From: Prevotella sp.
GTDB taxonomy: Bacteria > Bacteroidota > Bacteroidia > Bacteroidales > Dysgonomonadaceae
Direction: 5' to 3'
Length of the DNA stretch: 64,000 nucleotides
NCBI GenBank assembly: GCA_031285625.1
Contig: JAITVV010000092.1
Span: 157,679-221,678 of the forward strand
The notes under the pieces are model-generated. The model ran no database searches. It had not been told where the DNA came from and was given only the letters and a program-made list of their open reading frames with translations. A program made the translations under genes and the position numbers. Below are positions 1 through 64,000 of the stretch, piece after piece. Position 1 is the first letter of the stretch. Each line of letters opens with the position of its first letter.

Positions 1-302
1 GTTATGAATGCAGGCTTGCGGATATCGGTTGATATCCATTCGGGAGTGATATGTGTATCTAAGAATAGTTCACAAAAACGTTGTATCCATTGGTTCCGGA
101 TGGTTAAAGACGGGGCTAGTATTAAAGTCGCTTTATTGATGCGTATTGCTACTTCTAGTCCTAATACTGTTTTACCTGATCCTGGAGGTGCGATAACATG
201 CAAATGCCTGTCTTCCATATGGAAGTCTAATTCATCCAATACTTTTTGTTGGTATTTTCTCCAGGGATATTTAAATTTTGTATTGGATGGAAAGGTTTTC
301 AT
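1..302 (-). CDS. Superfamily II helicase/ATPase, N-terminal fragment
   Basis: This reading frame starts with ATG at 302 and runs off the left edge, so about 100 N-terminal codons are visible. The protein begins MKTFPSNTKFKYPWRKYQQK, a Q-motif-like N-terminus in which a Trp-Arg and a Tyr-Gln-Gln precede helicase motif I. It then shows a Walker A motif APPGSGKTVLGLEVA (about residues 38-52) and a motif Ia-like stretch TLILAPSLTIRNQW. This is the layout of DEAD/DEAH or restriction-type helicases that couple ATP hydrolysis to movement on nucleic acid. The subfamily cannot be decided because the rest of the core and the C-terminus lie outside the window. The plus-strand frame over the same bases looks like an antisense shadow, since it lacks any such motif. 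Proximity to NYN and Ro60 genes fits an RNA-related role, but that is inference. Confidence 0.8.
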   Translation of the reverse strand, partial: MKTFPSNTKFKYPWRKYQQKVLDELDFHMEDRHLHVIAPPGSGKTVLGLEVAIRINKATLILAPSLTIRNQWIQRFCELFLDTHITPEWISTDIRKPAFI

Positions 303-474
303 TTGTATTGTTTGAGTAATAAATCACAAAGATAATTGAAAAAAGGAATAACTCCTTGTTATCCCTTTAGTCTCTATCTTTTAAAATTCTCCATCCTGGT
401 TGGGAATACATTACTTCCATTATGAAAAGCAAAGGGGATTCTATACTCAGCAACTGGGTTATCAACGTAAAGGG

Positions 475-633
475 ATGAATAAACGTTTCCGGGAACGTTT
501 TAATCATGAAGAAACCTTTATATTTACCAGGAAGGATAATTTTGATTATGCCTATAAGTGTGTCAATTATTATTGGCATGATGACACAAAAGAAGATGTT
601 GATTTACGTAAAAATTCAAACATGATTTTATAG
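475..633 (+). CDS. Small hypothetical protein or gene remnant
   Basis: This is a 52-codon frame starting ATG at 475 with a purine-rich AAAGGG just upstream. The product is rich in Asp, Asn, Tyr and Lys (for example FTRKDNFDYAYKCVNYYWHD), which looks more like a soluble protein than the antisense frame does. The open frame continues upstream to about 385 without another ATG (a TTG lies at 400), so this may be the C-terminal remnant of a longer gene whose 5' part is lost. I do not recognise a family. It lies in the otherwise empty 419-bp gap between the divergent helicase and NYN genes. Confidence 0.3.
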   Translation: MNKRFRERFNHEETFIFTRKDNFDYAYKCVNYYWHDDTKEDVDLRKNSNMIL

Positions 634-720
634 ATAAATATATTGAAGGTGCAAGTTTTATGATGCCGGACTATTAAGTGTCTGATAAATTATTGTACTT
701 TTAAAAGAAATTATAATCAT

Positions 721-1473
721 ATGAGAGAAAAGAGGGATTTAAATCTGGCAGTACTGATTGATGCAGATAATGTACCGTATTCTAATATAAAAGGTATGCT
801 GGATGAAATAGCCAAAATAGGTGTACCAACAATAAAACGTATTTATGGAGATTGGACAAAGCCAACAGTTTCGGGATGGAAGCAGCCGTTACTGGAGCAT
901 GCAATCACTCCGATACAACAATATAGCTACACTACGGGAAAAAATGCGACCGATTCTGCAATGATTATTGATGCCATGGATATTCTGCATAGTGACAAAG
1001 TAGATGGATTCTGTCTGGTTTCCAGTGATAGTGACTTTACCCGACTGGCAGTAAGACTCAGGGAATCTGGTATGCAGGTGATCGGTATAGGAGAGAAAAA
1101 GACGCCGAATCCATTCATTGTAGCCTGTGATAAGTTCATCTATATTGAAATTATCGGTGATTCTGAGGATCAGCAGGATACAACAACTTCTGCAACAAAG
1201 AAAGATAAAGAAAAGAATATAGAGCCTGTAAATAAAAAACTTATCAATCTGTTAAAGAGCACAGTGCGTGATCTTGCCGACGATGACGGCTGGGCCTATC
1301 TGGGAGATATAGGTAATCTCATTATTAAAAAGCGCCCCGATTTTGATTCCCGTAACTATGGTTTCTCCAAGCTTGCAGCTTTAGTAAAGGCGCAAAAGAA
1401 GGTATTTGAGATAGATGAACGAAAGACTGAAAAAGGACACTCGCAATTGGTATATGTGAAAATTAAGGAGTAG
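721..1473 (+). CDS. NYN-domain ribonuclease with C-terminal OST-HTH/LOTUS domain
   Basis: This 250-residue cytoplasmic protein has two parts. Residues about 8-150 form a NYN (LabA/DUF88, PIN-like) nuclease domain with the acidic motif LIDADN (D14, D16, N17), a conserved TDSAMIIDAMD segment and VSSDSDFTRLA. These acidic residues would bind the metal used to cut RNA. A charged linker (about 155-172) leads to residues about 172-248, which match an OST-HTH/LOTUS module (GWAYLGDIGNLI, then FDSRNYGFSKLAALV). That module is thought to bind RNA, including G-rich or structured RNA. NYN-LOTUS fusions are a known bacterial architecture, usually with unknown targets. Here the gene is about 0.9 kb from a Ro60 gene and Y-like RNAs, so those RNAs are natural candidate substrates; this is inference. 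The stop codon is 2 bp from that of the convergent lipoprotein gene. Confidence 0.9.
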   Translation: MREKRDLNLAVLIDADNVPYSNIKGMLDEIAKIGVPTIKRIYGDWTKPTVSGWKQPLLEHAITPIQQYSYTTGKNATDSAMIIDAMDILHSDKVDGFCLVSSDSDFTRLAVRLRESGMQVIGIGEKKTPNPFIVACDKFIYIEIIGDSEDQQDTTTSATKKDKEKNIEPVNKKLINLLKSTVRDLADDDGWAYLGDIGNLIIKKRPDFDSRNYGFSKLAALVKAQKKVFEIDERKTEKGHSQLVYVKIKE

Positions 1474-1474
1474 C

Positions 1475-2170
1475 TCAACCTGCTCCATTTATACAATAAA
1501 GCAGGATTTTTCCCTCTTTATTCTTTCGTATATAATATATTTCAGAAAATTCGGTGATACTTTCTTTTGGGTCTCCACTGTTATAGCTCAAATGATAATT
1601 TGAAATATACTCTCCTTGGTATTCCTCTCCGGTAAAGAGATGGATAGAGTGTATATAGCCATCGGATGTTTTTAGGGTCGGATTATATGCCTTGTCTTTT
1701 ATTGCTTTATCAAAATCATATTTAACTAATAATTGTATAAACTCCTTATCAAAGATTTTACTTGCATTCTCAATAAAGTCCTCTCTATAGAATTTACCAT
1801 CTTTGCTATTAGCTAGTGCCACCTGTTCATCAGTATAATCCGGCGCATAAACTTTAAATCGAAAAACATCCCCAAATAAGGGATATTGTACCATGTCGGC
1901 CAGTTTATGATAATCTTTTTTTAAGAGGTTCTTTTTGAACTCTTTCCAAAAACTGATTTGTTCTTCAGCACTCATTATTTCTGTGGAAGTCATCTCCTTA
2001 TAAGGATCGTCCTGAATATCTTTCCGTATAGTAGTTTCGGATATTATAGAATCAGTCAATGATACCACTGAGTCAATTTTTTCAACGGGAGCTGCTTTAC
2101 TTGTATTGCTCGTACATGAAAAACAAATCGCTGAAAATAGTATGAAAGAGAAATAAATCAGTTTGTTCAT
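1475..2170 (-). CDS. Hypothetical lipoprotein
   Basis: This 231-residue protein has a lipoprotein signal peptide: a short basic start, a hydrophobic stretch and the lipobox-like FSAICFSC, with the acceptor Cys near residue 19. A Ser/Thr-rich linker follows, then a globular region from about residue 60. That region has an EEQISFWKEFKKNLLKKDY helix and a C-terminal beta-rich part ending YYIRKNKEGKILLYCINGAG. I do not recognise a family; the fold could be an NTF2-like or periplasmic binding-type domain, which is a guess. The gene starts downstream of the rsr/Y-RNA terminator region and is probably transcribed on its own. Confidence 0.7.
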   Translation of the reverse strand: MNKLIYFSFILFSAICFSCTSNTSKAAPVEKIDSVVSLTDSIISETTIRKDIQDDPYKEMTSTEIMSAEEQISFWKEFKKNLLKKDYHKLADMVQYPLFGDVFRFKVYAPDYTDEQVALANSKDGKFYREDFIENASKIFDKEFIQLLVKYDFDKAIKDKAYNPTLKTSDGYIHSIHLFTGEEYQGEYISNYHLSYNSGDPKESITEFSEIYYIRKNKEGKILLYCINGAG

Positions 2171-2205
2171 ATGTTTGTAAAGTATGTCTGTATAAAGATA
2201 GATAA

Positions 2206-2241
2206 AATCAGAGCTGAAATATTACATTTCAACTCTGATTA
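2206..2241 (-). terminator. Hairpin downstream of the rsr-Y RNA unit
   Basis: AATCAGAG, then TTGAAAT, loop GTAAT, ATTTCA and CTCTGATT form a long near-perfect hairpin on the minus strand, followed by TTATCTATCTTT. It lies just after the U-run that ends the Y-like RNA. It could be a second terminator for rsr, or a leader structure of the lipoprotein gene whose start is 36 bp further on. Confidence 0.5.
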
Positions 2242-2243
2242 TT

Positions 2244-2329
2244 AAAAAAATCTTGTGAAGTAACTATCACAAAGAGGCTAGCAAATTTTAAGTCCGAAGG
2301 AACTCTATGCTACGACACTCACAAGATTT
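2244..2329 (-). ncRNA. Minimal Y-like RNA (Y0) in the 3' UTR of rsr
   Basis: Five bases after the rsr stop codon the minus strand has a strong 11-bp terminal helix (AAATCTTGTGA at 2329-2319 with TCACAAGATTT at 2258-2248). A run of seven U residues follows, so the helix can act as an intrinsic terminator. Inside it is the Y-type 5' strand GTGTCGTAGCATAGAGTT followed by CCTTCGG, and the opposite strand CTCTTTGTGATAGTTACTT. The same two strands recur in all the other Y-like RNAs of the window. Vertebrate Y RNAs have a comparable Ro-binding strand CCGAAGGUAGUGAGUUAUC (recalled, not aligned by program). The loop between the strands is only about 20 nt and holds no tRNA mimic, so this is a Ro-binding module alone. 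It is probably made by processing or termination of the rsr transcript. Confidence 0.75.
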
Positions 2330-2334
2330 CTCAT

Positions 2335-3849
2335 TTATAGTTCTATTTTTCTTACTTCGTCCAAAGCGTTCCCACCATTATCTATAGCCGATATGATGTC
2401 AAATATTTTATCGGACCAACCAGCTATCAAATACACATCGTTCTGAGTGATATCCAATGGAGTGTTTCCATAACCGGACAAGTCGAACAGATATAGCTTA
2501 CTGCTTGGTGATATCTTTTTATATTCATTCCATAGATCAGCTATTTTCTTGTCATTTTTGTTGTTCCACAATTGCAAATCAGTAAACATCATGACTTTAT
2601 CCATCTGTTGTTTTCTCTTTATCAGGTCTTCTATTACCAGATAACCGTTGGTTGCATAGCCTACTTCTCCTTCGCGGCGATAGAAAGCATCCACATTAGA
2701 CAATATACCTTGTGTAGGTACATTTATCACCTTCCACTTATCACCGAACATCCCGGTTATGGCATTTTCGCAGCGTGACTTCAATAGCATAGCCAGCATC
2801 AAACCTATATCATAACACAGTATTTTACTTTTAGCAGATACCGGACGTTGCATAGAGCCTGATACGTCACATGCTATCAGTACACTGGTGTCAGCATCAA
2901 AACCTTTTATATTTTCAGCAGATACAGCTACGGCTTTTTCCAATGCATCCAGTACACGGCTTGCATATGCAGACTTCACTTTAGATATTTCACGATACGC
3001 AGCCAGAAAACGGAATGGCAATTGTTTTGAACGACGTACAGCTTCCGGTGAAGCCAACGCACTGCATACTTTTATGATATGCTCTTTCGAAACATTCGAT
3101 TCCAGTATATTACGCAAGTTACGCATCAATGCCATATAGCCTATTTTACCACTATCTATCAGTTCTTCCCATTTGATGCGGAATGCAGTTCCCTTTTCAG
3201 CTTCGGAATCAAATTTTATTTGACCCAATGCAGAAAGTTCTGTTTCCCAAGTATATGGTGTTTCCAATGTATCATTTACTATCTTGTTGAACAAAGCCTG
3301 TTGGTCTTCATCCTTTGCCTTAGGGTGTACAAGAAATAGTGCATCACGAAGTTTTATTTCCGCATCACGATTATATTTTGCAAACTGATATTCATCAAAC
3401 CGGTTGAATGCATTCTGCAATCCGGCTTGTAGCTGTTTCGACAGACGATTTAGTTTCTTTGTGTCTTGTCTTTCATTAGCAAGCTGGTAGTAGGCCAACA
3501 GTTCTGTTATCTCATCTGCACGCTGCACCACTTGCAATACCATTTTGCTTACAGTAGAGTCTCCTCTGTGTATTTTAGCCAACTCTACAGCCAATACCAA
3601 TGGAATTGAACGCAGATTCATCTTCTGGCGTGTATATACAGCCAGCTGTGCTACAAATATCGGGTCACATCGTTTTATCAAACCACGCATTGTTTCAACT
3701 CGGGCTTGCGCGCTTTCGTAAAACTTGTCACTCAATGCAGAGGTAACGGCAGCAGTATACAATTGCCACTCTGGTGATAGACGGTATGCTTGTGCTCCTT
3801 CATAATTTACCACCTTGTTTTTTCCTTTGTTTCTGAAATTGAATTTCAT
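2335..3849 (-). CDS. rsr: Ro60 family ribonucleoprotein (Rsr), TROVE-VWA
   Basis: The 504-residue product matches the length and layout of bacterial Ro60 orthologues. Residues about 20-320 form the HEAT-like TROVE ring (for example SPEWQLYTAAVTSALSDKFY and FVAQLAVYTRQKMNLR). Residues about 322-500 form a von Willebrand A domain with an intact MIDAS motif DVSGSM at 328-333. Ro60 rings bind misfolded RNA ends in the central hole and Y RNAs on the outside. In Deinococcus and Salmonella, Rsr works with the exonuclease PNPase in rRNA maturation and decay. The identification is strengthened by Y-like RNAs: one directly 3' of this gene and more at 6662-7352 and 28785-28935. The gene has a long upstream region with two candidate control elements (3904-3938 and 4074-4113). 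No rtcB, rtcA or rtcR is present in the window, unlike the Salmonella arrangement. Confidence 0.95.
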   Translation of the reverse strand: MKFNFRNKGKNKVVNYEGAQAYRLSPEWQLYTAAVTSALSDKFYESAQARVETMRGLIKRCDPIFVAQLAVYTRQKMNLRSIPLVLAVELAKIHRGDSTVSKMVLQVVQRADEITELLAYYQLANERQDTKKLNRLSKQLQAGLQNAFNRFDEYQFAKYNRDAEIKLRDALFLVHPKAKDEDQQALFNKIVNDTLETPYTWETELSALGQIKFDSEAEKGTAFRIKWEELIDSGKIGYMALMRNLRNILESNVSKEHIIKVCSALASPEAVRRSKQLPFRFLAAYREISKVKSAYASRVLDALEKAVAVSAENIKGFDADTSVLIACDVSGSMQRPVSAKSKILCYDIGLMLAMLLKSRCENAITGMFGDKWKVINVPTQGILSNVDAFYRREGEVGYATNGYLVIEDLIKRKQQMDKVMMFTDLQLWNNKNDKKIADLWNEYKKISPSSKLYLFDLSGYGNTPLDITQNDVYLIAGWSDKIFDIISAIDNGGNALDEVRKIEL

Positions 3850-3903
3850 CTCTTTTAATTTTTAATGTTAAGGTCTTAACGACACTCTAATTGTTTGACA
3901 TTA

Positions 3904-3938
3904 CAAAGATTCAAAAACAAGTACGCAGCTTTTTTGCG
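3904..3938 (-). promoter_or_regulatory. Ro/Y shared promoter element, rsr copy
   Basis: Read on the minus strand this is ACGCA-N7-TGCGT, a perfect 5-bp dyad (core 3924-3938 with its flanking bases), followed 15 bp later by CTTTG (3908-3904). The same arrangement occurs before both Y RNA clusters. The bases after CTTTG (TAATGTCAAACAA) also resemble those at the second cluster. I read it as a regulator site just upstream of a divergent -7 box. The rsr start codon is 55 bp further on. Confidence 0.6.
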
Positions 3939-4073
3939 TAACAAAAACTTTCTTTTAAAACTTCTCATTTTTAACAATTATCATAAAAAAGTAACAAGTT
4001 ACATCGATCTCCAATATTCAATTAATTATTTGATTATTAAATATATGATTCTAACATCAAGCATAAAAAGTGA

Positions 4074-4113
4074 CAAAAGTAACAGGTTTTGCCCATTTTT
4101 TATTGTAACCTTA
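4074..4113 (-). promoter_or_regulatory. TGTTAC-type promoter element, copy A
   Basis: On the minus strand: GTTACA, about 22 bp, then TGTTACTTTTGTCACTTTTT. It contains a perfect Bacteroidetes -7 box TACTTTTG (4081-4074). It is one of four similar elements in the window (others near 8735, 28491 and 32001). Here it points at rsr from about 210 bp upstream and may be a second, distal promoter. A related palindrome GTAACAAGTTAC lies nearby at about 3991-4002. The rest of the 377-bp gap between rsr and the methyltransferase gene shows nothing else recognisable. Confidence 0.5.
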
Positions 4114-4203
4114 TTCTTTTATCGATATGCTGACCTAATAAGATAAAGTTTTTAAACAATCTCAAATCTGGTAATTTCATACTGATTATAAAAATAATAA
4201 GTG

Positions 4204-4211
4204 TATTTTTG
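4204..4211 (+). promoter_or_regulatory. Candidate -7 box for the FkbM-RlaP operon
   Basis: TATTTTTG fits the TAnnTTTG consensus and lies 15 bp before the ATG of the methyltransferase gene. No good -33 TTTG is seen 19 bp upstream, so the call is weak and would imply a very short leader. Confidence 0.3.
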
Positions 4212-4226
4212 GCTAAAATTTAACAA

Positions 4227-5138
4227 ATGTTTGAAAAGAAAATCAGTACGGCAATAGGCCGGTATTTCCCATTATTTATAGGATGGAGCCGATATATATT
4301 ATATAAACATCCCGACTGGCTGCTTCGAAAGGATATTCTTAAATATTATGATTCCGTATCTCCATCAGAAATAAATGAAGAACAAGCGGAAGCAGTTTCT
4401 TACATTCGTAAAAAAGGGGCGCATTATTTTCCCTATTCGTTTATTGAAAAGTATAATCCGGAAAAAATAAAAGTATATACAAATGAAAAATGTGGATTAA
4501 AGTATGTATTACATAATGAGAAACGGCTCTATTTTGCAAGAGAAACATCAGCTTTTAATATTCAGAGGATATATACCAACCTTTTGTACGAGCAGGATCG
4601 TAAATCTGCACATTGCTACCAGACTGAGACTTTTAGGATAGAAGAAGGAGACATCCTGTTTGATGTAGGTGCTGCAGAAGGTATATTTTCGTTAACAGTG
4701 ATTGAGAAGGTAAAGAAAGTCTATCTCTTCGAAGTAGAGGAGCGCTGGCTGGAAGCATTACGCGAAACTTTCAAGCCATGGCAGGATAAAGTGGAGATTA
4801 TCTGCAAATATGTATCTGATACGGATAGTGAGCAAACTGCCAAACTGGATACTGTTATAAAAAAGCTTAGTAATGAATCTTTATTTCTTAAACTGGATGT
4901 GGAAGGAGCCGAAAAATTAGTTATCAAAGGAGCAAACGAGATATTAACTTCAGGAAATAATAAAATTAAAGCTGCCGTATGTACCTACCACAATCAAGAT
5001 GATCATGAAGAACTATCGGCTATCATGAAGGATTTAGGATATAGGGTAAGTACATCTCCCGGCTACATGCTTTTTAAGCAACAAAATCTGGCTCCGCCTT
5101 ATCTGAGAAGGGGTTTAATTTATTGTAGTAAAGAATAA
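4227..5138 (+). CDS. FkbM family SAM-dependent methyltransferase
   Basis: This is a 303-residue cytoplasmic protein. The central part (about 140-245) carries a class I SAM-binding fold: motif I as ILFDVGAAEGIFSLTVIEK, an acidic end of strand beta2 (YLFEVEERWLEAL), and LFLKLDVEGAEKLVIKGA, which is the typical FkbM signature. FkbM enzymes O-methylate varied substrates such as sugars and natural products; the substrate here is unknown. The N-terminal 130 residues look like an accessory domain specific to this subfamily. The gene is divergent from rsr. Its stop is 29 bp before the RlaP-type gene, so the two are probably co-transcribed. RNA as a substrate would fit the neighbourhood but nothing in the protein shows it. 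Confidence 0.8.
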   Translation: MFEKKISTAIGRYFPLFIGWSRYILYKHPDWLLRKDILKYYDSVSPSEINEEQAEAVSYIRKKGAHYFPYSFIEKYNPEKIKVYTNEKCGLKYVLHNEKRLYFARETSAFNIQRIYTNLLYEQDRKSAHCYQTETFRIEEGDILFDVGAAEGIFSLTVIEKVKKVYLFEVEERWLEALRETFKPWQDKVEIICKYVSDTDSEQTAKLDTVIKKLSNESLFLKLDVEGAEKLVIKGANEILTSGNNKIKAAVCTYHNQDDHEELSAIMKDLGYRVSTSPGYMLFKQQNLAPPYLRRGLIYCSKE

Positions 5139-5167
5139 TCTTTACATTATCAGAGAAATAATAGAAG

Positions 5168-6226
5168 ATGACAATACAAGAAATAAAGGACAAAGGGCTA
5201 TTACTATTTGAATGCATAAGTGGCAGTAAGGCATATGGTCTGGATACACCAACTTCTGATACAGACCTGAAAGGAGTATTTTATCTACCGAAAGACCAAT
5301 TCTTCGGACTGGACTATATTACTCAGATAAATAATGAGACCAACGATGAAGTATATTATGAGTTGGGGCGGTTTGTAGAATTGCTTTGTAAAAACAATCC
5401 TAACATACTCGAAATACTAGCTTCCCCTGAAGACCGTATATTATACAAGCATCCTATTATGGATAGCTTAAATATCGAACTGTTCTTATCCAAACTCTGT
5501 AAGGAAACTTTTGCGGGTTATGCTCATTCACAAATCAAAAAGGCCAGAGGCTACAAAAAGAAGATCGTAAACCCGATGGAAAAAGAGCGGAAGGATGTGC
5601 CCGACTTCTGTTATATTCTCGAAGGATATTCTTCTGTTCCGGTAAAAGAGTGGCTACAGGCGAAAGATTACCTTCAGGAAAGATGCGGACTGAGTTCTAT
5701 ACCTCATACTAAAGGAATGTACGCCTTGTTTTATGACGAAGATGATAAATTCAGATATAAAGGAATAGTACATAATCCCGACGCCAATGAAGTTGCTTTA
5801 TCTTCTATACAAAAAGGAGAGAAAGAAGTCGCCTATCTGTATTTTAATGTTGAAGCTTATTCTTTGTATTGTAAAGAGTACAAAGAATACTGGGATTGGG
5901 TTGCCAATCGCAATGAAATACGCTATCAGGGTAATCAGCAACATGGAAAAAATTATGATGCAAAGAACATCATGCACACTATCCGGCTGTTGCAGGTTGC
6001 CGAAGAAATATTGCGTGATGGGAAGCTAAATGTAAAGAGGCCTAATCGAGAACAATTGCTGAATATAAAAGCTGGAATGATGGAATATGATGAACTCTTG
6101 GTAATGGCGGACGACCTGATGCACAGGATAGAGCAATATGTCGGTAAAAGCCACCTGCAAGATATTCCTGATAAGAATAAAATAGAGGAAATATTGATCG
6201 GGATGAGAGTGAAATTATATAAATAG
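5168..6226 (+). CDS. RlaP-type nucleotidyltransferase (DNA polymerase beta superfamily)
   Basis: This 352-residue protein starts with a nucleotidyltransferase core: CISGSKAYGLDTPTSDTDLK gives the Gly-Ser pair (G19-S20) and the Asp-x-Asp metal ligands (D31, D33). The downstream helical region (FVELLCKNNPNILEILASPE and NIMHTIRLLQVAEEIL) fits the PF10127/RlaP family. Comparative genomics has linked RlaP to RNA ligases, Ro60 and other RNA repair genes, with a proposed role of adding nucleotides to damaged RNA ends; this is family knowledge recalled without a search. The gene lies 29 bp after the methyltransferase gene and about 1.3 kb from rsr on the other strand. Its stop is immediately followed by, and overlaps by a few bases, the next open frame. 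Confidence 0.8.
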   Translation: MTIQEIKDKGLLLFECISGSKAYGLDTPTSDTDLKGVFYLPKDQFFGLDYITQINNETNDEVYYELGRFVELLCKNNPNILEILASPEDRILYKHPIMDSLNIELFLSKLCKETFAGYAHSQIKKARGYKKKIVNPMEKERKDVPDFCYILEGYSSVPVKEWLQAKDYLQERCGLSSIPHTKGMYALFYDEDDKFRYKGIVHNPDANEVALSSIQKGEKEVAYLYFNVEAYSLYCKEYKEYWDWVANRNEIRYQGNQQHGKNYDAKNIMHTIRLLQVAEEILRDGKLNVKRPNREQLLNIKAGMMEYDELLVMADDLMHRIEQYVGKSHLQDIPDKNKIEEILIGMRVKLYK

Positions 6227-6657
6227 CTATAGATCAGAATAATATATCAGAATTCCTATCTAAAGTTGAAAATATTATTAAGTCTCTTGATGAACTTTCA
6301 GGTTTATCAGACAATTGCATTAAAGAATTCGACGGTACTGAATTTGATGGACAAAGCCAGTTAGCTGGTAAGTTGGATGACCTGTTCCTTATAGCTAGCC
6401 ACGAAATGGCAACACAACTTGCTTTCGTAAAAGAAGATATTCTTATCCTTATAAAGTTCATAAAATTCAGAAAAGGATATCCCCAACTATCGGAAACAGA
6501 GCTCGAACAAATATTAGACACTGAGAATCTGGAACTTAAATTTAAAATGGAGATAAAACCTAAATTGAGAGACCATAGTATTCTTGAAATAAAGGAATTA
6601 TGGAACAATACATTCAACAATAAATCATTCAAGAAGATAATAAACCGGTTCAAATAA
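6223..6657 (+). pseudogene. Hypothetical frame downstream of RlaP without a usual start
   Basis: An open frame of 144 sense codons follows the RlaP stop. It encodes a helical, charged protein (about FLSKVENIIKSLDELSGLSD, then SHEMATQLAFVKEDILILIK). Protein-like composition holds from the very first codons, but there is no ATG, GTG or TTG before TTG at 6373. That late start would discard a third of the frame. Either ATA/ATT initiation coupled to the RlaP stop, or loss of a 5' segment, would explain this. The antisense frame is Ser/Phe-rich and looks like a shadow. The stop codon overlaps the U-run that ends the convergent Y RNA array. I do not recognise the family. Confidence 0.5.
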
Positions 6658-6661
6658 AAAA
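6656..6661 (-). terminator. U-run ending Y RNA array 1
   Basis: The 3' strand of the Y5 terminal stem (CCCTGA) runs straight into TTTTTTATTTG on the minus strand, as expected if the Y stem also serves as the intrinsic terminator of the array. Confidence 0.5.
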
Positions 6662-6785
6662 TCAGGGTAATAAGGCGAAAAGGCTGATATAAACCGGCGC
6701 TTTACTTTAAGCTACGAAATCGATAGGTCTTGCACCTATATAATCCGGATCCCAAATCGAAGAAATCCTCTTCTACGACACCTGA
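6662..6785 (-). ncRNA. Y-like RNA Y5 with permuted tRNA mimic
   Basis: The ends pair as TCAGG/CCTGA, and the Y strand GTGTCGTAGAAGAGG is followed by TTCTTCG. Inside, in order, are a T-arm-like hairpin ATAGG-TGCAAGA-CCTAT (6739-6723), a short CGA/TCG helix, and a D-arm-like hairpin GCTT-AAAGTA-AAGC (6712-6699). The 3' Y strand CTTTTCGCCTTATTACC follows. T-arm before D-arm is the reverse of a normal tRNA, so the mimic is circularly permuted, with the Y stem in place of the anticodon arm. The T-loop departs from TTCnANN, so the mimicry is weaker than in Y3 or Y6. It is the last member of the array. Confidence 0.7.
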
Positions 6786-6795
6786 AATTATAAAA

Positions 6796-6933
6796 AACAG
6801 AAGTAACAAGCGAAAAGAGCGAGCGGGGCATGGCTTGCCGGAGTCGAACCGGATAGTCTCGCCGGATTTACGACCTCACTATTCCTCCCCTAAAATTGGT
6901 AGCCGAAGTATCTCTCTTCTACGACATTCTGTT
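6796..6933 (-). ncRNA. Y-like RNA Y4 with T-arm hairpin
   Basis: The terminal stem is AACAGAA/TTCTGTT. The Y 5' strand is TGTCGTAGAAGAGAGATACTTCGG and the 3' strand CTCTTTTCGCTTGTTACTTC. A T-arm-like hairpin CCGG-TTCGACT-CCGG (6852-6838) is clear. A D-arm is not; GGCA/TGCC next to the T-arm may be a shortened acceptor helix. An extra GC-richer segment (about 6856-6890) precedes the T-arm. It is a divergent member of the family with the T-loop signature kept. Confidence 0.65.
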
Positions 6934-6943
6934 ATATTTAATC

Positions 6944-7067
6944 AACAAGGCAACAAACGAACAGAGACTATAATAGCTTGCTCTACCCACTGAGCTACAC
7001 CCGAAGATGACAGGAATCGAACCCGTGACCCAGTTAACCGAAGTAACTCTATTCTACGGCACTTGTT
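6944..7067 (-). ncRNA. Y-like RNA Y3 with strong permuted tRNA mimic
   Basis: The terminal stem is AACAAG/CTTGTT. After the Y strand GTGCCGTAGAATAGAG and TTACTTCGG come four elements in order. First is a canonical T-arm ACGGG-TTCGATT-CCTGT (7026-7010). Second is a 4-bp acceptor-like helix CATC/GGTG (7009-7006 with 7001-6998) closed by a UUCG tetraloop. Third is a canonical D-arm GCTC-AGTGGGTA-GAGC (6995-6980) preceded by TA. Last is the 3' Y strand CTCTGTTCGTTTGTTGCC. Apart from order and the missing anticodon arm this is a tRNA core, with the two tRNA ends fused by a tetraloop. A normal tRNA gene is excluded because the D-arm lies 3' of the T-arm and there is no anticodon. Confidence 0.8.
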
Positions 7068-7085
7068 TGTACTAATTCACAAATA

Positions 7086-7202
7086 AACAAGGTAACAAGC
7101 ATAAAGAGCAAACTTTGTCCAACCTCGGACGTTGCGGGAGTCGAACCCTTTTCATTAATTGGCGTTTAGCAAACGAAGTAACTCTTTACTACGACACTTG
7201 TT
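7086..7202 (-). ncRNA. Y-like RNA Y2 with permuted tRNA mimic
   Basis: The terminal stem is AACAAG/CTTGTT and the Y strand is GTGTCGTAGTAAAGAG then TTACTTCG. A T-arm-like hairpin GGG-TTCGACT-CCC (7148-7136) is followed by GCAAC and a D-arm-like hairpin GTCC-GAGGTT-GGAC (7130-7117) with a GG in its loop. The 3' Y strand GCTCTTTATGCTTGTTACC closes the molecule. It starts only 8 nt after Y1 ends, so the two must come from one transcript or be processed from it. Confidence 0.75.
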
Positions 7203-7210
7203 ATATTATT

Positions 7211-7352
7211 TAAACAAGGCAACAAACGAGAAAAGCCTTTTTGATCTGGTGTCCTATTTTACTAGACGACTACAACTTACATTGCTGGCTGTTTTTTCAA
7301 CAGCGTTTCCAGAGTGGATTACGAAGTATCTCTTCCCTACGGCACTTGTTTA
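7211..7352 (-). ncRNA. Y-like RNA Y1, first of the array, inner domain not tRNA-like
   Basis: An 8-bp terminal stem TAAACAAG/CTTGTTTA encloses the Y strand GTGCCGTAGGGAAGAG then ATACTTCG, and the opposite strand CTTTTCTCGTTTGTTGCC. The inner part is different from the other members. It has CTGTT-GAAAA-AACAG, a small hairpin around GTCTA/TAGGAC, and a closing pair TCTGG/CCAGA, with no T-loop signature. It therefore looks like the same Ro-binding module carrying another cargo domain. It is the promoter-proximal RNA of the array. Confidence 0.7.
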
Positions 7353-7384
7353 TTTATTTCAATGATCTTTTCTTATTTATACTG

Positions 7385-7418
7385 CAAAGTAATAACCTTG
7401 ATGTGCAATCTTTTTGCG
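7385..7418 (-). promoter_or_regulatory. Ro/Y shared promoter element, array 1 copy
   Basis: On the minus strand: CGCAAAAAGATTGCA (7418-7404), 14 bp, then CTTTG (7389-7385), with TTACTTTG as a near-consensus -7 box. The downstream bases include AAAAGATCATT, shared with cluster 2 (GCGATCATT). Y1 begins about 33 nt after CTTTG. The dyad is less perfect here (GCGCA-N7-TGCAC) than at rsr. Confidence 0.6.
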
Positions 7419-7482
7419 CAATGAAATATTTCTTGAAAAAAAGCTATTCTAACATATTGAAGATACTTACATCAAAACATTA

Positions 7483-8625
7483 TTATTTCCTATTGGGGTC
7501 ATATACAGCAACAGCCACACGTGAATCAGCACAGCCATAATACAGATACCATTTTTCATTATGTAATACCAGACCTTCAATGAACACTGTTCCTGCAGGA
7601 TATTGTCCACTCTTCTCAAAATCAGCTTCCGGAATATAGAAAGGCTTATCAAGCTGCCCGATCACTTTTGTCGGATCTTGCAGGTCGAACAATACCTGTC
7701 CTGCACAATAGGAGTTCGCAGTATATGCAGTATCACCTTCTGCTCCATCTGCATTTTTGCCATTATAAAGCAAAAGGATACCCTTGTCTGTCATTACAGC
7801 AGGTGGGCCACACTCTGTAAGAGAGCTATCAAACTTGCCCGGACGAGGCACTATCACTTTAAGGAAATCTCCGCTTTCTGTCAGTATTGGAGTCCAGTTG
7901 ATCAAATCATCGGAAGTTGCAACATTCACGAATTTTTCACCCCAATACATCCAGTATTTTCCATCAATTTTAGCAATTACCTGTTTTCCATCTACAATTT
8001 TAGTTATAATCGATGCCGACTTCGAAAAATCATCTTTAAAACGTCCGTCATAAGCTTTTGCAAATGCAGGCCCATGTTTTTCCCACTTTTGCAAGTCACG
8101 GGTAGTTGCTACAGCCAGGCGTGCCTGCTTTCTGTTCCATTGTGTATACAGCATCACATACATACCATCTTCAGTCATTGTAAGACGGGGATCTTCACAA
8201 CCTCCCGGCCATTCCAGCTCTTTCTGACTATCATTGTCAGGATAAAATGCCGGAGTAGATTTTCGTTGAAAATGCAACCCATCTTCCGACCATGCATATC
8301 CAAGGCGGGAAGTACGGCCACCTATACCCTCTCCCGATTTATCCTCTGCACGATAAAGAACTACTACCTTTCCATCATAAATAGTTGCTGCAGGATTGAA
8401 GGTATCATTCGATTCCCAGTCGACAGAATCTTTTCTCAACGGACAATAGAAACGGGTGGTAGCATCCGGTGAAATAATTGGATTTATCCCTTCCGGACGT
8501 TGAAAATCAGCCCATGCCCAATCCGGAAATTCCGAACCTTTTTCAGTTGGTTTCTTTTCATTACAAGAAACGAGCATAGCAGCTGTTGCTAAAAACAAGC
8601 TTACTTTAAAAATACTTTTTTTCAT
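7483..8625 (-). CDS. GH130 family beta-mannoside phosphorylase/mannosidase, lipoprotein
   Basis: This 380-residue protein has a lipoprotein signal (LFLATAAMLVSCNEKK, Cys near residue 21). The rest is a five-bladed beta-propeller of the GH130 type: FNPAATIYDGKVVVLYRAED, SEDGLHFQRKSTP, GGCEDPRLTMTEDGMYVMLY, YGCADSRVAVAVYD. Family members either phosphorolyse or hydrolyse beta-linked mannosides. Exported GH130 enzymes of Bacteroides mannan loci are beta-1,2-mannosidases, so hydrolysis outside the cytoplasm is likely here. It is the last gene of a run of mannosidase genes but has its own long upstream gap with a TGTTAC-type promoter element (8735-8775). The linkage specificity cannot be read from the sequence. 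Confidence 0.85.
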   Translation of the reverse strand: MKKSIFKVSLFLATAAMLVSCNEKKPTEKGSEFPDWAWADFQRPEGINPIISPDATTRFYCPLRKDSVDWESNDTFNPAATIYDGKVVVLYRAEDKSGEGIGGRTSRLGYAWSEDGLHFQRKSTPAFYPDNDSQKELEWPGGCEDPRLTMTEDGMYVMLYTQWNRKQARLAVATTRDLQKWEKHGPAFAKAYDGRFKDDFSKSASIITKIVDGKQVIAKIDGKYWMYWGEKFVNVATSDDLINWTPILTESGDFLKVIVPRPGKFDSSLTECGPPAVMTDKGILLLYNGKNADGAEGDTAYTANSYCAGQVLFDLQDPTKVIGQLDKPFYIPEADFEKSGQYPAGTVFIEGLVLHNEKWYLYYGCADSRVAVAVYDPNRK

Positions 8626-8734
8626 TGGTTATATATTAATTATTTATTTGCAATGTATTTTACTTGTCTATCAAAAAGTAACATTAACACAAAACATCTA
8701 CTCATCTAATAATCAGGCAATATACTATTAAAAG

Positions 8735-8775
8735 TGACAAAAGTAACACTTTTTTGTATGTTTTTATATTGTTAC
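8735..8775 (-). promoter_or_regulatory. TGTTAC-type promoter element, copy B
   Basis: On the minus strand: AAAGTAACA, 24 bp, then TGTTACTTTTGTCACTTTTA. It has three half-sites (GTAACA, TGTTAC, TGTCAC) and a consensus -7 box TACTTTTG. It is about 110 bp upstream of the GH130 start. Another AAAGTAACA lies near 8831-8840. Confidence 0.5.
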
Positions 8776-8847
8776 TTTATTGCTAGATAACACGCTTGTT
8801 ATCTGTATTATATAGACAATATTGAAAATATAAAGTAACAGCTTTAT

Positions 8848-8886
8848 TGGTAAAGAGATCCTTCGTTCCTCTGGATGACAAAATCT
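8848..8886. repeat. REP-like repeat remnant
   Basis: AGATCCTTCGTTCCTCTGGATGAC is the degenerate half of a common intergenic repeat of the form AGATtCTTCg-N-CaggATGAC. The complementary kind of half is found at 13515-13600. Confidence 0.35.
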
Positions 8887-8893
8887 TCATTAC

Positions 8894-11044
8894 TTATGGA
8901 AATGAAGGCGGATCTACCTTAGTGCCCCATTGTAAATCAGGCTTGGAGGAAGTATTATATTCCAGTGTTGCTCCATTTGAGATATCCTTCCAGTCTATCC
9001 ATGTACTATCATATGGTTTGCCATCTATCTTTAAAGACCGTATATAAATATCTTTTTCCGACCCCCCTTTTATTACCAGGTCGCCATTCTTAAGCCGCAT
9101 CTTTATAGAAGGGAAGATGGGAGTGTTTATTGAGAAGCCTCCAACACCCGGAATCTCCGGATATAGACCCACACATGCAAAAACATACCATGCACCCATT
9201 GTTCCCAGGTCATCATTTCCAGGAAGCCCATCAATCTTATTAAAGTACTGCTCATTCAGCACACGATTTATTATTTTCTGTGTTTTATCCGGACGTCCTA
9301 CCCAGTTATATATCCATGGAATATGAAAACTAGGCTCATTTCCCGAAGCATACCAATCATCGTTATAACTTGCATCTAACCGTCTGAACAGATCATCAAG
9401 CCGCGCTTCCGCCTTGGCTTTACCACCTACGATATCTATCAGTCCGCCTATATCATAAGGAACCATCCAGAAATAATTTTTGTATGTGGATTCACGGAAA
9501 TCATCGCTTAATGGCTTCCATGAGCCATCCGCATTCCGGGATTGTAACCATCCTGTTTCAGGATTATACAGATTTTTCCACGATCGTGCAAAGTGAGTGT
9601 AGCGCCAGGTTGTAAATTCGTCACCACAGGCATATAATGAAAATCTGGCAATAGCAAAATCGGCAGAGGTATATTCCAGTTGTTCAGATGCATTGTAATA
9701 GCCTTTTTCCAGATATTGTTTCAATCCCGGACGCACTTCTATTTTTTGTGACATTGAACCGGGAATTTCGGCTCCATGTTGCATTATCTTGAGGATAGGC
9801 TTAGGATTATAATTTCTGGCACCAAATGCCCATGCATTTGAAATAAGTATCGGAGTAGGATCTCCCTGCATAATTCCGGTCTCTATATTTGCCATCGCCC
9901 AACGTGGAAATCCCTGTCCACCCGTTTCCTCTGCAAACAACTGATGAGAAATCACTATATCGGAAGCAATATCAGGATCGAGCATAGAAAGAAGCTGTAT
10001 CTGTGTGTGATAGGTATCCCAGTTACTGAAAGAAGTATAATGTTTAGATTTAGTTTTATGGATCTTAAAATCCGCGCCCATATATTCCCCATTCACATCA
10101 CTACAAACATTCGGATGAATAAGTACTCGATAAAGATGTGTATAAAACTGGATAGTGCGGTCAGGATTGGTTCCTTCCACTTCTATTCTGCCTAAATATT
10201 CATTCCATTTAGCTTCAGCCTGACTTTTCGTAATATTAAAATTCCATCCTGTATTCTCAGCTCTCAGATTTTCTCTGGCATTTTCAATAGATACATACGA
10301 AACCCCTACTTTATATTGTACTACTTTATTACTACTAACATCGAAAGTAAAATATACACCGGAGTTACTCCCTTCGGCAAAGGTTGATTTTTCTCTTATC
10401 TTATCGTCTTTCCATGTTCCTGTATCAACAGCTTTAGTATCAAATTCGGCAACAAAATATACCTTATACGGTGTAGGAGTTCCACAAAAATTACCTCCTT
10501 CGGCATACCCCTCACAAGTATTTGGACTTGTAATAATTACCGTGGCATTTTCTGTATGCGTTGCAGCTACACCTGCCCCGATTATAACAGTGCCTAAATT
10601 CTCACCCTGAGGATATTCATAGCGGGCCATACCTGTTCTTTCCGTAACAGTAAGTTCAGCTTTGATATCTTCCTGCACCATCGTTTCATAATAGCCGGCA
10701 TGTCCTTTTTCTTCAGATAAATTTATGCGATAGCTGATAATATCATCAGGGGACATTTGCAACCTTCCCTTTACCGGAAAAGTAGGAAAATTCCCCATAT
10801 GCTCGCAGCCTCCACCGCTTAACTGATTGATAACAAAACCCGACTGTTTGGAAAAATAAGACGGTGTAAACTGCACCATCCCGAAAGGATAAGTAGCTCC
10901 GGGATATACATATCCGGATGCCCAGCCTACCCCTTTATTACCGATGAGCGTATTTACCTTACTTGCATAGTCTGATAGTGCCGTTTGCGCATTCATTACT
11001 AAAAAAGGAATGATAAAAAGTAGACATATCAATCTGATTTTCAT
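8894..11044 (-). CDS. GH92 family alpha-mannosidase (1)
   Basis: This 716-residue secreted enzyme has a signal peptide (LLFIIPFLVMNAQ). GH92 hallmarks are seen in order: VNTLIGNKGVGWASGYVYPG and FGMVQFTPSYF near the N-terminus (beta-sandwich domain), FSNWDTYHTQIQLLSMLDP, the catalytic region TYKNYFWMVPYDIGGLIDIVG, GNEPSFHIPWIYNWVGRPDK, and GNDDLGTMGAWYVFACVGLY. GH92 enzymes are calcium-dependent inverting exo-alpha-mannosidases acting in the periplasm or at the surface. This copy has GNEPSFH where the next has GNQPIQH and the third ANEPVHH, so the three probably differ in linkage preference; this is inference. It is 152 bp downstream of the second GH92 gene. Confidence 0.9.
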   Translation of the reverse strand: MKIRLICLLFIIPFLVMNAQTALSDYASKVNTLIGNKGVGWASGYVYPGATYPFGMVQFTPSYFSKQSGFVINQLSGGGCEHMGNFPTFPVKGRLQMSPDDIISYRINLSEEKGHAGYYETMVQEDIKAELTVTERTGMARYEYPQGENLGTVIIGAGVAATHTENATVIITSPNTCEGYAEGGNFCGTPTPYKVYFVAEFDTKAVDTGTWKDDKIREKSTFAEGSNSGVYFTFDVSSNKVVQYKVGVSYVSIENARENLRAENTGWNFNITKSQAEAKWNEYLGRIEVEGTNPDRTIQFYTHLYRVLIHPNVCSDVNGEYMGADFKIHKTKSKHYTSFSNWDTYHTQIQLLSMLDPDIASDIVISHQLFAEETGGQGFPRWAMANIETGIMQGDPTPILISNAWAFGARNYNPKPILKIMQHGAEIPGSMSQKIEVRPGLKQYLEKGYYNASEQLEYTSADFAIARFSLYACGDEFTTWRYTHFARSWKNLYNPETGWLQSRNADGSWKPLSDDFRESTYKNYFWMVPYDIGGLIDIVGGKAKAEARLDDLFRRLDASYNDDWYASGNEPSFHIPWIYNWVGRPDKTQKIINRVLNEQYFNKIDGLPGNDDLGTMGAWYVFACVGLYPEIPGVGGFSINTPIFPSIKMRLKNGDLVIKGGSEKDIYIRSLKIDGKPYDSTWIDWKDISNGATLEYNTSSKPDLQWGTKVDPPSFP

Positions 11045-11196
11045 ATTGTTTTCTTATTATTATAGGAAACTATTCCTGTTCATACCTAACATTGTCGCTG
11101 TTCCGAAAAATTCAGGTATTCCGTGCGTTTACTGCATAAACCGCCAGAACAGCAAGCAGATGTTACTATTCATTTATTTAATTAACTTTATTCGCC

Positions 11197-13473
11197 TTAT
11201 TTCTTCGAAAGAGAGAATGGAGCAGCGTCTTTAGTTACACCTCTACTCCTATTTGGCTGCCCGCTCATTTCATATTTTATAGTTCCGCCGTTTACTATGT
11301 CTTTGTATGTGATATAATTTTTATTCAATGCATTACCATTCAGTGTAACCGATTGTACATACACATTGTCCTTGCTATTATTATTTGCTTCCACAACAAA
11401 TTTCTTTCCGTCTTCCATTGTAATGGTTGCTTTCTTAAATAATGGGCTACCCAATACATATTGGTCAGTACCCGGACAAACAGCATAAATGCCCAATGCA
11501 CTCAGAATATACCAGGATGACATACCTCCCTGATCTTCATCTCCCGGATAACCTTTTTCTGAGGAATTGTACAACCTGTCCATAATCTGGCGTGCCCAAT
11601 ATTGAGTCTTCCATGGTTGCCCTGCATATGAATACATATATATCATATGCTGAATAGGTTGATTACCTTGTGCATACTGTCCCATACCGGAAAGTTCCAT
11701 TTCTTTCATTTCATGGATTACACTTCCGTATGTACCCGGTTTGATAACATTAGGAACAGTAAATACCGAATCCATTTTTGTTGTCATCTTATCAGGTCCG
11801 CCAAACAGGTCGATCAAGCCCTGTACGTCATGAAATACAGACCATGTATAATGCCACGCGTTACCTTCACAATACGGTCCACCCCATACGAATGGGTCGA
11901 AAGGCTCCTGCCATTTACCATCATTGCCCCTACCCCTCATAAATCCTGTAGAAGCATCGAATACATTCCGGTAGTTATACATCTGTCTTTCAAAAACATC
12001 CATATAAAACTGATTTCCAGTCATTCTGGCCAGCTCATAACCACACCAGTCATCATAGGCATATTCCAGTGTCTGAGCACTAGATCCCGACGACTCAGGA
12101 TATGGTACATAGCCTAACTGGAAATATTCTTTCCAGAAGATGCGACCATTAGCCCCACCCCACGGGCCTTTATTCATAGCTTCATGTGCATAAGCTTTGA
12201 GAGCGCGTTGCGGATCGAATGTACGGATACCCTTTGCCCATGCATCGGCAAGAAGTGAGATTGCATGGTTTCCGATCATACCACCCGTTTCTCCGGGTTG
12301 CGACCATGAAGGCAACCAGCCGCACTGATCATGAGCATCAAGCAAAGCATTCATATATTGTCCCTGCATAGTAGGATGAAGAATATTTGTCAACGGAAAC
12401 TGTGTGCGGAATGTATCCCAGAATCCATTATCGGTGTACATATAGCCATTATAGATTTTACCATCATAAGGGCTGTAGTAATATGGTTCATTATTCGCAT
12501 TACGCTCGTAGAATTTGCGTGAAAAAAGATTGGCACGGAAAAGGCATGAATAAAATGTCCTCATCTGTTCATCTGTTCCACCTTCAACGACTACCCTGTT
12601 CAGCAATTTATTCCATGTCTCTGCACCACGGGCTTTTGTTTGTTCCAGATTCTTATCACTACCCAATTCCCTGTTTAACGTTAATAAAGCCTGTTCAGGA
12701 CTTATATAAGACGAGGCTGCTTTTGCCTGCACCTTTGTCCCTTTTTTGAACTTGATATATGCTCCAGCTCCCTTTCCTTTACGGTGGGCTTCACCAGAGA
12801 ATATCTCATCTTTCTGATTCTCCCATGTACCATAAGCTTCAAACGGTTTATCGAACTGAACAACAAAGTAGTTGCGAAAATTTTCCGCATGATTTACGAA
12901 GCGTTGATTGTTTACCCAACCTGTAATTTGTCTTTTCTGTGGGTCTATCGTAACCTCACTCATATCAGTATAGCCATCTAGTACCAGATAGGCATCGCCT
13001 TTAGGGGGAAATGAAAAACGAAGATGTGCTCCACGTGTAGTGGGAGCCATTTCGGTAGTAATTCCATTGTCAAGAGTAACCTTGTAGTAATTTGGTTTAG
13101 CTATTTCATTATTGTGGCTGAATTTAGAAGCTCGCTTTTCCTGATTTACAACTAATTCTCCCACCATCGGCATAAAAGAATATACAGCATAGTCGCTCAC
13201 CCACGGACTGCACTGATGTGCCTGCTGGAATCCGCGTATTTTGTCTTCAGCATATTGATATTTCCATCCTTCACCATTAGGCCCGGTCTGTGCCGACCAT
13301 GTATGCATAGCATAAGGCATAGCCGTAGTGGCATATGTATTCCCATAACTTAATCCGAAATTAGAATCTGTTCCCTGTAAGGTATTTACATATTGCACCA
13401 GGTCTTTTTGCTGTGAATGCACAGCAATAACTGATAATAAATAAATGAAAACGAATATTGCGATTTTTTTCAT
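11197..13473 (-). CDS. GH92 family alpha-mannosidase (2)
   Basis: This 758-residue product has an N-terminal signal peptide (IFVFIYLLSVIAVHSQ). Family motifs include VNTLQGTDSNFGLSYGNTYA, DNGFWDTFRTQFPLTNILHP, the catalytic-region signature CEGNAWHYTWSVFHDVQGLI, GNQPIQHMIYMYSYAGQPWK and GDEDQGGMSSWYILSALGIY. The EGNAWHYTW motif is the form most often seen in GH92, while copies 1 and 3 have variants of it. It releases alpha-linked mannose from N-glycans or yeast mannan in characterised relatives. It is separated from the third GH92 gene by 206 bp containing a repeat remnant, so it may have its own promoter. Confidence 0.92.
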   Translation of the reverse strand: MKKIAIFVFIYLLSVIAVHSQQKDLVQYVNTLQGTDSNFGLSYGNTYATTAMPYAMHTWSAQTGPNGEGWKYQYAEDKIRGFQQAHQCSPWVSDYAVYSFMPMVGELVVNQEKRASKFSHNNEIAKPNYYKVTLDNGITTEMAPTTRGAHLRFSFPPKGDAYLVLDGYTDMSEVTIDPQKRQITGWVNNQRFVNHAENFRNYFVVQFDKPFEAYGTWENQKDEIFSGEAHRKGKGAGAYIKFKKGTKVQAKAASSYISPEQALLTLNRELGSDKNLEQTKARGAETWNKLLNRVVVEGGTDEQMRTFYSCLFRANLFSRKFYERNANNEPYYYSPYDGKIYNGYMYTDNGFWDTFRTQFPLTNILHPTMQGQYMNALLDAHDQCGWLPSWSQPGETGGMIGNHAISLLADAWAKGIRTFDPQRALKAYAHEAMNKGPWGGANGRIFWKEYFQLGYVPYPESSGSSAQTLEYAYDDWCGYELARMTGNQFYMDVFERQMYNYRNVFDASTGFMRGRGNDGKWQEPFDPFVWGGPYCEGNAWHYTWSVFHDVQGLIDLFGGPDKMTTKMDSVFTVPNVIKPGTYGSVIHEMKEMELSGMGQYAQGNQPIQHMIYMYSYAGQPWKTQYWARQIMDRLYNSSEKGYPGDEDQGGMSSWYILSALGIYAVCPGTDQYVLGSPLFKKATITMEDGKKFVVEANNNSKDNVYVQSVTLNGNALNKNYITYKDIVNGGTIKYEMSGQPNRSRGVTKDAAPFSLSKK

Positions 13474-13511
13474 TTGAATTTAATGTTATGTTTTTATGTT
13501 ATCGTAATTTT

Positions 13512-13600
13512 GTCATCCTGACCATCAGAAAGGGTCTCGACCTTATAAGTAAGAACCAGAGAGAAAAGAGATTCTTCACTTCGTTCAGAAACAACTGTTA
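13512..13600. repeat. REP-like intergenic repeat
   Basis: TTGTCATCCTGACCATCAG at one end and AGATTCTTCACTTCGTTCAG at the other are the two halves of a common bacterial intergenic repeat family (GTCATCCTGA ... AGATTCTTC...). The far end is eroded (AACAAC instead of ATGAC). It sits between the second and third GH92 genes. Confidence 0.45.
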
Positions 13601-13679
13601 GCTCTGCTGATTCTTCGAATTCGGCAGAGCGAAGCATAGCCAATGACAAAGAGAAATAACTCTTATTAAAAATACCTTA

Positions 13680-16010
13680 TTATATTCCCCACTCTTTATT
13701 CGGTTGGTCTCCCATATACAACTCAAGTACCCCGCCTTTAGAAATCTCTGAAAAATCGATAAAACAATCTTTATATTCCTTACCATTTAGCAAAGCTTTC
13801 TGGATATAGATATTCTTAGAAGAGTTATTATGAGCTTTTATTGTAAATGTATCTCCTGTATAATATTTAGGATCAAGCTTAAATTCCACTTTATTAAAAA
13901 CAGGGCTGGTAATTTCTAAACGTGTATCTCCCGGGCATACAGGATGTAATCCTGATGCTGCTAATACATACCAAGCGGACATCTGCCCCACATCTTCATT
14001 TCCTACAAGTCCTTCCACCTTATTGGTATAAGCTTTGTCGCAAATATGTCGTGTCCATTTTTGTGTAAGCCATGGTGTACCCAAACGGTTGAAAAGGAAA
14101 GGAACATGATGGACCGGCTCATTGGCATGATTGTAATAATCATTCCATAAAAGGCTTTCAGGTGTTTTCTCAAACATATTTGTAAGGTCGGCAACAGTTT
14201 TCTCCTGTCCTCCCATCAGTTCGACCATACCCGGAATATCATGCGGAACAAACCAGCCTTGCTGATATGCATTGGATTCTATACATCCGTACCATTCTTT
14301 GATACGTGCATTTTCAGGCCATTCTTCCCAAGTACCATCTTCTTTTTTAGGGCGGAACCAGCCTTTTTCTTTGTCGAAAATATTCTTATATGCCTGCCCT
14401 TTCTCTGCGAATAATTTCTCATCATCTGATTTTCCTAATTCTTTAGCCAGGCGTGAAATACACCAATCGGTATAGGCATATTCCAAAGTATGGGAAATAC
14501 TCAAAGAACCTGCCGTATAACCAAGTTTATCATTACCAAATATCTTTGAAGTGTTTAAGGCATATTTATAAGCTTTCTCAACATCATAATTGCGAATACC
14601 TTTGGTATATGCATCAGCTAAAACAGATAACGCCGGATTACCGATCATGCAACCGGAATATGCGTTTACTATTTCCCAACGCTCATAATATTCGCGACTA
14701 CTTTCGTCAGCCAAAGTTATCAAAGAGTTTAACTGATCATTTACCAATTCAGGATTGATAATTGTCTGAAGTGGAAACTGACTGCGGAATACATCCCAGC
14801 CACTGAAAATAGTTCGTTTTGTAAAATCTGTTGTACCATGAACCTTTTGATCTCCCCCTATATATCGTCCGTCTACATCAGCATAGGCACGCGGGTCTAT
14901 CATTGTATGGTAAAGGGATGTGTAAAAAATCGTTTTCTCATCTTTTGTACCGCCTTCTATCTTAATACGTCCGAGTTCTTTATCCCAGAGGCTTTTTGCT
15001 TCTTTTTGAATCTGGTCGAAATCCTTATTCACCATTTCCGCTTTGAAATTTTTCTCTGCACCATCCATATCTACAAAAGATATTCCTACTCTCAGTATAA
15101 CTTCTTCGTCTTTCTGAGTTTCAAATTCAGTGAAGAAACCAAGATGTTTTCCTTCAAGTTCTTCTTTCCCTTTAATTACAGGTGCTTCGGAAACTCTTTG
15201 CAGATAAGGGATACCTGTTGCTTCATCTATTTTACGTTTCCAGTCGTCAGGTATATTAGCACTCCAAAATCCATAATTATTAAGCGGCTTACTAAACTGT
15301 GCATAAAAATGAACGGTGTAATCGGTCTTACCTTCGCCATTTCCCCAGCCTCCGCCATCAGGAGTACATTTCATCCATCCTTGGATAGTACTATCGTTCA
15401 CTACCTTAATATATTGGTAAACAGAAGTCCCACCTACCCTACGGGCCAAATCTATTTGAATGCGCGACTGTTTGTTTTCGGGGAATGTAAACTTTAATAT
15501 CCCACTATGTGGTGCTGCAGTAGCCTCTACTTTGATATTATAATCGGTAAGTTCAGCCGAATAATAGCCGGCTTTGGCAATTTCTGTATTCTTATTGTAT
15601 GATGAACGATAACCTTTTATGCTTCCATCCTCTTTACCTGCAATTGTTTTCAGAGATCCGGTGGTAGGCATTACAAGGAAATTACCTAAATCGCCATACC
15701 ATCCCACTCCACTCATTTGAGTAAATGCAAAGCCCTCAATAGTCTGATGCTCATAGCTATAACCGGGACTATTGTCTCCCCCAGTGATAGTATTAGGACT
15801 TACCTGAACCATACCATAGGGAGTAGTTACACCGGGGAAAGTTTTCCCCAAGCCATGATAAGTTCCGGCAGCACCAACACTGGTACTGGCTCCAATAAAA
15901 GGATTAACATAATCAGAAGGGCTAAAATCTTCTACAGGCTTCGTAGCTGGAGTGCAGCTTGCTGCTATCAGACATAATCCTACTATAGAAGTTATTATCG
16001 CTTTATACAT
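13680..16010 (-). CDS. GH92 family alpha-mannosidase (3)
   Basis: This 776-residue protein begins with a lipoprotein-like signal (SIVGLCLIAASCTPATKP, Cys near residue 19), so it is probably surface or periplasmic and lipid-anchored. GH92 motifs include VNPFIGASTSVGAAGTYHGL, PYGMVQVSPNT, FSGWDVFRSQFPLQTIINPE, NAYQQGWFVPHDIPGMVELM, HANEPVHHVPFLFNRLG and GNEDVGQMSAWYVLAASGLH. It is 27 bp downstream of the GH38-like gene and probably in the same operon. Its HANEPVHH segment differs from the other two paralogues, suggesting another linkage specificity. Confidence 0.92.
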   Translation of the reverse strand: MYKAIITSIVGLCLIAASCTPATKPVEDFSPSDYVNPFIGASTSVGAAGTYHGLGKTFPGVTTPYGMVQVSPNTITGGDNSPGYSYEHQTIEGFAFTQMSGVGWYGDLGNFLVMPTTGSLKTIAGKEDGSIKGYRSSYNKNTEIAKAGYYSAELTDYNIKVEATAAPHSGILKFTFPENKQSRIQIDLARRVGGTSVYQYIKVVNDSTIQGWMKCTPDGGGWGNGEGKTDYTVHFYAQFSKPLNNYGFWSANIPDDWKRKIDEATGIPYLQRVSEAPVIKGKEELEGKHLGFFTEFETQKDEEVILRVGISFVDMDGAEKNFKAEMVNKDFDQIQKEAKSLWDKELGRIKIEGGTKDEKTIFYTSLYHTMIDPRAYADVDGRYIGGDQKVHGTTDFTKRTIFSGWDVFRSQFPLQTIINPELVNDQLNSLITLADESSREYYERWEIVNAYSGCMIGNPALSVLADAYTKGIRNYDVEKAYKYALNTSKIFGNDKLGYTAGSLSISHTLEYAYTDWCISRLAKELGKSDDEKLFAEKGQAYKNIFDKEKGWFRPKKEDGTWEEWPENARIKEWYGCIESNAYQQGWFVPHDIPGMVELMGGQEKTVADLTNMFEKTPESLLWNDYYNHANEPVHHVPFLFNRLGTPWLTQKWTRHICDKAYTNKVEGLVGNEDVGQMSAWYVLAASGLHPVCPGDTRLEITSPVFNKVEFKLDPKYYTGDTFTIKAHNNSSKNIYIQKALLNGKEYKDCFIDFSEISKGGVLELYMGDQPNKEWGI

Positions 16011-16037
16011 AATAATTTGGCTAGGTTAATATATTAG

Positions 16038-18566
16038 TCAATTAGTTTTTAATAATAGTGTTTTTATCCCGAAACGAGGCATAGACATTGAAATATTTCT
16101 CTGATCTTCAACTTTTTTTGTAATGATATTTCCATTCAGATCAACTTCTTCTATACTGGAAACAGGGAATTCAAATTTAATTTTTTTTATTGAATCATCA
16201 CTCTCTGCATTAAAAAACCTGATGAGAATATTATTACCCTCAATTTTGAATGCAGTGACTTCATACCCCGGTTTATCTATACTCAGAAAAGATTTATCTG
16301 TCAGAGATATTTCTTTATGGAAAGAAGCTACTAATGGTTCATTCCATTTATTACTTTCTGTAGATATTGCAGCCTTATCCCACTTCCCACTATGAGTAAT
16401 AATAGCATATTTCATTTTTAGGGGACGTGTAATCTTATAATCCGGCCCCCATAGGCCAACACCTGAATACTGAACGGTGAGGCCAAGAGGGGAATCCTCT
16501 GCATAAGAGTAAGAAGTTGTGTGGTCGGAAAGTACTGCTAGTCCATGTTTCTGATCTTTCTGTACTAGATCTACCCAATTCAGGATAATATTGTGCTTTA
16601 TGCTATCCCATGTTCCGAAAAAAGTATTATCCAACTTACTTTCGCATACATCAAACGGGGCATTCTTATATAAAGTAGAAGATGATAAAGCTACAGGAAA
16701 CAATACGTTTAATTTAAACTCATCATTCGTATATGCTCTCCTGTTGTCGCGCCAGTTATCACCCTGTTTGTATTCGCCTATACCTACATTATTTTTCCAA
16801 TTTACAGTCAGGTCAAAATCAATACGCTTCTGGCCTTTGGTCAAAGTTATCATCTGACTGAAAGGATGTGAAGCAATTTCTCCTTCCACTTTTACTTTTG
16901 TACTGAAAGAATTATTTTCCAGTATAGTTATTTTAGCAGGGGAATCTGTTGTGGAATAGAATTTACCTTCATCATAGAAGTGTCCTCTGAGTTCTCCCAT
17001 ACTATATTTATTAGTTTTATCTACGTATTCCTTATTTCCTTCCGCCTTTGCAATGAGGCTTTTGATTATACCACCTTTTGCAGGATCGAGTACGATCCTG
17101 TACATATCATTCTCAAGGATATAATCCCCATTGGTACTGGTATGTACAGGAATACTCTTATTTACCGTAGCCTCTTTTCCTAAAACCTTAAATGTTGCAT
17201 ACCCTAAAGCAGGAACTTCTGCCTGAAAGGATACACAAATAGAATCTCCAACCTGCTCTGAATGAGAAGGTAGCAATTTATTACTTGAATTATATATAGC
17301 TACATCCCGCTGAACACCAGATATTGGTAAAACAAAATGAACCGGTTCGGTACGTTTTATGCCCAAAGTATTATATACCCTGATATAACCGTAACTATCT
17401 ACGCCTGAGAGATTATAAGAACCAACTGCTGCCTCAACCACATTATCAGCTATTTCATTTGTATTATTAGTCCATAATGTAATTTCCTGAGCCCATGTGC
17501 GACCCTTATATAAGCCGTTGTAAGGTACTATCCATGAGTCGTGATGCTGGGCCATCAATAAAGTACGCCACGCATCGTCAATTTTCTCCTGAGACGGATA
17601 ATATTTATTATCGATATTTGCCATAGCAGCTATCTTTTCAGCCATAACTATTTTATTCTCAGATACCCGAACTTCCTGTGCTATCTTTTGCAGTACCTGA
17701 CTTCCCCACATTAAATTTACCCGGACATCTTCCTGCGAAAAATGATAATTATCATCTGTTCTGCCATCAGAAATATTTTCGATATAATTCTTCCATGTAG
17801 TGTATATGGATTTATTTTTTATACTGTCACCAAAGCCTATCCACGGCCCATTATTCCATCCGGCATCCTGATAACACATCCCCACAGGGTTCTTTATTCC
17901 ATAGTCAAAGCTTGCCTTAAGATATAAATCTGAATTACCCCATGCCTCTGTCTGCCATGTAGAATTATCTTCCAGTCTTTCGCTGGCGTACCGCGGAACT
18001 GTAAGTATAGATGTACCATCAGGTCCTATCCAGTTAACCAACTGTCTGCCATACGGCGCAGTATAGCCACCCCAACATGTATTGGGGCACTTTAATACTG
18101 CATATTTGAAACCAAACAATCTCAATATTTGAGGTAGACTACTTGTAAAACAAGGTTCCTCTACCGAATAAGTTATAAAATTGACATCAGGGAAATGTTG
18201 ATGTATTTTCTTTATACCATATTCAAATTGACGTATAATACTTTCACCTGAAATATTGTAGCAATAAGGCTGTGCATAAGTAGGATTTGTAAATTCTATC
18301 CTTTTGTCCGCCGCCATTTTTTTGAAATTATTATAGGCAACCCATTCCTTTACTTTTACAGTATCCCACGTTTCAGGTTCTATCTCCAATCCTATCTGCC
18401 ATTCAGGATGCTTAGTAAGCCCATCTACCATAAATTGTGTGACCCACATGGGATAATGTCCATAAATACCTCCATGATAACCATCAACAAAATAAGCCTG
18501 CTTCTGGGAGAAAATATTACCGCAAAAAGAAAGAAAAAGTATCGCAATAGCAGCTGTTTTTCCCAT
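16038..18566 (-). CDS. GH38-like alpha-mannosidase, exported
   Basis: This 842-residue protein has a signal peptide (AAIAILFLSFCGNIFSQ). The N-terminal 350 residues resemble the GH38 catalytic domain: VDGYHGGIYGHYPMW in place of the usual metal site HSHxDPGW, VNFITYSVEEPCFTSSLPQI in the nucleophile region, and LLMAQHHDSWIVPYNG, the familiar second metal-site segment. The C-terminal half is a large beta-domain (DVAIYNSSNKLLPSHSEQVG, LILDP-type and LLKTN end) as in GH38. The metal and nucleophile motifs differ from classical class II mannosidases, so activity and specificity need proof. It lies 13 bp after the SGNH gene and 27 bp before GH92 (3), which supports a shared mannoside target. Confidence 0.75.
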   Translation of the reverse strand: MGKTAAIAILFLSFCGNIFSQKQAYFVDGYHGGIYGHYPMWVTQFMVDGLTKHPEWQIGLEIEPETWDTVKVKEWVAYNNFKKMAADKRIEFTNPTYAQPYCYNISGESIIRQFEYGIKKIHQHFPDVNFITYSVEEPCFTSSLPQILRLFGFKYAVLKCPNTCWGGYTAPYGRQLVNWIGPDGTSILTVPRYASERLEDNSTWQTEAWGNSDLYLKASFDYGIKNPVGMCYQDAGWNNGPWIGFGDSIKNKSIYTTWKNYIENISDGRTDDNYHFSQEDVRVNLMWGSQVLQKIAQEVRVSENKIVMAEKIAAMANIDNKYYPSQEKIDDAWRTLLMAQHHDSWIVPYNGLYKGRTWAQEITLWTNNTNEIADNVVEAAVGSYNLSGVDSYGYIRVYNTLGIKRTEPVHFVLPISGVQRDVAIYNSSNKLLPSHSEQVGDSICVSFQAEVPALGYATFKVLGKEATVNKSIPVHTSTNGDYILENDMYRIVLDPAKGGIIKSLIAKAEGNKEYVDKTNKYSMGELRGHFYDEGKFYSTTDSPAKITILENNSFSTKVKVEGEIASHPFSQMITLTKGQKRIDFDLTVNWKNNVGIGEYKQGDNWRDNRRAYTNDEFKLNVLFPVALSSSTLYKNAPFDVCESKLDNTFFGTWDSIKHNIILNWVDLVQKDQKHGLAVLSDHTTSYSYAEDSPLGLTVQYSGVGLWGPDYKITRPLKMKYAIITHSGKWDKAAISTESNKWNEPLVASFHKEISLTDKSFLSIDKPGYEVTAFKIEGNNILIRFFNAESDDSIKKIKFEFPVSSIEEVDLNGNIITKKVEDQRNISMSMPRFGIKTLLLKTN

Positions 18567-18579
18567 AATTATTAATCCT

Positions 18580-19968
18580 TTATTTAGCTTTTACCAAAGT
18601 TATTTTTCTCTTAACAGGAGAATTAATATCATAAATAGCCGAAAGGAGCATGTCCATTTCATCCTGCCATGCTTTTCTAATCTCAGGATACATTACTTTA
18701 CTATAATGATCACGCTTAGAATTCAACCAGAAGTTTTTTTCCTTATTTTCATCCACTACTTTAATAGCGTCTCTTGTACTAATATCGCCTGTTATACCTT
18801 TCGATAAAAAGAAATTAAACTTTATCCATGCATACTCCCTGAAACGACGCTCTATTTCCCAACGCTCTTCATTCAGAAACATTATTTTCAGTGCCTGCTG
18901 ATATTGTGGTGTATTTGTAAGGGTTGCCAGGTTGATTCCTTTAGCAAAATCACTGGCAGACCATGTACCGATTTCTTCTTCATCTATCAAAAGTCTGTAA
19001 TTCCCTTTAAGACCTTTTACTGTCAGCATTTCCTTATTCATTTCATCAATGAAAGGTACAATTTTTACAGCTTCTGCCTGGCTTTTCTTTTGCTCCCATC
19101 CACGGGCAATAGTATCCATCGGATATGGTAATGCATTTGCCAGATAATCGAATTCTATTCCTCTGGCTGTCTTTCTGATATCTGTTATTTTACAATTTGA
19201 TGATGAAGTTACAGAAGCCTTGGAAGCATCTATATTTATATCTGCCACTTCTTTTCCTGCAAGGCCCTGTGCTTTAAGTATTAGGTAAGCCATAACCATA
19301 TGTCCGTCATTATCAGGATGAATCCGATCTCTACCACAAAGAGTAAATGTAGGATCCTTCTGTTGGAATTGTTGGTTAAGGGCTGTCATTGGTTGATTAA
19401 GATCGAAAAACTGCCACCCATTTGCCTTTGCCGATTCCCTCTGAAAATCAACAATACGAAGCATTGCTTTATTCTTATTCCTCAAAGGTGTATTCCCTTC
19501 TATAACTGCAGTTTCGTCGAAAGGCGAGCTGCCCATTAGTACTATATTGGTATTTACCAGACTTTTAAACCGAGCTTCCATCTGCTTATAAGCATCATAG
19601 GATGCTTTCACTTTCTCATCCGCGAATTTCTCAGGTTGGTCACCATTATATTCCAGATAACCGGAGTCGTTCATTCCGAAGGTTGTGATCAGAACAGTAG
19701 GTCTTTTGCTGAAAACATCCCCATCGAGCCGTTTTACCATATCACTGGCCTGATCACCTCCAATTCCAGCGTTGAGAACAGTCAATCTCATATCAGGAAA
19801 ACGAGTCATATAATAGAGCCATATGTATGAATGGTAATGACCGCCGTCAGTTATACTATTACCAAGAAATACAACCCTGTCACCATCTTTAAACGGTGGT
19901 ATTTGTTGAGCCTTAACAAGTGAATTTAAGGAGAATAGAAGAACAATGGTTAAAAGTATATTTTTCAT
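18580..19968 (-). CDS. SGNH/GDSL family hydrolase
   Basis: This 462-residue exported protein has a signal peptide ending near NSLVKAQ. It has the SGNH blocks: GNSITDG with the nucleophilic Ser (block I, about residue 38), NAGIGGDQASDM (block II), GMND (block III) and RIHPDNDGH (block V with Asp and His). Residues after about 240 form an extra C-terminal region of mixed strand and helix. Such enzymes in glycan loci are often acetyl or other carbohydrate esterases. The gene starts 6 bp after the short anti-sigma-like gene and ends 13 bp before the GH38-like gene, so it is in one operon with both. Confidence 0.85.
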   Translation of the reverse strand: MKNILLTIVLLFSLNSLVKAQQIPPFKDGDRVVFLGNSITDGGHYHSYIWLYYMTRFPDMRLTVLNAGIGGDQASDMVKRLDGDVFSKRPTVLITTFGMNDSGYLEYNGDQPEKFADEKVKASYDAYKQMEARFKSLVNTNIVLMGSSPFDETAVIEGNTPLRNKNKAMLRIVDFQRESAKANGWQFFDLNQPMTALNQQFQQKDPTFTLCGRDRIHPDNDGHMVMAYLILKAQGLAGKEVADINIDASKASVTSSSNCKITDIRKTARGIEFDYLANALPYPMDTIARGWEQKKSQAEAVKIVPFIDEMNKEMLTVKGLKGNYRLLIDEEEIGTWSASDFAKGINLATLTNTPQYQQALKIMFLNEERWEIERRFREYAWIKFNFFLSKGITGDISTRDAIKVVDENKEKNFWLNSKRDHYSKVMYPEIRKAWQDEMDMLLSAIYDINSPVKRKITLVKAK

Positions 19969-19974
19969 TTCTTA

Positions 19975-20202
19975 TTATTTTGATTTCTTTCCTTTCTGAG
20001 CATATTCTACAAATTTAGAAAGTTTTATTTTAGCTATTGGCATATCTTTTTTGCGAAGAAGTAATTCTGTTAATCCTATTAAGTTTTGAGTTTCAATAAA
20101 CTCCTCTGTCAAATCAGTATCTTGGCTGATATGAATAAGAATGTCCTGCTTTTCTTTTTCAGTAAGTTCCCCGCTAAAGTATTTACAAATAAGATCGTCC
20201 AT
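19975..20202 (-). CDS. Short anti-sigma-like protein (no membrane or FecR part)
   Basis: This is a 75-residue protein whose N-terminus MDDLICKYFSGELTEKEKQD and following helices match the cytoplasmic sigma-binding segment of FecR-type anti-sigma factors. It ends in a basic tail (EYAQKGKKSK) before any transmembrane segment or FecR/DUF4974 domain. It lies 62 bp downstream of an ECF sigma factor gene and 6 bp before the SGNH gene. It is either a natural soluble anti-sigma factor or the stub of a truncated one. Without a periplasmic part it could not relay a signal from a SusC-type transducer in the usual way. Confidence 0.65.
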   Translation of the reverse strand: MDDLICKYFSGELTEKEKQDILIHISQDTDLTEEFIETQNLIGLTELLLRKKDMPIAKIKLSKFVEYAQKGKKSK

Positions 20203-20264
20203 TCAACTTCTTTTTTTATTATGAACGATTCTCTAGTAAGATACCCCCAAAAAAGATTCAATAT

Positions 20265-20882
20265 TTACAAAGATAAATGCCCTTTTAGCTTTATCCTCAA
20301 TTTCTTTAAAGCTATACTCATTTGATTTTCAACAGTATTGACGGAGATACCAAAGCGTTCGGAAATCTCTCGGTATTTTAATCCTTCAATCCGGCTTAAA
20401 AGGAATATTTCACGACATTTGGGCGGTAAATTGTTTATTGCTTCGTTAACTATGTCTTCCATGCTTTTTTCGGACACGAACGAATCGTCAAATCTATCTA
20501 ACGATTGTATTTTAAGATTCATTTCTGCTTCGAATGAATTCTGAACAGTCTTGTTATATTTTTCAGTAGACAATCTGTATCTCAAATAGTCTACACATTT
20601 ATTCTTCACCAACCGGAAAAGATATGCATTAATATTCTCAATCAAACATATTGTATCTTGTCGCTCCCACACCCTTAGAAAAATATCCTGAACTATATTT
20701 TCAGCGTCTTCATTTATTCCTACATACTCTTTAGCAAACCTAATAAGCTTAGGGTAATAATTGATATAAATATTTGAGAATTGGAGACTGACAGTATCAG
20801 GGATAATTTCTTCTTTTGTTCCTTCGTTTTGATTACAGGCACATAAAGATATATTTTTATAAAGAGGTTTATTATATAACAT
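20265..20882 (-). CDS. ECF RNA polymerase sigma factor
   Basis: This 205-residue protein shows region 2 (NYYPKLIRFAKEYVGINEDA, then NIVQDIFLRVWE) and region 4 with a helix-turn-helix (INNLPPKCREIFLLSRIEGL, REISERFGISVNTVENQMS). The first 30 residues, including a CACNQNEG stretch, are an unusual extension before region 2. Sigma factors of this type switch on SusC/SusD loci in Bacteroidales when the paired anti-sigma releases them. It directly precedes the short anti-sigma-like gene and the mannosidase operon. A TATCTTTG box is seen at about 20933-20926 on the minus strand, with no clear -33. Confidence 0.9.
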   Translation of the reverse strand: MLYNKPLYKNISLCACNQNEGTKEEIIPDTVSLQFSNIYINYYPKLIRFAKEYVGINEDAENIVQDIFLRVWERQDTICLIENINAYLFRLVKNKCVDYLRYRLSTEKYNKTVQNSFEAEMNLKIQSLDRFDDSFVSEKSMEDIVNEAINNLPPKCREIFLLSRIEGLKYREISERFGISVNTVENQMSIALKKLRIKLKGHLSL

Positions 20883-20940
20883 GGTATAGTAGATTAGATG
20901 TGGTTACTCCTCAAAAATGTATGGACAAAGATATATACAC

Positions 20941-20974
20941 AAAATGCCTACTTCTTTTTCGAAGTAGGCATTTT
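20941..20974. terminator. Bidirectional terminator-like hairpin
   Basis: AAAATGCCTACTTC, loop TTTTT, then GAAGTAGGCATTTT (with C at the loop edge) give a 14-bp perfect stem. It lies between the end of the DUF6377-type regulator gene and the start of the sigma factor gene, so it probably ends the regulator transcript. Confidence 0.65.
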
Positions 20975-21075
20975 GGTAAACGTTTTTCAAAACACAACCT
21001 ACATAACACAATGATTACAAATAAATTACCAAAAACACATAATTAGATTTTGGTAAATGATATTGAATCATTTTT

Positions 21076-22680
21076 TCAAGAAAAAGTACCTATTTTTCTT
21101 ACTTCTTCTTCAAAATTTTCACTTTCAATAGCCTTCCCTTTTACCTTACTTTTATAATTGTAGATAGTCTGCATAGAGTACCGGAGAAATACTGCTATCT
21201 GGTTCACATCGGTAATACCTAAACGTATAAGGGCAAATATGCGAAGTTCTGTATTCAACTGCCCTTTTTCCAATTTATAACGTTCATCTTCTTTCAATAA
21301 AGCATTAAACTTTTCTACGAAATCGGGATAAATCTTAAAAAATGCCTTATCAAATGTTTCATATAGTTCCTCTACATTCTTTTCCAGTCCGCGTGTAGAT
21401 GATGTAAGTTTATACAGGTCATCAATCTGGCCTGCTTTTATTTTTCTGTTTACATTTTTTCTATAATCATCCAGCTGATCGATATAGACAGCACACTGAT
21501 TCATAAAGTATCCGATGTACTTCTCTTTTATAAGATTTGCTTCATCCAGACTTTTATTTACATCCGATAGCTGTTGATTCATAGTTTTCAGGCTCTTCCT
21601 TGCTCTGGATACAATCTTTATTTGCCTATAGATAAAATATAAGGCAATGATAAGGATAACAACAAACAAACTTGTAAGTACAGCATAAGTACGAAGGTTT
21701 TGTTTCTGTTGCTCTATTTTCTGAAGATATGTGTCTTCTATAATGGGCTGTACCCTGGCAATAATTGTATTACGAAACCTGGAATTATAAAAATTTGCAT
21801 CATCCAAAGCAGCTTTGATATATGTATATGCCCTGTCAACATCCCCTTTTTCATACAAATTGATAGCCAAAGCCAGTAATGCTTCATTTTCCTTAACGGC
21901 TAGCCTCGTATCTGTTATCGAGGCCAGAATAAGATATTTTTCTTCCTGTTCTGTATTTTTCAGATTTCCGTGAACTATAGCAAGACTCATGGCAGCCATG
22001 GCATAGCTATGCGTATAAGGCTCTTGTTGTGAAAATATATCTGCCAAAATCTTATAAGCTTCCTGATACCTTCGCTCATCCTGCAGTTTAAATGCTTCTT
22101 CTTTCAGATACATTTCAGAGCTCTTATCAAGGAAAGACATGATAGTATCCCTATAATGCCTCTCTTCTTCCAGATATTTAATTCTATATTTGGAATCGTC
22201 TGTATATTTTATAAGATTGCCATAATATCTGATATAAGTCCAACAGTACATAAACTTCATATCCAGAGATAATCCTTCAAGCTTTATTGTATTCAATACT
22301 TCCAATGCTTCAGTAAATAGTCCGGAAAGAGATAATACAAATGAATACCTCAGACGGCTCTGACTGATAAGTTCCGGATTGCTCAATTTTTCTGAAATGA
22401 TTATATTCTTGTTTATATATGTTATAGCCGAATCACATATAAACGATTCATATTCGGCAATAATACCTTCATTTATATGGTACTCTTCTTCCAGAGGAAG
22501 ATTGTCTATCAGTTTGGATTTTAGTGTATTTATTTTTGAAATTTTTTCGGAAGCATATTGCGGGCGGTTGGATATAGTCTTATCCAATACTTTCAATAAT
22601 GAATCTATTTCATTTCCAAAACATGTATTTATTGGGATGTATGTAAAACAAAATATAAGGAGTAGAACCTTTTTCATCAT
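21076..22680 (-). CDS. DUF6377-type TPR membrane regulator
   Basis: This 534-residue protein has a signal peptide (LLLIFCFTYIPINTCFG), then a periplasmic helical repeat region (about 25-330, TPR-like, for example ERRYQEAYKILADIFSQQ). One transmembrane helix (LTSLFVVILIIALYFIYRQI, about 338-358) follows, then a coiled coil and a cytoplasmic C-terminal domain. The C-terminus (ELRIFALIRLGITDVNQIAV, FLRYSMQTIYNYKSKVK) resembles a LuxR-like HTH and matches Bacteroidetes DUF6377 proteins. Such proteins resemble hybrid regulators without the kinase and probably regulate the neighbouring SusCD genes. It sits between the SusCD pair and the sigma factor gene, all on one strand, but terminators separate the three. 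Confidence 0.75.
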   Translation of the reverse strand: MMKKVLLLIFCFTYIPINTCFGNEIDSLLKVLDKTISNRPQYASEKISKINTLKSKLIDNLPLEEEYHINEGIIAEYESFICDSAITYINKNIIISEKLSNPELISQSRLRYSFVLSLSGLFTEALEVLNTIKLEGLSLDMKFMYCWTYIRYYGNLIKYTDDSKYRIKYLEEERHYRDTIMSFLDKSSEMYLKEEAFKLQDERRYQEAYKILADIFSQQEPYTHSYAMAAMSLAIVHGNLKNTEQEEKYLILASITDTRLAVKENEALLALAINLYEKGDVDRAYTYIKAALDDANFYNSRFRNTIIARVQPIIEDTYLQKIEQQKQNLRTYAVLTSLFVVILIIALYFIYRQIKIVSRARKSLKTMNQQLSDVNKSLDEANLIKEKYIGYFMNQCAVYIDQLDDYRKNVNRKIKAGQIDDLYKLTSSTRGLEKNVEELYETFDKAFFKIYPDFVEKFNALLKEDERYKLEKGQLNTELRIFALIRLGITDVNQIAVFLRYSMQTIYNYKSKVKGKAIESENFEEEVRKIGTFS

Positions 22681-22710
22681 GCAAGTTTAGGATATTGTAA
22701 AAGATTTAGG

Positions 22711-22800
22711 TCTCAGACCTATTTATTACTTTAATAGGTAAGCAACTATCAATCGTTATGATTTGAAAATGTATCATTAAATACTTATTACTAACATAAG
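22711..22800. repeat. Interspersed ~90-bp repeat, copy R1
   Basis: This begins with the palindrome AGGTCTCAGACCT (from about 22709) and continues ATTTATTACTTTAATAGG and TCATTAAATACTTATTACT. Related copies are at about 22929-22990 and 33368-33460. Here it lies directly upstream of the DUF6377-type gene. Confidence 0.5.
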
Positions 22801-22895
22801 CTTCGTACAAACTTACATAATTAATAGGAGAAATAATATCTTATTATAAAAAAATGCACCACGCTTATCAGCATAAGTGAAGGTAAAAAATAGTA

Positions 22896-22932
22896 AATCC
22901 GGCAAAGAGATTAATGTCTTCTTTGCCGGATT
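22896..22932 (-). terminator. Terminator of the susCD operon
   Basis: AATCCGGCAAAG and CTTTGCCGGATT form a perfect 12-bp stem. On the minus strand it is followed by TACTATTTTTTACC, a usable U-run. It lies 70 bp after the SusD stop codon. The rest of the 322-bp gap holds only the R1 and R2 repeats. Confidence 0.8.
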
Positions 22933-22990
22933 AAGGTCACAGACCTATTTCATTACTTTAGTTAGTAGAACAATTATCAGTTATGATTCG
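22929..22990. repeat. Interspersed repeat, shorter copy R2
   Basis: AAGGTCACAGACCTATTTC followed by ATTACTTTAGTTAGTAGAAC matches the first 60 bp of R1 and R3. It overlaps the foot of the susCD terminator. Confidence 0.4.
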
Positions 22991-23002
22991 TATATACCAG
23001 TA

Positions 23003-24817
23003 TTACCAACCCGGATTCTGTGTAAGATTCGGATTTGACATCATTTCGATATAAGGGAATGGCCATAACAATAGTTTGTCATTCCAAGAGCCCTTATCTG
23101 CTACGTCATCATACATTACATCATAATTACTCAAATCCCATGGATCAGCAGGACGTGGAGCATTCGGATTTTTAAATCCTGCAAGCCATGCAAAAGCTGT
23201 TCCCCAATAATCTCCAACTCCATTGTCTGTGGTATCAAGAATAAAATTCTTATAGTCTCCCCAACGGATTAAATCTACATAACGGTCACAATCTTCCATA
23301 CACAGTTCGAAACGACGTTCCGCCTTAATCCCGTAGGTAGCATTATTCATATCCAGAGAAGGAGCATTTGTAAGACCGGCACGATTACGTACTTTATTTA
23401 AAGCCTGTAGGCCCGTAATATTAGCAGTTCCTTCAGAACCTGATGAACATACTGCTTCTGCATATAAAAGTAATACATTGGCATAACGCATAAGAGGGAA
23501 ATTGGTACGGTTACCACTTGCCTGACCCGAAGCATAGCGGCCTTCGTCAAGATCGTCAAGATGGTTATAATATTTCATCCGGAAATATCCCTGATTACTA
23601 AATAACCTGCCACTTGTCATAACACCACGGGCAGCACTGTTTGCATAAGAAAAATCATTATATACTTCATAGTAGGTAGCCAAAGACATGCGACGGCGTA
23701 CACTATTTCCATCATGCTTGCAAAAAGCAGTACCAAAGGCACGGGTAGGATTAATGAATCCCCAACCATCAGCTTGAGAGTTAGTACAATCACCCGGAGT
23801 AAATAGCTGGTCGTTACGCCAGCCTGTATATGCCCAAAACCAGTAAGGTTCGGTATTGGTAATAGTATTGTTATCACCATCAGTGTCTATCTCCAGTAGA
23901 TATTCGTCGCAAAAGTCAGCCTCTGTACGGAAAAGTGTCAGATACTCATAACTTTCACTTCCATCAACCCATGTAGCAGACTTACTTTCTTTATACAGTG
24001 TAGTATTTGCTCCATAAGAGCTTGGGCCCATTGTTTTGGTTTTTGTCCAAAGGTCATATTTATTCGAATTAATAACTTTTGCCAGCCATACTTTAGCATT
24101 CTCATAATCATTCTGCCACATATAGCCTTGCCCCTTAAAGGCATAACAAGCCTCAGCTGTCCAACGTCCACCGATTTGCCTTTGTCCGCCTAATCCGCTT
24201 TTGGATGGAAGATCAGCAGCAGCTTCATCAAATTGTTGCATTATCCATATCCAACTTTCTGCCGGAGTAGAGTTTCCTGGTGTAAACGAATGGTTAATTC
24301 CATCCAGAACATGATCAACTAAAGGCGCTGATCCCCATAGCTGAGTAAGACGCATCATAGCCCATGCCCGCCATGCTTTAGCCTCAGCAATCACTCGTTT
24401 TCTTTCCGGTGAGCCATCATTCAACTTATCTACGATCATATTACTTTTGTAAATGATATTATAAAAACGTTGATACATATCCTTATATGCATTGTTCTCC
24501 GAATCATCTACCATCTTCGCCATCTTCTGATAGTCGCCACCATCACCCGAGCTAGAACCTCCAGGCCAGAAGTCTGCTGTTTTTACAGTAGTAGAAGCGA
24601 TATAGTGAATCCCCCAATCTCCGGTAACAAGATTCTTAGCAGTAGCATATATTTCACCTACCAATTGAGTAGCAGTTGCATCATCAGCATTTGCATATGT
24701 TTCATCTACCGGAATCACCCCCAATTGTGGAATGTCAAGTTCATTATCATTACAGGAAACCAACATGATACCTGTAAACAAGCTGATTATGACTAGTGTT
24801 ATAATATATTTTCTCAT
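23003..24817 (-). CDS. SusD/RagB family glycan-binding lipoprotein
   Basis: This 604-residue lipoprotein has a signal peptide with lipobox GIMLVSC (Cys near 22) and the SusD-like N-terminus (VDETYANADDATATQLVGEI). The RagB/SusD body includes RVIAEAKAWRAWAMMRLTQL and the C-terminal YANVLLLYAEAVCSSGS and ALNKVRNRAGLTNAPSL, followed by ERRFELCMEDCDRYVDLIRWG and LLLWPFPYIEMMSNPNLTQN. These are diagnostic of the family. SusD lids the SusC barrel and captures oligosaccharide at the cell surface. The gene begins 17 bp after susC and ends at the hairpin terminator. Given the downstream mannosidases, a mannose-rich glycan is the likely ligand. Confidence 0.95.
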   Translation of the reverse strand: MRKYIITLVIISLFTGIMLVSCNDNELDIPQLGVIPVDETYANADDATATQLVGEIYATAKNLVTGDWGIHYIASTTVKTADFWPGGSSSGDGGDYQKMAKMVDDSENNAYKDMYQRFYNIIYKSNMIVDKLNDGSPERKRVIAEAKAWRAWAMMRLTQLWGSAPLVDHVLDGINHSFTPGNSTPAESWIWIMQQFDEAAADLPSKSGLGGQRQIGGRWTAEACYAFKGQGYMWQNDYENAKVWLAKVINSNKYDLWTKTKTMGPSSYGANTTLYKESKSATWVDGSESYEYLTLFRTEADFCDEYLLEIDTDGDNNTITNTEPYWFWAYTGWRNDQLFTPGDCTNSQADGWGFINPTRAFGTAFCKHDGNSVRRRMSLATYYEVYNDFSYANSAARGVMTSGRLFSNQGYFRMKYYNHLDDLDEGRYASGQASGNRTNFPLMRYANVLLLYAEAVCSSGSEGTANITGLQALNKVRNRAGLTNAPSLDMNNATYGIKAERRFELCMEDCDRYVDLIRWGDYKNFILDTTDNGVGDYWGTAFAWLAGFKNPNAPRPADPWDLSNYDVMYDDVADKGSWNDKLLLWPFPYIEMMSNPNLTQNPGW

Positions 24818-24834
24818 AATGTTATTGTTTTAGA

Positions 24835-27800
24835 TTAGAATGAAAGATTGAGCCCAAATGTTACAGTTTTCGGACTTGGATAATCTCCGTAATCCATACC
24901 CATTGCTCCGGTTTCACTTAGAGTGCCTTTCGTATTCGGAGGAGTCACACTTACAGACTCAGGATCCATACCCGGATATTTTGTAAAAGTGAAGAAGTTA
25001 TCCAAAGAAGCAAAAACACGCAGTCTGGATATTTCAATCTTCCTTGTAAGTGAAGCCGGTATAGTATAGCCAAGTTGTAATTGTTTGATCTTGAAATATG
25101 AACCGCTCATAAGCTGTGCCGATGATTTGGCAAACTTATCGTCAGTTGGATTCGGATGCGGATATTTTGCTCCCGGACCTTTCACATCCCACGAATCTGT
25201 CCAGAATTCTGCCAATTGATTAGCAGTTGCCGATCCACGCATACTAACCACCATTTTTCCACCTGAGCTACCGCTACCAAAAGCTGTAAAGTCAAATCCT
25301 TTGTAAGCTGCGGATATTGTTAGCCCATAATAAAACTTAGGTATAGCAGAACCTAAGAATACTTTATCAGATTCATTTATTTCACCTTCTCCTGTTTGAT
25401 CTTTATATAGAGCTTTGCCAGTATCAGGATCCGGACCCAGATATTCATAGCCATAATAGCTCCACACCGGTTGTCCTTTGTAGAAATAAACGAATCCATT
25501 AGAATATCCATCCTCAATAGGTTTCTGAACTTCATCCAGTTTTGTAACCTTATTATGCAAAGTTGCCAGATTAGCACTCACACTGTAAGAAAAATCATCT
25601 ATTTTATCTTGCCAGCCCAGATCAAATTCAAATCCTGCGTTATTTACTTTACCCACATTCTTCCACATCTCTGTAGTTCCTGTAGAAAGAGGAGGTGTTA
25701 TTTTTACTAGCTGCCCAGTTGTATTCTTATTATAATAATCGACAGTAAGAGTAAGACGATCATTCAGGAATCTGGCATCAATACCCGCATCTATTTGTTT
25801 AGATTCTTCCCAGTTCAACATAGGGTTTGTCAATGTATTAGACGGAGAGATTGTGTTTACAAGGCTTCCTCCGATAGGATAATAACCCGGAAGGTTCAAA
25901 GATGAACTCCACCGATACCCGCTAAGAACATTTACGTTACCATTTACCCCATATGAAGCACGTACTTTCAGGAAAGATAAAGTTTTAGGACTTATATTCT
26001 CCATAAATTTTTCATTACTAACAGTCCATCCGGCAGATACAGAAGGGAAATATCCCCAGCGATTATCTTTTGATAGTTTAGAATTGTCAAAAGCATCTGC
26101 ACGGAAATTAGCTTGTATCATATAACGATTATCATATGCATAGCCTATACGTCCGAAGTAACTCATTTTCTTACTTTTACCTACTGATCCGCCTACACCA
26201 TCATTAGCGCCGCTTGAAGAATAGTCCAAATAATGGAAGTTTGGTGCACCATTTATAAATTCGTCTGTGGTACCTCTGGTATAGTTTCTCCAATTAGATG
26301 AATATGACATCCCAGCCATCGCATATACATTATGCTTGTTGAAAGTCTTATTATAGTTTGCAAAGTTTTCCCATTCATAAAATCTTTCAGTAGCTGTTTC
26401 TGCTTCGTAGCTTAGCTTCGAGCGTGGAGAAATAGAGAAATACACAGGAACTCCATAATATTTATAATCTTCGGATCCTAAACGGTAGCCCAAACGGGTA
26501 GTAAATACAAAACCTTTGATCGGTTTGAAATTCAATGATGTTACCCCTCTGATATTAAAATCCTTATGTTTACTGTTCTGACTATAATACCATGTCATAG
26601 GATTTGTATTATCAGCATTGTATTTAGGAACAGCAGCATAATCTCCGTTCTCATTTTTCATAAGCATATCATCACCTTTAGACGTAATCAGGTCTTTCAT
26701 ATATTGTGGCAAATTATCCTTATCATAGAAAAGAGGAGTCAACGGATCATAGTAATAAGCAGAGTTAAATCCTTGTTTATTAATTCCATCCCCTACTCTT
26801 GAGTATTCTGAGTTTTCGATTGAATTATTCGAAGAGAATTCGAGCCACGGCTTAATATTATAAGTAGCGTTCAGTTGGAAAGAAAGACGATTTATATAAT
26901 CTTTATCTCCATAGTACATACCATCATTTTTCATATAAGATACTGATGAGTATAGAGTACCATTATCATTTCCTCCTTCAAAACCTACTGTATGACGCTG
27001 GAAAGAGCCATTATCTCCATAGAGAGCTTCGCTCCAATCTGTATCTGTAACGCCATCCCAGTCATTCACCAAAGAGTTACCGGCTGCCTTGTTATAGTCA
27101 ACATATTGTTGAGCATTCATCATTTTGGGCTTGCGGGCCAATGAAGTAATCCCGTAGTTAAAATCATAGAAGATTTTGCTTTCCCCTTTTGTTCCGCTTT
27201 TGGTTGTGATAAGTACCACTCCATTACCGGCTTCTACTCCATAGATAGCTGCAGATGCACCATCTTTAAGTATCTCCATCGATTTTATGTTATTTGGATC
27301 CAGATAGGCAATATCTTTTACTTTAAGACCATCGACCACATAAAGAGGTTCTGAATTTCCTGAAGAGTTGGAGCTTATACCGCGTATACGAACAGCAGGA
27401 CTGGTTCCCGGTGCGGATGAACCACCCATGACTTGTACACCGGCTGCTTTTCCCTGAAGGGCTTGTTGTACGTTTTCAACAGAACGTGATCCAAGAGCAT
27501 CTCCCTTTACCGAAGTTATGGCTCCTGTTACATCGCTTTTCTTTTGTACACCGTAACCAATCACGACTACATCATCTAGCATTTTTGTATCTTCTTCAAG
27601 AATAATGTGAAGAGATGTTTGATTCCCTACAGATATAAGTTGAGGGCTAAATCCCAAAAGCGAGACTTTAATTTTTTGACTAGACGATACATTTTCCAAT
27701 GTAAATGTACCATCATCTAAGGTTAGAGTTCCCTGGGTAGTTCCCTCGATCACCACAGTTGCTCCAATAATAGGTTCTCCCGTATTATCGACAACTGTTC

Positions 27801-27903
27801 CTGTCAGATTCCTCGTTTGCGCAACAGTCTGGCTGCCTGCAAACGGAATTGCAAGAATCATAATCAGTGTTATTAAAGTCAATTTCAATAAGCTTTGTTT
27901 CAT
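24835..27903 (-). CDS. SusC/RagA family TonB-dependent outer-membrane transporter
   Basis: This 1022-residue protein has a signal peptide (about 1-30) and a carboxypeptidase-D-regulatory-like domain (NLTGTVVDNTGEPIIGATVV). The SusC TonB box region (VVVIGYGVQKKSDVTGAITS) is followed by a plug domain (GKAAGVQVMGGSSAPGTSPA, then SMEILKDGASAAIYGVEAGN) and a beta-barrel ending in the aromatic GLNLSF. It imports oligosaccharides using TonB energy together with the SusD lid encoded next. It lacks the extra N-terminal STN domain expected of a transducer that signals to an anti-sigma factor, so control by the sigma factor at 20265 would need another route. Confidence 0.95.
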   Translation of the reverse strand: MKQSLLKLTLITLIMILAIPFAGSQTVAQTRNLTGTVVDNTGEPIIGATVVIEGTTQGTLTLDDGTFTLENVSSSQKIKVSLLGFSPQLISVGNQTSLHIILEEDTKMLDDVVVIGYGVQKKSDVTGAITSVKGDALGSRSVENVQQALQGKAAGVQVMGGSSAPGTSPAVRIRGISSNSSGNSEPLYVVDGLKVKDIAYLDPNNIKSMEILKDGASAAIYGVEAGNGVVLITTKSGTKGESKIFYDFNYGITSLARKPKMMNAQQYVDYNKAAGNSLVNDWDGVTDTDWSEALYGDNGSFQRHTVGFEGGNDNGTLYSSVSYMKNDGMYYGDKDYINRLSFQLNATYNIKPWLEFSSNNSIENSEYSRVGDGINKQGFNSAYYYDPLTPLFYDKDNLPQYMKDLITSKGDDMLMKNENGDYAAVPKYNADNTNPMTWYYSQNSKHKDFNIRGVTSLNFKPIKGFVFTTRLGYRLGSEDYKYYGVPVYFSISPRSKLSYEAETATERFYEWENFANYNKTFNKHNVYAMAGMSYSSNWRNYTRGTTDEFINGAPNFHYLDYSSSGANDGVGGSVGKSKKMSYFGRIGYAYDNRYMIQANFRADAFDNSKLSKDNRWGYFPSVSAGWTVSNEKFMENISPKTLSFLKVRASYGVNGNVNVLSGYRWSSSLNLPGYYPIGGSLVNTISPSNTLTNPMLNWEESKQIDAGIDARFLNDRLTLTVDYYNKNTTGQLVKITPPLSTGTTEMWKNVGKVNNAGFEFDLGWQDKIDDFSYSVSANLATLHNKVTKLDEVQKPIEDGYSNGFVYFYKGQPVWSYYGYEYLGPDPDTGKALYKDQTGEGEINESDKVFLGSAIPKFYYGLTISAAYKGFDFTAFGSGSSGGKMVVSMRGSATANQLAEFWTDSWDVKGPGAKYPHPNPTDDKFAKSSAQLMSGSYFKIKQLQLGYTIPASLTRKIEISRLRVFASLDNFFTFTKYPGMDPESVSVTPPNTKGTLSETGAMGMDYGDYPSPKTVTFGLNLSF

Positions 27904-28253
27904 AATCTTAAAAAAATTAATAATTTATTGTTTAGTAGTTCATTGTATCCGGCGTCTATCACTCTCTCGTCAACCGGATGAGGTCGTAGTATGGATTTCT
28001 TAGTTACATTCATAAAGATTTATTGGTTAGTATTAGGTGAATTATTTCATAGCATAAGATATTTTAGTGTTATCATCTTATGAACGACTTAGGATTAAAA
28101 TACCACTAAAACATTTTTCAATTTCGTGAAAATAAGGGCTTAAAGAATTAAAAGGCCGGCTGATTAAATAAATAATCAATCGACCTGTATTTTAGAAGTT
28201 AATCTTACAATAACTTATTCTATTTTAGCTTTTTGTAAAACTCTGTAAGTTTA
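27904..28253 (-). other. susC upstream region, non-coding
   Basis: No gene is seen in this 350-bp stretch. It has an 8-bp inverted repeat CATAAGAT (28053-28060) / ATCTTATG (28075-28082) and a small hairpin TGATTA/TAATCA (about 28161-28178). Either could be a regulator site or a leader structure of susC. No clear TAnnTTTG promoter was found. Confidence 0.4.
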
Positions 28254-28460
28254 TCAACTGAATGATGCATCTTTGGATATAAAAGAGATCAGCTTAACAG
28301 TAAGACCCTCAAGAGCAGCAGCCTCTATTTTATGATGACCATCCAACAAACAGTTGGCAAATCCCCAATGTGATACAATTCCATCTTTAGGAGTTGTAAA
28401 ACTTAGTCTCGATTGTGATTTTCTGACTTCGAGATGTTTGTGATCTATATTACTTTCCAT
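28254..28460 (-). CDS. Small conserved-looking protein, likely C-terminal remnant
   Basis: This is a 68-residue product if the ATG at 28460 is used (a TTG lies 6 bp upstream). The core GIVSHWGFANCLLDGHHKIE followed by AAALEGLTVKLISFIS looks like the end of a larger Bacteroidetes hypothetical protein. DGHHKIEAA also recalls the phosphate-binding helix of ParB-like nucleases. Most of such a domain is missing, so I take it as a shortened gene. Nevertheless it has a TGTTAC-type promoter element about 30 bp upstream (copy C), so it may be expressed. Confidence 0.5.
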   Translation of the reverse strand: MESNIDHKHLEVRKSQSRLSFTTPKDGIVSHWGFANCLLDGHHKIEAAALEGLTVKLISFISKDASFS

Positions 28461-28490
28461 ATTCAATCTTATTTACCATACATTAAAAAA

Positions 28491-28534
28491 GTGACAAAAG
28501 TAACAACTTATACATATATTTTATCTGTTACTTT
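28491..28534 (-). promoter_or_regulatory. TGTTAC-type promoter element, copy C
   Basis: On the minus strand: AAAAGTAACA, 23 bp, then TGTTACTTTTGTCACTTTTT with the -7 box TACTTTTG. It lies directly upstream of the small gene ending at 28254 and downstream of the second Y RNA cluster. Confidence 0.5.
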
Positions 28535-28581
28535 TTCTTTCTGTCCCATTTATATTAGACAATCTTAATTATATATTCTTG

Positions 28582-28777
28582 TACTCCTAATGAGATTCGA
28601 ACTCATATTCCCTTTCGGGCAGTACGGCTCTAAATACGCTTCCCTACTTTTCAGTTAAGAATTTCGGTGCATCTGTAAAATCTACCCATAACAACGCGCA
28701 GCTATTACGGGGCTATCCATACACTCTATGGTAAGTCTAAATTTTGCCACAGGCTTTTCCTTTTAAGCTATAGGAGC
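28582..28777 (-). ncRNA. tRNA-like RNA in normal order with a ~140-nt structured insert
   Basis: A 7-bp acceptor helix GCTCCTA (28777-28771) pairs with TAGGAGT (28588-28582), the outermost pair being G-U. TA and a D-arm GCTT-AAAAGGAA-AAGC with GG in the loop follow. At the other end is a perfect T-arm ATGAG-TTCGAAT-CTCAT. Between D-arm and T-arm, where an anticodon arm should be, lies a long insert. It contains CCATA-GAGTG-TATGG, an 11-bp hairpin around CCGTAATAGC/GTTGTTATGG, ACT-GAAA-AGT and CCC-GAAA-GGG. The insert also has GTAGGGAAGCGTAT, like the Y1 strand GTAGGGAAGAGATAC. It begins 7 nt after Y6 and is probably co-transcribed. No CCA is encoded and no anticodon is evident. No group I intron core or tmRNA reading frame was recognised. 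The class is unresolved. Confidence 0.6.
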
Positions 28778-28784
28778 AAATTAT

Positions 28785-28935
28785 AAACGAGGTAACAGGC
28801 GAAAAGAGACTGTTTATCCTGCTCTACCACTGAGCTACACTCCCGTTAATTTGTATTACTGAGAGAGTGAGGGGACTCGAACCCCCGACCCGGGCATTAA
28901 AAGTGCGAAGTAACTCTAATCTACGACACTCGTTT
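28785..28935 (-). ncRNA. Y-like RNA Y6 with near-complete permuted tRNA
   Basis: A 7-bp terminal stem AAACGAG/CTCGTTT bears the Y strand GTGTCGTAGATTAGAG then TTACTTCG, and the 3' strand GTCTCTTTTCGCCTGTTACC. The inner part is a tRNA with reversed halves. A T-arm GGGGG-TTCGAGT-CCCCT (28886-28870) comes first, then acceptor 3' strand CACTCTC (28869-28863) and an 18-nt connector. The acceptor 5' strand GGGAGTG (28844-28838), TA, and the D-arm GCTC-AGTGGTA-GAGC (28835-28821) follow. All seven acceptor pairs form (one G-U). Only the anticodon arm is missing, replaced by the Y stem. It would be read by tRNA-binding enzymes as a tRNA body with joined ends. Confidence 0.8.
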
Positions 28936-28972
28936 TATGCTTTGTATATGAATGATCGCTTGTTTGATGATA

Positions 28973-29006
28973 CAAAGTAAAAGCACCGGAGCGCAGTGTT
29001 TTTGCG
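28973..29006 (-). promoter_or_regulatory. Ro/Y shared promoter element, cluster 2 copy
   Basis: On the minus strand: CGCAAAAACACTGCG (29006-28992), 14 bp, then CTTTG (28977-28973) as part of TTACTTTG. TATCATCAAACAA follows, close to the sequence after CTTTG at rsr. Y6 begins about 37 nt after it. Confidence 0.6.
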
Positions 29007-29199
29007 TACAGATATTTATTTGATAAATAATTTTAGAAATAGTTATGATAAGACTAATAATCAACATTTTGTACAAAACATTATATAAATAGTGAGACAA
29101 CTACAATTATCATATTTATAAATTTCATATGAGTTGTTAATTAAAAATACAAAGATAATGTCTTACTTTGTGCCACATTAATAACACAACTAACTACAC

Positions 29200-29886
29200 A
29201 TGATAAGAATAACCATTTTATCGATCCTTCTCCTTGTAATATCCCAAAATATACAGGCACAATCTGAAACAATCACAGACAGTATCTACATAAAAGCAGA
29301 TGAAATGCCTCAGTTTCCCGGTGGTGAAGAGGCTTTAGTCAGACATATATCATCCAATTTAAGCTATCCTCGAATAGCGATCGAGGCAGGCGTACAAGGC
29401 CGTGTGGTTGCACGCTTTGTTGTCGGGGCAACAGGTCTGGTCAGAGATATAGAAATTATGAGAAGTCTACACCCTGAATGCGACAAAGAAGTAATAAGGG
29501 TAATAAACCTGATACCACAATGGATACCTGGGAAAATGGATGACGAAAATGTCTCAGTCTACTTTACCTTACCTGTAATCTTCCGGCTACCGCATGATTA
29601 TATAACAGATGATGAAAATGATTCAACAGAGGAGTATGATTCAACTGAGGATATTATTTTGACCGAAAGTGAGTATGGACCAGCTGACTCAGCGGAAGAA
29701 TTCATTTCGAATTTCGAGCGCTTTATGAATGAGATTTATTTATTACCCGATCCCGATAATTATGTAAATGACTTTAATACAATAAGTAAAGACTATATAA
29801 AATTTCAGGATCAACTCAACGAAGAGCAGGTTATGCAATTAGTAAAAATACTGGAAGATGCACAGAAACAGGAAAAAGAAAAGTAA
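29200..29886 (+). CDS. TonB C-terminal domain protein
   Basis: This 228-residue protein has a signal peptide or anchor (TILSILLLVISQNIQAQ). A TonB C-terminal domain follows at about 30-125: MPQFPGGEEALVRHISSNLS, YPRIAIEAGVQGRVVARFVV, then EVIRVINLIPQWIPGKMDDE. The tail is acidic (DDENDSTEEYDSTEDI) and ends in a helical region. The proline-rich linker and canonical N-terminal anchor of true TonB are missing. It is therefore one of the many short Bacteroidetes TonB-domain proteins of unclear role. A TTACTTTG box at about 29162-29169 could be its promoter. Its stop is 8 bp from the convergent fusion gene. Confidence 0.85.
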   Translation: MIRITILSILLLVISQNIQAQSETITDSIYIKADEMPQFPGGEEALVRHISSNLSYPRIAIEAGVQGRVVARFVVGATGLVRDIEIMRSLHPECDKEVIRVINLIPQWIPGKMDDENVSVYFTLPVIFRLPHDYITDDENDSTEEYDSTEDIILTESEYGPADSAEEFISNFERFMNEIYLLPDPDNYVNDFNTISKDYIKFQDQLNEEQVMQLVKILEDAQKQEKEK

Positions 29887-29894
29887 ATAGTTAT

Positions 29895-31742
29895 CTATTG
29901 TTTTTCTGTGGCTGCCTGAACAGCAGACATTACTCTTAAGAAATTGCCACCCCATATTTTTGCGATATCTTCATCCGAGTATCCTCTTTCCAGAAGCTTT
30001 ACTGTTATATTAATCATATCATTACTCCCATTGCAGCCAATGAGTCCGCCGCCGCCATCAAAATCGGAAGCGATACCTACATGGTCTATTCCTGCCACTC
30101 TGACTGCATAATCTATATGGTCGACAGCATCCTCTAATGAGGCTTTCTTCCTGTCCTTATTGATGAATAAGTCTACCAGACAAATCTGTACTACTCCACC
30201 ATTCTTGGCTATCGCCTGCATCTGCTTATCAGTCAGGTTACGGTCATTAAAACACAACGCTTTTACGGATGAATGAGAAGCAATAATAGGTTGGGTAGAC
30301 AGATTGATGACATCCCAGAAAGTCTTTTCCCCGGCATGTGATACATCTATCATTACACCCAGACGGTTCATTTCCCTGATAACTTCTTTACCAAAGGGAC
30401 TCAGGCCGTTCCATTCATGATTCGATTTACTTGAAGTATCGCATATATCGTTATCCCTCGTATGGCAGAGTGTAATGTAATTTACACCCATTTCTTTAAA
30501 CCGGGCTATATTTGATATATCCTTTCCTATTCCATAGCCATTCTCTATCCCGATAAATATAGCTTTCTTACCGAACTTCTTTATACGCATTAAATCTTCG
30601 GCAGTATAGGCTATCTCACAGATATCCTTATTATTCTCTACCTGAGTATGTATACCTTTTATCAGTCCTTCTATCTTATCAACAGCCTTTTGTGACGATA
30701 CCTTATCGCGCGGGCCCTGGCCTGTATAGGCAGCAAAGAAAATAGCATCAAGCATCCCCTCCTCCATCTTCGGGATATTCACCTGGTTAGCTTCACGTTT
30801 ACCGATATCAAAGCCTGCTTTCTTAAACTCTAATGGAGTGTCACAGTGTGTATCAATAGTGAAAATACGCTTATGCAGTTCTTTTGCCTTACGGAAAGTC
30901 TCTGCTTCATTTACAATAAAGCTGAACAGCTTCAGCATGGTTGTATCACCTCCCCAGACATGCCCTTCGGGGTGCCATTGCACGCCCATAATCTTCCGGT
31001 TGGGATAGGCCTCTATCGCCTCAACAATTCCATCAGAGGTCTTTCCTACAACGTTGAAACCAGGAGCAACATCTTTAACACCCTGATGATGGTATGTATT
31101 TGTGGAAACTTCCGTTAACCCTAGTATTTTAGCCAGTTGAGAATCTTTTGTAATGGAAACAATATGTGTACCGACATCTCTTGGTTCACTCTGACTGTGT
31201 TTTATACTTTTATCCTTGTGCTGGGTGGGTATATCCTGATAGAGTGTACCACCAAAAGCTACATTCATAGCCTGCTCTCCCCTGCAAATACCCAACAAAG
31301 GAATGTTACGGTCTGTAGCCATCTTTAACAGCACCAAATCGTAGATGTCACGTATAGAGTCTATATCATTCATATCGGGTATAGCCCGCTCTTTGTAATA
31401 ACGCGGGTCGAAATCCCCTCCTCCAATCATTACCAGTCCATCTAAATCCTTTATAATATCCCTTAATATAAGCCCATCTGACATCACCGGAATAATAACA
31501 GGTCTGCCACCTGCTTTAAGTACAGCATGAATATATGTACCAGCAACACTGGAGCCGCCACTTTGAGTATGGCTTGCAGATACACCAATAAGTGGTTGCT
31601 TCTTAGCCCTTAAATCTACAAAACGTGAATCGGTATACTCATATAGTTTCTGAAGGTCAGGTGTTAAAACGTCCTGCCCTCTTAGCGGTAAGAAACTTAT
31701 TAATAATACTATAACAGATATATAGAATATGACTTTTTTCAT
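29895..31742 (-). CDS. Class I glutamine amidotransferase-like (C26) / membrane dipeptidase (M19) fusion
   Basis: This 615-residue exported protein joins two enzymes. Residues about 45-275 are a peptidase C26/gamma-glutamyl-gamma-aminobutyrate hydrolase-like domain with the nucleophile Cys in LLGICRGEQAMN and the His-x-Glu in MGVQWHPEG. Residues about 295-610 are an M19 dipeptidase with zinc-site motifs IDTHCDTP, IENGYGIG, VMIDVSHAGEKTFWDV, IIASHSSVKAL and GIASDFDGGGG. A signal peptide (FYISVIVLLISFLPLRG) sends it to the periplasm. One domain could split gamma-glutamyl bonds and the other the resulting dipeptides, for example from glutathione or peptidoglycan fragments; this is inference. It starts 3 bp after the small gene at 31746, so they share a transcript. 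Confidence 0.88.
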   Translation of the reverse strand: MKKVIFYISVIVLLISFLPLRGQDVLTPDLQKLYEYTDSRFVDLRAKKQPLIGVSASHTQSGGSSVAGTYIHAVLKAGGRPVIIPVMSDGLILRDIIKDLDGLVMIGGGDFDPRYYKERAIPDMNDIDSIRDIYDLVLLKMATDRNIPLLGICRGEQAMNVAFGGTLYQDIPTQHKDKSIKHSQSEPRDVGTHIVSITKDSQLAKILGLTEVSTNTYHHQGVKDVAPGFNVVGKTSDGIVEAIEAYPNRKIMGVQWHPEGHVWGGDTTMLKLFSFIVNEAETFRKAKELHKRIFTIDTHCDTPLEFKKAGFDIGKREANQVNIPKMEEGMLDAIFFAAYTGQGPRDKVSSQKAVDKIEGLIKGIHTQVENNKDICEIAYTAEDLMRIKKFGKKAIFIGIENGYGIGKDISNIARFKEMGVNYITLCHTRDNDICDTSSKSNHEWNGLSPFGKEVIREMNRLGVMIDVSHAGEKTFWDVINLSTQPIIASHSSVKALCFNDRNLTDKQMQAIAKNGGVVQICLVDLFINKDRKKASLEDAVDHIDYAVRVAGIDHVGIASDFDGGGGLIGCNGSNDMINITVKLLERGYSDEDIAKIWGGNFLRVMSAVQAATEKQ

Positions 31743-31745
31743 TGT

Positions 31746-31976
31746 TTATTTTATCTCATTATTTATCAACGTTCCCAGTAAAGCAGCTAAAGTATTATCA
31801 TTTATACATTTATTAGCTATATTCCATTCCTCTCCATCAAATTTGGAAATTACAATCCAATTGCCTGCATCAAATCTGAATGTATAATACATAAAGTCTG
31901 TACATTTATCAACATTACCTTCAATAGTAACATTATATACTTTATTGTCAATCGTAATATTCGTTGTTTTCCGCAT
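31746..31976 (-). CDS. Small hypothetical protein
   Basis: A 76-residue product is obtained with the ATG at 31976; an upstream TTG would add seven residues. The sequence (NITIDNKVYNVTIEGN, YYTFRFDAGNWIVISKFDGE, NDNTLAALLGTLINNEIK) looks like a compact beta-rich domain with a C-terminal helix and no signal peptide. I do not recognise a family. It precedes the C26-M19 fusion by 3 bp. A TGTTAC-type promoter element (copy D) lies about 25 bp upstream. Confidence 0.6.
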   Translation of the reverse strand: MRKTTNITIDNKVYNVTIEGNVDKCTDFMYYTFRFDAGNWIVISKFDGEEWNIANKCINDNTLAALLGTLINNEIK

Positions 31977-32000
31977 TATCAAATACTTTATATACAAAAA

Positions 32001-32044
32001 GTGACAAAAGTGACAGTTTTTATATGTTTCTTTATTGTTACTTT
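32001..32044 (-). promoter_or_regulatory. TGTTAC-type promoter element, copy D
   Basis: On the minus strand: AAAGTAACA, 23 bp, then TGTCACTTTTGTCACTTTTT. The -7 box is CACTTTTG, one base off consensus. It drives the small gene at 31746 and the C26-M19 fusion. Confidence 0.45.
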
Positions 32045-32107
32045 TTCTTCTTTTGTTACTTGTTAACTTGTATCTCGTACCTTGTCAACTTTCTCATTTA
32101 TAATAAT

Positions 32108-33352
32108 TTATTCCACTTTCATTACTTCTTTCCTTACCCAATCCTTTCCTTCTGCCAAACGTGTCACCATCATAGCACAAACAACATTCCCGGTAGAATT
32201 AAGCAAAGTAGCAGGCACATCTATTATCGTACTAATAATCATCAGGGTAGCCGCAAACTCAGGCGAAAAGCCAAAAATAGAACAGATGAGTAGTTCCCCG
32301 GTCATGCCTCCACTTGGGATAGCTCCGACAACAGCTGCCGCTAAAACCGCAACACCTATAATCATAAATATATTGGACGATGTGGTTATTTCCTGCCCGA
32401 ATATAGTAAACAGGAAGATAATCTTCAACACGCCACCTATGATAGAACCATCCTTGTGCATATTCGTACCCAATGGTATTACGGTTTCGGCAATACCTGC
32501 AGGAACTCCTATACGTTTCGAGGCCTCTATATTTACAGGAATACATGCTGCACTGGAAGATGTGGCAATTGCAGTAAGAGACGGGGTTATTATATTTTTC
32601 CAAAATTCAACAAAACCTTTCTTTCCCCCTGCCCAGAATACATAGAGGGAATTCAACCCGAAAAAGCTGATTCCGGTAAGAATAAGGAAAAGGATAAAAA
32701 CATGCATATATCCGTTCAATATCTGTCCGCCAAGTTTCCCGACCGTATCGGCAAAATAACAGCCAAGACCAATAGGCGCAGCCTTCATAATAATATCCAT
32801 CATCTTCATGATAACATGGGTTGACGCATTCAGGAAGTCGGCTACCAACTTCCCTTTATCCCCAGAAAAGGCTGTTGCCAGACCAAAAAAGATAGAAAAT
32901 ATAATCAGGGGTAACAGATTTGATTTGGTAAACAGTTGCTGAAAATCGGATACAGTAAAAATATTAACAAATATTTCGGCTGATGTCATTTGCTTTACAG
33001 TCTGTTCCGGTAAACCCAATAATAGTTCCGACTGATTAATCCCGTCAAGAGGATTGTATAATAATGTAAACAGATAAGATACGGCTGCTGCCACAATACC
33101 TGTAAACAGGAAGACAAAGACAATACTCCCGATAACTTTCCCTACCATATTGGAATCCCGCATATTGTATATAGAGGACACCACACTGAAAAACACAAGC
33201 GGCACAATAAGCACAAACATCAGGTTAAGGAATATATCCCCTACAGGCTTAACAACGGAAGTTGCTTCTCCGAAAATTATTCCGCAAATACCTCCTATCA
33301 GTATTCCACAAAGCAGAAGGATAGTAAATGCATAGTTTTTCAAAATATTCAT
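32108..33352 (-). CDS. Dicarboxylate/amino acid:cation symporter (DAACS family)
   Basis: This 414-residue inner-membrane protein has about eight hydrophobic segments. Family landmarks are LMFVLIVPLVFFSVVSSIYN, the serine-rich ATSSSAACIPVNIEAS re-entrant loop, VIPLGTNMHKDGS (the NMDGT-like unwound helix, here NMHKDGS) and the C-terminal PATLLNSTGNVVCAMMVTR. Relatives such as GltP, DctA and SstT move glutamate, C4-dicarboxylates or serine/threonine with H+ or Na+. The substrate cannot be assigned here. It stands alone, with repeat R3 directly upstream. Confidence 0.92.
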   Translation of the reverse strand: MNILKNYAFTILLLCGILIGGICGIIFGEATSVVKPVGDIFLNLMFVLIVPLVFFSVVSSIYNMRDSNMVGKVIGSIVFVFLFTGIVAAAVSYLFTLLYNPLDGINQSELLLGLPEQTVKQMTSAEIFVNIFTVSDFQQLFTKSNLLPLIIFSIFFGLATAFSGDKGKLVADFLNASTHVIMKMMDIIMKAAPIGLGCYFADTVGKLGGQILNGYMHVFILFLILTGISFFGLNSLYVFWAGGKKGFVEFWKNIITPSLTAIATSSSAACIPVNIEASKRIGVPAGIAETVIPLGTNMHKDGSIIGGVLKIIFLFTIFGQEITTSSNIFMIIGVAVLAAAVVGAIPSGGMTGELLICSIFGFSPEFAATLMIISTIIDVPATLLNSTGNVVCAMMVTRLAEGKDWVRKEVMKVE

Positions 33353-33367
33353 TCGTCAATTCTTATT

Positions 33368-33460
33368 AGGCCTCAGACCTATTAATTATTTTGGTAAGTA
33401 AGACAATAAATCATTACAATTTAAATTATATCATCAAATACTTACTGGTACTTATAAGTC
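33368..33460. repeat. Interspersed ~90-bp repeat, copy R3
   Basis: AGGCCTCAGACCTATTAATT, TGGTAAGTAAGACAATAAAT and TCATCAAATACTTACTGGT match R1 (22711-22800) over their length. The copy lies upstream of the symporter gene, as R1 lies upstream of the DUF6377-type gene. Confidence 0.5.
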
Positions 33461-33562
33461 AACAAAAATACTGTTTCATTCCGAAATAATTGTAGTAAAA
33501 GGAGATAGATTTAAGATAGGGTAATAACCTTTAAAAATAAAGAAGTTTTTTTCTCATAAGCC

Positions 33563-33592
33563 TTGCTATTATAAGAAAAATGCATATATTTG
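33563..33592 (+). promoter_or_regulatory. Bacteroidetes promoter for tRNA-His
   Basis: TTG (33563-33565), a spacer of exactly 19 bp, then TATATTTG (33585-33592) match the Bacteroidetes -33/-7 consensus. Transcription would start about 10 nt before the tRNA. Confidence 0.8.
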
Positions 33593-33610
33593 CACCGCAA
33601 TTGCAAAAAT

Positions 33611-33685
<75 letters not shown>

Positions 33686-33688
33686 CTG

Positions 33689-33730
33689 TAAAAGAAACTG
33701 TTAAAACAAACAGTTTCTTTTCTTTTTATA
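33689..33730 (+). terminator. Terminator after tRNA-His
   Basis: AAAGAAACTGTT, a short A-rich loop and AACAGTTTCTTT, then TCTTTTTAT, form a strong intrinsic terminator a few bases after the tRNA. Confidence 0.85.
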
Positions 33731-33856
33731 AGAAAAAACTGCATCTACAGCCATATTCCGCAAAAAAGAGTACAAGTAAAAGACTCTGATTTACTGACAA
33801 TTACAAAACTTAACTTTTTTTTCAAAAAAATAATTTACTTTTTATTCCCTTTGAAT

Positions 33857-33887
33857 ATTGTATTTGTAAAAATAATAACTACATTTG
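33857..33887 (+). promoter_or_regulatory. Promoter of the secreted protein gene at 34263
   Basis: ATTG (33857-33860), a 19-bp spacer and TACATTTG (33880-33887) match the Bacteroidetes consensus. It predicts a 5' leader of more than 350 nt. Confidence 0.65.
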
Positions 33888-33962
33888 CAAAGATGATTTT
33901 AACACTAAATCATGTAAGACAACAAACTTTATAAAACTTAATTTAAAAACCATTCAAGAAAT

Positions 33963-34178
33963 AGAGGAAACCCAGAATTAATATTTTAACACTAGAGGAA
34001 ATCAAATTGTAATTAACAATTATAATTTTTATATAAACAGATAATAGAAATCTATTATCACATATGATGATTTGTTTGTAAAAACAGTTGTCGGTGTACT
34101 TTGTGTACACAATAAATAAGGAAATCAGAGGAAATCAAATTTAAAACAACAAGACTAAAGTAGTAGGAAATCAAGACT
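33963..34178 (+). repeat. Scattered AGGAAATCA direct repeats in a long leader
   Basis: AGGAAACCC (about 33965), AGGAAATCAAAT (about 33998), AGGAAATCAG (about 34120), AGGAAATCAAAT (about 34131) and AGGAAATCAAG (about 34169) occur in the AT-rich leader between promoter and gene. There is no gene in this stretch. The repeats may be protein- or sRNA-binding sites, or chance in purine-rich DNA. Confidence 0.35.
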
Positions 34179-34262
34179 TAAATACACAAACAATTAACTT
34201 TTACATTTATGACAACAAGCAATTTTTTTAATTGGTCATCAGTCCGTTCTGCCGGATTAACA

Positions 34263-35435
34263 ATGAAAACTAAAACAATGAAAACTAAGACATTAGCCTA
34301 CCTATGTATTGCTTTTGCCTGCTTTATGTTTATAGGTAATGCTAAAGCACAGGTAACAATAGGTTCAGGATTAGCACCTGAAGGAGGATCACTGTTAGAT
34401 ATGAAAGAAGACCCAACAGTTCCATTTGCAAATAATGCAACATCTACGAAAGGGATGCTTTATCCTCGCGTAGAACTTAATGATGCTTATAGAACAGATT
34501 TACATCCCATGTATGATGTAAGCAGTGCAGACTATAACACAAATAAAGCAAATTTAAAGAAAAGCCACACAGGACTTATTGTATTTAACGTAACCACAAG
34601 TTCATACTTCTCTCCTGGATTGTATTTTTGGAGTGGTATAGAATGGAGAAGAATGGATGATAGTCCTGCAGTGGAAGCTTCTGTAACAGATTTACTTTGT
34701 ACGAATGCCATAATGTCGCCTAGTAGTTATTCTACTGGAGTTCCATTTGATGGGATTGTAAAGATTCCATATATTGGAGGAACTGGTGGAGCATATGATG
34801 GAACAGTTCCTATTGGAGGTACAGCGGCGACAAACAATTTATATATTGAAAGAATAGGTGGTAAATTAAACTATGGAGGTGGGGAGGTTATGTACCGTAT
34901 ATCTGGTACACCATCTGTTTCATCCCCTACAACCACCACATTTCCAATTAACTTTTTAGGTAAAACTTGTAATGTAACTGTTGGTAGTGGAGTATCGTCT
35001 GTAAATATAAAGAATCTAACAAGTGATGCAGTAATTTCGAGACCTTTTGATCCAAATACTGATGATTCTGCAAATGCAAACACTCTCACTTTTGGAGAGA
35101 TAACTATTACAGAAGCTGGAAGTTATGCCTTTTCATTAAGACTCTACGGTCGCTTAAGTCAAGATGGAGCTGGTCGTTGGCCTTTCTATATATATCTACA
35201 AAAAAATAATAAATCTACAGTAATAGACGCTGCTGAGATTGATTTGGTAACAGTTCAGTTAGGTCATATCTACCGAGATTATAGTTATAGTGTAACATTA
35301 GGTGGGATTTATGAGGTAGGTGATAAAGTTATAATAAGTATGCATAAACCAGAAACTGGACCAAGTTGGACATTAAGCCAAGGACCAAATTCTACTTCCC
35401 CTGTGCGTACCAGTCTTATTTACTGGAAACTGTAA
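34263..35435 (+). CDS. Secreted hypothetical protein
   Basis: From the ATG at 34263 the product has 390 residues with a signal peptide (TLAYLCIAFACFMFIGNAKA, then Q). An ATG at 34209 would add 18 residues before it, which is less likely for a secreted protein. The mature N-terminus VTIGSGLAPEGGSLLDMKED and the segment HTGLIVFNVTTSS-YFSPG-LYFWSG are typical of Bacteroidetes surface proteins that present a short repeat-like module. The C-terminal 150 residues (EITITEAGSYAFSLRLYGRL ... SLIYWKL) look like a beta-sandwich. There is no lipobox and no obvious T9SS C-terminal domain. The function is unknown. A long leader with direct repeats suggests post-transcriptional control. Confidence 0.75.
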   Translation: MKTKTMKTKTLAYLCIAFACFMFIGNAKAQVTIGSGLAPEGGSLLDMKEDPTVPFANNATSTKGMLYPRVELNDAYRTDLHPMYDVSSADYNTNKANLKKSHTGLIVFNVTTSSYFSPGLYFWSGIEWRRMDDSPAVEASVTDLLCTNAIMSPSSYSTGVPFDGIVKIPYIGGTGGAYDGTVPIGGTAATNNLYIERIGGKLNYGGGEVMYRISGTPSVSSPTTTTFPINFLGKTCNVTVGSGVSSVNIKNLTSDAVISRPFDPNTDDSANANTLTFGEITITEAGSYAFSLRLYGRLSQDGAGRWPFYIYLQKNNKSTVIDAAEIDLVTVQLGHIYRDYSYSVTLGGIYEVGDKVIISMHKPETGPSWTLSQGPNSTSPVRTSLIYWKL

Positions 35436-35544
35436 GAAATCAGAAACATACAGTTAACACACAAAGTTAACAGTTGGCAAAATAATAAAAAGAAACTACT
35501 TGATTTTAAGAAACCTCAGATAGTTTGTAATACTTTAGGTCGTT

Positions 35545-35586
35545 AAATGGAGTTGTTCTCGAAAGAGGCAATTCCATTTTTCTTTA
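35545..35586 (+). terminator. Terminator of the 34263 gene
   Basis: AAATGGAGTTG and CAATTCCATTT pair (one G-U) around TTCTCGAAAGAGG, followed by TTCTTTATT. The rest of the 423-bp gap up to 35858 holds only AT-rich DNA and a promoter candidate. Confidence 0.75.
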
Positions 35587-35767
35587 TTAGCTTTTATCAT
35601 ACAAACAAAGGAATATAAGTTGTAAGGAGGTAAAATATAAAAATAAATATTTGCAAAAAGTCATAGCAGCCACCAACTATATCACTATATATAAGCAAAA
35701 TGAGTAATTATTCTTTATAGAAAAGTCATATTTAAATTCTCTTTATTTTAACAATTAGAGTTTAAAC

Positions 35768-35775
35768 TATCTTTG
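35768..35775 (+). promoter_or_regulatory. Candidate -7 box for the lipoprotein gene at 35859
   Basis: TATCTTTG fits TAnnTTTG and lies 83 bp before the ATG. The -33 region is only T-rich (TTTT), so strength is uncertain. Confidence 0.45.
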
Positions 35776-35858
35776 TATTTACATATATGAACTAGATATT
35801 GGATCCAACTTCTTATCAGAAAGTCAATACAAGAAAATTAATTAACCAGTAAAAATTT

Positions 35859-37826
35859 ATGAAGAATTTAACATTGGGCTTGATTAGCCTGTTTTTATTG
35901 ATGGTCTCATGTAGCCAAGACGACCAGTATGAATCTAACCTATCTGAAAATGCCCAATTACACACAATTACCAATCACTACTACGGAGTAAAACGATCGG
36001 AACAAAAAAACACAAAAGGTGTGGCCTTACGATCAAACCTATGGAGCAATAATACTGTAATAACAGTTAAGTTTCTGAATGAACCTGCAACACAAAAAGA
36101 CAAAGATATAGTTGTCACATATGCCAAAGAATGGGAAAAGTATGCAGGTATCAGTTTCAAATTTGTCGAAAGTGGTGATGCTATGATACGAATTGGCTTC
36201 GATTGGAACGAAGATCGTTATGTCACATGGTCCTATATAGGTACTGATGCAAAGATAGTAACTAACCAAAATGAGGCCACAGCCAGTTTTGCAGACTTCG
36301 ACTATCTGACGGATGCTGAAAAAAAAGGTGAAGTTCTTCGTTTATTTGGCCAGGTATTGGGATTAGAACTGGAACATAGACATCTATCGTTCGACGCAGG
36401 CTGGAGAGATCGTGTGCAAAGCCAATGGGAAGGAGATATTTCGGACATTCCATGGGAAACATTAAAGAAATATGTTTTCGATCCACTGGAAACAACCAAT
36501 GCAGTAATGACAGAAGATTACGATCCGCTATCTATTATGATATGGCCTTTTCCACGTACGGTTGCCACAAATACCGAACGTGACTTCAATCTGGAACTTT
36601 CGGAAAGTGATAAAGCTTTTATTGCAAAATTGTACCCGAAGGTAGAAGACGGTTGCATTTTTGAAGGGAAAATTACAGAAAATAGCCTTATGTATAATAC
36701 ATACTATTACAAACCTGGCTTCAAAATAGTATATCATTCACAAAACACTCCACTTATTATACAGTGGGATAATGAAACGAAAGAAAATCTGGGAACTGAC
36801 TTCAATGGTTTCGTTACATACAATGGTACTACACCTCGCAATGGATTAACTTCAATCAGAATATACGGAGATGCTATAGGAATAACAGAGTTTCATTCAA
36901 ATCTAATAGAAATGAATGATGACTATACAACTCCAAGAGGAATTCCTCTTACAGGAGATTATGATTTCTCGAAATTTATAAACTTAAAAAAATTAGGTTT
37001 TACTTGCATAAATTCCGAAGATATCAATCTTTTAAATAATCCCAATTTAGAGGAATTAACATTGATATCAGAGGATTATGTATGGATTGGTTCAGAATAT
37101 TTTACTTGGAATGGAGTAGAAGCATATTATGATTTTACAAAATTAACTAAATTAAAAAAACTCAATTTAGAAGGAATAACCAATACTGATTTTTCTGTAA
37201 ATACAGAATTAGTAGAATTAAATCTTTCTTATCATAATTCAGAAAAATCCGGTTATATTTTTGATTTTTCCCAAAATAAAAAATTGGAAAGTTTAACTAT
37301 ATCAGGAGAAACTAAATGTACAAGATTTGATATATCACAAAATACTAAATTAAAAAACCTAGAACTATATCTTAATAACGAATTTGATAATCTAGATGTA
37401 TCAAAAAATATTTTATTAACAAGATTGCGTGTATACTTGGATAATCCTTACCAATTAGATCTGTCTACCAATCGAACCTTAGAAGTGGTCGAATCTTTTG
37501 GACCCCTCAATAAACTAGTGCTCTCTACAGATAAAGAACAAAAATTAAAAACTCTAGGATTCTGGGGACCAAGTATCACTGAACTGAATGTATCCAATTC
37601 TACATATCTGGAGGAACTTAGTTTATGGTATTGTGCAAATCTGAAAGAAGTAGATGTGTCAAACAATAAATTCCTAAAAGTGATAAGTTCGTCGCCTTAT
37701 GACGGTCATATTAATATAATCGGGTGGAATAAACCTACAACTAAATCGATGCCTGCTTTATCAGCAGAAAAATACTCAATACTCGAAGAGTATGCAACTA
37801 AGCATAATTTGAAAATAGCAAATTAA
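35859..37826 (+). CDS. Lipoprotein with degenerate metzincin-like domain and leucine-rich repeats
   Basis: This 655-residue lipoprotein has a lipobox (LFLLMVSCSQDD, Cys near 18). Residues about 45-265 look like an astacin-type metzincin: WSNNTVITVKFLN, ITFKF-like ISFKFVESGDAMIRIGFD, GTDA and the active-site helix. That helix reads EVLRLFGQVLGLELEHRH where an active enzyme has HEFGHxLGLxHEH, so the first two zinc-binding His and the Glu are lost and only later residues remain. Residues about 360-640 are leucine-rich repeats of irregular length (LTKLKKLNLEGITN, NTKLKNLELYLNN, STYLEELSLWYC). It is thus probably a surface binding protein built on a dead protease scaffold. The gene has its own terminator. 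Confidence 0.75.
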   Translation: MKNLTLGLISLFLLMVSCSQDDQYESNLSENAQLHTITNHYYGVKRSEQKNTKGVALRSNLWSNNTVITVKFLNEPATQKDKDIVVTYAKEWEKYAGISFKFVESGDAMIRIGFDWNEDRYVTWSYIGTDAKIVTNQNEATASFADFDYLTDAEKKGEVLRLFGQVLGLELEHRHLSFDAGWRDRVQSQWEGDISDIPWETLKKYVFDPLETTNAVMTEDYDPLSIMIWPFPRTVATNTERDFNLELSESDKAFIAKLYPKVEDGCIFEGKITENSLMYNTYYYKPGFKIVYHSQNTPLIIQWDNETKENLGTDFNGFVTYNGTTPRNGLTSIRIYGDAIGITEFHSNLIEMNDDYTTPRGIPLTGDYDFSKFINLKKLGFTCINSEDINLLNNPNLEELTLISEDYVWIGSEYFTWNGVEAYYDFTKLTKLKKLNLEGITNTDFSVNTELVELNLSYHNSEKSGYIFDFSQNKKLESLTISGETKCTRFDISQNTKLKNLELYLNNEFDNLDVSKNILLTRLRVYLDNPYQLDLSTNRTLEVVESFGPLNKLVLSTDKEQKLKTLGFWGPSITELNVSNSTYLEELSLWYCANLKEVDVSNNKFLKVISSSPYDGHINIIGWNKPTTKSMPALSAEKYSILEEYATKHNLKIAN

Positions 37827-37843
37827 AAACAGATAATATTATA

Positions 37844-37884
37844 AATGAAGGGTTGGATCTTTAAAATTCAACCCTTTATTTTTC
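37844..37884 (+). terminator. Terminator of the 35859 gene
   Basis: AAGGGTTG and CAACCCTT pair, with a short extension and loop between them, followed by TATTTTTCC. Confidence 0.75.
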
Positions 37885-37969
37885 CTATATTTAAACAATT
37901 CGCTTTGCCTATTGTTCTAAGTAAAGAAGAATACTATTATCACTTTACTAATTACTTAAATCTTTATTT

Positions 37970-39472
37970 ATGGAAGAGAATAAGAAAAGAATGACCACAA
38001 ATCAAGGGATTCCAGTTGATAATGATCAGGCTTCGATAACTACTCAAAATCCCAATTTGACACTATTATCGGATACACACTTAGTTGAAAAGCTGGCACA
38101 TTTTGACAGAGAGAGAATACCGGAACGTGTAGTGCATGCCAAAGGTTCAGGAGCACATGGTTATTTTGAAGTTACAAATGATCTGACAAAGTACACGTGT
38201 GCATCCTTTATGTCGCAGGTAGGCAAAAAGACAGAAATATTTGCACGTTTCTCCACTGTAGGCGGAGGTCGTGGATCTGCAGACACAGCAAGAGACCCGC
38301 GTGGATTTGCTGTTAAGTTTTATACAGAAGACGGCAACTATGATATGGTAGGAAACAACACTCCTGTATTCTTTATCCGTGATGCTATTAAATTCCCCGA
38401 TTTTATTCATACACAAAAGAAAAATCCAACCTCAAATCTGGATGATGCAGATGCATTCTGGGATTTTATGTCATTAACACCCGAAAGTGTACATCAGGCT
38501 ACAATATTATTTTCAGACAGGGGAACACCGTATTCATTCCGCCATATGCACGGATTTACCAGCCACACATATATGTGGTATAACGAAAAAGGTGAACATT
38601 ACTGGATCAAGTTACACTTCAAAACAGACCAGGGTATAAAGAACCTGACAAAAGAAGAAGCAACAATGTTGGCAGGTACTGATCCAGATCATGCAACCCG
38701 GGATCTTTTTAATAGTATAAAAAGAGGTGAATTCCCATCATGGAGTGTATATGTACAGATCATGAAACCGGAGGAAGCACCAAATTATAAATTTGATGTC
38801 TTTGATGTTACAAAAGTATGGTCGCAGAAAGACTATCCATTAATCCCTATGGGCAAAATGGTACTGAACCGTAATCCTGAAAACTATTTTACAGAGGTAG
38901 AGCAGGCAGCTTTCTCCCCGGGTAATCTGGTTCCGGGTATTGCTGTCTCTCCCGATAAGATGCTTCAAGGACGTGTATTTAGTTATCCTGACACACATCG
39001 TCACCGTTTAGGTACAAACTTCGATATGATTCCTGTAAATGCCCCAAAAGCACAAATAAATACATATCAGCGTGATGGAGCAATGCATATGCATAGTTAC
39101 ACTGGCCCTAATTACTACCCTAATAGTTTTAATGGAGCAAAACCGGATAAAAAGTATGCAGTTCCGCCGATTGATGTTGCCGGAATGGCTGCCCGCCACG
39201 AATATGTACTCTCTGATATGGATTATGTTCAGGCAGGTGATTTGTATGGCAGGGTATTATCTGAGTATGACAAAACGAATCTGGTAGGTAATATAGTAGC
39301 GCATATAAAAAATGCAGCCAAGCGTATTCAGTTACGCCAGACTGCTATATTCTACAAAGCACACGAAGAGTATGGAACACGTGTAGCCCAGGGGTTAGGA
39401 CTTGATATAAATGAAGTAAAAAGACTTGCAAACATGTCTAATGAAGAAAGAGTAAAAGCAACAGCTCAGTAA
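37970..39472 (+). CDS. katA: Catalase (monofunctional, heme)
   Basis: This 500-residue protein has the clade-3 small-subunit catalase length and signatures. The active-site block is [20 protein letters not shown] with the distal His, followed by Asn in [19 protein letters not shown]. The proximal heme ligand Tyr lies in [14 protein letters not shown]. It breaks hydrogen peroxide into water and oxygen in the cytoplasm and is a usual oxygen defence of anaerobic or microaerophilic Bacteroidales. It stands alone between two terminators. The gene name follows the usual Bacteroidetes name for this type. Confidence 0.95.
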
Positions 39473-39480
39473 TATGATTG

Positions 39481-39513
39481 AAAAAGAGGTGCTCTTGGCA
39501 CCTCTTTTTATTT
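39481..39513. terminator. Bidirectional terminator katA / uvrA-like
   Basis: AAAAAGAGGTGC, loop TCTTG, GCACCTCTTTTTA: a perfect stem with A-run and U-run on opposite sides, serving both convergent genes. Confidence 0.9.
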
Positions 39514-41793
39514 TAAGCTTTTCAATAAATATTTTGCAGTCAAAGAATTCTTCACTTTTATCAGTTCTTTAGGTGTACCTTCAAATAGTATCTCCCCTCC
39601 TCTTTTTCCACCATCTGGCCCCATATCGATTATCCAATCTGCCTGTTTGATAACATCGAGGTTATGTTCAATTACGATAACCGTATTACCATTACTTACC
39701 AAATGGTTCAGTAGATGCATAAGCACCGTTATATCTGCCATATGTAAGCCAGTTGTAGGTTCATCCATCACATAAATATTGCCTGTCTTTTTTAGTTCAT
39801 TAGCCAGTTTTACCCGCTGAAGCTCCCCTCCCGAAAGTGTATCGAGCGATTGTCCCAGAGTCAGGTATCCAAGACCGACATTATCGAGTGATTTAAGTTT
39901 CGGTAAAAATCTCTCTTTAGAGAAGAAATCTAACGATTGTGTAATGGTCAGGGAGAGGACATCTGTAATGGACTTCCCTCTTAATTTATATTTTAAGACT
40001 TCCTGTTTATATTTTTTGCCCTGGCAGGTTTCACAAATAGTAGTTACAGTTTCCATAAATGCCATATCTGAAGTAATTACCCCTCTCCCATTACAAGATG
40101 GGCAAGCTCCTTCCGAATTAAAACTAAACATACCGGAAGTAACATTGTTTTTGGCAGCAAACATTTTACGGATATCATCCATTATACCAAGATAAGTGGC
40201 CGAATTGGAACGTGTACTTCCCCTTATAGCTTTTTGGCTTACCTCTATAGCTTCCGGATATTGTTCAACAAAGACATTCGAGATAAGGCTACTCTTACCC
40301 GAACCCGCAACACCCGTAATACAGGTCAATACCCCTTTAGGTATCTTTACAGATATATTTTTCAGATTATGTAAAGTCGCATTTTGTATTTCCAACCAGC
40401 TGTCCGGATGATTCACCGAGTCTTTGAGTGGTATTTCACGATTCATCATTTCGGCAGTTAACGTATCCGCTTTGTATAAGCCCTGAACATCACCCTGATA
40501 AACTACTTCTCCGCCATGCTCTCCGGCCATTGGTCCCATATCGATCAGAGTATCCGCATGGCTGATTATATCCTTATCATGCTCCACAATGAGTACACTA
40601 TTGCCCTTATCCCGCAATGCAACAAACATATCCTTCAATAAGCCAATATCCCGGGGATGTAGACCTACACTGGGTTCATCGAATATATAGGTCATACCGG
40701 TAAGGCTACTTCCCAGATGTTTTACCATCTTTAAGCGTTGAGACTCACCACCCGACAATGTTGACGTCTCCCTACTCAGACTAAGATAGCCCAACCCTAC
40801 TCCTTTTATGCGTTTCAGATTTTCAGTAATAGAGAGTGCGACCGGCGTACCTAATTTATCATCTATCTGGGTCAGGATAGGAATGAGATCAGAAATTTCC
40901 ATATTTGAATAATCAGAAATGTTATATCCGTTTATTCTACTGCTTAACGCAGCCTTATTGAGACGTTCACCATGACAAACAGGACAGATCCCTTCTGAAA
41001 CAAATTTACTCACCATACTTATTGTCCTATCCGAAATCTCACCTGCCGGACGATTCAGATAAATACGATTAAAACGATCAATGATTCCTTCATAATCCAT
41101 CCGCTGAAATGTGGGAATACCTTTGCCCAAAGTAATAGGTACCTTTACATCTTTAATACCTTTTGCATACAAGAAAATATTCATTTCCTCTTCAGTATAA
41201 TCTTTCAGAGGCTTATCGTTATCAAAAAATCCAGAATTGGCATACTTCTGCCAATGCCATGTTCCCGTACGGAAAGGAGGAAATAGTATCGCCCCATTAT
41301 TAAGAGACTTATCCATATCAAATAATCTATCCATATCAAGTGCTATAGCCTTACCTAATCCCTGACAATGCGGACACATACCTGCCGGGTCATTGAATGA
41401 ATACCGGTTAGATGTACCAGCACTGGGTATGCCAGCTCTGGAAAACAATAACCTCACCAGAGGCTGAATATCTGTTATTGTACCTACTGTGGAACGGATA
41501 TTGCCGCCCATCTGTTTCTGGTCAATAACAATGGCCGGAGAAAGGTTACTGATGGACTTTACATCAGGCCTTTCATACTTGGGTAATCTATTACGGATAA
41601 AAGAAGAAAATGTATCATTTAATTGTCGTTGTGATTCTACGGCAACTGTATCGAATACAATCGAAGATTTACCTGATCCGGAAACTCCCGAAAAAACAAC
41701 TACTTCATTTTTGGGTATCTTAAGCGATACATTTTTAAGATTATTCAGCCTTGCAGATTCTATAATAATATATTCTTTATCTCTGTTTTCCAT
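39508..41793 (-). CDS. Short UvrA-like ABC ATPase (UvrA paralogue)
   Basis: This 761-residue protein has two ABC ATPase modules of the UvrA kind: Walker A FSGVSGSGKSS and GVAGSGKSS, signatures LSGGESQRLKM and LSGGELQRVKL, and Walker B YIFDEPSVGL and YVMDEPTTGLH. Zinc-finger pairs CPHCQGLG, CPVCHGE and CPSCNGRG/CETCQGKK are kept. It is about 180 residues shorter than housekeeping UvrA, the shortening falling in the region that holds the UvrB-binding insertion. Such paralogues (UvrA2/DrrC type) are linked to drug tolerance and DNA-damage protection. An operator shared with the PPOX-WYL operon lies at its promoter. Confidence 0.88.
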   Translation of the reverse strand: MENRDKEYIIIESARLNNLKNVSLKIPKNEVVVFSGVSGSGKSSIVFDTVAVESQRQLNDTFSSFIRNRLPKYERPDVKSISNLSPAIVIDQKQMGGNIRSTVGTITDIQPLVRLLFSRAGIPSAGTSNRYSFNDPAGMCPHCQGLGKAIALDMDRLFDMDKSLNNGAILFPPFRTGTWHWQKYANSGFFDNDKPLKDYTEEEMNIFLYAKGIKDVKVPITLGKGIPTFQRMDYEGIIDRFNRIYLNRPAGEISDRTISMVSKFVSEGICPVCHGERLNKAALSSRINGYNISDYSNMEISDLIPILTQIDDKLGTPVALSITENLKRIKGVGLGYLSLSRETSTLSGGESQRLKMVKHLGSSLTGMTYIFDEPSVGLHPRDIGLLKDMFVALRDKGNSVLIVEHDKDIISHADTLIDMGPMAGEHGGEVVYQGDVQGLYKADTLTAEMMNREIPLKDSVNHPDSWLEIQNATLHNLKNISVKIPKGVLTCITGVAGSGKSSLISNVFVEQYPEAIEVSQKAIRGSTRSNSATYLGIMDDIRKMFAAKNNVTSGMFSFNSEGACPSCNGRGVITSDMAFMETVTTICETCQGKKYKQEVLKYKLRGKSITDVLSLTITQSLDFFSKERFLPKLKSLDNVGLGYLTLGQSLDTLSGGELQRVKLANELKKTGNIYVMDEPTTGLHMADITVLMHLLNHLVSNGNTVIVIEHNLDVIKQADWIIDMGPDGGKRGGEILFEGTPKELIKVKNSLTAKYLLKSLK

Positions 41794-41813
41794 CTATGAT
41801 AAACTGTTTTTTG

Positions 41814-41848
41814 CAAAAGTAAATATGACGAATGACAACAGTATGTCA
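41814..41848 (-). promoter_or_regulatory. Operator and promoter of the uvrA-like gene
   Basis: On the minus strand TGACA-N6-TGTCA (41848-41833) is followed 11 bp later by the -7 box TACTTTTG (41821-41814). The identical layout occurs at 45030-45064. The dyad covers the -33 region, as expected for a regulator that blocks or replaces sigma contact. Confidence 0.7.
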
Positions 41849-41863
41849 GCATTCATAAATAAA

Positions 41864-41893
41864 AAACACAGGCACTAATAATTACCTGTGTTT
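41864..41893 (-). terminator. Terminator of the AraC/GyrI regulator gene
   Basis: AAACACAGG and CCTGTGTTT form the stem; on the minus strand TTTTATTTATG follows. Confidence 0.75.
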
Positions 41894-41914
41894 AAAATCA
41901 TTAACTATAATCTT

Positions 41915-42862
41915 TTATAGAGGCTTAACCGGAATACAAATATCAACAATATGTTTCTTCTCAGGATGAAGCTCATAATAATTATGATATAGCTCATAAG
42001 TATTACCCTCTCCCTGCTGATAGCCGCTCTCAGTAAACCATAGGCACATGGTATTCCATGCCTGCTGAAATTCATGATTATTTAATTCGAAATGACCCAC
42101 AGCATATTTACCACCGGGGATAATCATTTTACCTATTTCTCCCTCTACTTTAACATCCCCTTCAATCAGGATACAGGCACTTTGCCTGACCTTACCAAGA
42201 TCGGTAATAGACGGATCGTCATGTGTAACAGAAATTGTTTTGGTCTTTTCTGGATCATACAAATTACGTGGGATAGCCCATTTAATAACTTTCTCATAGG
42301 CTTTGTAAATCTGATCGAATGCACCGATATGACGGCAATAAATTACATTCATGTCAGGCATTTCTTTAACTTCGATTCTTGTTTTCATAATGATTAATTT
42401 ATTAATTTCTACATTACAAAATTCGGAATCTAATTCGAGCCGGGATTTCACATTCTTGCTGAGTAGTTGCCCGTTCTTGCTAAAAAGCAATCCATCTTTA
42501 GAAAATACTGCCTTTTCGGTTCTACTAAATTCACGGGCTGTTATTCCAAAATATTTTCTGAATGTCCTACTAAATAGGGATACACTACTAAAACCACAGA
42601 TATATGCTATCTCGGTAACAGACAAACTCTGGTCATTCCATATAAGCATAGCCGCTTTTTCGATCCGTATACGCTGAATAAAATCAATAGGAGTCTCTCC
42701 TATGAGAAATGTAAATATACGATGAAAATGAAAGGGTGAAAAGTTTGCAATTTGTGCTATTGTATTAAGGTCTAATTGTTGGTCTATATTAGTCTCAATG
42801 TAATCCATTACCCTGTTGATTCTCGAAATGTATTCCTGCTGGCTCTTTTCTTTTGCAATCAT
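41915..42862 (-). CDS. AraC family regulator with GyrI-like effector domain
   Basis: This 315-residue protein has two AraC helix-turn-helix units at about 12-110 (LDLNTIAQIANFSPFHFHRI and SVTEIAYICGFSSVSLFSRT, with FRKYFGITAREFS). A linker and a GyrI-like small-molecule-binding domain (about 165-312) follow, with MPDMNVIYCRHIGAFDQIYK, PGGKYAVGHFELN and ELHPEKKHIVDICIPVKP. This is the Rob/BmrR-type arrangement used to sense hydrophobic drugs and activate defence genes. The target may be the adjacent uvrA-like gene, but no shared site was found for it. It is transcribed towards that gene and ends in a terminator. Confidence 0.9.
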   Translation of the reverse strand: MIAKEKSQQEYISRINRVMDYIETNIDQQLDLNTIAQIANFSPFHFHRIFTFLIGETPIDFIQRIRIEKAAMLIWNDQSLSVTEIAYICGFSSVSLFSRTFRKYFGITAREFSRTEKAVFSKDGLLFSKNGQLLSKNVKSRLELDSEFCNVEINKLIIMKTRIEVKEMPDMNVIYCRHIGAFDQIYKAYEKVIKWAIPRNLYDPEKTKTISVTHDDPSITDLGKVRQSACILIEGDVKVEGEIGKMIIPGGKYAVGHFELNNHEFQQAWNTMCLWFTESGYQQGEGNTYELYHNYYELHPEKKHIVDICIPVKPL

Positions 42863-42926
42863 GATTTAGTTATTTTCACAAATATAGAAACAAGAGTGGA
42901 GTATACATTTTACTATTCTTGCTAAA

Positions 42927-43862
42927 TTATGTTTTTATACTATGCACCAGATTTTTCACTATATTTTTAAACTCCAACGGCTCTATAACCGTAGCCTGGT
43001 CTGCAAAGGATAGATACCATCGGGCAAGCCCTTCCAGTGAATGAGTTACATAATGCTGAATTACATAGTCATCAAAGTCTTCTTCATTCACCAATCCGAA
43101 TATATATTTTGTCATTCCCATAAAACGTAGTGCCGGTTTTTCCACCCTTACTTTTACATTATATACGATATCACTAGCATATATTTTATCAAGAAGAGCT
43201 TTCAATGTTGGATGCTTATTTTCAAAACCATTTTCTAGAGAAATCAGGTTCTGAATACGGCTCAGGTTAAAAGTCCGATAATCTTTTCTCAGTTTACACC
43301 AGGCCATTACATACCAGTTGTTCACCATGAAATAAAATCCGAGTGGTTCGATATCGCGAGTGGTTATTTCCCTGTTGTAGTTTGCATTATAATCTATCCG
43401 GGCTACTTTTTTATCTATAATACAATGTAAAAGCGGCTGAAAAACATTTACAGGCTCGCTTAATGGCAGGGTATGGTTCTCTAAGGCTTGTATATGACTA
43501 TCAAAATCTTCAAGAATATTTTTCTCAGCACTTCGTAACACTGCCCTTATCTTACCCATCCCGCTACGGTAAAACTTATAAGTATCCTTTTCGGTCTGAC
43601 GGCTTATCAGTTTTTCGGCCATAAGGAACGCAATAGCCTCTTCCGTGGAAAACATGAGTGGAGGCAATTTATATCCGTCTACCAGAGAATACCCCAATCC
43701 GGCCTCTCCCGTGATGGGAATACCCGATTCTTCCAAAACACGTATATCCCGATAAACAGTACGCAAACTAACACCAAATTCATCCGCAATCTGACGGGCT
43801 GTAACCACAGAACGTGATTGCAGCCTGACAAGTATTGCTGATATTCGATCGAGTTTATTCAA
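42927..43862 (-). CDS. YafY-type transcriptional regulator (HTH_11-WYL)
   Basis: This 311-residue protein starts with TTG at 43862; no nearby ATG fits the family's N-terminus. Residues 5-60 are a DeoR-like helix-turn-helix (ISAILVRLQSRSVVTARQIA, EFGVSLRTVYRDIRVLEE). Residues about 135-230 are a WYL domain (FYFMVNNWYVMAWCKLRKDY, RTFNLSRIQNL), and the C-terminal extension (SLEGLARWYLSFADQATVIE) is of the WCX type. WYL regulators sense nucleic acid or small ligands and often control repair genes. It is the third gene of the PPOX-hydrolase-WYL operon and the best candidate to bind the TGACA-N6-TGTCA dyads. Confidence 0.9.
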   Translation of the reverse strand: MNKLDRISAILVRLQSRSVVTARQIADEFGVSLRTVYRDIRVLEESGIPITGEAGLGYSLVDGYKLPPLMFSTEEAIAFLMAEKLISRQTEKDTYKFYRSGMGKIRAVLRSAEKNILEDFDSHIQALENHTLPLSEPVNVFQPLLHCIIDKKVARIDYNANYNREITTRDIEPLGFYFMVNNWYVMAWCKLRKDYRTFNLSRIQNLISLENGFENKHPTLKALLDKIYASDIVYNVKVRVEKPALRFMGMTKYIFGLVNEEDFDDYVIQHYVTHSLEGLARWYLSFADQATVIEPLEFKNIVKNLVHSIKT

Positions 43863-43902
43863 AATGTGAATTTGATATGAAATGTAAAGTTAATCATAAT
43901 AC

Positions 43903-44559
43903 TCATTGAAAGAATTCTTTCAGGTCGGGATATAAGATATCCTGATCTATTATGTAACTACCATGATCATGTTCACGCATAATCTTTAGTCTGGCATCCG
44001 ACAGTGTCTTTACTATATTCTGAAAAGTTTTTCTGTAATAAATATCATTCTGCGCAGCCACAACCAATGCCGGAACATGTATATTTGCTAATTCTTTTAA
44101 TTCTATATCAGGCTGCTCCAACATCATTTTCACTAAAGGATCTTTATTCTTTTCATATTCGAATAGCAAATAGTCATAAACACTTTTCTTAAAATCAGAG
44201 GGTTTTAGGTTTACACCAAGCAGAGCCATCTTACTAAAGGTATTCTTATACTTAAGCTCTAACAGTATGCTGATAATAGCTCCATCACTAAATCCTATCA
44301 CAGATACATTTTCCAAACTGAGTTTCCTGATGAACTGATAAATATCTTCAGCCATTGTTTCATAAGAATAGTCTTCAGTTTTTTGGCTTTCACCATGATT
44401 CCTGCTATCTATAGCATAGATAGTAAAATTCTGTTTTAGCTTAAAAATCAATTTATCAAATATATGATGATCTTCACCATTACCATGCAACAGAATTACG
44501 GGATTTCCCGTACCTTCCTTTATATAGTTAAGAACAGTGTTATTTATTTCTATTTTCAT
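43903..44559 (-). CDS. Alpha/beta hydrolase
   Basis: This 218-residue protein has an alpha/beta hydrolase fold: VILLHGNGEDHHIFDKLIF (oxyanion region), YAIDSRNHGESQ, the nucleophile elbow VIGFSDGAIISI (GFSDG, Ser about residue 94), an acid in VPALVVAAQNDIYY and the catalytic His in REHDHGSYI. The substrate is unknown. It is shorter than usual at the cap region. The start is 7 bp after the PPOX gene, so the two are co-transcribed. Confidence 0.85.
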   Translation of the reverse strand: MKIEINNTVLNYIKEGTGNPVILLHGNGEDHHIFDKLIFKLKQNFTIYAIDSRNHGESQKTEDYSYETMAEDIYQFIRKLSLENVSVIGFSDGAIISILLELKYKNTFSKMALLGVNLKPSDFKKSVYDYLLFEYEKNKDPLVKMMLEQPDIELKELANIHVPALVVAAQNDIYYRKTFQNIVKTLSDARLKIMREHDHGSYIIDQDILYPDLKEFFQ

Positions 44560-44566
44560 CTTAAAA

Positions 44567-44992
44567 TTACATTAACATTGCTCTGATACCAACAGGTTTA
44601 AATCTGACAATACAAAATAAATCTCCTTCAGGTCCTTCCGGAAAATGGTGAATCATATGGTCCATCCACTTAGACTTTTTTGTTCCTGCGTCGGTTAGTA
44701 CTTCTGCATTTCCTGTCAATATTACTTGTCCGTTCCCATCTGTATACATCAATTCACACAAAGGATTTTCACTGATATTCTTAACCTTCTGAGAATTTGA
44801 TTCTGTTGCAAAATAAAATTCTTGCAGACTTTGTCCCGGCAAGTGGCTAAATCCTGAAACCCGTGCTCCTTTCTCTTTACAGCTTGTTCCAATAACAGCA
44901 TGGTCACGGGCGGCAATAAACTCTTCTGCTATTTTTCTTTCCTCTGCTGACATACCTTCAGCCTCTCCTACATAAAACAATTTGAAATTCAT
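44567..44992 (-). CDS. Pyridoxamine 5'-phosphate oxidase family (flavin split-barrel) protein
   Basis: With the ATG at 44992 the product is 141 residues (a TTG lies 6 bp upstream). It shows the FMN-binding split barrel: FIAARDHAVIGTSC, SGFSHLPGQSLQEFYFATES, NSQKVKNISENPLCELMYTD and GQVILTGNAEVLTD. Members reduce or protect against small electrophiles, or bind F420 or heme. Gly/Asn details do not decide the cofactor here. It heads an operon with a hydrolase and a WYL regulator behind an operator shared with the uvrA-like gene. Confidence 0.85.
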   Translation of the reverse strand: MNFKLFYVGEAEGMSAEERKIAEEFIAARDHAVIGTSCKEKGARVSGFSHLPGQSLQEFYFATESNSQKVKNISENPLCELMYTDGNGQVILTGNAEVLTDAGTKKSKWMDHMIHHFPEGPEGDLFCIVRFKPVGIRAMLM

Positions 44993-45029
44993 AATCAATA
45001 ATTTAGTGTTAATACTTAATTGCTTATCA

Positions 45030-45064
45030 CAAAAGTAAGAGAGCAGAATGACAACTGTATGTCA
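45030..45064 (-). promoter_or_regulatory. Operator and promoter of the PPOX-hydrolase-WYL operon
   Basis: TGACA-N6-TGTCA (45064-45049), 11 bp, then the -7 box TACTTTTG (45037-45030) on the minus strand. Dyad, flanking bases (CTGACATAC, TTGTCATTC) and spacing equal those at the uvrA-like gene. Confidence 0.7.
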
Positions 45065-45085
45065 GTAGGACGAAGTATTTTTAAA

Positions 45086-45118
45086 TAAAAAAGCCATCAA
45101 TAAATTGACGGCTTTTCT
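45086..45118 (-). terminator. Terminator of the M3 peptidase gene
   Basis: AAAAGCC-TCAA and TTGA-GGCTTTT pair around a short loop; on the minus strand TTTTTTATTT follows. Confidence 0.8.
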
Positions 45119-45134
45119 TTCTATTTATATAAGT

Positions 45135-47228
45135 TTATTTCTTCACTCCATTTCTTTCCAACAGTGCATTAACCGAAGGTTCCTGTCCCCTGAATTTGAT
45201 ATACAGGCTCATTGGTTCTTCTGTATTACCTTTCTCAAGTATATTTTCGCGGAACGAGCGCGCCGTTTCTTTATTAAAGATTCCTGTTTGTTTGAATAAA
45301 GCAAAGGCATCGGCATCAAGAACTTCTGCCCATTTGTAACCATAATATCCGGCAGCATATCCACCCGAAAATATATGACTGAATGAGGTAGACATGTTGG
45401 TACCATCCACAACCGGCAACAATGCTGTTTTGTCCATTGCCTTACGTTCAAAAGCAATTACATCCCCCGTATATGGCTGTTGTAATGTATGCCATGCCAT
45501 ATCCAGATATCCGAAAGATAGTTGACGATAGCATAGATAACCTGCATTATAGTTAGCAGCATCTACCAACTTCTTCACCAAGTCGGCAGGTATTTTTTCT
45601 CCTGTCTTATAGTGAACTGCAAACTTATCCAGATATTCTTTTTCAGTCAGCCAGTTTTCCATTATTTGCGAAGGAAGCTCCACAAAGTCATGCAAAACAT
45701 TTGTCCCTGATAAGGTTTCATAAGTACATTTGGTAAGGATACCATGCAGAGCATGCCCAAATTCATGCAGGAATGTTTCTACTTCGTCGAATGTAAGTAA
45801 AGCCGGCTCTGTAGCTGTCGGACGTGTAAAATTCATCACGATAGATACAAACGGACGTGAATCTTTTCCTTTTTCTATATACTGACCTTTAAACTCTGTC
45901 ATCCATGCTCCCTGGCGTTTCCCTTCACGTGGATGGAAGTCAGTATAAAGTACCGCAAGGAATTTTCCATTTTCGTCTAATACATCGAATGCTTCCACCT
46001 CCGAATGATATACAGGAATCTGGGTATTTTTTTTAAATGTAATACCGTATAGATCAGTAGCTAGTCCGAAAACTCCTTTCTTCACATTTTCCAATTCAAA
46101 ATAAGGGCGAACAAGTTCATCACTTACACTATATTTCGCATCTTTTAGTTTTTCAGAATAGAAAGCCCAGTCCCAAGGTTGCAGGTCAATCGCTTTTCCT
46201 TCCATACCCACTGCAAAACCTTCTACCATCTTCACATCTTCACGGGCAGCCTGTGCATATGCACTGAACAAATCGTCAAGCAAACCATAAACATGTTCTT
46301 TATCCTTTGCCATCTTGTTACGTAAAACATACGTAGCATAGTCAGGATAACCTAACAAATTTGCTATTTGCATACGTGTTTTTGCAATCTGTTTTACATT
46401 TTCCTGATTATCAAATTCTCCGCCTGCAACACATTTGGTATTATATGCCATATAAAGTTTCTGACGAAGGTCGCGACGGGTAGAATACTTCATAAATGCA
46501 ATATAGCTTGGCGCCGAAAGATCGAACATATAGCCATCTTTACCCTTACTTTTTGCTTTAGCTGCTGCCGCATCCTTCACCATCTGAGGCAGTCCTGCAA
46601 GATCACCTTCATCTGTTAAAATCATTTCAAATTTATTACCTTCCTTTAGTGCATTTTGACCAAAGGTCAGGGTAAGTTGACTTAGCTTCGTTGATAACTC
46701 CTTATATGTATTTCTGTCATTGCCAGTCAGGGTTGCACCACTATTTTCAAAACCTTGATAGGTTTTCTCTACCAGACGAATTTGCTCAGGTGTAAGATTA
46801 GACTCAAAACGTTTATCATAAACAGCTTTTACTTTCTGAAACAATCCTTCATTCAACATGATGGAATTCGAGTGTTCAGACAACTTAGGTTGTATACGCT
46901 GAGCAATCTCTAACATTTCGTCGTTACTTTCGGCACTCAGCATATTGAAAAATACTGATGTAACCTGGCTCAACAACTTGCCTGATTCTTCCAAGGGTAA
47001 TATTGTATTCTCGAAAACCGGTACAGACCGCACCATTACAATCCGGTTTATCTCGGTTTGATGATCTATTATACCTTTTTCTATAGCAGGTTCGTAATGT
47101 TCGTTCCTTATCTTATTGAACGGTGGTGTATTGTAAGGCGTTTTATACGCCGAAAAAAACGGATTTTGTGCTTGAATTGTAGTCATAACTAACATTAAAA
47201 GTGAAACTAAAAAAAAGTTCTTCTTCAT
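45135..47228 (-). CDS. M3 family metallopeptidase (dipeptidyl carboxypeptidase/oligopeptidase A type)
   Basis: The ATG at 47228 is chosen because it starts a signal peptide (KKNFFLVSLLMLVMTTIQA, then Q); an earlier start would put eight residues before it. The 697-residue product is helical with the thermolysin-like zinc site TFLHEFGHALHGI (about residue 482) and the third ligand in ENWLTE. C-terminal landmarks are FSHIFSGGYAAGYYGYKWAE. Exported M3 enzymes in Bacteroidetes trim dipeptides from peptide C-termini (Dcp-like). It is a single gene with its own terminator. Confidence 0.93.
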   Translation of the reverse strand: MKKNFFLVSLLMLVMTTIQAQNPFFSAYKTPYNTPPFNKIRNEHYEPAIEKGIIDHQTEINRIVMVRSVPVFENTILPLEESGKLLSQVTSVFFNMLSAESNDEMLEIAQRIQPKLSEHSNSIMLNEGLFQKVKAVYDKRFESNLTPEQIRLVEKTYQGFENSGATLTGNDRNTYKELSTKLSQLTLTFGQNALKEGNKFEMILTDEGDLAGLPQMVKDAAAAKAKSKGKDGYMFDLSAPSYIAFMKYSTRRDLRQKLYMAYNTKCVAGGEFDNQENVKQIAKTRMQIANLLGYPDYATYVLRNKMAKDKEHVYGLLDDLFSAYAQAAREDVKMVEGFAVGMEGKAIDLQPWDWAFYSEKLKDAKYSVSDELVRPYFELENVKKGVFGLATDLYGITFKKNTQIPVYHSEVEAFDVLDENGKFLAVLYTDFHPREGKRQGAWMTEFKGQYIEKGKDSRPFVSIVMNFTRPTATEPALLTFDEVETFLHEFGHALHGILTKCTYETLSGTNVLHDFVELPSQIMENWLTEKEYLDKFAVHYKTGEKIPADLVKKLVDAANYNAGYLCYRQLSFGYLDMAWHTLQQPYTGDVIAFERKAMDKTALLPVVDGTNMSTSFSHIFSGGYAAGYYGYKWAEVLDADAFALFKQTGIFNKETARSFRENILEKGNTEEPMSLYIKFRGQEPSVNALLERNGVKK

Positions 47229-47267
47229 ATAGTATATTATTAAAGTTATCAATTTCTTTCCTATTGA

Positions 47268-47906
47268 TTATTTCCATTGTGTAATCTCATCCACAGAGAA
47301 ACGAATAGAATCATTACGTGCTTCTGCTGCTTTACCAATCGATATAAGTATTATCGGAATATAGCGTTTGGCATCAAGATCCAATGCCTCAGTCAGTTCC
47401 TTACGCATAAATCCTCCTATCGGATTAGTGTCATATCCATATGCTTTGGCAGACAACATGAGCTGCATTGTAACAAATCCACAATCGATCAATACGGAAT
47501 TCCTCAATCTTTCTTCTGTAAAACTGGTATGAAAGCCAGCTATCATTTCAGACATTTTGTCTTTATATTCAGGAGTTATCAGATTGTTTTCCACTCCTGC
47601 AGATAATATTGGGTCTGTGTATGAAGCACATTCCATATCACCATATACAGCAATTATAGCCGACGAAGTCTCCCACTGCTGTTGGTTAAACATCATAAAG
47701 GGTTTAATTGTTTCCTTACCTTCAGGTGTATCAAAAACAAAGAATCTCCACGGTTGCAAATTCAGGGAAGAAGGAGCTGTCATTGCATCTTGGAGTATGT
47801 TGGACATTTCATCCCGGCTTATTTTAACAGATGTATCATAATTTCGGATGGATGCACGTTCAAGCAAAGCCCGATTGGCCTTATTTGCAATATTTTTTAT
47901 TTGCAT
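47268..47906 (-). CDS. Nitroreductase family protein
   Basis: This 212-residue FMN-dependent oxidoreductase has RASIRNYDTSVKISRDEMSN and the family start ERASIR, then AMTAPSSLNLQPWRFFVFDT, which is the standard FMN-binding segment. A central LMLSAKAYGYDTNPIGGF and the C-terminal YIPIILISIGKAAEARNDSI follow. Such enzymes reduce nitro compounds and quinones with NAD(P)H as dimers. It is divergent from ruvA. A TACCTTTG box at about 47940-47933 could be its promoter. Confidence 0.92.
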   Translation of the reverse strand: MQIKNIANKANRALLERASIRNYDTSVKISRDEMSNILQDAMTAPSSLNLQPWRFFVFDTPEGKETIKPFMMFNQQQWETSSAIIAVYGDMECASYTDPILSAGVENNLITPEYKDKMSEMIAGFHTSFTEERLRNSVLIDCGFVTMQLMLSAKAYGYDTNPIGGFMRKELTEALDLDAKRYIPIILISIGKAAEARNDSIRFSVDEITQWK

Positions 47907-48084
47907 AGCTTTTATATTTAAAGAGTAATGAGCAAAGGTATAAAAAAGTAATCCAAAATGTCTTATCTTTGCCGATTAAATAAAGAACTCAGAAAGATAC
48001 AATACTTACAAAAAGTTCATATACAAAATATACTTTTTTTAATGTTTTTTCGTTATAAATTAACTAGTAAAATTACAAATCATT

Positions 48085-48666
48085 ATGATTGACTATATAA
48101 GAGGGGAAGTTGCTGAATTGACTCCGGCTTCCGCTACGATCGAAACCGCAGGAATAGGTTATTTTATCAATATATCTTTAAATACATATGCAAGTCTTTC
48201 GGGACAAAAAAATGCTAAATTATTTATATATGAGGCTATAAGGGAAGACGCATATCAGTTATTCGGCTTTTTTGACAAGCAGGAACGTGAATTATTTATA
48301 TTACTGATAAGCGTTTCGGGTATCGGAGCCAGTACAGCACGAATGATGCTTTCGTCTATGACAGTGCAAGAGTTAACTAATGTTATAGCTTCCGGAAATT
48401 CCGACATACTAAAAACAGTAAAAGGTATCGGGCTGAAAACAGCGCAGCGTGTTATTGTAGACCTGAAAGATAAAATAAAGATCAGTGGTGTAGAACAAGT
48501 TGAAATGTTTGCGGCAAACAACCCTGCAGGCGAAGAAGCTATCGCTGCTCTGGTCATGTTGGGATTTCCACAACAAGCATCACAAAAAGTAGTCGCTAAG
48601 ATATTAAAAGATAAACCCGACAATACAGTAGAACAAGTTATAAAGACTGCATTAAAAATGCTCTAA
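48085..48666 (+). CDS. ruvA: Holliday junction DNA helicase subunit RuvA
   Basis: This 193-residue protein has the three RuvA domains. The N-terminal OB fold is [20 protein letters not shown]. The middle helix-hairpin-helix pair is [20 protein letters not shown] and [20 protein letters not shown]. The C-terminal RuvB-binding three-helix part is [20 protein letters not shown]. It binds four-way junctions as a tetramer and recruits RuvB. The usual Bacteroidetes order ruvA-sprA is kept. A TATCTTTG box is seen at 47964-47971, without a clear -33. Confidence 0.97.
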
Positions 48667-48696
48667 GATTAAATTCTTTTATTTAACATCATCAGG

Positions 48697-51600
48697 TTGA
48701 AAAAACGTATAAAATATTTATTCTTTGTAACGCTTTTTATAAGCTCAATCAGTTTGTTTTCTGGTATATCCGGTAAAACAGATGTTGATCTTGTTACAAC
48801 CGATGAGCCCTCATTCCAGCCGGAGGACACAATACCACGCTTTCCTGTAAAGAAAACCCAGATAGAAACATACAAAGACCTGAAAGACAATCCGCCACTA
48901 GACTTACAAGATCCTTCAAATATAAAAAAAACAATAGAATATGATCCGGTAAGTGGTCTTTATGTGTTTCGCACCAAAATAGGAGACCAGGAAGTAGCCA
49001 CACCATTCTCGTTGAGCCCCGACGAGTATATGCAATATACCTTAAAGCAATCTATGGCTGATTACTTCCGGGATAAAAATACTGAAGCCTACAATAATAA
49101 GGATGAAAAAGATGAGTTCTCTCTGAAAGATATTAAGCTGGATATTGGTGCTGCTGAAAAATTATTTGGCCCCGGTGGTGTAAAGGTTAGAACCCAGGGA
49201 TATGTGGAAGCTACAATGGGTATCAAACGGAATTCTACTGACAATCCTATCTTATCTGAGCAGACCAGAAGCCGTACTGCTTTTGAATTCAAAGAAGATA
49301 TTCAGATGAATGTGACTGCCTCGGTAGGTGATAAGATAAATTTCGGGATGAACTATGATACCAAAGCATTGTTTGATTTCGATTCTAAAAAATTAAAGCT
49401 GGGATATGAAGGTAAAGAAGATGAAATAATAAAACGTATTGAGGCCGGAAATGTAAGTATGAGTACCACCAACTCCCTGATCAACGGGGGAACAGCCCTT
49501 TTTGGTATCAATACAGAACTGCAATTCGGAAAGCTACGTGTGAATGCTATTGTTTCGCAACAAGAGACTCAATCACAAACGTTGAACTCAAAAGGAGGAG
49601 TACAAACCAGCGAGTTTGAACTAAAGGCCGACCAATACGACGAAAACCGGCACTTTTTCCTGAGTCAGTATTTCAGGGATAATTATGACAGGTTTATGAG
49701 TCGGATTCCTTACTCGATGTCATCTATCAAAATTACAGATATAGAAGTATGGATAACAAATAAAAGAGGTGATTATACCCAATCACGAAACATTGTCGCA
49801 TTTGCCGATATAGCAGAACACGACAAAATAAAGAACCCTAAATGGTTGCCGACAGGTACAGAGAAAGCCCCTCTCAACAATGGGAACAATTTACATTCGA
49901 CTGTTATAAATACTCTTCCCGCAGCAAGAGATATTAACCAGGTAACAGGCTTGTTTAATGGGAATGGACTGGAAAGTGGCCTTGATTACGAGAAGGTTGA
50001 GAATGCCCGTTTACTTAATTCGTCAGAATATACATTCAATGCGGAGATAGGCTATATATCACTAAATTCTGCATTACAGGCTGATGAAGTATTAGCCGTA
50101 GCATATAAGTATACAATGGGAGGCAGCACCCAGCAAAAAAACTATCAGGTAGGTGAAATGTCTACTGATATTGTTGATAAATACGACTCATCAAATCCTA
50201 AATCAGGAGCATTGTTTGTAAAGCTATTAAAACCCGTATCATTGTCTCCACGCTCATATACATGGGACCTGATGATGAAAAATGTATATTATATCGGGGC
50301 AAACGGAATACAACAAGACCGATTCAGGCTGAATATTTCTTACCAGTCGGACACACTGGGAACTTATATAAACTACCTTCCCGAAGGTAATATCAAGAAT
50401 CAGCTTTTGATAAAAGTAATGAATCTAGACCGGTTGGATTCAAGAAATAAAGAATTGCCAAACGGCGATGGTATTTTCGACTTTGTAGAAGGCTTTACAA
50501 TTAATGCTCAGAACGGGCGTATATTTTTTCCTGTAGTTGAACCTTTCGGCTCTCACCTTAAAGCGAAGATAGGTAGTCCAACTATTGCTGAAAAATATGT
50601 ATATCAGCAACTATATGATTCGACATTAACCGTTGCGAGACAAATTGCTGAAAAGAATAAATTTAAAATATACGGATCTTACCGGGGATCGATGACTGGA
50701 AATAACGCCGAAATAAACCTGAATGCAACAAATGTACCCCAGGGTTCGGTAAAGATCACCGCCAACGGTATGTTGCTAACCGAAGGAACGGATTATATTG
50801 TAGACTATACATCCGGTATTGCAACCATAATAAATCAAAGTATTCTGGATTCTGACGCCAATATACAAACCACACTCGAAGAAAGAGCGTTGGGCATGCA
50901 GCGAAAAACCTTATTAGGGTTGAATCTAAGCTATGATATAACCAAGAATTTCAATATAGGAGGTACAATCATGCATATGTATGAAAAGCCCCTGACCACG
51001 AAAACAATGATTGGCGATGAGTCTGTAAAGAATACACTCTGGGGATTGAATACAGCTTATAAGACCGAATCGATGTGGCTGACCAATCTTATTGATAAGA
51101 TACCTTTCGTGAATGCATCACAACCATCTCAAATCAGTTTTTCGGCTGAATTTGCTCAGATGATAGCCGGACATTATACTAATGGAAATACCGGAGGCTA
51201 CTCTTACCTTGACGATTTTGAATCGTCTCAGTCGAGCATAGACCTAAAGAGTCCGTATGCTTGGTCATTGGCAGCTACTCCATTAAGATCAGATATAAAA
51301 ATGGCCCATCCGTTTACAATAGCCATGACAACAAAAGAAGATAGCATTACGTATGCAAAAAACAGGGCTATGCTATCGTGGTTTATTATCGACCCTATAT
51401 TTACACGACAAGGGTCTTCTCTAAAGCCTAACCATATAAATAAGGACGACTTATCAGACCATCGTGTAAGAGAAATTGGGGTTGCAGAGATATATCCAAA
51501 CAGGGATACAAAACAAATGGATGCACCTACAATACCTGTTTTAAATCTCTCATATTACCCAAACGAAAGAGGACCATATAACCTGGATGTAACGCAAATA

Positions 51601-54600
51601 GATTCGGATGGAAAGCTGCTTAGACCAGAAGAAAGGTGGGCAGGGATAACCCGTAAAATGGATGTCAGGGATTTTGAAGCTTCTAACATTGAGTATATAG
51701 AATTTTGGTTGATGGATCCGTTTATTAAATATCCGGATACTGATCCTAATGAAGGAGGTAGCTTGTATTTTAATTTAGGTGAAATATCAGAAGATATATT
51801 AAGAGACGGAAAAAAATTCTATGAGAACGGACTTCCCGTAAATGATGATCCAACAGCATACATAAACACCGTATGGGGTAAAGTCCCAACACGACAATCT
51901 ACTGTATACGCCTTTGATGATAATCAGGGAGCTATTGCCCGTGAAAAACAGGATGTTGGGTATAATGGTTTAAGTTGGAGAGAAGAACAGGAGTACGATA
52001 CATATATAAATTTCCTAAATCAATTAAGTTTAAAAGTTTCCCAAAATGTTCTGGATCAGATGGTAAATGATCCACATTCTCCAATAAATTCACCCGCAGG
52101 AGATTTATATCATTTTTATCGTGGATCCGATTATGACAGAGAAGAGAAAAACATTCTCGATCGTTATAAATATTACAACAATACTGAAGGAAACTCAAAA
52201 GCTACGGATCAGAGTACCGAAAGCTATTCTACTGCTGCCCGTACTGTCCCGGATGTAGAAGATATAGACCAAGATAATACATTAAATGAAAATGAATCTT
52301 ATTTTGAATATAAGGTTGATCTCGATCCTAAAAAGATGGAGGTTGGAGAAAACTATATTGTAGAAAAACGGGAAGTACCGGTAACACTTAGAAATGGAAC
52401 TAAAGAAACTGTCATATGGTATCAATTTAAAGTACCGATTCGTAGTGGTAAGAAAGACACTAAAGGAACTATACAAGATTTTAAAAGTATTCGCTTTATG
52501 CGTATGTTTCTTCACGGTTTCAAGCAGCCCACTTTCCTTCGGTTTGGCACACTTCAGCTAGTGCGTGGCGACTGGCGTGTGTATGAACAATCATTAGCCG
52601 AAGATAGCTCTATAGGCAAAGGAACCATTGATGTATCTACTGTAAATATTGAAGAAAACTCAGAACGTGAACCCGTAACTTATGTATTACCTCCGGGACT
52701 TACCCGCACATTAGACCCCGAACAGACACAATTAACGAAGGAAAATGAACAATCATTATCAATGCGTGTACTCGATCTGGAACCGGGACAGGCACGAGCT
52801 ATCTATAAAAACACAACATACGACCTAAGGAGATATAAGCGTATTCAGCTATTTACTCATGCCGAGGACCTTATTAATGAAACTGACCTTAAAAAAGGAG
52901 ACATAACAGTATTCATGCGCTTAGGTTCCGACTACAAGAATAACTACTATGAATATGAAATACCGTTAACAATAACTCCGGCGGGTAGCTATAGCACAAA
53001 TAATCCGAACCATCAGTATGCAGTATGGCCTCAGGATAACATGTTCGATTTCCCTTTAGAACTACTTAAAAACGTGAAACTGAACCGTAACAGGGAAAAA
53101 AGGAAATCCGGGTCAACAATCTCTTACAATACTTTATATTCCGAGTACGATCCTGACAAGAAAGCAAACAGAGTAAGTGTTATCGGTAACCCGTCACTAT
53201 CAGACGTATATGTGATCATGGTAGGAGTCCGTAACAACTCGAGATATGCAAAATCGGGAGAAGTATGGATAAATGAATTGCGACTAACCGACTTTGATGA
53301 AGAAGGGGGATGGGCTGCACAGGGGAACTTAAATGTCGCCCTTTCCGATTTAGGTACAGTGAGTATCTCCGGGAGAAAAGAAACTGTTGGTTTCGGTGCC
53401 ATCGATCAGAGCCTGATGGAAAGACGCTCAGACGACTACTCTACATATAGTATTGCCGCCAATATAGAGTTGGGACGTTTCTTACCCGAAAAAGCGAAAG
53501 TAAGCCTACCACTATATTATTCATATTCTAATCAGACTTCCACACCTAAATATGATCCATTCGATCAAGATGTTACACTAAAAGAGTCACTTAGTTTGGT
53601 AGAGACCAAGTCTGAAAAAGATTCGATAAAAAGCCTGGCTCAGGAAAAGTCTACAACTAAAAGTATTAGTTTTAATAATGTAAAAGTAAATATTCAGAGT
53701 AAAACACCTATGCCATACGACCCGGCAAACTTTAGTTTCGGATACTCGTATAGCCAAACTGAGATAAAGAATCCGAGTACGGTATATGATCTGACTAAGA
53801 ACTATAATGCTACCTTTAGTTATAATTATACACCATTGGCCAAAACATGGGAACCATTCAAAAAGATAAAGAGTAATTCCGGTGCCACCAAATATGCAAA
53901 ATCATTAGGATTTAATTATTTACCAAGCAATATATCGTTCAATTCCAGAATCACACGTTATTATACAGAAACATTGCTACGCGATATCGAAAGTTATTCA
54001 CTCGGAGGTGCTAATAATAATGAATTCCTATCATGGAGCCAGTCTTTCTTATGGGATAGGGATTTTAGCATCAACTGGGATTTTACAAAAAATCTGAGAT
54101 TTTCATTCCAGTCCGGAACTCGTGCCGAAATTGAAGAACCATATCTTCAGGTTAATAAAAAATTGAACCGTGATGATTACGAAATATGGAAAGACTCTGT
54201 AATGCGCAGTCTGCGCAGTCTGGGGGATCCTCTCTCATACCGGCAAATTGCCAGAGTAACCTACCAGCTACCTTTCAAAAATATTCCTGTAATGGACTGG
54301 GTGACTTCCAATGCCAGCTATACCAGCGGATATCAATGGGACAGAGGAGCCTCTATTGAGGGAATAGAGATAGGGAATACTATAAGCAATAATATGACCC
54401 TTGATTTTACGAACAGATTGGATATGACCTCTTTGTATAATAAATGGGGATTCCTGAAAAAAGTGAATGACCGTTTCGATCCAAGGAGAAGACAATCACC
54501 AAGCCAGCGTCAACAGGAAAGGGAGAAACCTGAGAGAAGAAGATTCAGCCAGGAAATTACATTAAGAAAAGATACAACTTTCACATTAAAACATGGACTG

Positions 54601-56178
54601 AATACAAAAAAAATAGATGTTATTGCCAAAAAGGACGGAAAATCATATTCCATTAAGTTCAAAAAGAAAGACGATAACACTATACTGATAACAAATAAGG
54701 ATAGTGCAAACGTACAAGTGAGTATAATAAGTAAGGAAGGCGAGTCCGGCACTTCCCAGATCCTGACTGATATAGCTGAATACTCAGCACGTGGATTAAT
54801 GTCTTTGCGAACCATAAACTTCAATTATTCCAGACGCAACGAGACCCATCTTTCAGGATTCAGACCTGGTATAGGTGATATGTTCGGACAGAAAAATACA
54901 AATGAATATGGACTGGTTCCCGGACTTGGTTTTGCTTTTGGTTTGGAAGGCGGGGAAGATTTTATTCAAAAGTCTGTAGACAGGGACTGGATGGTTATAA
55001 ATGACAGTATGAGCATAAGCCCGGCTGTATACAGCACAGCAGAAACATTTGATATGCGGGCTCAAATTGAACCATTCAAAAATTTCAGAATAGAACTGAA
55101 TGCAAAATACCAGAACAACAAGAGGACGGAAATTAATTATATGTTCGAGGGTATGCCGCGCACACTCGGTGGAAGTTTCTCTATGACAACAATAGCCCTG
55201 AAAACAGCATTAAAGGGTAGTAATGCAAAGAATAATTACCAGTCTGACGCATTCGATAAATTCCTACAAAATAGAGAAGTAATAAGGAACAGATTACAAA
55301 ATCAATATGCTAATGTGAGTTATCCGGGAATGTCAACCTCCACCGAAGCCGTTAACCCAAATTCCGGGGATGTCCTTATACCAGCCTTCCTGGCTGCTTA
55401 TACAGGCCGTGATGCAGGTAAGATATCGTTAACTGCATTTCCGTCTTTACTATCTATACTGCCTAACTGGACTATTTCATATGACGGATTTATAAATATA
55501 CCATTCATAAAAGAAAAATTCAGGTCTTTACGTCTGGATCATTCTTACAACTGTTTCTATCAGGTAGGTAGTTATACCTCTTTCCCCGACTGGGTACAGG
55601 CTAGCGGTGGAGGCGATGACCTTGGCTACATCCGTGATGCCTTGAATGAGAATAGTATAATTCCTTCTTCACCTTACAATATTTCTTCAGTAGGTATCAC
55701 CGAACTATTTAAACCGTTGATAGGTGCCGAAGGTATACTAAATAATAATATGAGTATCAATGCTCAATATAATAATGCACGTACTCTCACATTAAATATG
55801 TCATCCTACCAGATAATAGAATACCTCGAAAGAGAATTTGTATTAGGATTCGGATACCGTATCAATGAGTTTAACCGTGTAGTAGGATTAACATCCAGAA
55901 CCCCAAAGAATTTCAACAACGACTTAAATATAAAAGCGGACATATCTCACAAGACAACTGAAGCTTTACTCCGCAAGATCGAAGAAAACTTCACACAGGC
56001 CACAAATGGCGTAACTATTTTCACATTAAAGTTCTCTGCGGACTATACATTAAGCCGTGCATTAACTTTGAGATTATTCTATGACCGGATACTTAACAAG
56101 CCGTTAATATCATCTTCATCATATCCAACAACGAATAGTAACTTCGGATTAAGCTTAAAATTTACTCTCGTACAATAA
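48697..56178 (+). CDS. sprA: Cell-surface gliding/T9SS translocon protein SprA
   Basis: A 2493-residue protein starting with TTG at 48697, 30 bp after ruvA. It has a signal peptide (YLFFVTLFISSISLFSGISG) and the SprA N-terminal region (PLDLQDPSNIKKTIEYDPVS, GLYVFRTKIGDQEVATPFSL). SprA repeats follow along most of the length (for example SYLDDFESSQSSIDLKSPYA and PYNLDVTQIDSDGKLLRPEE). It ends in a C-terminal barrel strand. SprA forms the very large single-chain outer-membrane pore of the type IX secretion system. The size and the ruvA neighbour are as expected. Other core T9SS genes are not in this window, so whether the system is complete here cannot be judged. Confidence 0.96.
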   Translation: MKKRIKYLFFVTLFISSISLFSGISGKTDVDLVTTDEPSFQPEDTIPRFPVKKTQIETYKDLKDNPPLDLQDPSNIKKTIEYDPVSGLYVFRTKIGDQEVATPFSLSPDEYMQYTLKQSMADYFRDKNTEAYNNKDEKDEFSLKDIKLDIGAAEKLFGPGGVKVRTQGYVEATMGIKRNSTDNPILSEQTRSRTAFEFKEDIQMNVTASVGDKINFGMNYDTKALFDFDSKKLKLGYEGKEDEIIKRIEAGNVSMSTTNSLINGGTALFGINTELQFGKLRVNAIVSQQETQSQTLNSKGGVQTSEFELKADQYDENRHFFLSQYFRDNYDRFMSRIPYSMSSIKITDIEVWITNKRGDYTQSRNIVAFADIAEHDKIKNPKWLPTGTEKAPLNNGNNLHSTVINTLPAARDINQVTGLFNGNGLESGLDYEKVENARLLNSSEYTFNAEIGYISLNSALQADEVLAVAYKYTMGGSTQQKNYQVGEMSTDIVDKYDSSNPKSGALFVKLLKPVSLSPRSYTWDLMMKNVYYIGANGIQQDRFRLNISYQSDTLGTYINYLPEGNIKNQLLIKVMNLDRLDSRNKELPNGDGIFDFVEGFTINAQNGRIFFPVVEPFGSHLKAKIGSPTIAEKYVYQQLYDSTLTVARQIAEKNKFKIYGSYRGSMTGNNAEINLNATNVPQGSVKITANGMLLTEGTDYIVDYTSGIATIINQSILDSDANIQTTLEERALGMQRKTLLGLNLSYDITKNFNIGGTIMHMYEKPLTTKTMIGDESVKNTLWGLNTAYKTESMWLTNLIDKIPFVNASQPSQISFSAEFAQMIAGHYTNGNTGGYSYLDDFESSQSSIDLKSPYAWSLAATPLRSDIKMAHPFTIAMTTKEDSITYAKNRAMLSWFIIDPIFTRQGSSLKPNHINKDDLSDHRVREIGVAEIYPNRDTKQMDAPTIPVLNLSYYPNERGPYNLDVTQIDSDGKLLRPEERWAGITRKMDVRDFEASNIEYIEFWLMDPFIKYPDTDPNEGGSLYFNLGEISEDILRDGKKFYENGLPVNDDPTAYINTVWGKVPTRQSTVYAFDDNQGAIAREKQDVGYNGLSWREEQEYDTYINFLNQLSLKVSQNVLDQMVNDPHSPINSPAGDLYHFYRGSDYDREEKNILDRYKYYNNTEGNSKATDQSTESYSTAARTVPDVEDIDQDNTLNENESYFEYKVDLDPKKMEVGENYIVEKREVPVTLRNGTKETVIWYQFKVPIRSGKKDTKGTIQDFKSIRFMRMFLHGFKQPTFLRFGTLQLVRGDWRVYEQSLAEDSSIGKGTIDVSTVNIEENSEREPVTYVLPPGLTRTLDPEQTQLTKENEQSLSMRVLDLEPGQARAIYKNTTYDLRRYKRIQLFTHAEDLINETDLKKGDITVFMRLGSDYKNNYYEYEIPLTITPAGSYSTNNPNHQYAVWPQDNMFDFPLELLKNVKLNRNREKRKSGSTISYNTLYSEYDPDKKANRVSVIGNPSLSDVYVIMVGVRNNSRYAKSGEVWINELRLTDFDEEGGWAAQGNLNVALSDLGTVSISGRKETVGFGAIDQSLMERRSDDYSTYSIAANIELGRFLPEKAKVSLPLYYSYSNQTSTPKYDPFDQDVTLKESLSLVETKSEKDSIKSLAQEKSTTKSISFNNVKVNIQSKTPMPYDPANFSFGYSYSQTEIKNPSTVYDLTKNYNATFSYNYTPLAKTWEPFKKIKSNSGATKYAKSLGFNYLPSNISFNSRITRYYTETLLRDIESYSLGGANNNEFLSWSQSFLWDRDFSINWDFTKNLRFSFQSGTRAEIEEPYLQVNKKLNRDDYEIWKDSVMRSLRSLGDPLSYRQIARVTYQLPFKNIPVMDWVTSNASYTSGYQWDRGASIEGIEIGNTISNNMTLDFTNRLDMTSLYNKWGFLKKVNDRFDPRRRQSPSQRQQEREKPERRRFSQEITLRKDTTFTLKHGLNTKKIDVIAKKDGKSYSIKFKKKDDNTILITNKDSANVQVSIISKEGESGTSQILTDIAEYSARGLMSLRTINFNYSRRNETHLSGFRPGIGDMFGQKNTNEYGLVPGLGFAFGLEGGEDFIQKSVDRDWMVINDSMSISPAVYSTAETFDMRAQIEPFKNFRIELNAKYQNNKRTEINYMFEGMPRTLGGSFSMTTIALKTALKGSNAKNNYQSDAFDKFLQNREVIRNRLQNQYANVSYPGMSTSTEAVNPNSGDVLIPAFLAAYTGRDAGKISLTAFPSLLSILPNWTISYDGFINIPFIKEKFRSLRLDHSYNCFYQVGSYTSFPDWVQASGGGDDLGYIRDALNENSIIPSSPYNISSVGITELFKPLIGAEGILNNNMSINAQYNNARTLTLNMSSYQIIEYLEREFVLGFGYRINEFNRVVGLTSRTPKNFNNDLNIKADISHKTTEALLRKIEENFTQATNGVTIFTLKFSADYTLSRALTLRLFYDRILNKPLISSSSYPTTNSNFGLSLKFTLVQ

Positions 56179-56350
56179 AAAACATTTATAAGTTTGCATA
56201 AGAGAAAAATTTCTTTTAAGTTTATTTTTTCAAATGTTAAACAATATCTTATTCTCATTTGTTAAATATGTATTCGGAACCGAATTAGTTAATGTTTGGT
56301 AATTTATGGCATATTTAATTCGACTAAAGAAGACTGGGTTAAAATAAAAA

Positions 56351-57922
56351 ATGAAAAAGTCAACAATTTGGATACTAGCAGCAATAATGGCTGTCGCATT
56401 CTTTGGTCTATTGTATTTACAAATAACCTATCTCCGAGATTCAATAAAATTAAGGAGTGATCAATTTAATGAAGCGGTAAACCGAAGTTTATCCCAAATT
56501 TCCAGAAATTTGGAACTCGACCAAACAAAAAAATATCTGGATGAAGCGTTCATTGAAACTCAAAAAAAAGATGCAGCAGCTTACAATCGTTCTCTGGCAC
56601 TAAGAAATCAACCTCAGGAAGAAACGGTTACACATCAACAAAGAACTAAAATGACGGCACCGGATGGTACCGAAATTTATATGGAAAGTAATGTAACCAC
56701 AGTGCAATCAAAATTGCCGAAACAAGTTTTCCAATCGCCTAAGGAGGGAACAAATGCCATTTCTAAAACGTTCTTTGATTTACAGGAAGAGCAGTTGAAG
56801 AGATACCTCTACGAAAAGGATATAATGAATGATGTACTCAACAGGATATTCAAATCGGCGAGCGATGTACCCCTGGAAGAAAGAATAAACTTCAAGGACT
56901 TAGAGACAAAGATCAAGAATGAGCTAAAGAATAATAATATTGAATTACCTTTTCAGTATGAAGTTGTAAACAAGAATGATAAGCCTGTATACAGACAGGT
57001 ACGTTTCTCTGATCAGGATAAGAAGAATGTATACCAACAAGTATTGTTTCCTAACGATCCACCGAATAAAGTAACGTATCTGAAAGTTTATTTCCCGGAT
57101 AAAGGTAACTATCTGTCTAGTGAAGTGTCATTTCTGTATCCGGCCATCATATTTACATTTATACTACTGGTTACATTTATTATAATGATTTATATCACAT
57201 TCAGACAGAAGCGTCTATCAGAAATGAAGAGTGACTTTATGAATAATATGACTCATGAGCTAAAAACACCTGTATCAACTATATCTTTAGCTGCTCAGAT
57301 GTTAAAAGACGGATCTATAACAAAATCACCGGAAGTATTCAAACATATATCAGGAGTGATAAATGATGAAACCGAACGATTAAGTTTTCAGGTAGAAAAA
57401 GTGCTTCAAATGTCACTGTTTGAAAAACAGAAAGCAACTTTAAAACTGAAAGAATTAGATGCTAATGACATAGTCGTAAGTGTAGCAAATACATTCCAGA
57501 TCAAAGTAGAAAAATTCGGAGGAAATCTTGACATAGATTTAGAAGCTACGGATTCTTCTATAGAAGCCGATAAAATGCATTTTACAAATGTATTATTCAA
57601 TCTGTTGGATAACGCTGTAAAGTACAGGAAGGAAGATGTACCATTGGAACTGATGATCCGTACATGGAATAACAATAATAAATTGTACATCTCGGTAGAA
57701 GACAATGGTATAGGTATCAAGAAAGAATATGTGAAGAAAATTTTTGAAAGATTTTATCGCGTATCTACCGGTAACAGACATGATGTTAAAGGCTTTGGAC
57801 TAGGACTGGCATATGTGAGGAAGATCATAGAAGACCATAAGGGAACAATAAAAGCAGAAAGCGATTTAGGTAAAGGTACCAAATTTATTATTTGCCTGCC
57901 TATAATGAAGCCTAAAGACTAG
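56351..57922 (+). CDS. rprX: Sensor histidine kinase, RprX-like
   Basis: This 523-residue inner-membrane kinase has TM1 at about 5-30 (ILAAIMAVAFFGLLYLQITY), a periplasmic domain to about 260, TM2 at about 263-287 (YPAIIFTFILLVTFIIMIYI), then HisKA with the phosphorylated His in NNMTHELKTPVSTIS. The ATPase domain has N box LFNLLDNAVKYRKED, G1 VEDNGIGI and G2 GFGLGLAYV. It is followed after 44 bp by an OmpR-type regulator, matching the RprX-RprY pair of Bacteroides fragilis (assigned from memory of that pair). The signal is unknown. Confidence 0.88.
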   Translation: MKKSTIWILAAIMAVAFFGLLYLQITYLRDSIKLRSDQFNEAVNRSLSQISRNLELDQTKKYLDEAFIETQKKDAAAYNRSLALRNQPQEETVTHQQRTKMTAPDGTEIYMESNVTTVQSKLPKQVFQSPKEGTNAISKTFFDLQEEQLKRYLYEKDIMNDVLNRIFKSASDVPLEERINFKDLETKIKNELKNNNIELPFQYEVVNKNDKPVYRQVRFSDQDKKNVYQQVLFPNDPPNKVTYLKVYFPDKGNYLSSEVSFLYPAIIFTFILLVTFIIMIYITFRQKRLSEMKSDFMNNMTHELKTPVSTISLAAQMLKDGSITKSPEVFKHISGVINDETERLSFQVEKVLQMSLFEKQKATLKLKELDANDIVVSVANTFQIKVEKFGGNLDIDLEATDSSIEADKMHFTNVLFNLLDNAVKYRKEDVPLELMIRTWNNNNKLYISVEDNGIGIKKEYVKKIFERFYRVSTGNRHDVKGFGLGLAYVRKIIEDHKGTIKAESDLGKGTKFIICLPIMKPKD

Positions 57923-57966
57923 ATATTAAACAAAACAAATAAAAATAGATTGTAAATAAGTAAGTT

Positions 57967-58683
57967 ATGGAAGAAAAATTGAAATTGTTTTTATGTGAAG
58001 ATGACGAAAACCTTGGTATGTTACTAAGAGAATATCTTCAAGCTAAGGGTTATGATACAGACCTCTATACCGACGGTGAAGTTGGCTACAAAGGGTTTGT
58101 GAAAGAAAAGTATGATTTGTGTATTCTGGATGTAATGATGCCTAAAAAAGACGGTATTACACTAGTGAAAGAAATCAGAGCTATTAATACAGAAATACCT
58201 ATTATATTTCTGACAGCTAAAAACATGAAAGATGACATTCTTGAAGGTTTTAAAGCCGGTGCTGATGATTATATCACTAAGCCATTCAGTATGGAAGAGT
58301 TGGTTCTTCGTATCGAAGCTATCTTCCGCCGTGTAAAAGGCAAGAGAAGCAAAGAACAGCAAATCTATCAGTTTGGTAATATGAACTTTGATACTCAAAA
58401 ACAAATATTGACTATCAATGGAGAAAGTACTAAACTCACTACCAAAGAAGCTGAACTACTAGCTCTGCTTTGTGCTCATGCAAATGACATCCTAGAAAGA
58501 AATCATGCTTTGAAACAAATCTGGGTGGATGATAACTACTTTAATGCACGTAGTATGGACGTTTATATCACTAAGTTGCGTAAGCTATTGAAACCTGATC
58601 CAAGTATTGAAATTATCAATATCCATGGAAAGGGTTACAAACTGATCGCACCTGTAAACGAAGAGGCTGAAGGAGCAGAATAA
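57967..58683 (+). CDS. rprY: OmpR-type response regulator, RprY-like
   Basis: This 238-residue protein has a receiver domain (FLCEDDENLGMLLREYLQAK, phospho-Asp in LCILDVMMPKKDG, Thr in IFLTAKN, Lys in DYITKPFS) and a C-terminal winged helix (LTTKEAELLALLCAHAND, RSMDVYITKLRKLLKPDPSI). The N-terminus is very close to my memory of RprY from B. fragilis. It lies 44 bp after the kinase gene and is followed by a strong terminator. Confidence 0.9.
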   Translation: MEEKLKLFLCEDDENLGMLLREYLQAKGYDTDLYTDGEVGYKGFVKEKYDLCILDVMMPKKDGITLVKEIRAINTEIPIIFLTAKNMKDDILEGFKAGADDYITKPFSMEELVLRIEAIFRRVKGKRSKEQQIYQFGNMNFDTQKQILTINGESTKLTTKEAELLALLCAHANDILERNHALKQIWVDDNYFNARSMDVYITKLRKLLKPDPSIEIINIHGKGYKLIAPVNEEAEGAE

Positions 58684-58705
58684 TAAGTAAATTAATATAT
58701 TGAAT

Positions 58706-58738
58706 GAGCCGGTAGGATTTTTCCTATCGGCTTTTTTA
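58706..58738. terminator. Terminator after rprY (bidirectional)
   Basis: GCCGGTAGGA, loop TTTT, TCCTATCGGC, then TTTTTTAT. It also serves the convergent gene ending at 58736. Confidence 0.9.
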
Positions 58739-59377
58739 TAATTTATTCAGCATATCAGTTGTTACTGATTTCACTTCTTTATTCTTAGTTTTAATATCTA
58801 TTTGCATCAAGACCTCTTTCAAACGCTCTGCTTGTTTCTCAGATATAAAATTATTACCATCATTATGATCATGAGCATAACGAAACCGTGCCAAGGTCAA
58901 ATAATCTTTTTCCTTTTGTAATACTATATGGAATGCATCCCAGGCTCTTGAATCCTGAAAAAAGGCTAATAAACCTGCAACTCCACTTAATATTAAAGGT
59001 GATTTACTATCAACAAATCCTTCAACAAAAGACTGCACCTCTTTCTTATAAACTTCTGCATCTGGCAGAGAGGAATATTTTTGCTCCCACCCTGCACGAA
59101 GGAAACAACTCCAATACAGTGTATGTAAAAGCTCTCCTACTAGCGATTCATCAGCCTCTCTTTTGATTATATCAAATATTTCTCTTCTATTTTCTTTTTC
59201 AAGAAACCAATTACTTACAACAATTGATCTATGATCACCAACACCAAACCGGCTCCGATCCGACAGGTGCTTTACACCTTTTTTTCTAAAAATAATATCA
59301 GTTGACCGCAAATTAAGCAAAGCTTCATTTAATTTATATTCCAATTCTTCTTTTATTTTTTGCTTTTTGTCTGCCAT
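58736..59377 (-). CDS. Hypothetical helical protein
   Basis: The ATG at 59377 is chosen (213 residues, starting MADKKQKIKEELEYKLNEAL). The longer frame up to 59584 would overlap thyA by about 100 bp and its extra residues do not look like a protein start. The product is helical with a conserved-looking LRSTDIIFRKKGVKHLSDRS segment, FGVGDHRSIVVSNWFLEKEN, a HEAT-like middle and LARFRYAHDHNDGNNFISEK. I do not recognise a family. It shares a terminator with rprY. Confidence 0.7.
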   Translation of the reverse strand: MADKKQKIKEELEYKLNEALLNLRSTDIIFRKKGVKHLSDRSRFGVGDHRSIVVSNWFLEKENRREIFDIIKREADESLVGELLHTLYWSCFLRAGWEQKYSSLPDAEVYKKEVQSFVEGFVDSKSPLILSGVAGLLAFFQDSRAWDAFHIVLQKEKDYLTLARFRYAHDHNDGNNFISEKQAERLKEVLMQIDIKTKNKEVKSVTTDMLNKL

Positions 59378-59485
59378 AAAGGTGCTTTTGTTTGTTAAAT
59401 CTGTGAATCTTGAATCAAACAAAGTTAAGTATTTTTTCACTATCTTATTTTTACCTATTTTTGTACTCAATAAATTATATTCATA

Positions 59486-60280
59486 ATGAAACAATATCAC
59501 GATCTGCTCAGACGCGTCCTTGATGAGGGCATACATAAAAGTGACCGTACCGGAACCGGTACTATCAGTATTTTCGGACATCAAAGCCGTTATAATCTGG
59601 CAGACGGATTCCCTGTACTTACAACAAAAAAATTACATCTAAAATCAATTATATACGAACTTCTTTGGTTTCTCGCAGGAGATACAAATGCCAAATACCT
59701 GCAGGATCATGGTGTACGTATCTGGAATGAATGGGCTGACGAAAATGGAGATTTAGGACATATCTATGGCTATCAATGGCGTTCATGGCCCGACTACAAT
59801 GGAGGATTCATAGATCAGATAACAAATGCAGTAGATACCATTAAGAATAATCCTGATTCTCGCCGGATTATAGTCAGTGCATGGAATGTGGCTGATCTTC
59901 CCAATATGAATCTCCCACCCTGTCATGCATTTTTTCAATTTTATGTGGCCGATGAAAAATTAAGTTTACAGTTGTACCAACGCAGTGCTGATATTTTTCT
60001 TGGAGTACCGTTTAATATAGCCTCATATGCTCTGTTATTAAAAATGATGGCCCAGGTTACAGGCCTGCAGGAAGGTGATTTTGTACATACTCTAGGGGAT
60101 GCCCACATATACACCAATCACCTGGATCAGGTAGAGTTGCAGCTTAGCCGCGACTTTCGCCCACTTCCCCAGATGGTAATAAATCCTGATGTAAAAAGTA
60201 TTTTTGATTTTAAATATGAGGATTTTCAATTGGAGGGATACGACCCTCATCCGCATATTAAAGGAGAAGTAGCTGTATAA
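59486..60280 (+). CDS. thyA: Thymidylate synthase
   Basis: This 264-residue protein has exactly the length of E. coli ThyA. Landmarks are [18 protein letters not shown], the GYQWRSWP loop, the catalytic Cys in [12 protein letters not shown], the phosphate-binding RR pair in [11 protein letters not shown] and the C-terminal [11 protein letters not shown]. It methylates dUMP with methylene-tetrahydrofolate. In many Bacteroidetes a dfrA gene follows; here a GNAT gene follows after 10 bp instead. Confidence 0.97.
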
Positions 60281-60290
60281 CATCCAAATT

Positions 60291-60812
60291 ATGATAATCA
60301 GAAAAGGCACGATTTCTGACTTAGATAAATTAGAAGACCTATACAATGATTTGAACGATTATCTGAATGATAATACAAATTATCCGGGATGGATAAAACA
60401 CGTCTACCCTATAAGAAAAACTGCAGAAGAGGGAATTAATGAGGAAACCCTATTTGTATTAGAGGCAGACAATAACATTATGGGAAGCATTATTCTTAAT
60501 CATAAACCAGAGGATGCATATCATCAGGCCAAATGGAAAGTCGATACAGACTATGAAAACATCATAGTTGTTCATACACTTGTCACCAACCCCAATTTTA
60601 TGAAGCAAGGTATTGGATCCAGACTAATGGATTTTACCCGACAATATGCAATCAGCTTAAATATGAGATCGATACGATTAGATGTCTCTATAAATAACAC
60701 GGCTGCGATCGCCCTATATGAAAAACACAACTATGAATATATTGGAACAGTTGATCTCGGACTCGGATACGAACATCTGAAATGGTTTCGACTTTATGAA
60801 TATGTTTTATAA
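60291..60812 (+). CDS. GNAT family N-acetyltransferase
   Basis: This 173-residue protein has the GNAT fold: N-terminal MIIRKGTISDLDKLEDLYND, the strand pair IMGSIILNHKPEDAYHQAKW, the acetyl-CoA pyrophosphate loop VTNPNFMKQGIGSRLMDFTR (QGIGS) and the last motif NNTAAIALYEKHNYEYIGT. The substrate is unknown. It is 10 bp after thyA and probably in one transcript with it. Confidence 0.9.
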   Translation: MIIRKGTISDLDKLEDLYNDLNDYLNDNTNYPGWIKHVYPIRKTAEEGINEETLFVLEADNNIMGSIILNHKPEDAYHQAKWKVDTDYENIIVVHTLVTNPNFMKQGIGSRLMDFTRQYAISLNMRSIRLDVSINNTAAIALYEKHNYEYIGTVDLGLGYEHLKWFRLYEYVL

Positions 60813-60866
60813 AATATACCAATCCTTTAATGCACATAGTTTATACACAAAAATATCTTATTATTT

Positions 60867-60897
60867 TTTGCTAATTCGCTGAAAAAGTGTAATTTTG
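60867..60897 (+). promoter_or_regulatory. Promoter of rplM-rpsI
   Basis: TTTG (60867-60870), exactly 19 bp, then TAATTTTG (60890-60897), a full match to the Bacteroidetes consensus. Confidence 0.85.
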
Positions 60898-60914
60898 CGA
60901 GCCGATTATTACGA

Positions 60915-61029
60915 ATAAAAACGTAAAAAATTGATTTACAAATCATTATCGCTTATTATATCTTAGCTCGATAAGCGGATAAACGTTATGTGAGTCAACA
61001 AGTCATTAACCAAATTAATTTTTAATTAA
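60915..61029 (+). promoter_or_regulatory. Structured leader of rplM (L13 leader candidate)
   Basis: The leader can form AACGT/ACGTT as an outer pairing and CGCTTAT (60950-60956) with ATAAGCG (60971-60977) as an inner stem with a 14-nt loop. An L13 leader family is known in Bacteroidia (recalled), where the ribosomal protein is thought to repress its own mRNA. The match to that family was not computed. Confidence 0.45.
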
Positions 61030-61485
61030 GTGGATACTTTAAGTTATAAGACCATTTCAGCGAATAAAGCAACTGCACAGAAAGAATGGGTTGTGATTGA
61101 CGCAACAGGCCAGACTCTAGGACGTATGGCTTCTAAAGTGGCAAAGCTTCTGAGAGGGAAGTACAAACCAAGTTATACTCCGCATGTAGACTGTGGCGAC
61201 AACGTAATCATTATCAATGCTGATAAAGTTGTTCTTACAGGAAACAAATGGAACGATCGTGTTTATCTAAGATACACAGGTTATCCTGGAGGTCAGAGAG
61301 AAGCAACTCCTGCCGTTTTATTGGAAAAAGGAGCTGATCGCTTGATGCATAAAGTAGTAAAAGGAATGTTACCTAAAAACCGTTTGGGTGCTGCTCTTTT
61401 AAAAAACCTTTATGTATATGCAGGAACTGAGCACAAACATGAGGCTCAACAACCAAAAACAATAGATATTAACGCTCTTAAATAA
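61030..61485 (+). CDS. rplM: 50S ribosomal protein L13
   Basis: A 151-residue protein starting with GTG at 61030. Signatures are WVVIDATGQTLGRMASKVAK, YTPHVDCGDNVIIINADKVV, and VVKGMLPKNRLGAALLKNLYVYAG. It binds 23S rRNA early in large-subunit assembly. It is followed after 6 bp by rpsI, the universal pair. Confidence 0.98.
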   Translation: MDTLSYKTISANKATAQKEWVVIDATGQTLGRMASKVAKLLRGKYKPSYTPHVDCGDNVIIINADKVVLTGNKWNDRVYLRYTGYPGGQREATPAVLLEKGADRLMHKVVKGMLPKNRLGAALLKNLYVYAGTEHKHEAQQPKTIDINALK

Positions 61486-61491
61486 TAATTA

Positions 61492-61878
61492 ATGGAAGTA
61501 GTAAATGCAATAGGAAGACGTAAAGCTGCTGTAGCTCGCGTGTTCGTAAGCGAAGGAACCGGAAAAATAGTGATCAACAAACGTGAACTAGATAATTACT
61601 TCCCTTCAACTATTCTTCAGTATGTTGTAAAACAACCGCTAAACAAATTAGCTGTTGCTGAAAAATACGACATCAAGATTAACCTGAACGGTGGTGGATA
61701 TAAAGGACAAGCAGAAGCTGCACGTCTTGGTATCGCCCGTGCTTTGGTGAAAATGAACCCTGAAGATAAGGCTGCTCTTAGAGCTGAAGGATTTATGACT
61801 CGTGACCCACGCGTTGTAGAACGTAAAAAACCGGGACAACCAAAAGCAAGAAAAAGATTTCAATTCTCAAAACGTTAA
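61492..61878 (+). CDS. rpsI: 30S ribosomal protein S9
   Basis: A 128-residue protein with the start NAIGRRKAAVARVFVSEGTG, the middle GGGYKGQAEAARLGIARALV and the basic tail ending KARKRFQFSKR, which reaches the P-site tRNA in the ribosome. It is the second gene of the rplM operon. Confidence 0.98.
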   Translation: MEVVNAIGRRKAAVARVFVSEGTGKIVINKRELDNYFPSTILQYVVKQPLNKLAVAEKYDIKINLNGGGYKGQAEAARLGIARALVKMNPEDKAALRAEGFMTRDPRVVERKKPGQPKARKRFQFSKR

Positions 61879-62070
61879 TTTGGATATTATTTTACCCAAT
61901 TACGCTTTCACGGCTTATGCCGCTTAAAAGTTATAAGTTGGTTAATATATAATGATGAGTCGGCTCATCTCGAAATTACGTTTAGTATCTAAATTGCCGG
62001 GACTTCTAAAAATGAGCTACCCGACAATTCGCTAACAGAAAAAGAAAGTAAACGAAACAAAAAACTAAAA
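61879..62070 (+). promoter_or_regulatory. Structured leader upstream of rpsB
   Basis: Three hairpins are visible: CGGC-TTAT-GCCG (about 61912-61923), GATGAG-TCGG-CTCATC (about 61954-61969) and TTGCCGGG with CCCGACAA around an 18-nt loop (about 61995-62028). This much structure before rpsB suggests an autoregulatory S2 leader, as is known for rpsB in other bacteria. No clear promoter was identified, so read-through from rpsI is possible. Confidence 0.45.
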
Positions 62071-62922
62071 ATGGCAAAATTAGAATTCGACCAATTATTA
62101 GAAGCAGGTGCACACTTCGGTCACTTGAAAAGAAAATGGAATCCGGCTATGGCTCCTTACATTTTCATGGAGCGCAATGGTATCCATATCATTGACCTTT
62201 ATAAAACAATAGCTAAGACTGAGGAAGCTACTGCTGCATTGAAGCAAATAGCTAAATCAGGTAAAAAAATATTATTTGTAGCAACAAAGAAACAAGCAAA
62301 ACAAGTTGTAGCAGATCTAGCCCTATCAGTAAATATGCCATACGTGGTAGAACGCTGGCCGGGAGGTATGTTGACTAACTTCCCTACTATCCGTAAGGCT
62401 GTTAAGAAAATGTCAACTATCGATAAAATGATAAAAGACGGTACTTTTGAGACTTTGTCGAAAAGAGAAAGACTTCAGGTAACACGTCAACGTGCCAAAC
62501 TTGAAAAAACATTAGGTTCTATTCAGGATTTAACTCGTCTTCCATCTGCATTATTTGTAGTAGACGTAATGAAAGAACACATTGCGGTAAGAGAGGCTAA
62601 CCGTTTGGGGATACCTGTATTTGCTATGGTAGATACAAACTCTAACCCGGATGATATCGACTTTGTAATCCCAGCTAATGATGACGCTGCAAAATCTATT
62701 GAGTTAATACTTGGTACACTTTGCGAAGGAATTAAAGAAGGTCTGGAAGAAAGAAAGATCGAAAAAGCTGACAGCGCTGCTGCTGAAGCTCAACAGGACG
62801 AAGATGGCGCTCCTAGAAGAGAACGCAAAGCAAAAGCAGGTGCTAAAAAAGCAGTAACTAAAGAAGATCAGGAAGCAATCAATGCGGCTGTAGCCAGCAA
62901 GTTTGCTAAAGAGGAAGAGTAA
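62071..62922 (+). CDS. rpsB: 30S ribosomal protein S2
   Basis: A 283-residue protein with LLEAGAHFGHLKRKWNPAMA, FVATKKQAKQVVADLA, RWPGGMLTNFPTIRKAVKKM, and GIPVFAMVDTNSNPDDIDFV. The Ala/Lys/Glu-rich C-terminal extension (from about 240) is typical of Bacteroidetes S2. It is followed by a terminator and tsf. Confidence 0.98.
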   Translation: MAKLEFDQLLEAGAHFGHLKRKWNPAMAPYIFMERNGIHIIDLYKTIAKTEEATAALKQIAKSGKKILFVATKKQAKQVVADLALSVNMPYVVERWPGGMLTNFPTIRKAVKKMSTIDKMIKDGTFETLSKRERLQVTRQRAKLEKTLGSIQDLTRLPSALFVVDVMKEHIAVREANRLGIPVFAMVDTNSNPDDIDFVIPANDDAAKSIELILGTLCEGIKEGLEERKIEKADSAAAEAQQDEDGAPRRERKAKAGAKKAVTKEDQEAINAAVASKFAKEEE

Positions 62923-62929
62923 TAGTACA

Positions 62930-62990
62930 AAGACTAAGAAAATAGCCTCTAAGACTCTTCTTAGGGACTATTTCTTAGTCTTTTTTCTTT
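62930..62990 (+). terminator. Terminator between rpsB and tsf
   Basis: AAGACTAAGAAA and TTTCTTAGTCTT form a long stem with an inner TAG/CTA helix, followed by TTTTCTTTG. It probably sets the ratio of S2 to EF-Ts mRNA. Confidence 0.85.
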
Positions 62991-63026
62991 GAAAATAATT
63001 ATAAACAAAAATAAAAGGAGAAAAAC

Positions 63027-63851
63027 ATGGCAATTTCTATGGCAGACATCCAACACCTTCGCAAAATGACAGGCGCAGGTATGATGGATTGTAAAAATGC
63101 TTTAACCGAAGCAGAAGGAGATTTTGATAAAGCAATCGAAATAATTCGTAAAAAAGGACAAGCTTTTGCTGCAAAACGTGAAGACCGCGATGCAACAGAA
63201 GGTTGTGTGTTGGCTGCAACAAACGGCGATTTCGCTGCAATAGTAGCAGTAAACTGCGAAACTGACTTTGTGGCAATGAACGGCGATTTCGTAGGTATGA
63301 CTAAGTCGATACTTGATGCTGCATTGTCTAACAAACCTGCTGATATAGATACACTGAAAGGTATTAAGGTAGGAGACCGTACAATCGCAGAACTTGTAAC
63401 TGACAGAATGGGTGTTACAGGTGAAAAAATGGAATTGAACGTGTATAAGCAAATCACTGCTCCTACAGTAGTGGCATATGTTCACCCGGGTAATAAGCTG
63501 GCAGCTGTCGTTGGCTTCAACAAACCGAATGTTGATGAGCAGGTAGCTAAAGATATAGCTATGCAAATCGCTGCTATGAGTCCTGTTGCTCTGGTACCGG
63601 AAGAAGTTTCGGAAGAAATAAAAGAAAGAGAAGTTAAGATTGCCAGAGAAAAAGCTGTTGAAGCAGGCAAACCTGAAAACTTAATTGACAGGATCGCTGA
63701 AGGCGCATTGCAGAAATTCTACAAAGAATTTACACTTCTTCAACAGGAATTTGTGAAAAACCCTAAGCAAACAATAGCTCAGTATCTTGCGCAACATGAT
63801 AAAGAGCTTGCTGTTACAGGTTTCCAACGTTTTACGTTGAATGCTGAGTAA
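63027..63851 (+). CDS. tsf: Translation elongation factor Ts
   Basis: A 274-residue protein with the EF-Ts start MADIQHLRKMTGAGMMDCKN, the TDFV motif in AVNCETDFVAMNGDF, and the C-terminal region LLQQEFVKNPKQTIAQYLAQ. It exchanges GDP for GTP on EF-Tu. A purine-rich AAAGGAGAAAA lies before the ATG, one of the few clear Shine-Dalgarno sites in the window. Confidence 0.98.
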   Translation: MAISMADIQHLRKMTGAGMMDCKNALTEAEGDFDKAIEIIRKKGQAFAAKREDRDATEGCVLAATNGDFAAIVAVNCETDFVAMNGDFVGMTKSILDAALSNKPADIDTLKGIKVGDRTIAELVTDRMGVTGEKMELNVYKQITAPTVVAYVHPGNKLAAVVGFNKPNVDEQVAKDIAMQIAAMSPVALVPEEVSEEIKEREVKIAREKAVEAGKPENLIDRIAEGALQKFYKEFTLLQQEFVKNPKQTIAQYLAQHDKELAVTGFQRFTLNAE

Positions 63852-63873
63852 TAGGAGAAAATTCAGCTATATA

Positions 63874-63910
63874 AAAAATAAAAAAGGCTTCTTATGAAGC
63901 CTTTTTTATT
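63874..63910 (+). terminator. Terminator after tsf
   Basis: AAAAAAGGCTTC, loop TTAT, GAAGCCTTTTTTATT. Confidence 0.92.
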
Positions 63911-63955
63911 GAAAAAGGCTTATCCGTTAAATTTATTAATCAAGAGGGTCTAAAA

Positions 63956-64000
63956 ATGAAAACTATCCATTTATTGTTTTTACTATTGTTTTTATTGAAT
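63956..64000 (+). CDS. Start of an exported protein (partial)
   Basis: Fifteen codons from ATG at 63956 encode KTIHLLFLLLFLLN, the beginning of a signal peptide, running off the right edge. AGAGGG lies about 10 bp upstream. Nothing can be said about function. Confidence 0.55.
   Translation, partial: MKTIHLLFLLLFLLN

Follow-up and report, generated by a model that had tools for sequence, protein, structure and literature searches.

The closest described counterparts of the locus analysed here are the Y RNAs of Salmonella, whose operon is named rsr-yrlBA-rtcBA, i.e. holds two Y RNAs (PMC7790460, in the part available). Control by RtcR and one tRNA-like module are described in the available parts of two sources (PMC7790460, PMC8394870), and the YrlA domain is stated to resemble the D, T and acceptor arms of tRNA (PMC8394870). 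In the Deinococcus radiodurans RYPER (Rsr-Y-PNPase) a Y RNA ties Rsr to an enzyme; this arrangement, as given in the portions available, was used as the model here (PMC8394870, PMC4726728).

The locus lies in a 64-kb stretch of DNA (the window; genome G000, contig C37). Against the available text on Salmonella, it is alike in its adjacent Ro60 orthologue, in an end-paired stem, in a module that resembles tRNA in its T, acceptor and D arms, as in YrlA/YrlB, and in a putative link to RtcB and to RNA damage. It differs in having seven units, not two, in further module types and in its control elements, a palindromic operator and a candidate WYL regulator taking the place of RtcR; in the window's genus, Hen1-PNKP and RlaP genes also stand behind this operator. 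Unlike the single PNPase in the available account of RYPER, several different modules here suggest several partners. The locus is read here as an RNA-damage-induced set of Rsr adaptors, with predicted Rsr binding, processing and cargo; the probability of this reading was put at about 0.58.

In the circularly permuted tRNA genes known from algae and archaea, the 3' half precedes the 5' half and the acceptor ends are joined. The Y modules likewise have the 3' half first and the acceptor ends joined, but here the anticodon arm or the D-loop has given way to the Y stem, and maturation into tRNA would not be expected.

Five minus-strand units (U1-U5) were found in the 64-kb window by an independent finder. 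They span 7352-6662, measure 142, 117, 124, 138 and 124 nt and are separated by 8, 18, 10 and 10 nt. Number, strand, span and lengths had been given in an original prediction made on this DNA and were reproduced exactly. U6 and U7 stand apart from the array, and an eighth unit lies in the same genome, 2.7 kb outside the window. The units were as follows.

7211..7352, minus strand: Y unit U1, first of the array; finder, both inner hairpins in the predicted fold
7086..7202, minus strand: Y unit U2; finder, orthologue in locus L036
6944..7067, minus strand: Y unit U3, YrlA-type; finder, T-arm and D-arm detected, sub-threshold Rfam YrlA match
6796..6933, minus strand: Y unit U4, conserved Bacteroidota subtype; BLAST and covariation
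6662..6785, minus strand: Y unit U5, last of the array; finder, T-arm detected, T-run behind
2252..2325, minus strand: Y unit U6, a short one immediately 3' of rsr; finder, T-run behind
28785..28935, minus strand: Y unit U7, YrlA-type with long acceptor loop; finder, T-arm and D-arm detected

The array is flanked by an RlaP gene on one side and a glycosyl-hydrolase-130-type gene (7483-8625) on the other. It had been placed near rsr, and this gene was located as below.

2335..3849, minus strand: rsr, Ro60 orthologue (Pfam TROVE 6.5e-31; vWA_Ro60 27.4 bits, cut-off 27.7)

A strict 5'-core pattern occurred at six places in the window (U1-U4, U6 and U7; U5 was missed) and at none in 100 shuffles. 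At the gathering score, Rfam returned no Y unit in the window, its sole match there being a tRNA. ARAGORN called only tRNA-His (33612-33686) in the window and no Y unit as a tRNA gene. A candidate unit at 27976 (plus strand) was absent from the scored list. Matches to tmRNA in the array comprised the T-arm only, and readings as a CRISPR-like array or a T-box leader were dropped on reading of the sequence. The T-runs of U5 and U6 may act as terminators. A general terminator role for the last unit of an array was rejected (T-run behind 58/163 last vs 37/117 internal units, p 0.52).

Folding with RNAfold and covariation in relatives had both been named as checks in the original prediction. Folding energies of U1-U6 as single sequences were no better than those of shuffles (z -1.73 to +0.92), and covariation was therefore relied on instead. 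It was found in relatives for the terminal helix, the T-stem, the acceptor and the U4-type helices.

A unit was accepted by the finder if a 5' core TGNCGTAG with CTTCG was accompanied by a 3' strand that held a GTT-like motif, if two pairs formed at the bulge and if the outer helix had 4-5 pairs or more. Over 108 loci, 289 candidates were obtained vs 12 in reversed sequences at a score of at least 32, and 280 vs 5 at a score of 34. The consensus, helix, T/D-arm and covariation counts were made on units freed of redundancy by means of shared 8-mers. In the resulting 242 units, the 5' consensus was purines, a bulged U (98%), G (98%), Y, C-G-U-A (98-100%), AGAG and UUACUUCG, and the 3' consensus CUCUU, CG, U, GUU, R and C; the core letters were search criteria too, so that their percentages are partly built in.

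Outer pairs 1-5 were Watson-Crick in 36-39 of 41 units vs shuffle means of 13-24 (3' strand set by motif only). The inner helix of these 41 units was 90% paired in one register vs 38-59% in eight other registers. The pair beside the bulge was Watson-Crick in 94/102 vs a shuffle mean of 51.5 and maximum of 69 (partner set by the outer helix only). All these shuffle controls ignore relatedness. The ends of each unit thus pair, as had been claimed, and the terminal helix with its bulged U covaries across the family and is shared by all of U1-U7. By analogy, it would be the Ro-binding motif and serve as a putative grip for Rsr.

Among the family's 88 genomes of at least 80% completeness, five had rsr, all in the window's genus. 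The Y 5' core (at most one mismatch) occurred in 5 of 25 genus genomes, namely the five with rsr, and not in the backwards control; rsr had been searched in 21 of the 25, four being left out as less complete. The best 80 of 502 rsr-encoding loci by Rsr alignment were then taken as a sample of near relatives. At least one unit was present in 77 of these 80, at least two in 61, at least three in 48 and at least five in 11, and 228 of their 232 units were on the strand of rsr. Over all loci, 117 neighbouring pairs of units lay at most 60 nt apart, with a median gap of 11 nt. A view of the arrangement as peculiar to this genome was not supported. Since several units beside rsr are common in Bacteroidota, the window array is a clear case of a widespread arrangement and not unique. 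According to its abstract, a 2014 RNA paper on bacterial Y RNAs reportedly covers more than 250 species with Y RNAs close to Ro60, each species having one or more that are tRNA-like. Several Y RNAs per locus are therefore likely to be already known.

Of 20 viral contigs that carry a Ro60 relative (L010-L029), 12 also had Y-type units, up to three in each. In Xanthocytophaga (L105:5581-11268, beside rsr) Y units lie among eight tRNA genes, with a ninth tRNA at 15769. L018 was omitted from alignment A1 due to a stop inside its translation.

A T-arm was detected in 158 of the 242 units and in none of the reversed or shuffled inner domains of the same units. T-arm and D-arm were both detected in 79, with the T-arm first in 77 of them. 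U3 and U7 hold T-arm, joined acceptor and D-arm in YrlA order within the Y stem. In U3 the acceptor is closed by UUCG; T-arm, D-arm and this joint had been read there beforehand, and both arms were detected. The T-acceptor-D order was not detected in U1, U2, U4 or U6, and in U5 was seen by eye only. In 74 non-redundant YrlA-type units, T-stem pair 1 was invariant and pairs 2-5 were Watson-Crick in 59-66 vs shuffle means of 31-53. With the 3' strand ahead of the 5' strand, acceptor pairs 2-6 were Watson-Crick in 50-66 of 59-74 vs 19-27 when shuffled. The covariation of T-stem and acceptor confirms the predicted tRNA with swapped halves and joined acceptor ends.

A search with the Rfam YrlA model (RF02553), also suggested beforehand, matched U3 at 35.2 and U7 at 34.3 bits. 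Both scores are under the gathering score of 69, unlike Salmonella YrlA. The consensus order of the model is T-arm, acceptor, D-arm. From this order and the description in the available part of PMC8394870, the T/acceptor/D module is the YrlA design and as such known.

U4 had been described as keeping the T-arm only. This proved incomplete, as U4 comprises a GGGG/CCCC closing, a covarying 5-bp helix with a hairpin, and the T-arm, and the domain besides the T-arm is kept across Bacteroidota. Its inner domain was found at 43 places by BLAST (E<0.001), 39 of them inside scored units, the window's own included, and the type ranges from Dysgonomonas to Flavobacterium, Pedobacter and Chryseobacterium. 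The covariation alignment (A2) held 25 of 32 non-redundant units; seven divergent ones were left out. In these 25 units, 98.8% of cells were paired and 13 pairs had changes on both sides, with none in the GGGG/CCCC closing stem. Covariation was 0.281 vs 0.140 when shuffled (reached in 0/500) and at most 0.069 in slid versions. One of the five measures, the number of further pair types, was 28 vs 26.0 and was reached by 41/500 shuffles. RNAalifold alone recovered the terminal helices, the 5-bp helix, its hairpin and the T-arm; it paired part of GGGGAGG with the core CUUCG and not with CCCC. No Rfam family matched U4. A reading of U4 as an rRNA mimic was rejected (similarity 23 vs shuffle maximum 26).

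The inner parts of U1, U2 and U5 rest on reading, since orthologues at E<0.01 were few or none. U1 has an inner hairpin GCUGUU-GAAAA-AACAGC and a GUAA-capped stem GCAAU-GUAA-GUUGU, both in the predicted fold. Its domain, without an orthologue at E<0.01, had been called unrelated to the others; this was corrected in part, as GUCGUCUAG...UAGGACACC at its end looks like a Glu/Asp-type D-arm by eye. T-arm followed by D-arm had been proposed for U2 and U5. By eye, U2 has a hairpin CGUUU-GCU-AAACG and a T-arm with a 3-bp stem, so that the T-arm stands; an acceptor-type hairpin GUCC/GGAC follows in place of a clear D-arm. A U2 orthologue was found in one locus, L036 (84% over 64 nt). In U5 the T-arm was detected (loop UGCAAGA), and the D-like arm was seen by eye alone; no orthologue of its inner domain was found at E<0.01. 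Position 55 of this loop is G, and in such UGCRA-type T-loops it presumably could not become pseudouridine. By eye, the last position of the array is held by a U5-like unit with this type of T-loop in L036, L007, L042 and L146.

The proposal of a modular family, with a constant stem and exchangeable inner domains beside rsr, is thus supported by covariation. The same covariation of the helices tested refutes in the main the idea of a graveyard, in which tRNA-derived repeats without function were spread by duplication and drift. Tandem order, variable number and tRNA-like modules would fit such a history, as would the Y units among tRNA genes of L105. It was nevertheless judged highly improbable, the U4 type being kept across the phylum, the units being associated with rsr in the genus and an operator being shared as described below.

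Further module types were found in relatives. A tRNA opened at the D-loop, with the Y stem in its place, was present in 7 of 299 units, in the order D 3' half, anticodon-type arm, T-arm, closed acceptor, D 5' half. The strict pattern gave a mean of 0 in controls with all letters shuffled and 0.08 with each side of the T-loop shuffled. A loose detector of D-loop permutation had performed at chance level (5 units observed; 27/820 over five shuffled rounds) and was replaced. A second type has a Y core followed by a 23S-like stretch, and was found in nine loci of Dysgonomonas, Chryseobacterium, Xanthocytophaga and others.

L007:6144, L042:10746, L047:9666, L080:10163, L114:10010 and 10163, L115:11594: D-loop-opened tRNA mimics, strict pattern
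L149:6761-6973 (window's genome, 2.7 kb outside the window), L147, L037, L105, L084, L086, L096, L077, L104: 23S-mimic loci

The 23S mimics share exact matches of 11-27 nt with the same place of a Dysgonomonas-genus 23S gene, which we take to be H69 to H71; matches of 11 nt alone prove nothing. A profile of three mimics, anchored on the shared word, scored 26.5 bits at that place vs 17.2 for the best of 200 shuffles. Singly, by local alignment, the two Dysgonomonas mimics tried were weak: that of G015 scored 28 vs a shuffle maximum of 35, and that of the window's genome 29 vs 26, its best match lying at another place of 23S. The Xanthocytophaga mimic scored 36 vs 26. Eight of the nine units aligned over their full length with the 3' Y strand in place; L104 was left out of this whole-unit alignment (A3). 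D-loop-opened tRNA mimics that keep an anticodon-type arm look new, as does an H69-H71 mimic in a Y RNA. As far as the available text of the sources goes, both modules are unreported among the literature matches listed for bacterial Y RNAs, Bacteroides/Bacteroidetes and 23S; the 2014 survey and two reviews lie outside these matches.

Most modules of the family imitate RNA of the translation apparatus. Some copy likely sites of attack, i.e. anticodon-type arms and, in the Y8 type, H69-H71. They could therefore be decoys for ribotoxins and anticodon nucleases or for tRNA enzymes, with Rsr only shielding them from decay. A proposal that YrlA could inhibit an anticodon nuclease has been made, and no YrlA fragments were found (PMC7790460, available part); the former favours decoys and the latter speaks against them. 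The putative RNA-repair regulon would suit decoys as well. However, the T-arm is present in 158 of 242 units and a separate anticodon-type arm in few, and in several D-loop-opened units, by eye, a tetraloop or triloop takes the place of the anticodon loop. Decoys were thus considered unlikely, and the modules were taken as parts of Rsr adaptors.

A further tRNA-like RNA was found directly downstream of U7.

28577..28776, minus strand: conserved ~200-nt tRNA-like RNA; homologues and covariation

Its acceptor, D-arm and T-arm are tRNA-like, and a large insert takes the position of the anticodon arm. Homologues were found in 19 other loci, 17 round rsr and two in further Y clusters of rsr-bearing genomes. 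RNAalifold on 18 sequences gave 45 pairs, 28 with changes on both sides; L078, L089 and the second L146 copy were partial and were omitted from this alignment (A4). Its 5' signature occurred in 3 of 25 genus genomes, all with rsr. It had no Rfam match of its own and was not called by ARAGORN. A dispersed intergenic repeat, AAAGTAACA...GTTACTTTTGTCACTTTTT, was noted at window 4065-4119, 28485-28539 and 31996-32049, two copies being 80% and 84% like the copy behind U7.

rsr, the array and U7 share CGCAAAAANNNTGC-N14-17-CTTTG, i.e. a palindrome TNCGCA-N6-TGCGNA (or near) before a -7 element.

7385..7418, minus strand: shared operator and -7 element before the array (G000:C37:165063-165096)
3904..3938, minus strand: shared operator and -7 element before rsr (G000:C37:161582-161616)
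28973..29006, minus strand: shared operator and -7 element before U7 (G000:C37:186651-186684)
5168..6226, plus strand: RlaP-family RNA-repair nucleotidyltransferase, between rsr and the array (PF10127, 5.7e-26)

The operator search was confined to genus genomes. It yielded 27 exact sites in 11 of 25 genomes and none in the backwards control. Sites were assigned, partly by eye, to rsr (5), Y clusters (9), RNA-repair genes (8) and other or no target (5); one Y-cluster operator lies ~230 nt before its unit. Among the RNA-repair genes were Hen1-ligase-PNKP (G010 and, by eye, G004), RtcB (G011, G017 and, by eye, G381) and RlaP-type operons (G010, G004 and G011, by likeness to the window's RlaP). 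The RlaP gene of the window itself has no exact operator, and none was found within 110 nt upstream of the 23S-mimic unit in L149 and L037.

An orthologue of a WYL-domain regulator (at least 70% identity) was present in 10 of 25 genus genomes. The operator occurred in 9 of these 10 vs 2 of the 15 without it (Fisher p 2.4e-4, relatedness ignored). The exceptions were two genomes without the regulator, with one operator match each, and G013, which has the regulator and no operator. Seven of 13 WYL copies lie within 1 kb of an operator site and divergent to it. In the window's genome the WYL gene lies at C37:141076; its neighbours include an RNA ligase, a NADAR gene and a kinase-type protein whose HD match falls just below the cut-off. 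We infer that the WYL protein binds the palindrome. To our knowledge, no RtcR-type control is known for the phylum Bacteroidota. A palindromic operator common to rsr, Y clusters and RNA-repair genes looks new, and its sharing with RNA-repair genes would be the best functional evidence for the locus.

Other genes were noted near operator sites. L184:1158-2489 (443 aa; near copy in L185), directly behind the shared operator, matched no Pfam family, and L186:1285-3522 (745 aa), also directly behind it, had a sub-threshold RING match only; these genes are candidates for further regulon members. A protein with NYN and OST-HTH/LOTUS domains is encoded near rsr (window 721-1473), and in L036 its gene is divergent to an operator site.

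In two relatives the array directly precedes rtcB (RtcB by Pfam model), and the start of this gene lies 22 nt (L042) or 21 nt (L007) beyond the last Y unit; the window's genome carries rtcB elsewhere, on contig C29. This adjacency would suit units that form a structured leader, through which Rsr on nascent mRNA controls or stabilises the downstream message, as would the Y-core-like GTGTCGTTA in the rsr 5' UTR. The stretch AGAGTGTCGTTAAGACCTTAAC of this UTR (window 3850-3903, minus strand) resembles the Y core, several relatives keep a near version, and autoregulation of Rsr through it is possible. As a general account of the units, a leader was considered quite improbable: no same-strand gene was found behind the array when this stretch of the window was read, U6 and U7 stand apart, and units are complete and end-paired throughout the family.

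The reading as a damage-induced set of Rsr adaptors, considered the simplest and most likely one, brings these features together. RNA damage would be sensed and the WYL regulator would open a regulon of rsr, Y clusters and RNA-repair genes. The polycistronic Y transcript would be trimmed at its 8-18-nt linkers into units, each held by Rsr at the terminal helix with the bulged U. Through its inner module, each Rsr-Y particle would then engage enzymes that recognise tRNA or rRNA by shape, such as nucleases, RtcB and modification enzymes, and Rsr could thereby handle several kinds of damaged or misfolded RNA. Sequence evidence establishes the units, helices and modules, the co-occurrence with rsr, the shared operator and the adjacency of array and rtcB in relatives.

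A wider view is offered tentatively, with somewhat less than even chances of being right. In Bacteroidota, a whole library of Y RNAs might have Ro60 as its common chassis, some copying separate parts of the translation apparatus and others carrying other conserved modules, all made under WYL control together with RtcB and Hen1/PNKP, as a damage-induced, module-addressed system of RNA repair and quality control. Such a library would contain permuted tRNA cores, anticodon-bearing D-loop-opened tRNAs, 23S H69-H71 and U4-type modules.

The array makes the role of bacterial Y RNAs, so far clear in a few species only, directly testable. A constant grip with many modules beside rsr, tied by an operator to RNA-repair genes, allows a series of tests in which enzymes are matched to modules. 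With the 23S mimic and the anticodon-bearing modules, the mimicry of Y RNAs would reach past the tRNA core, and the operator gives a handle on an RNA-damage response in Bacteroidota.
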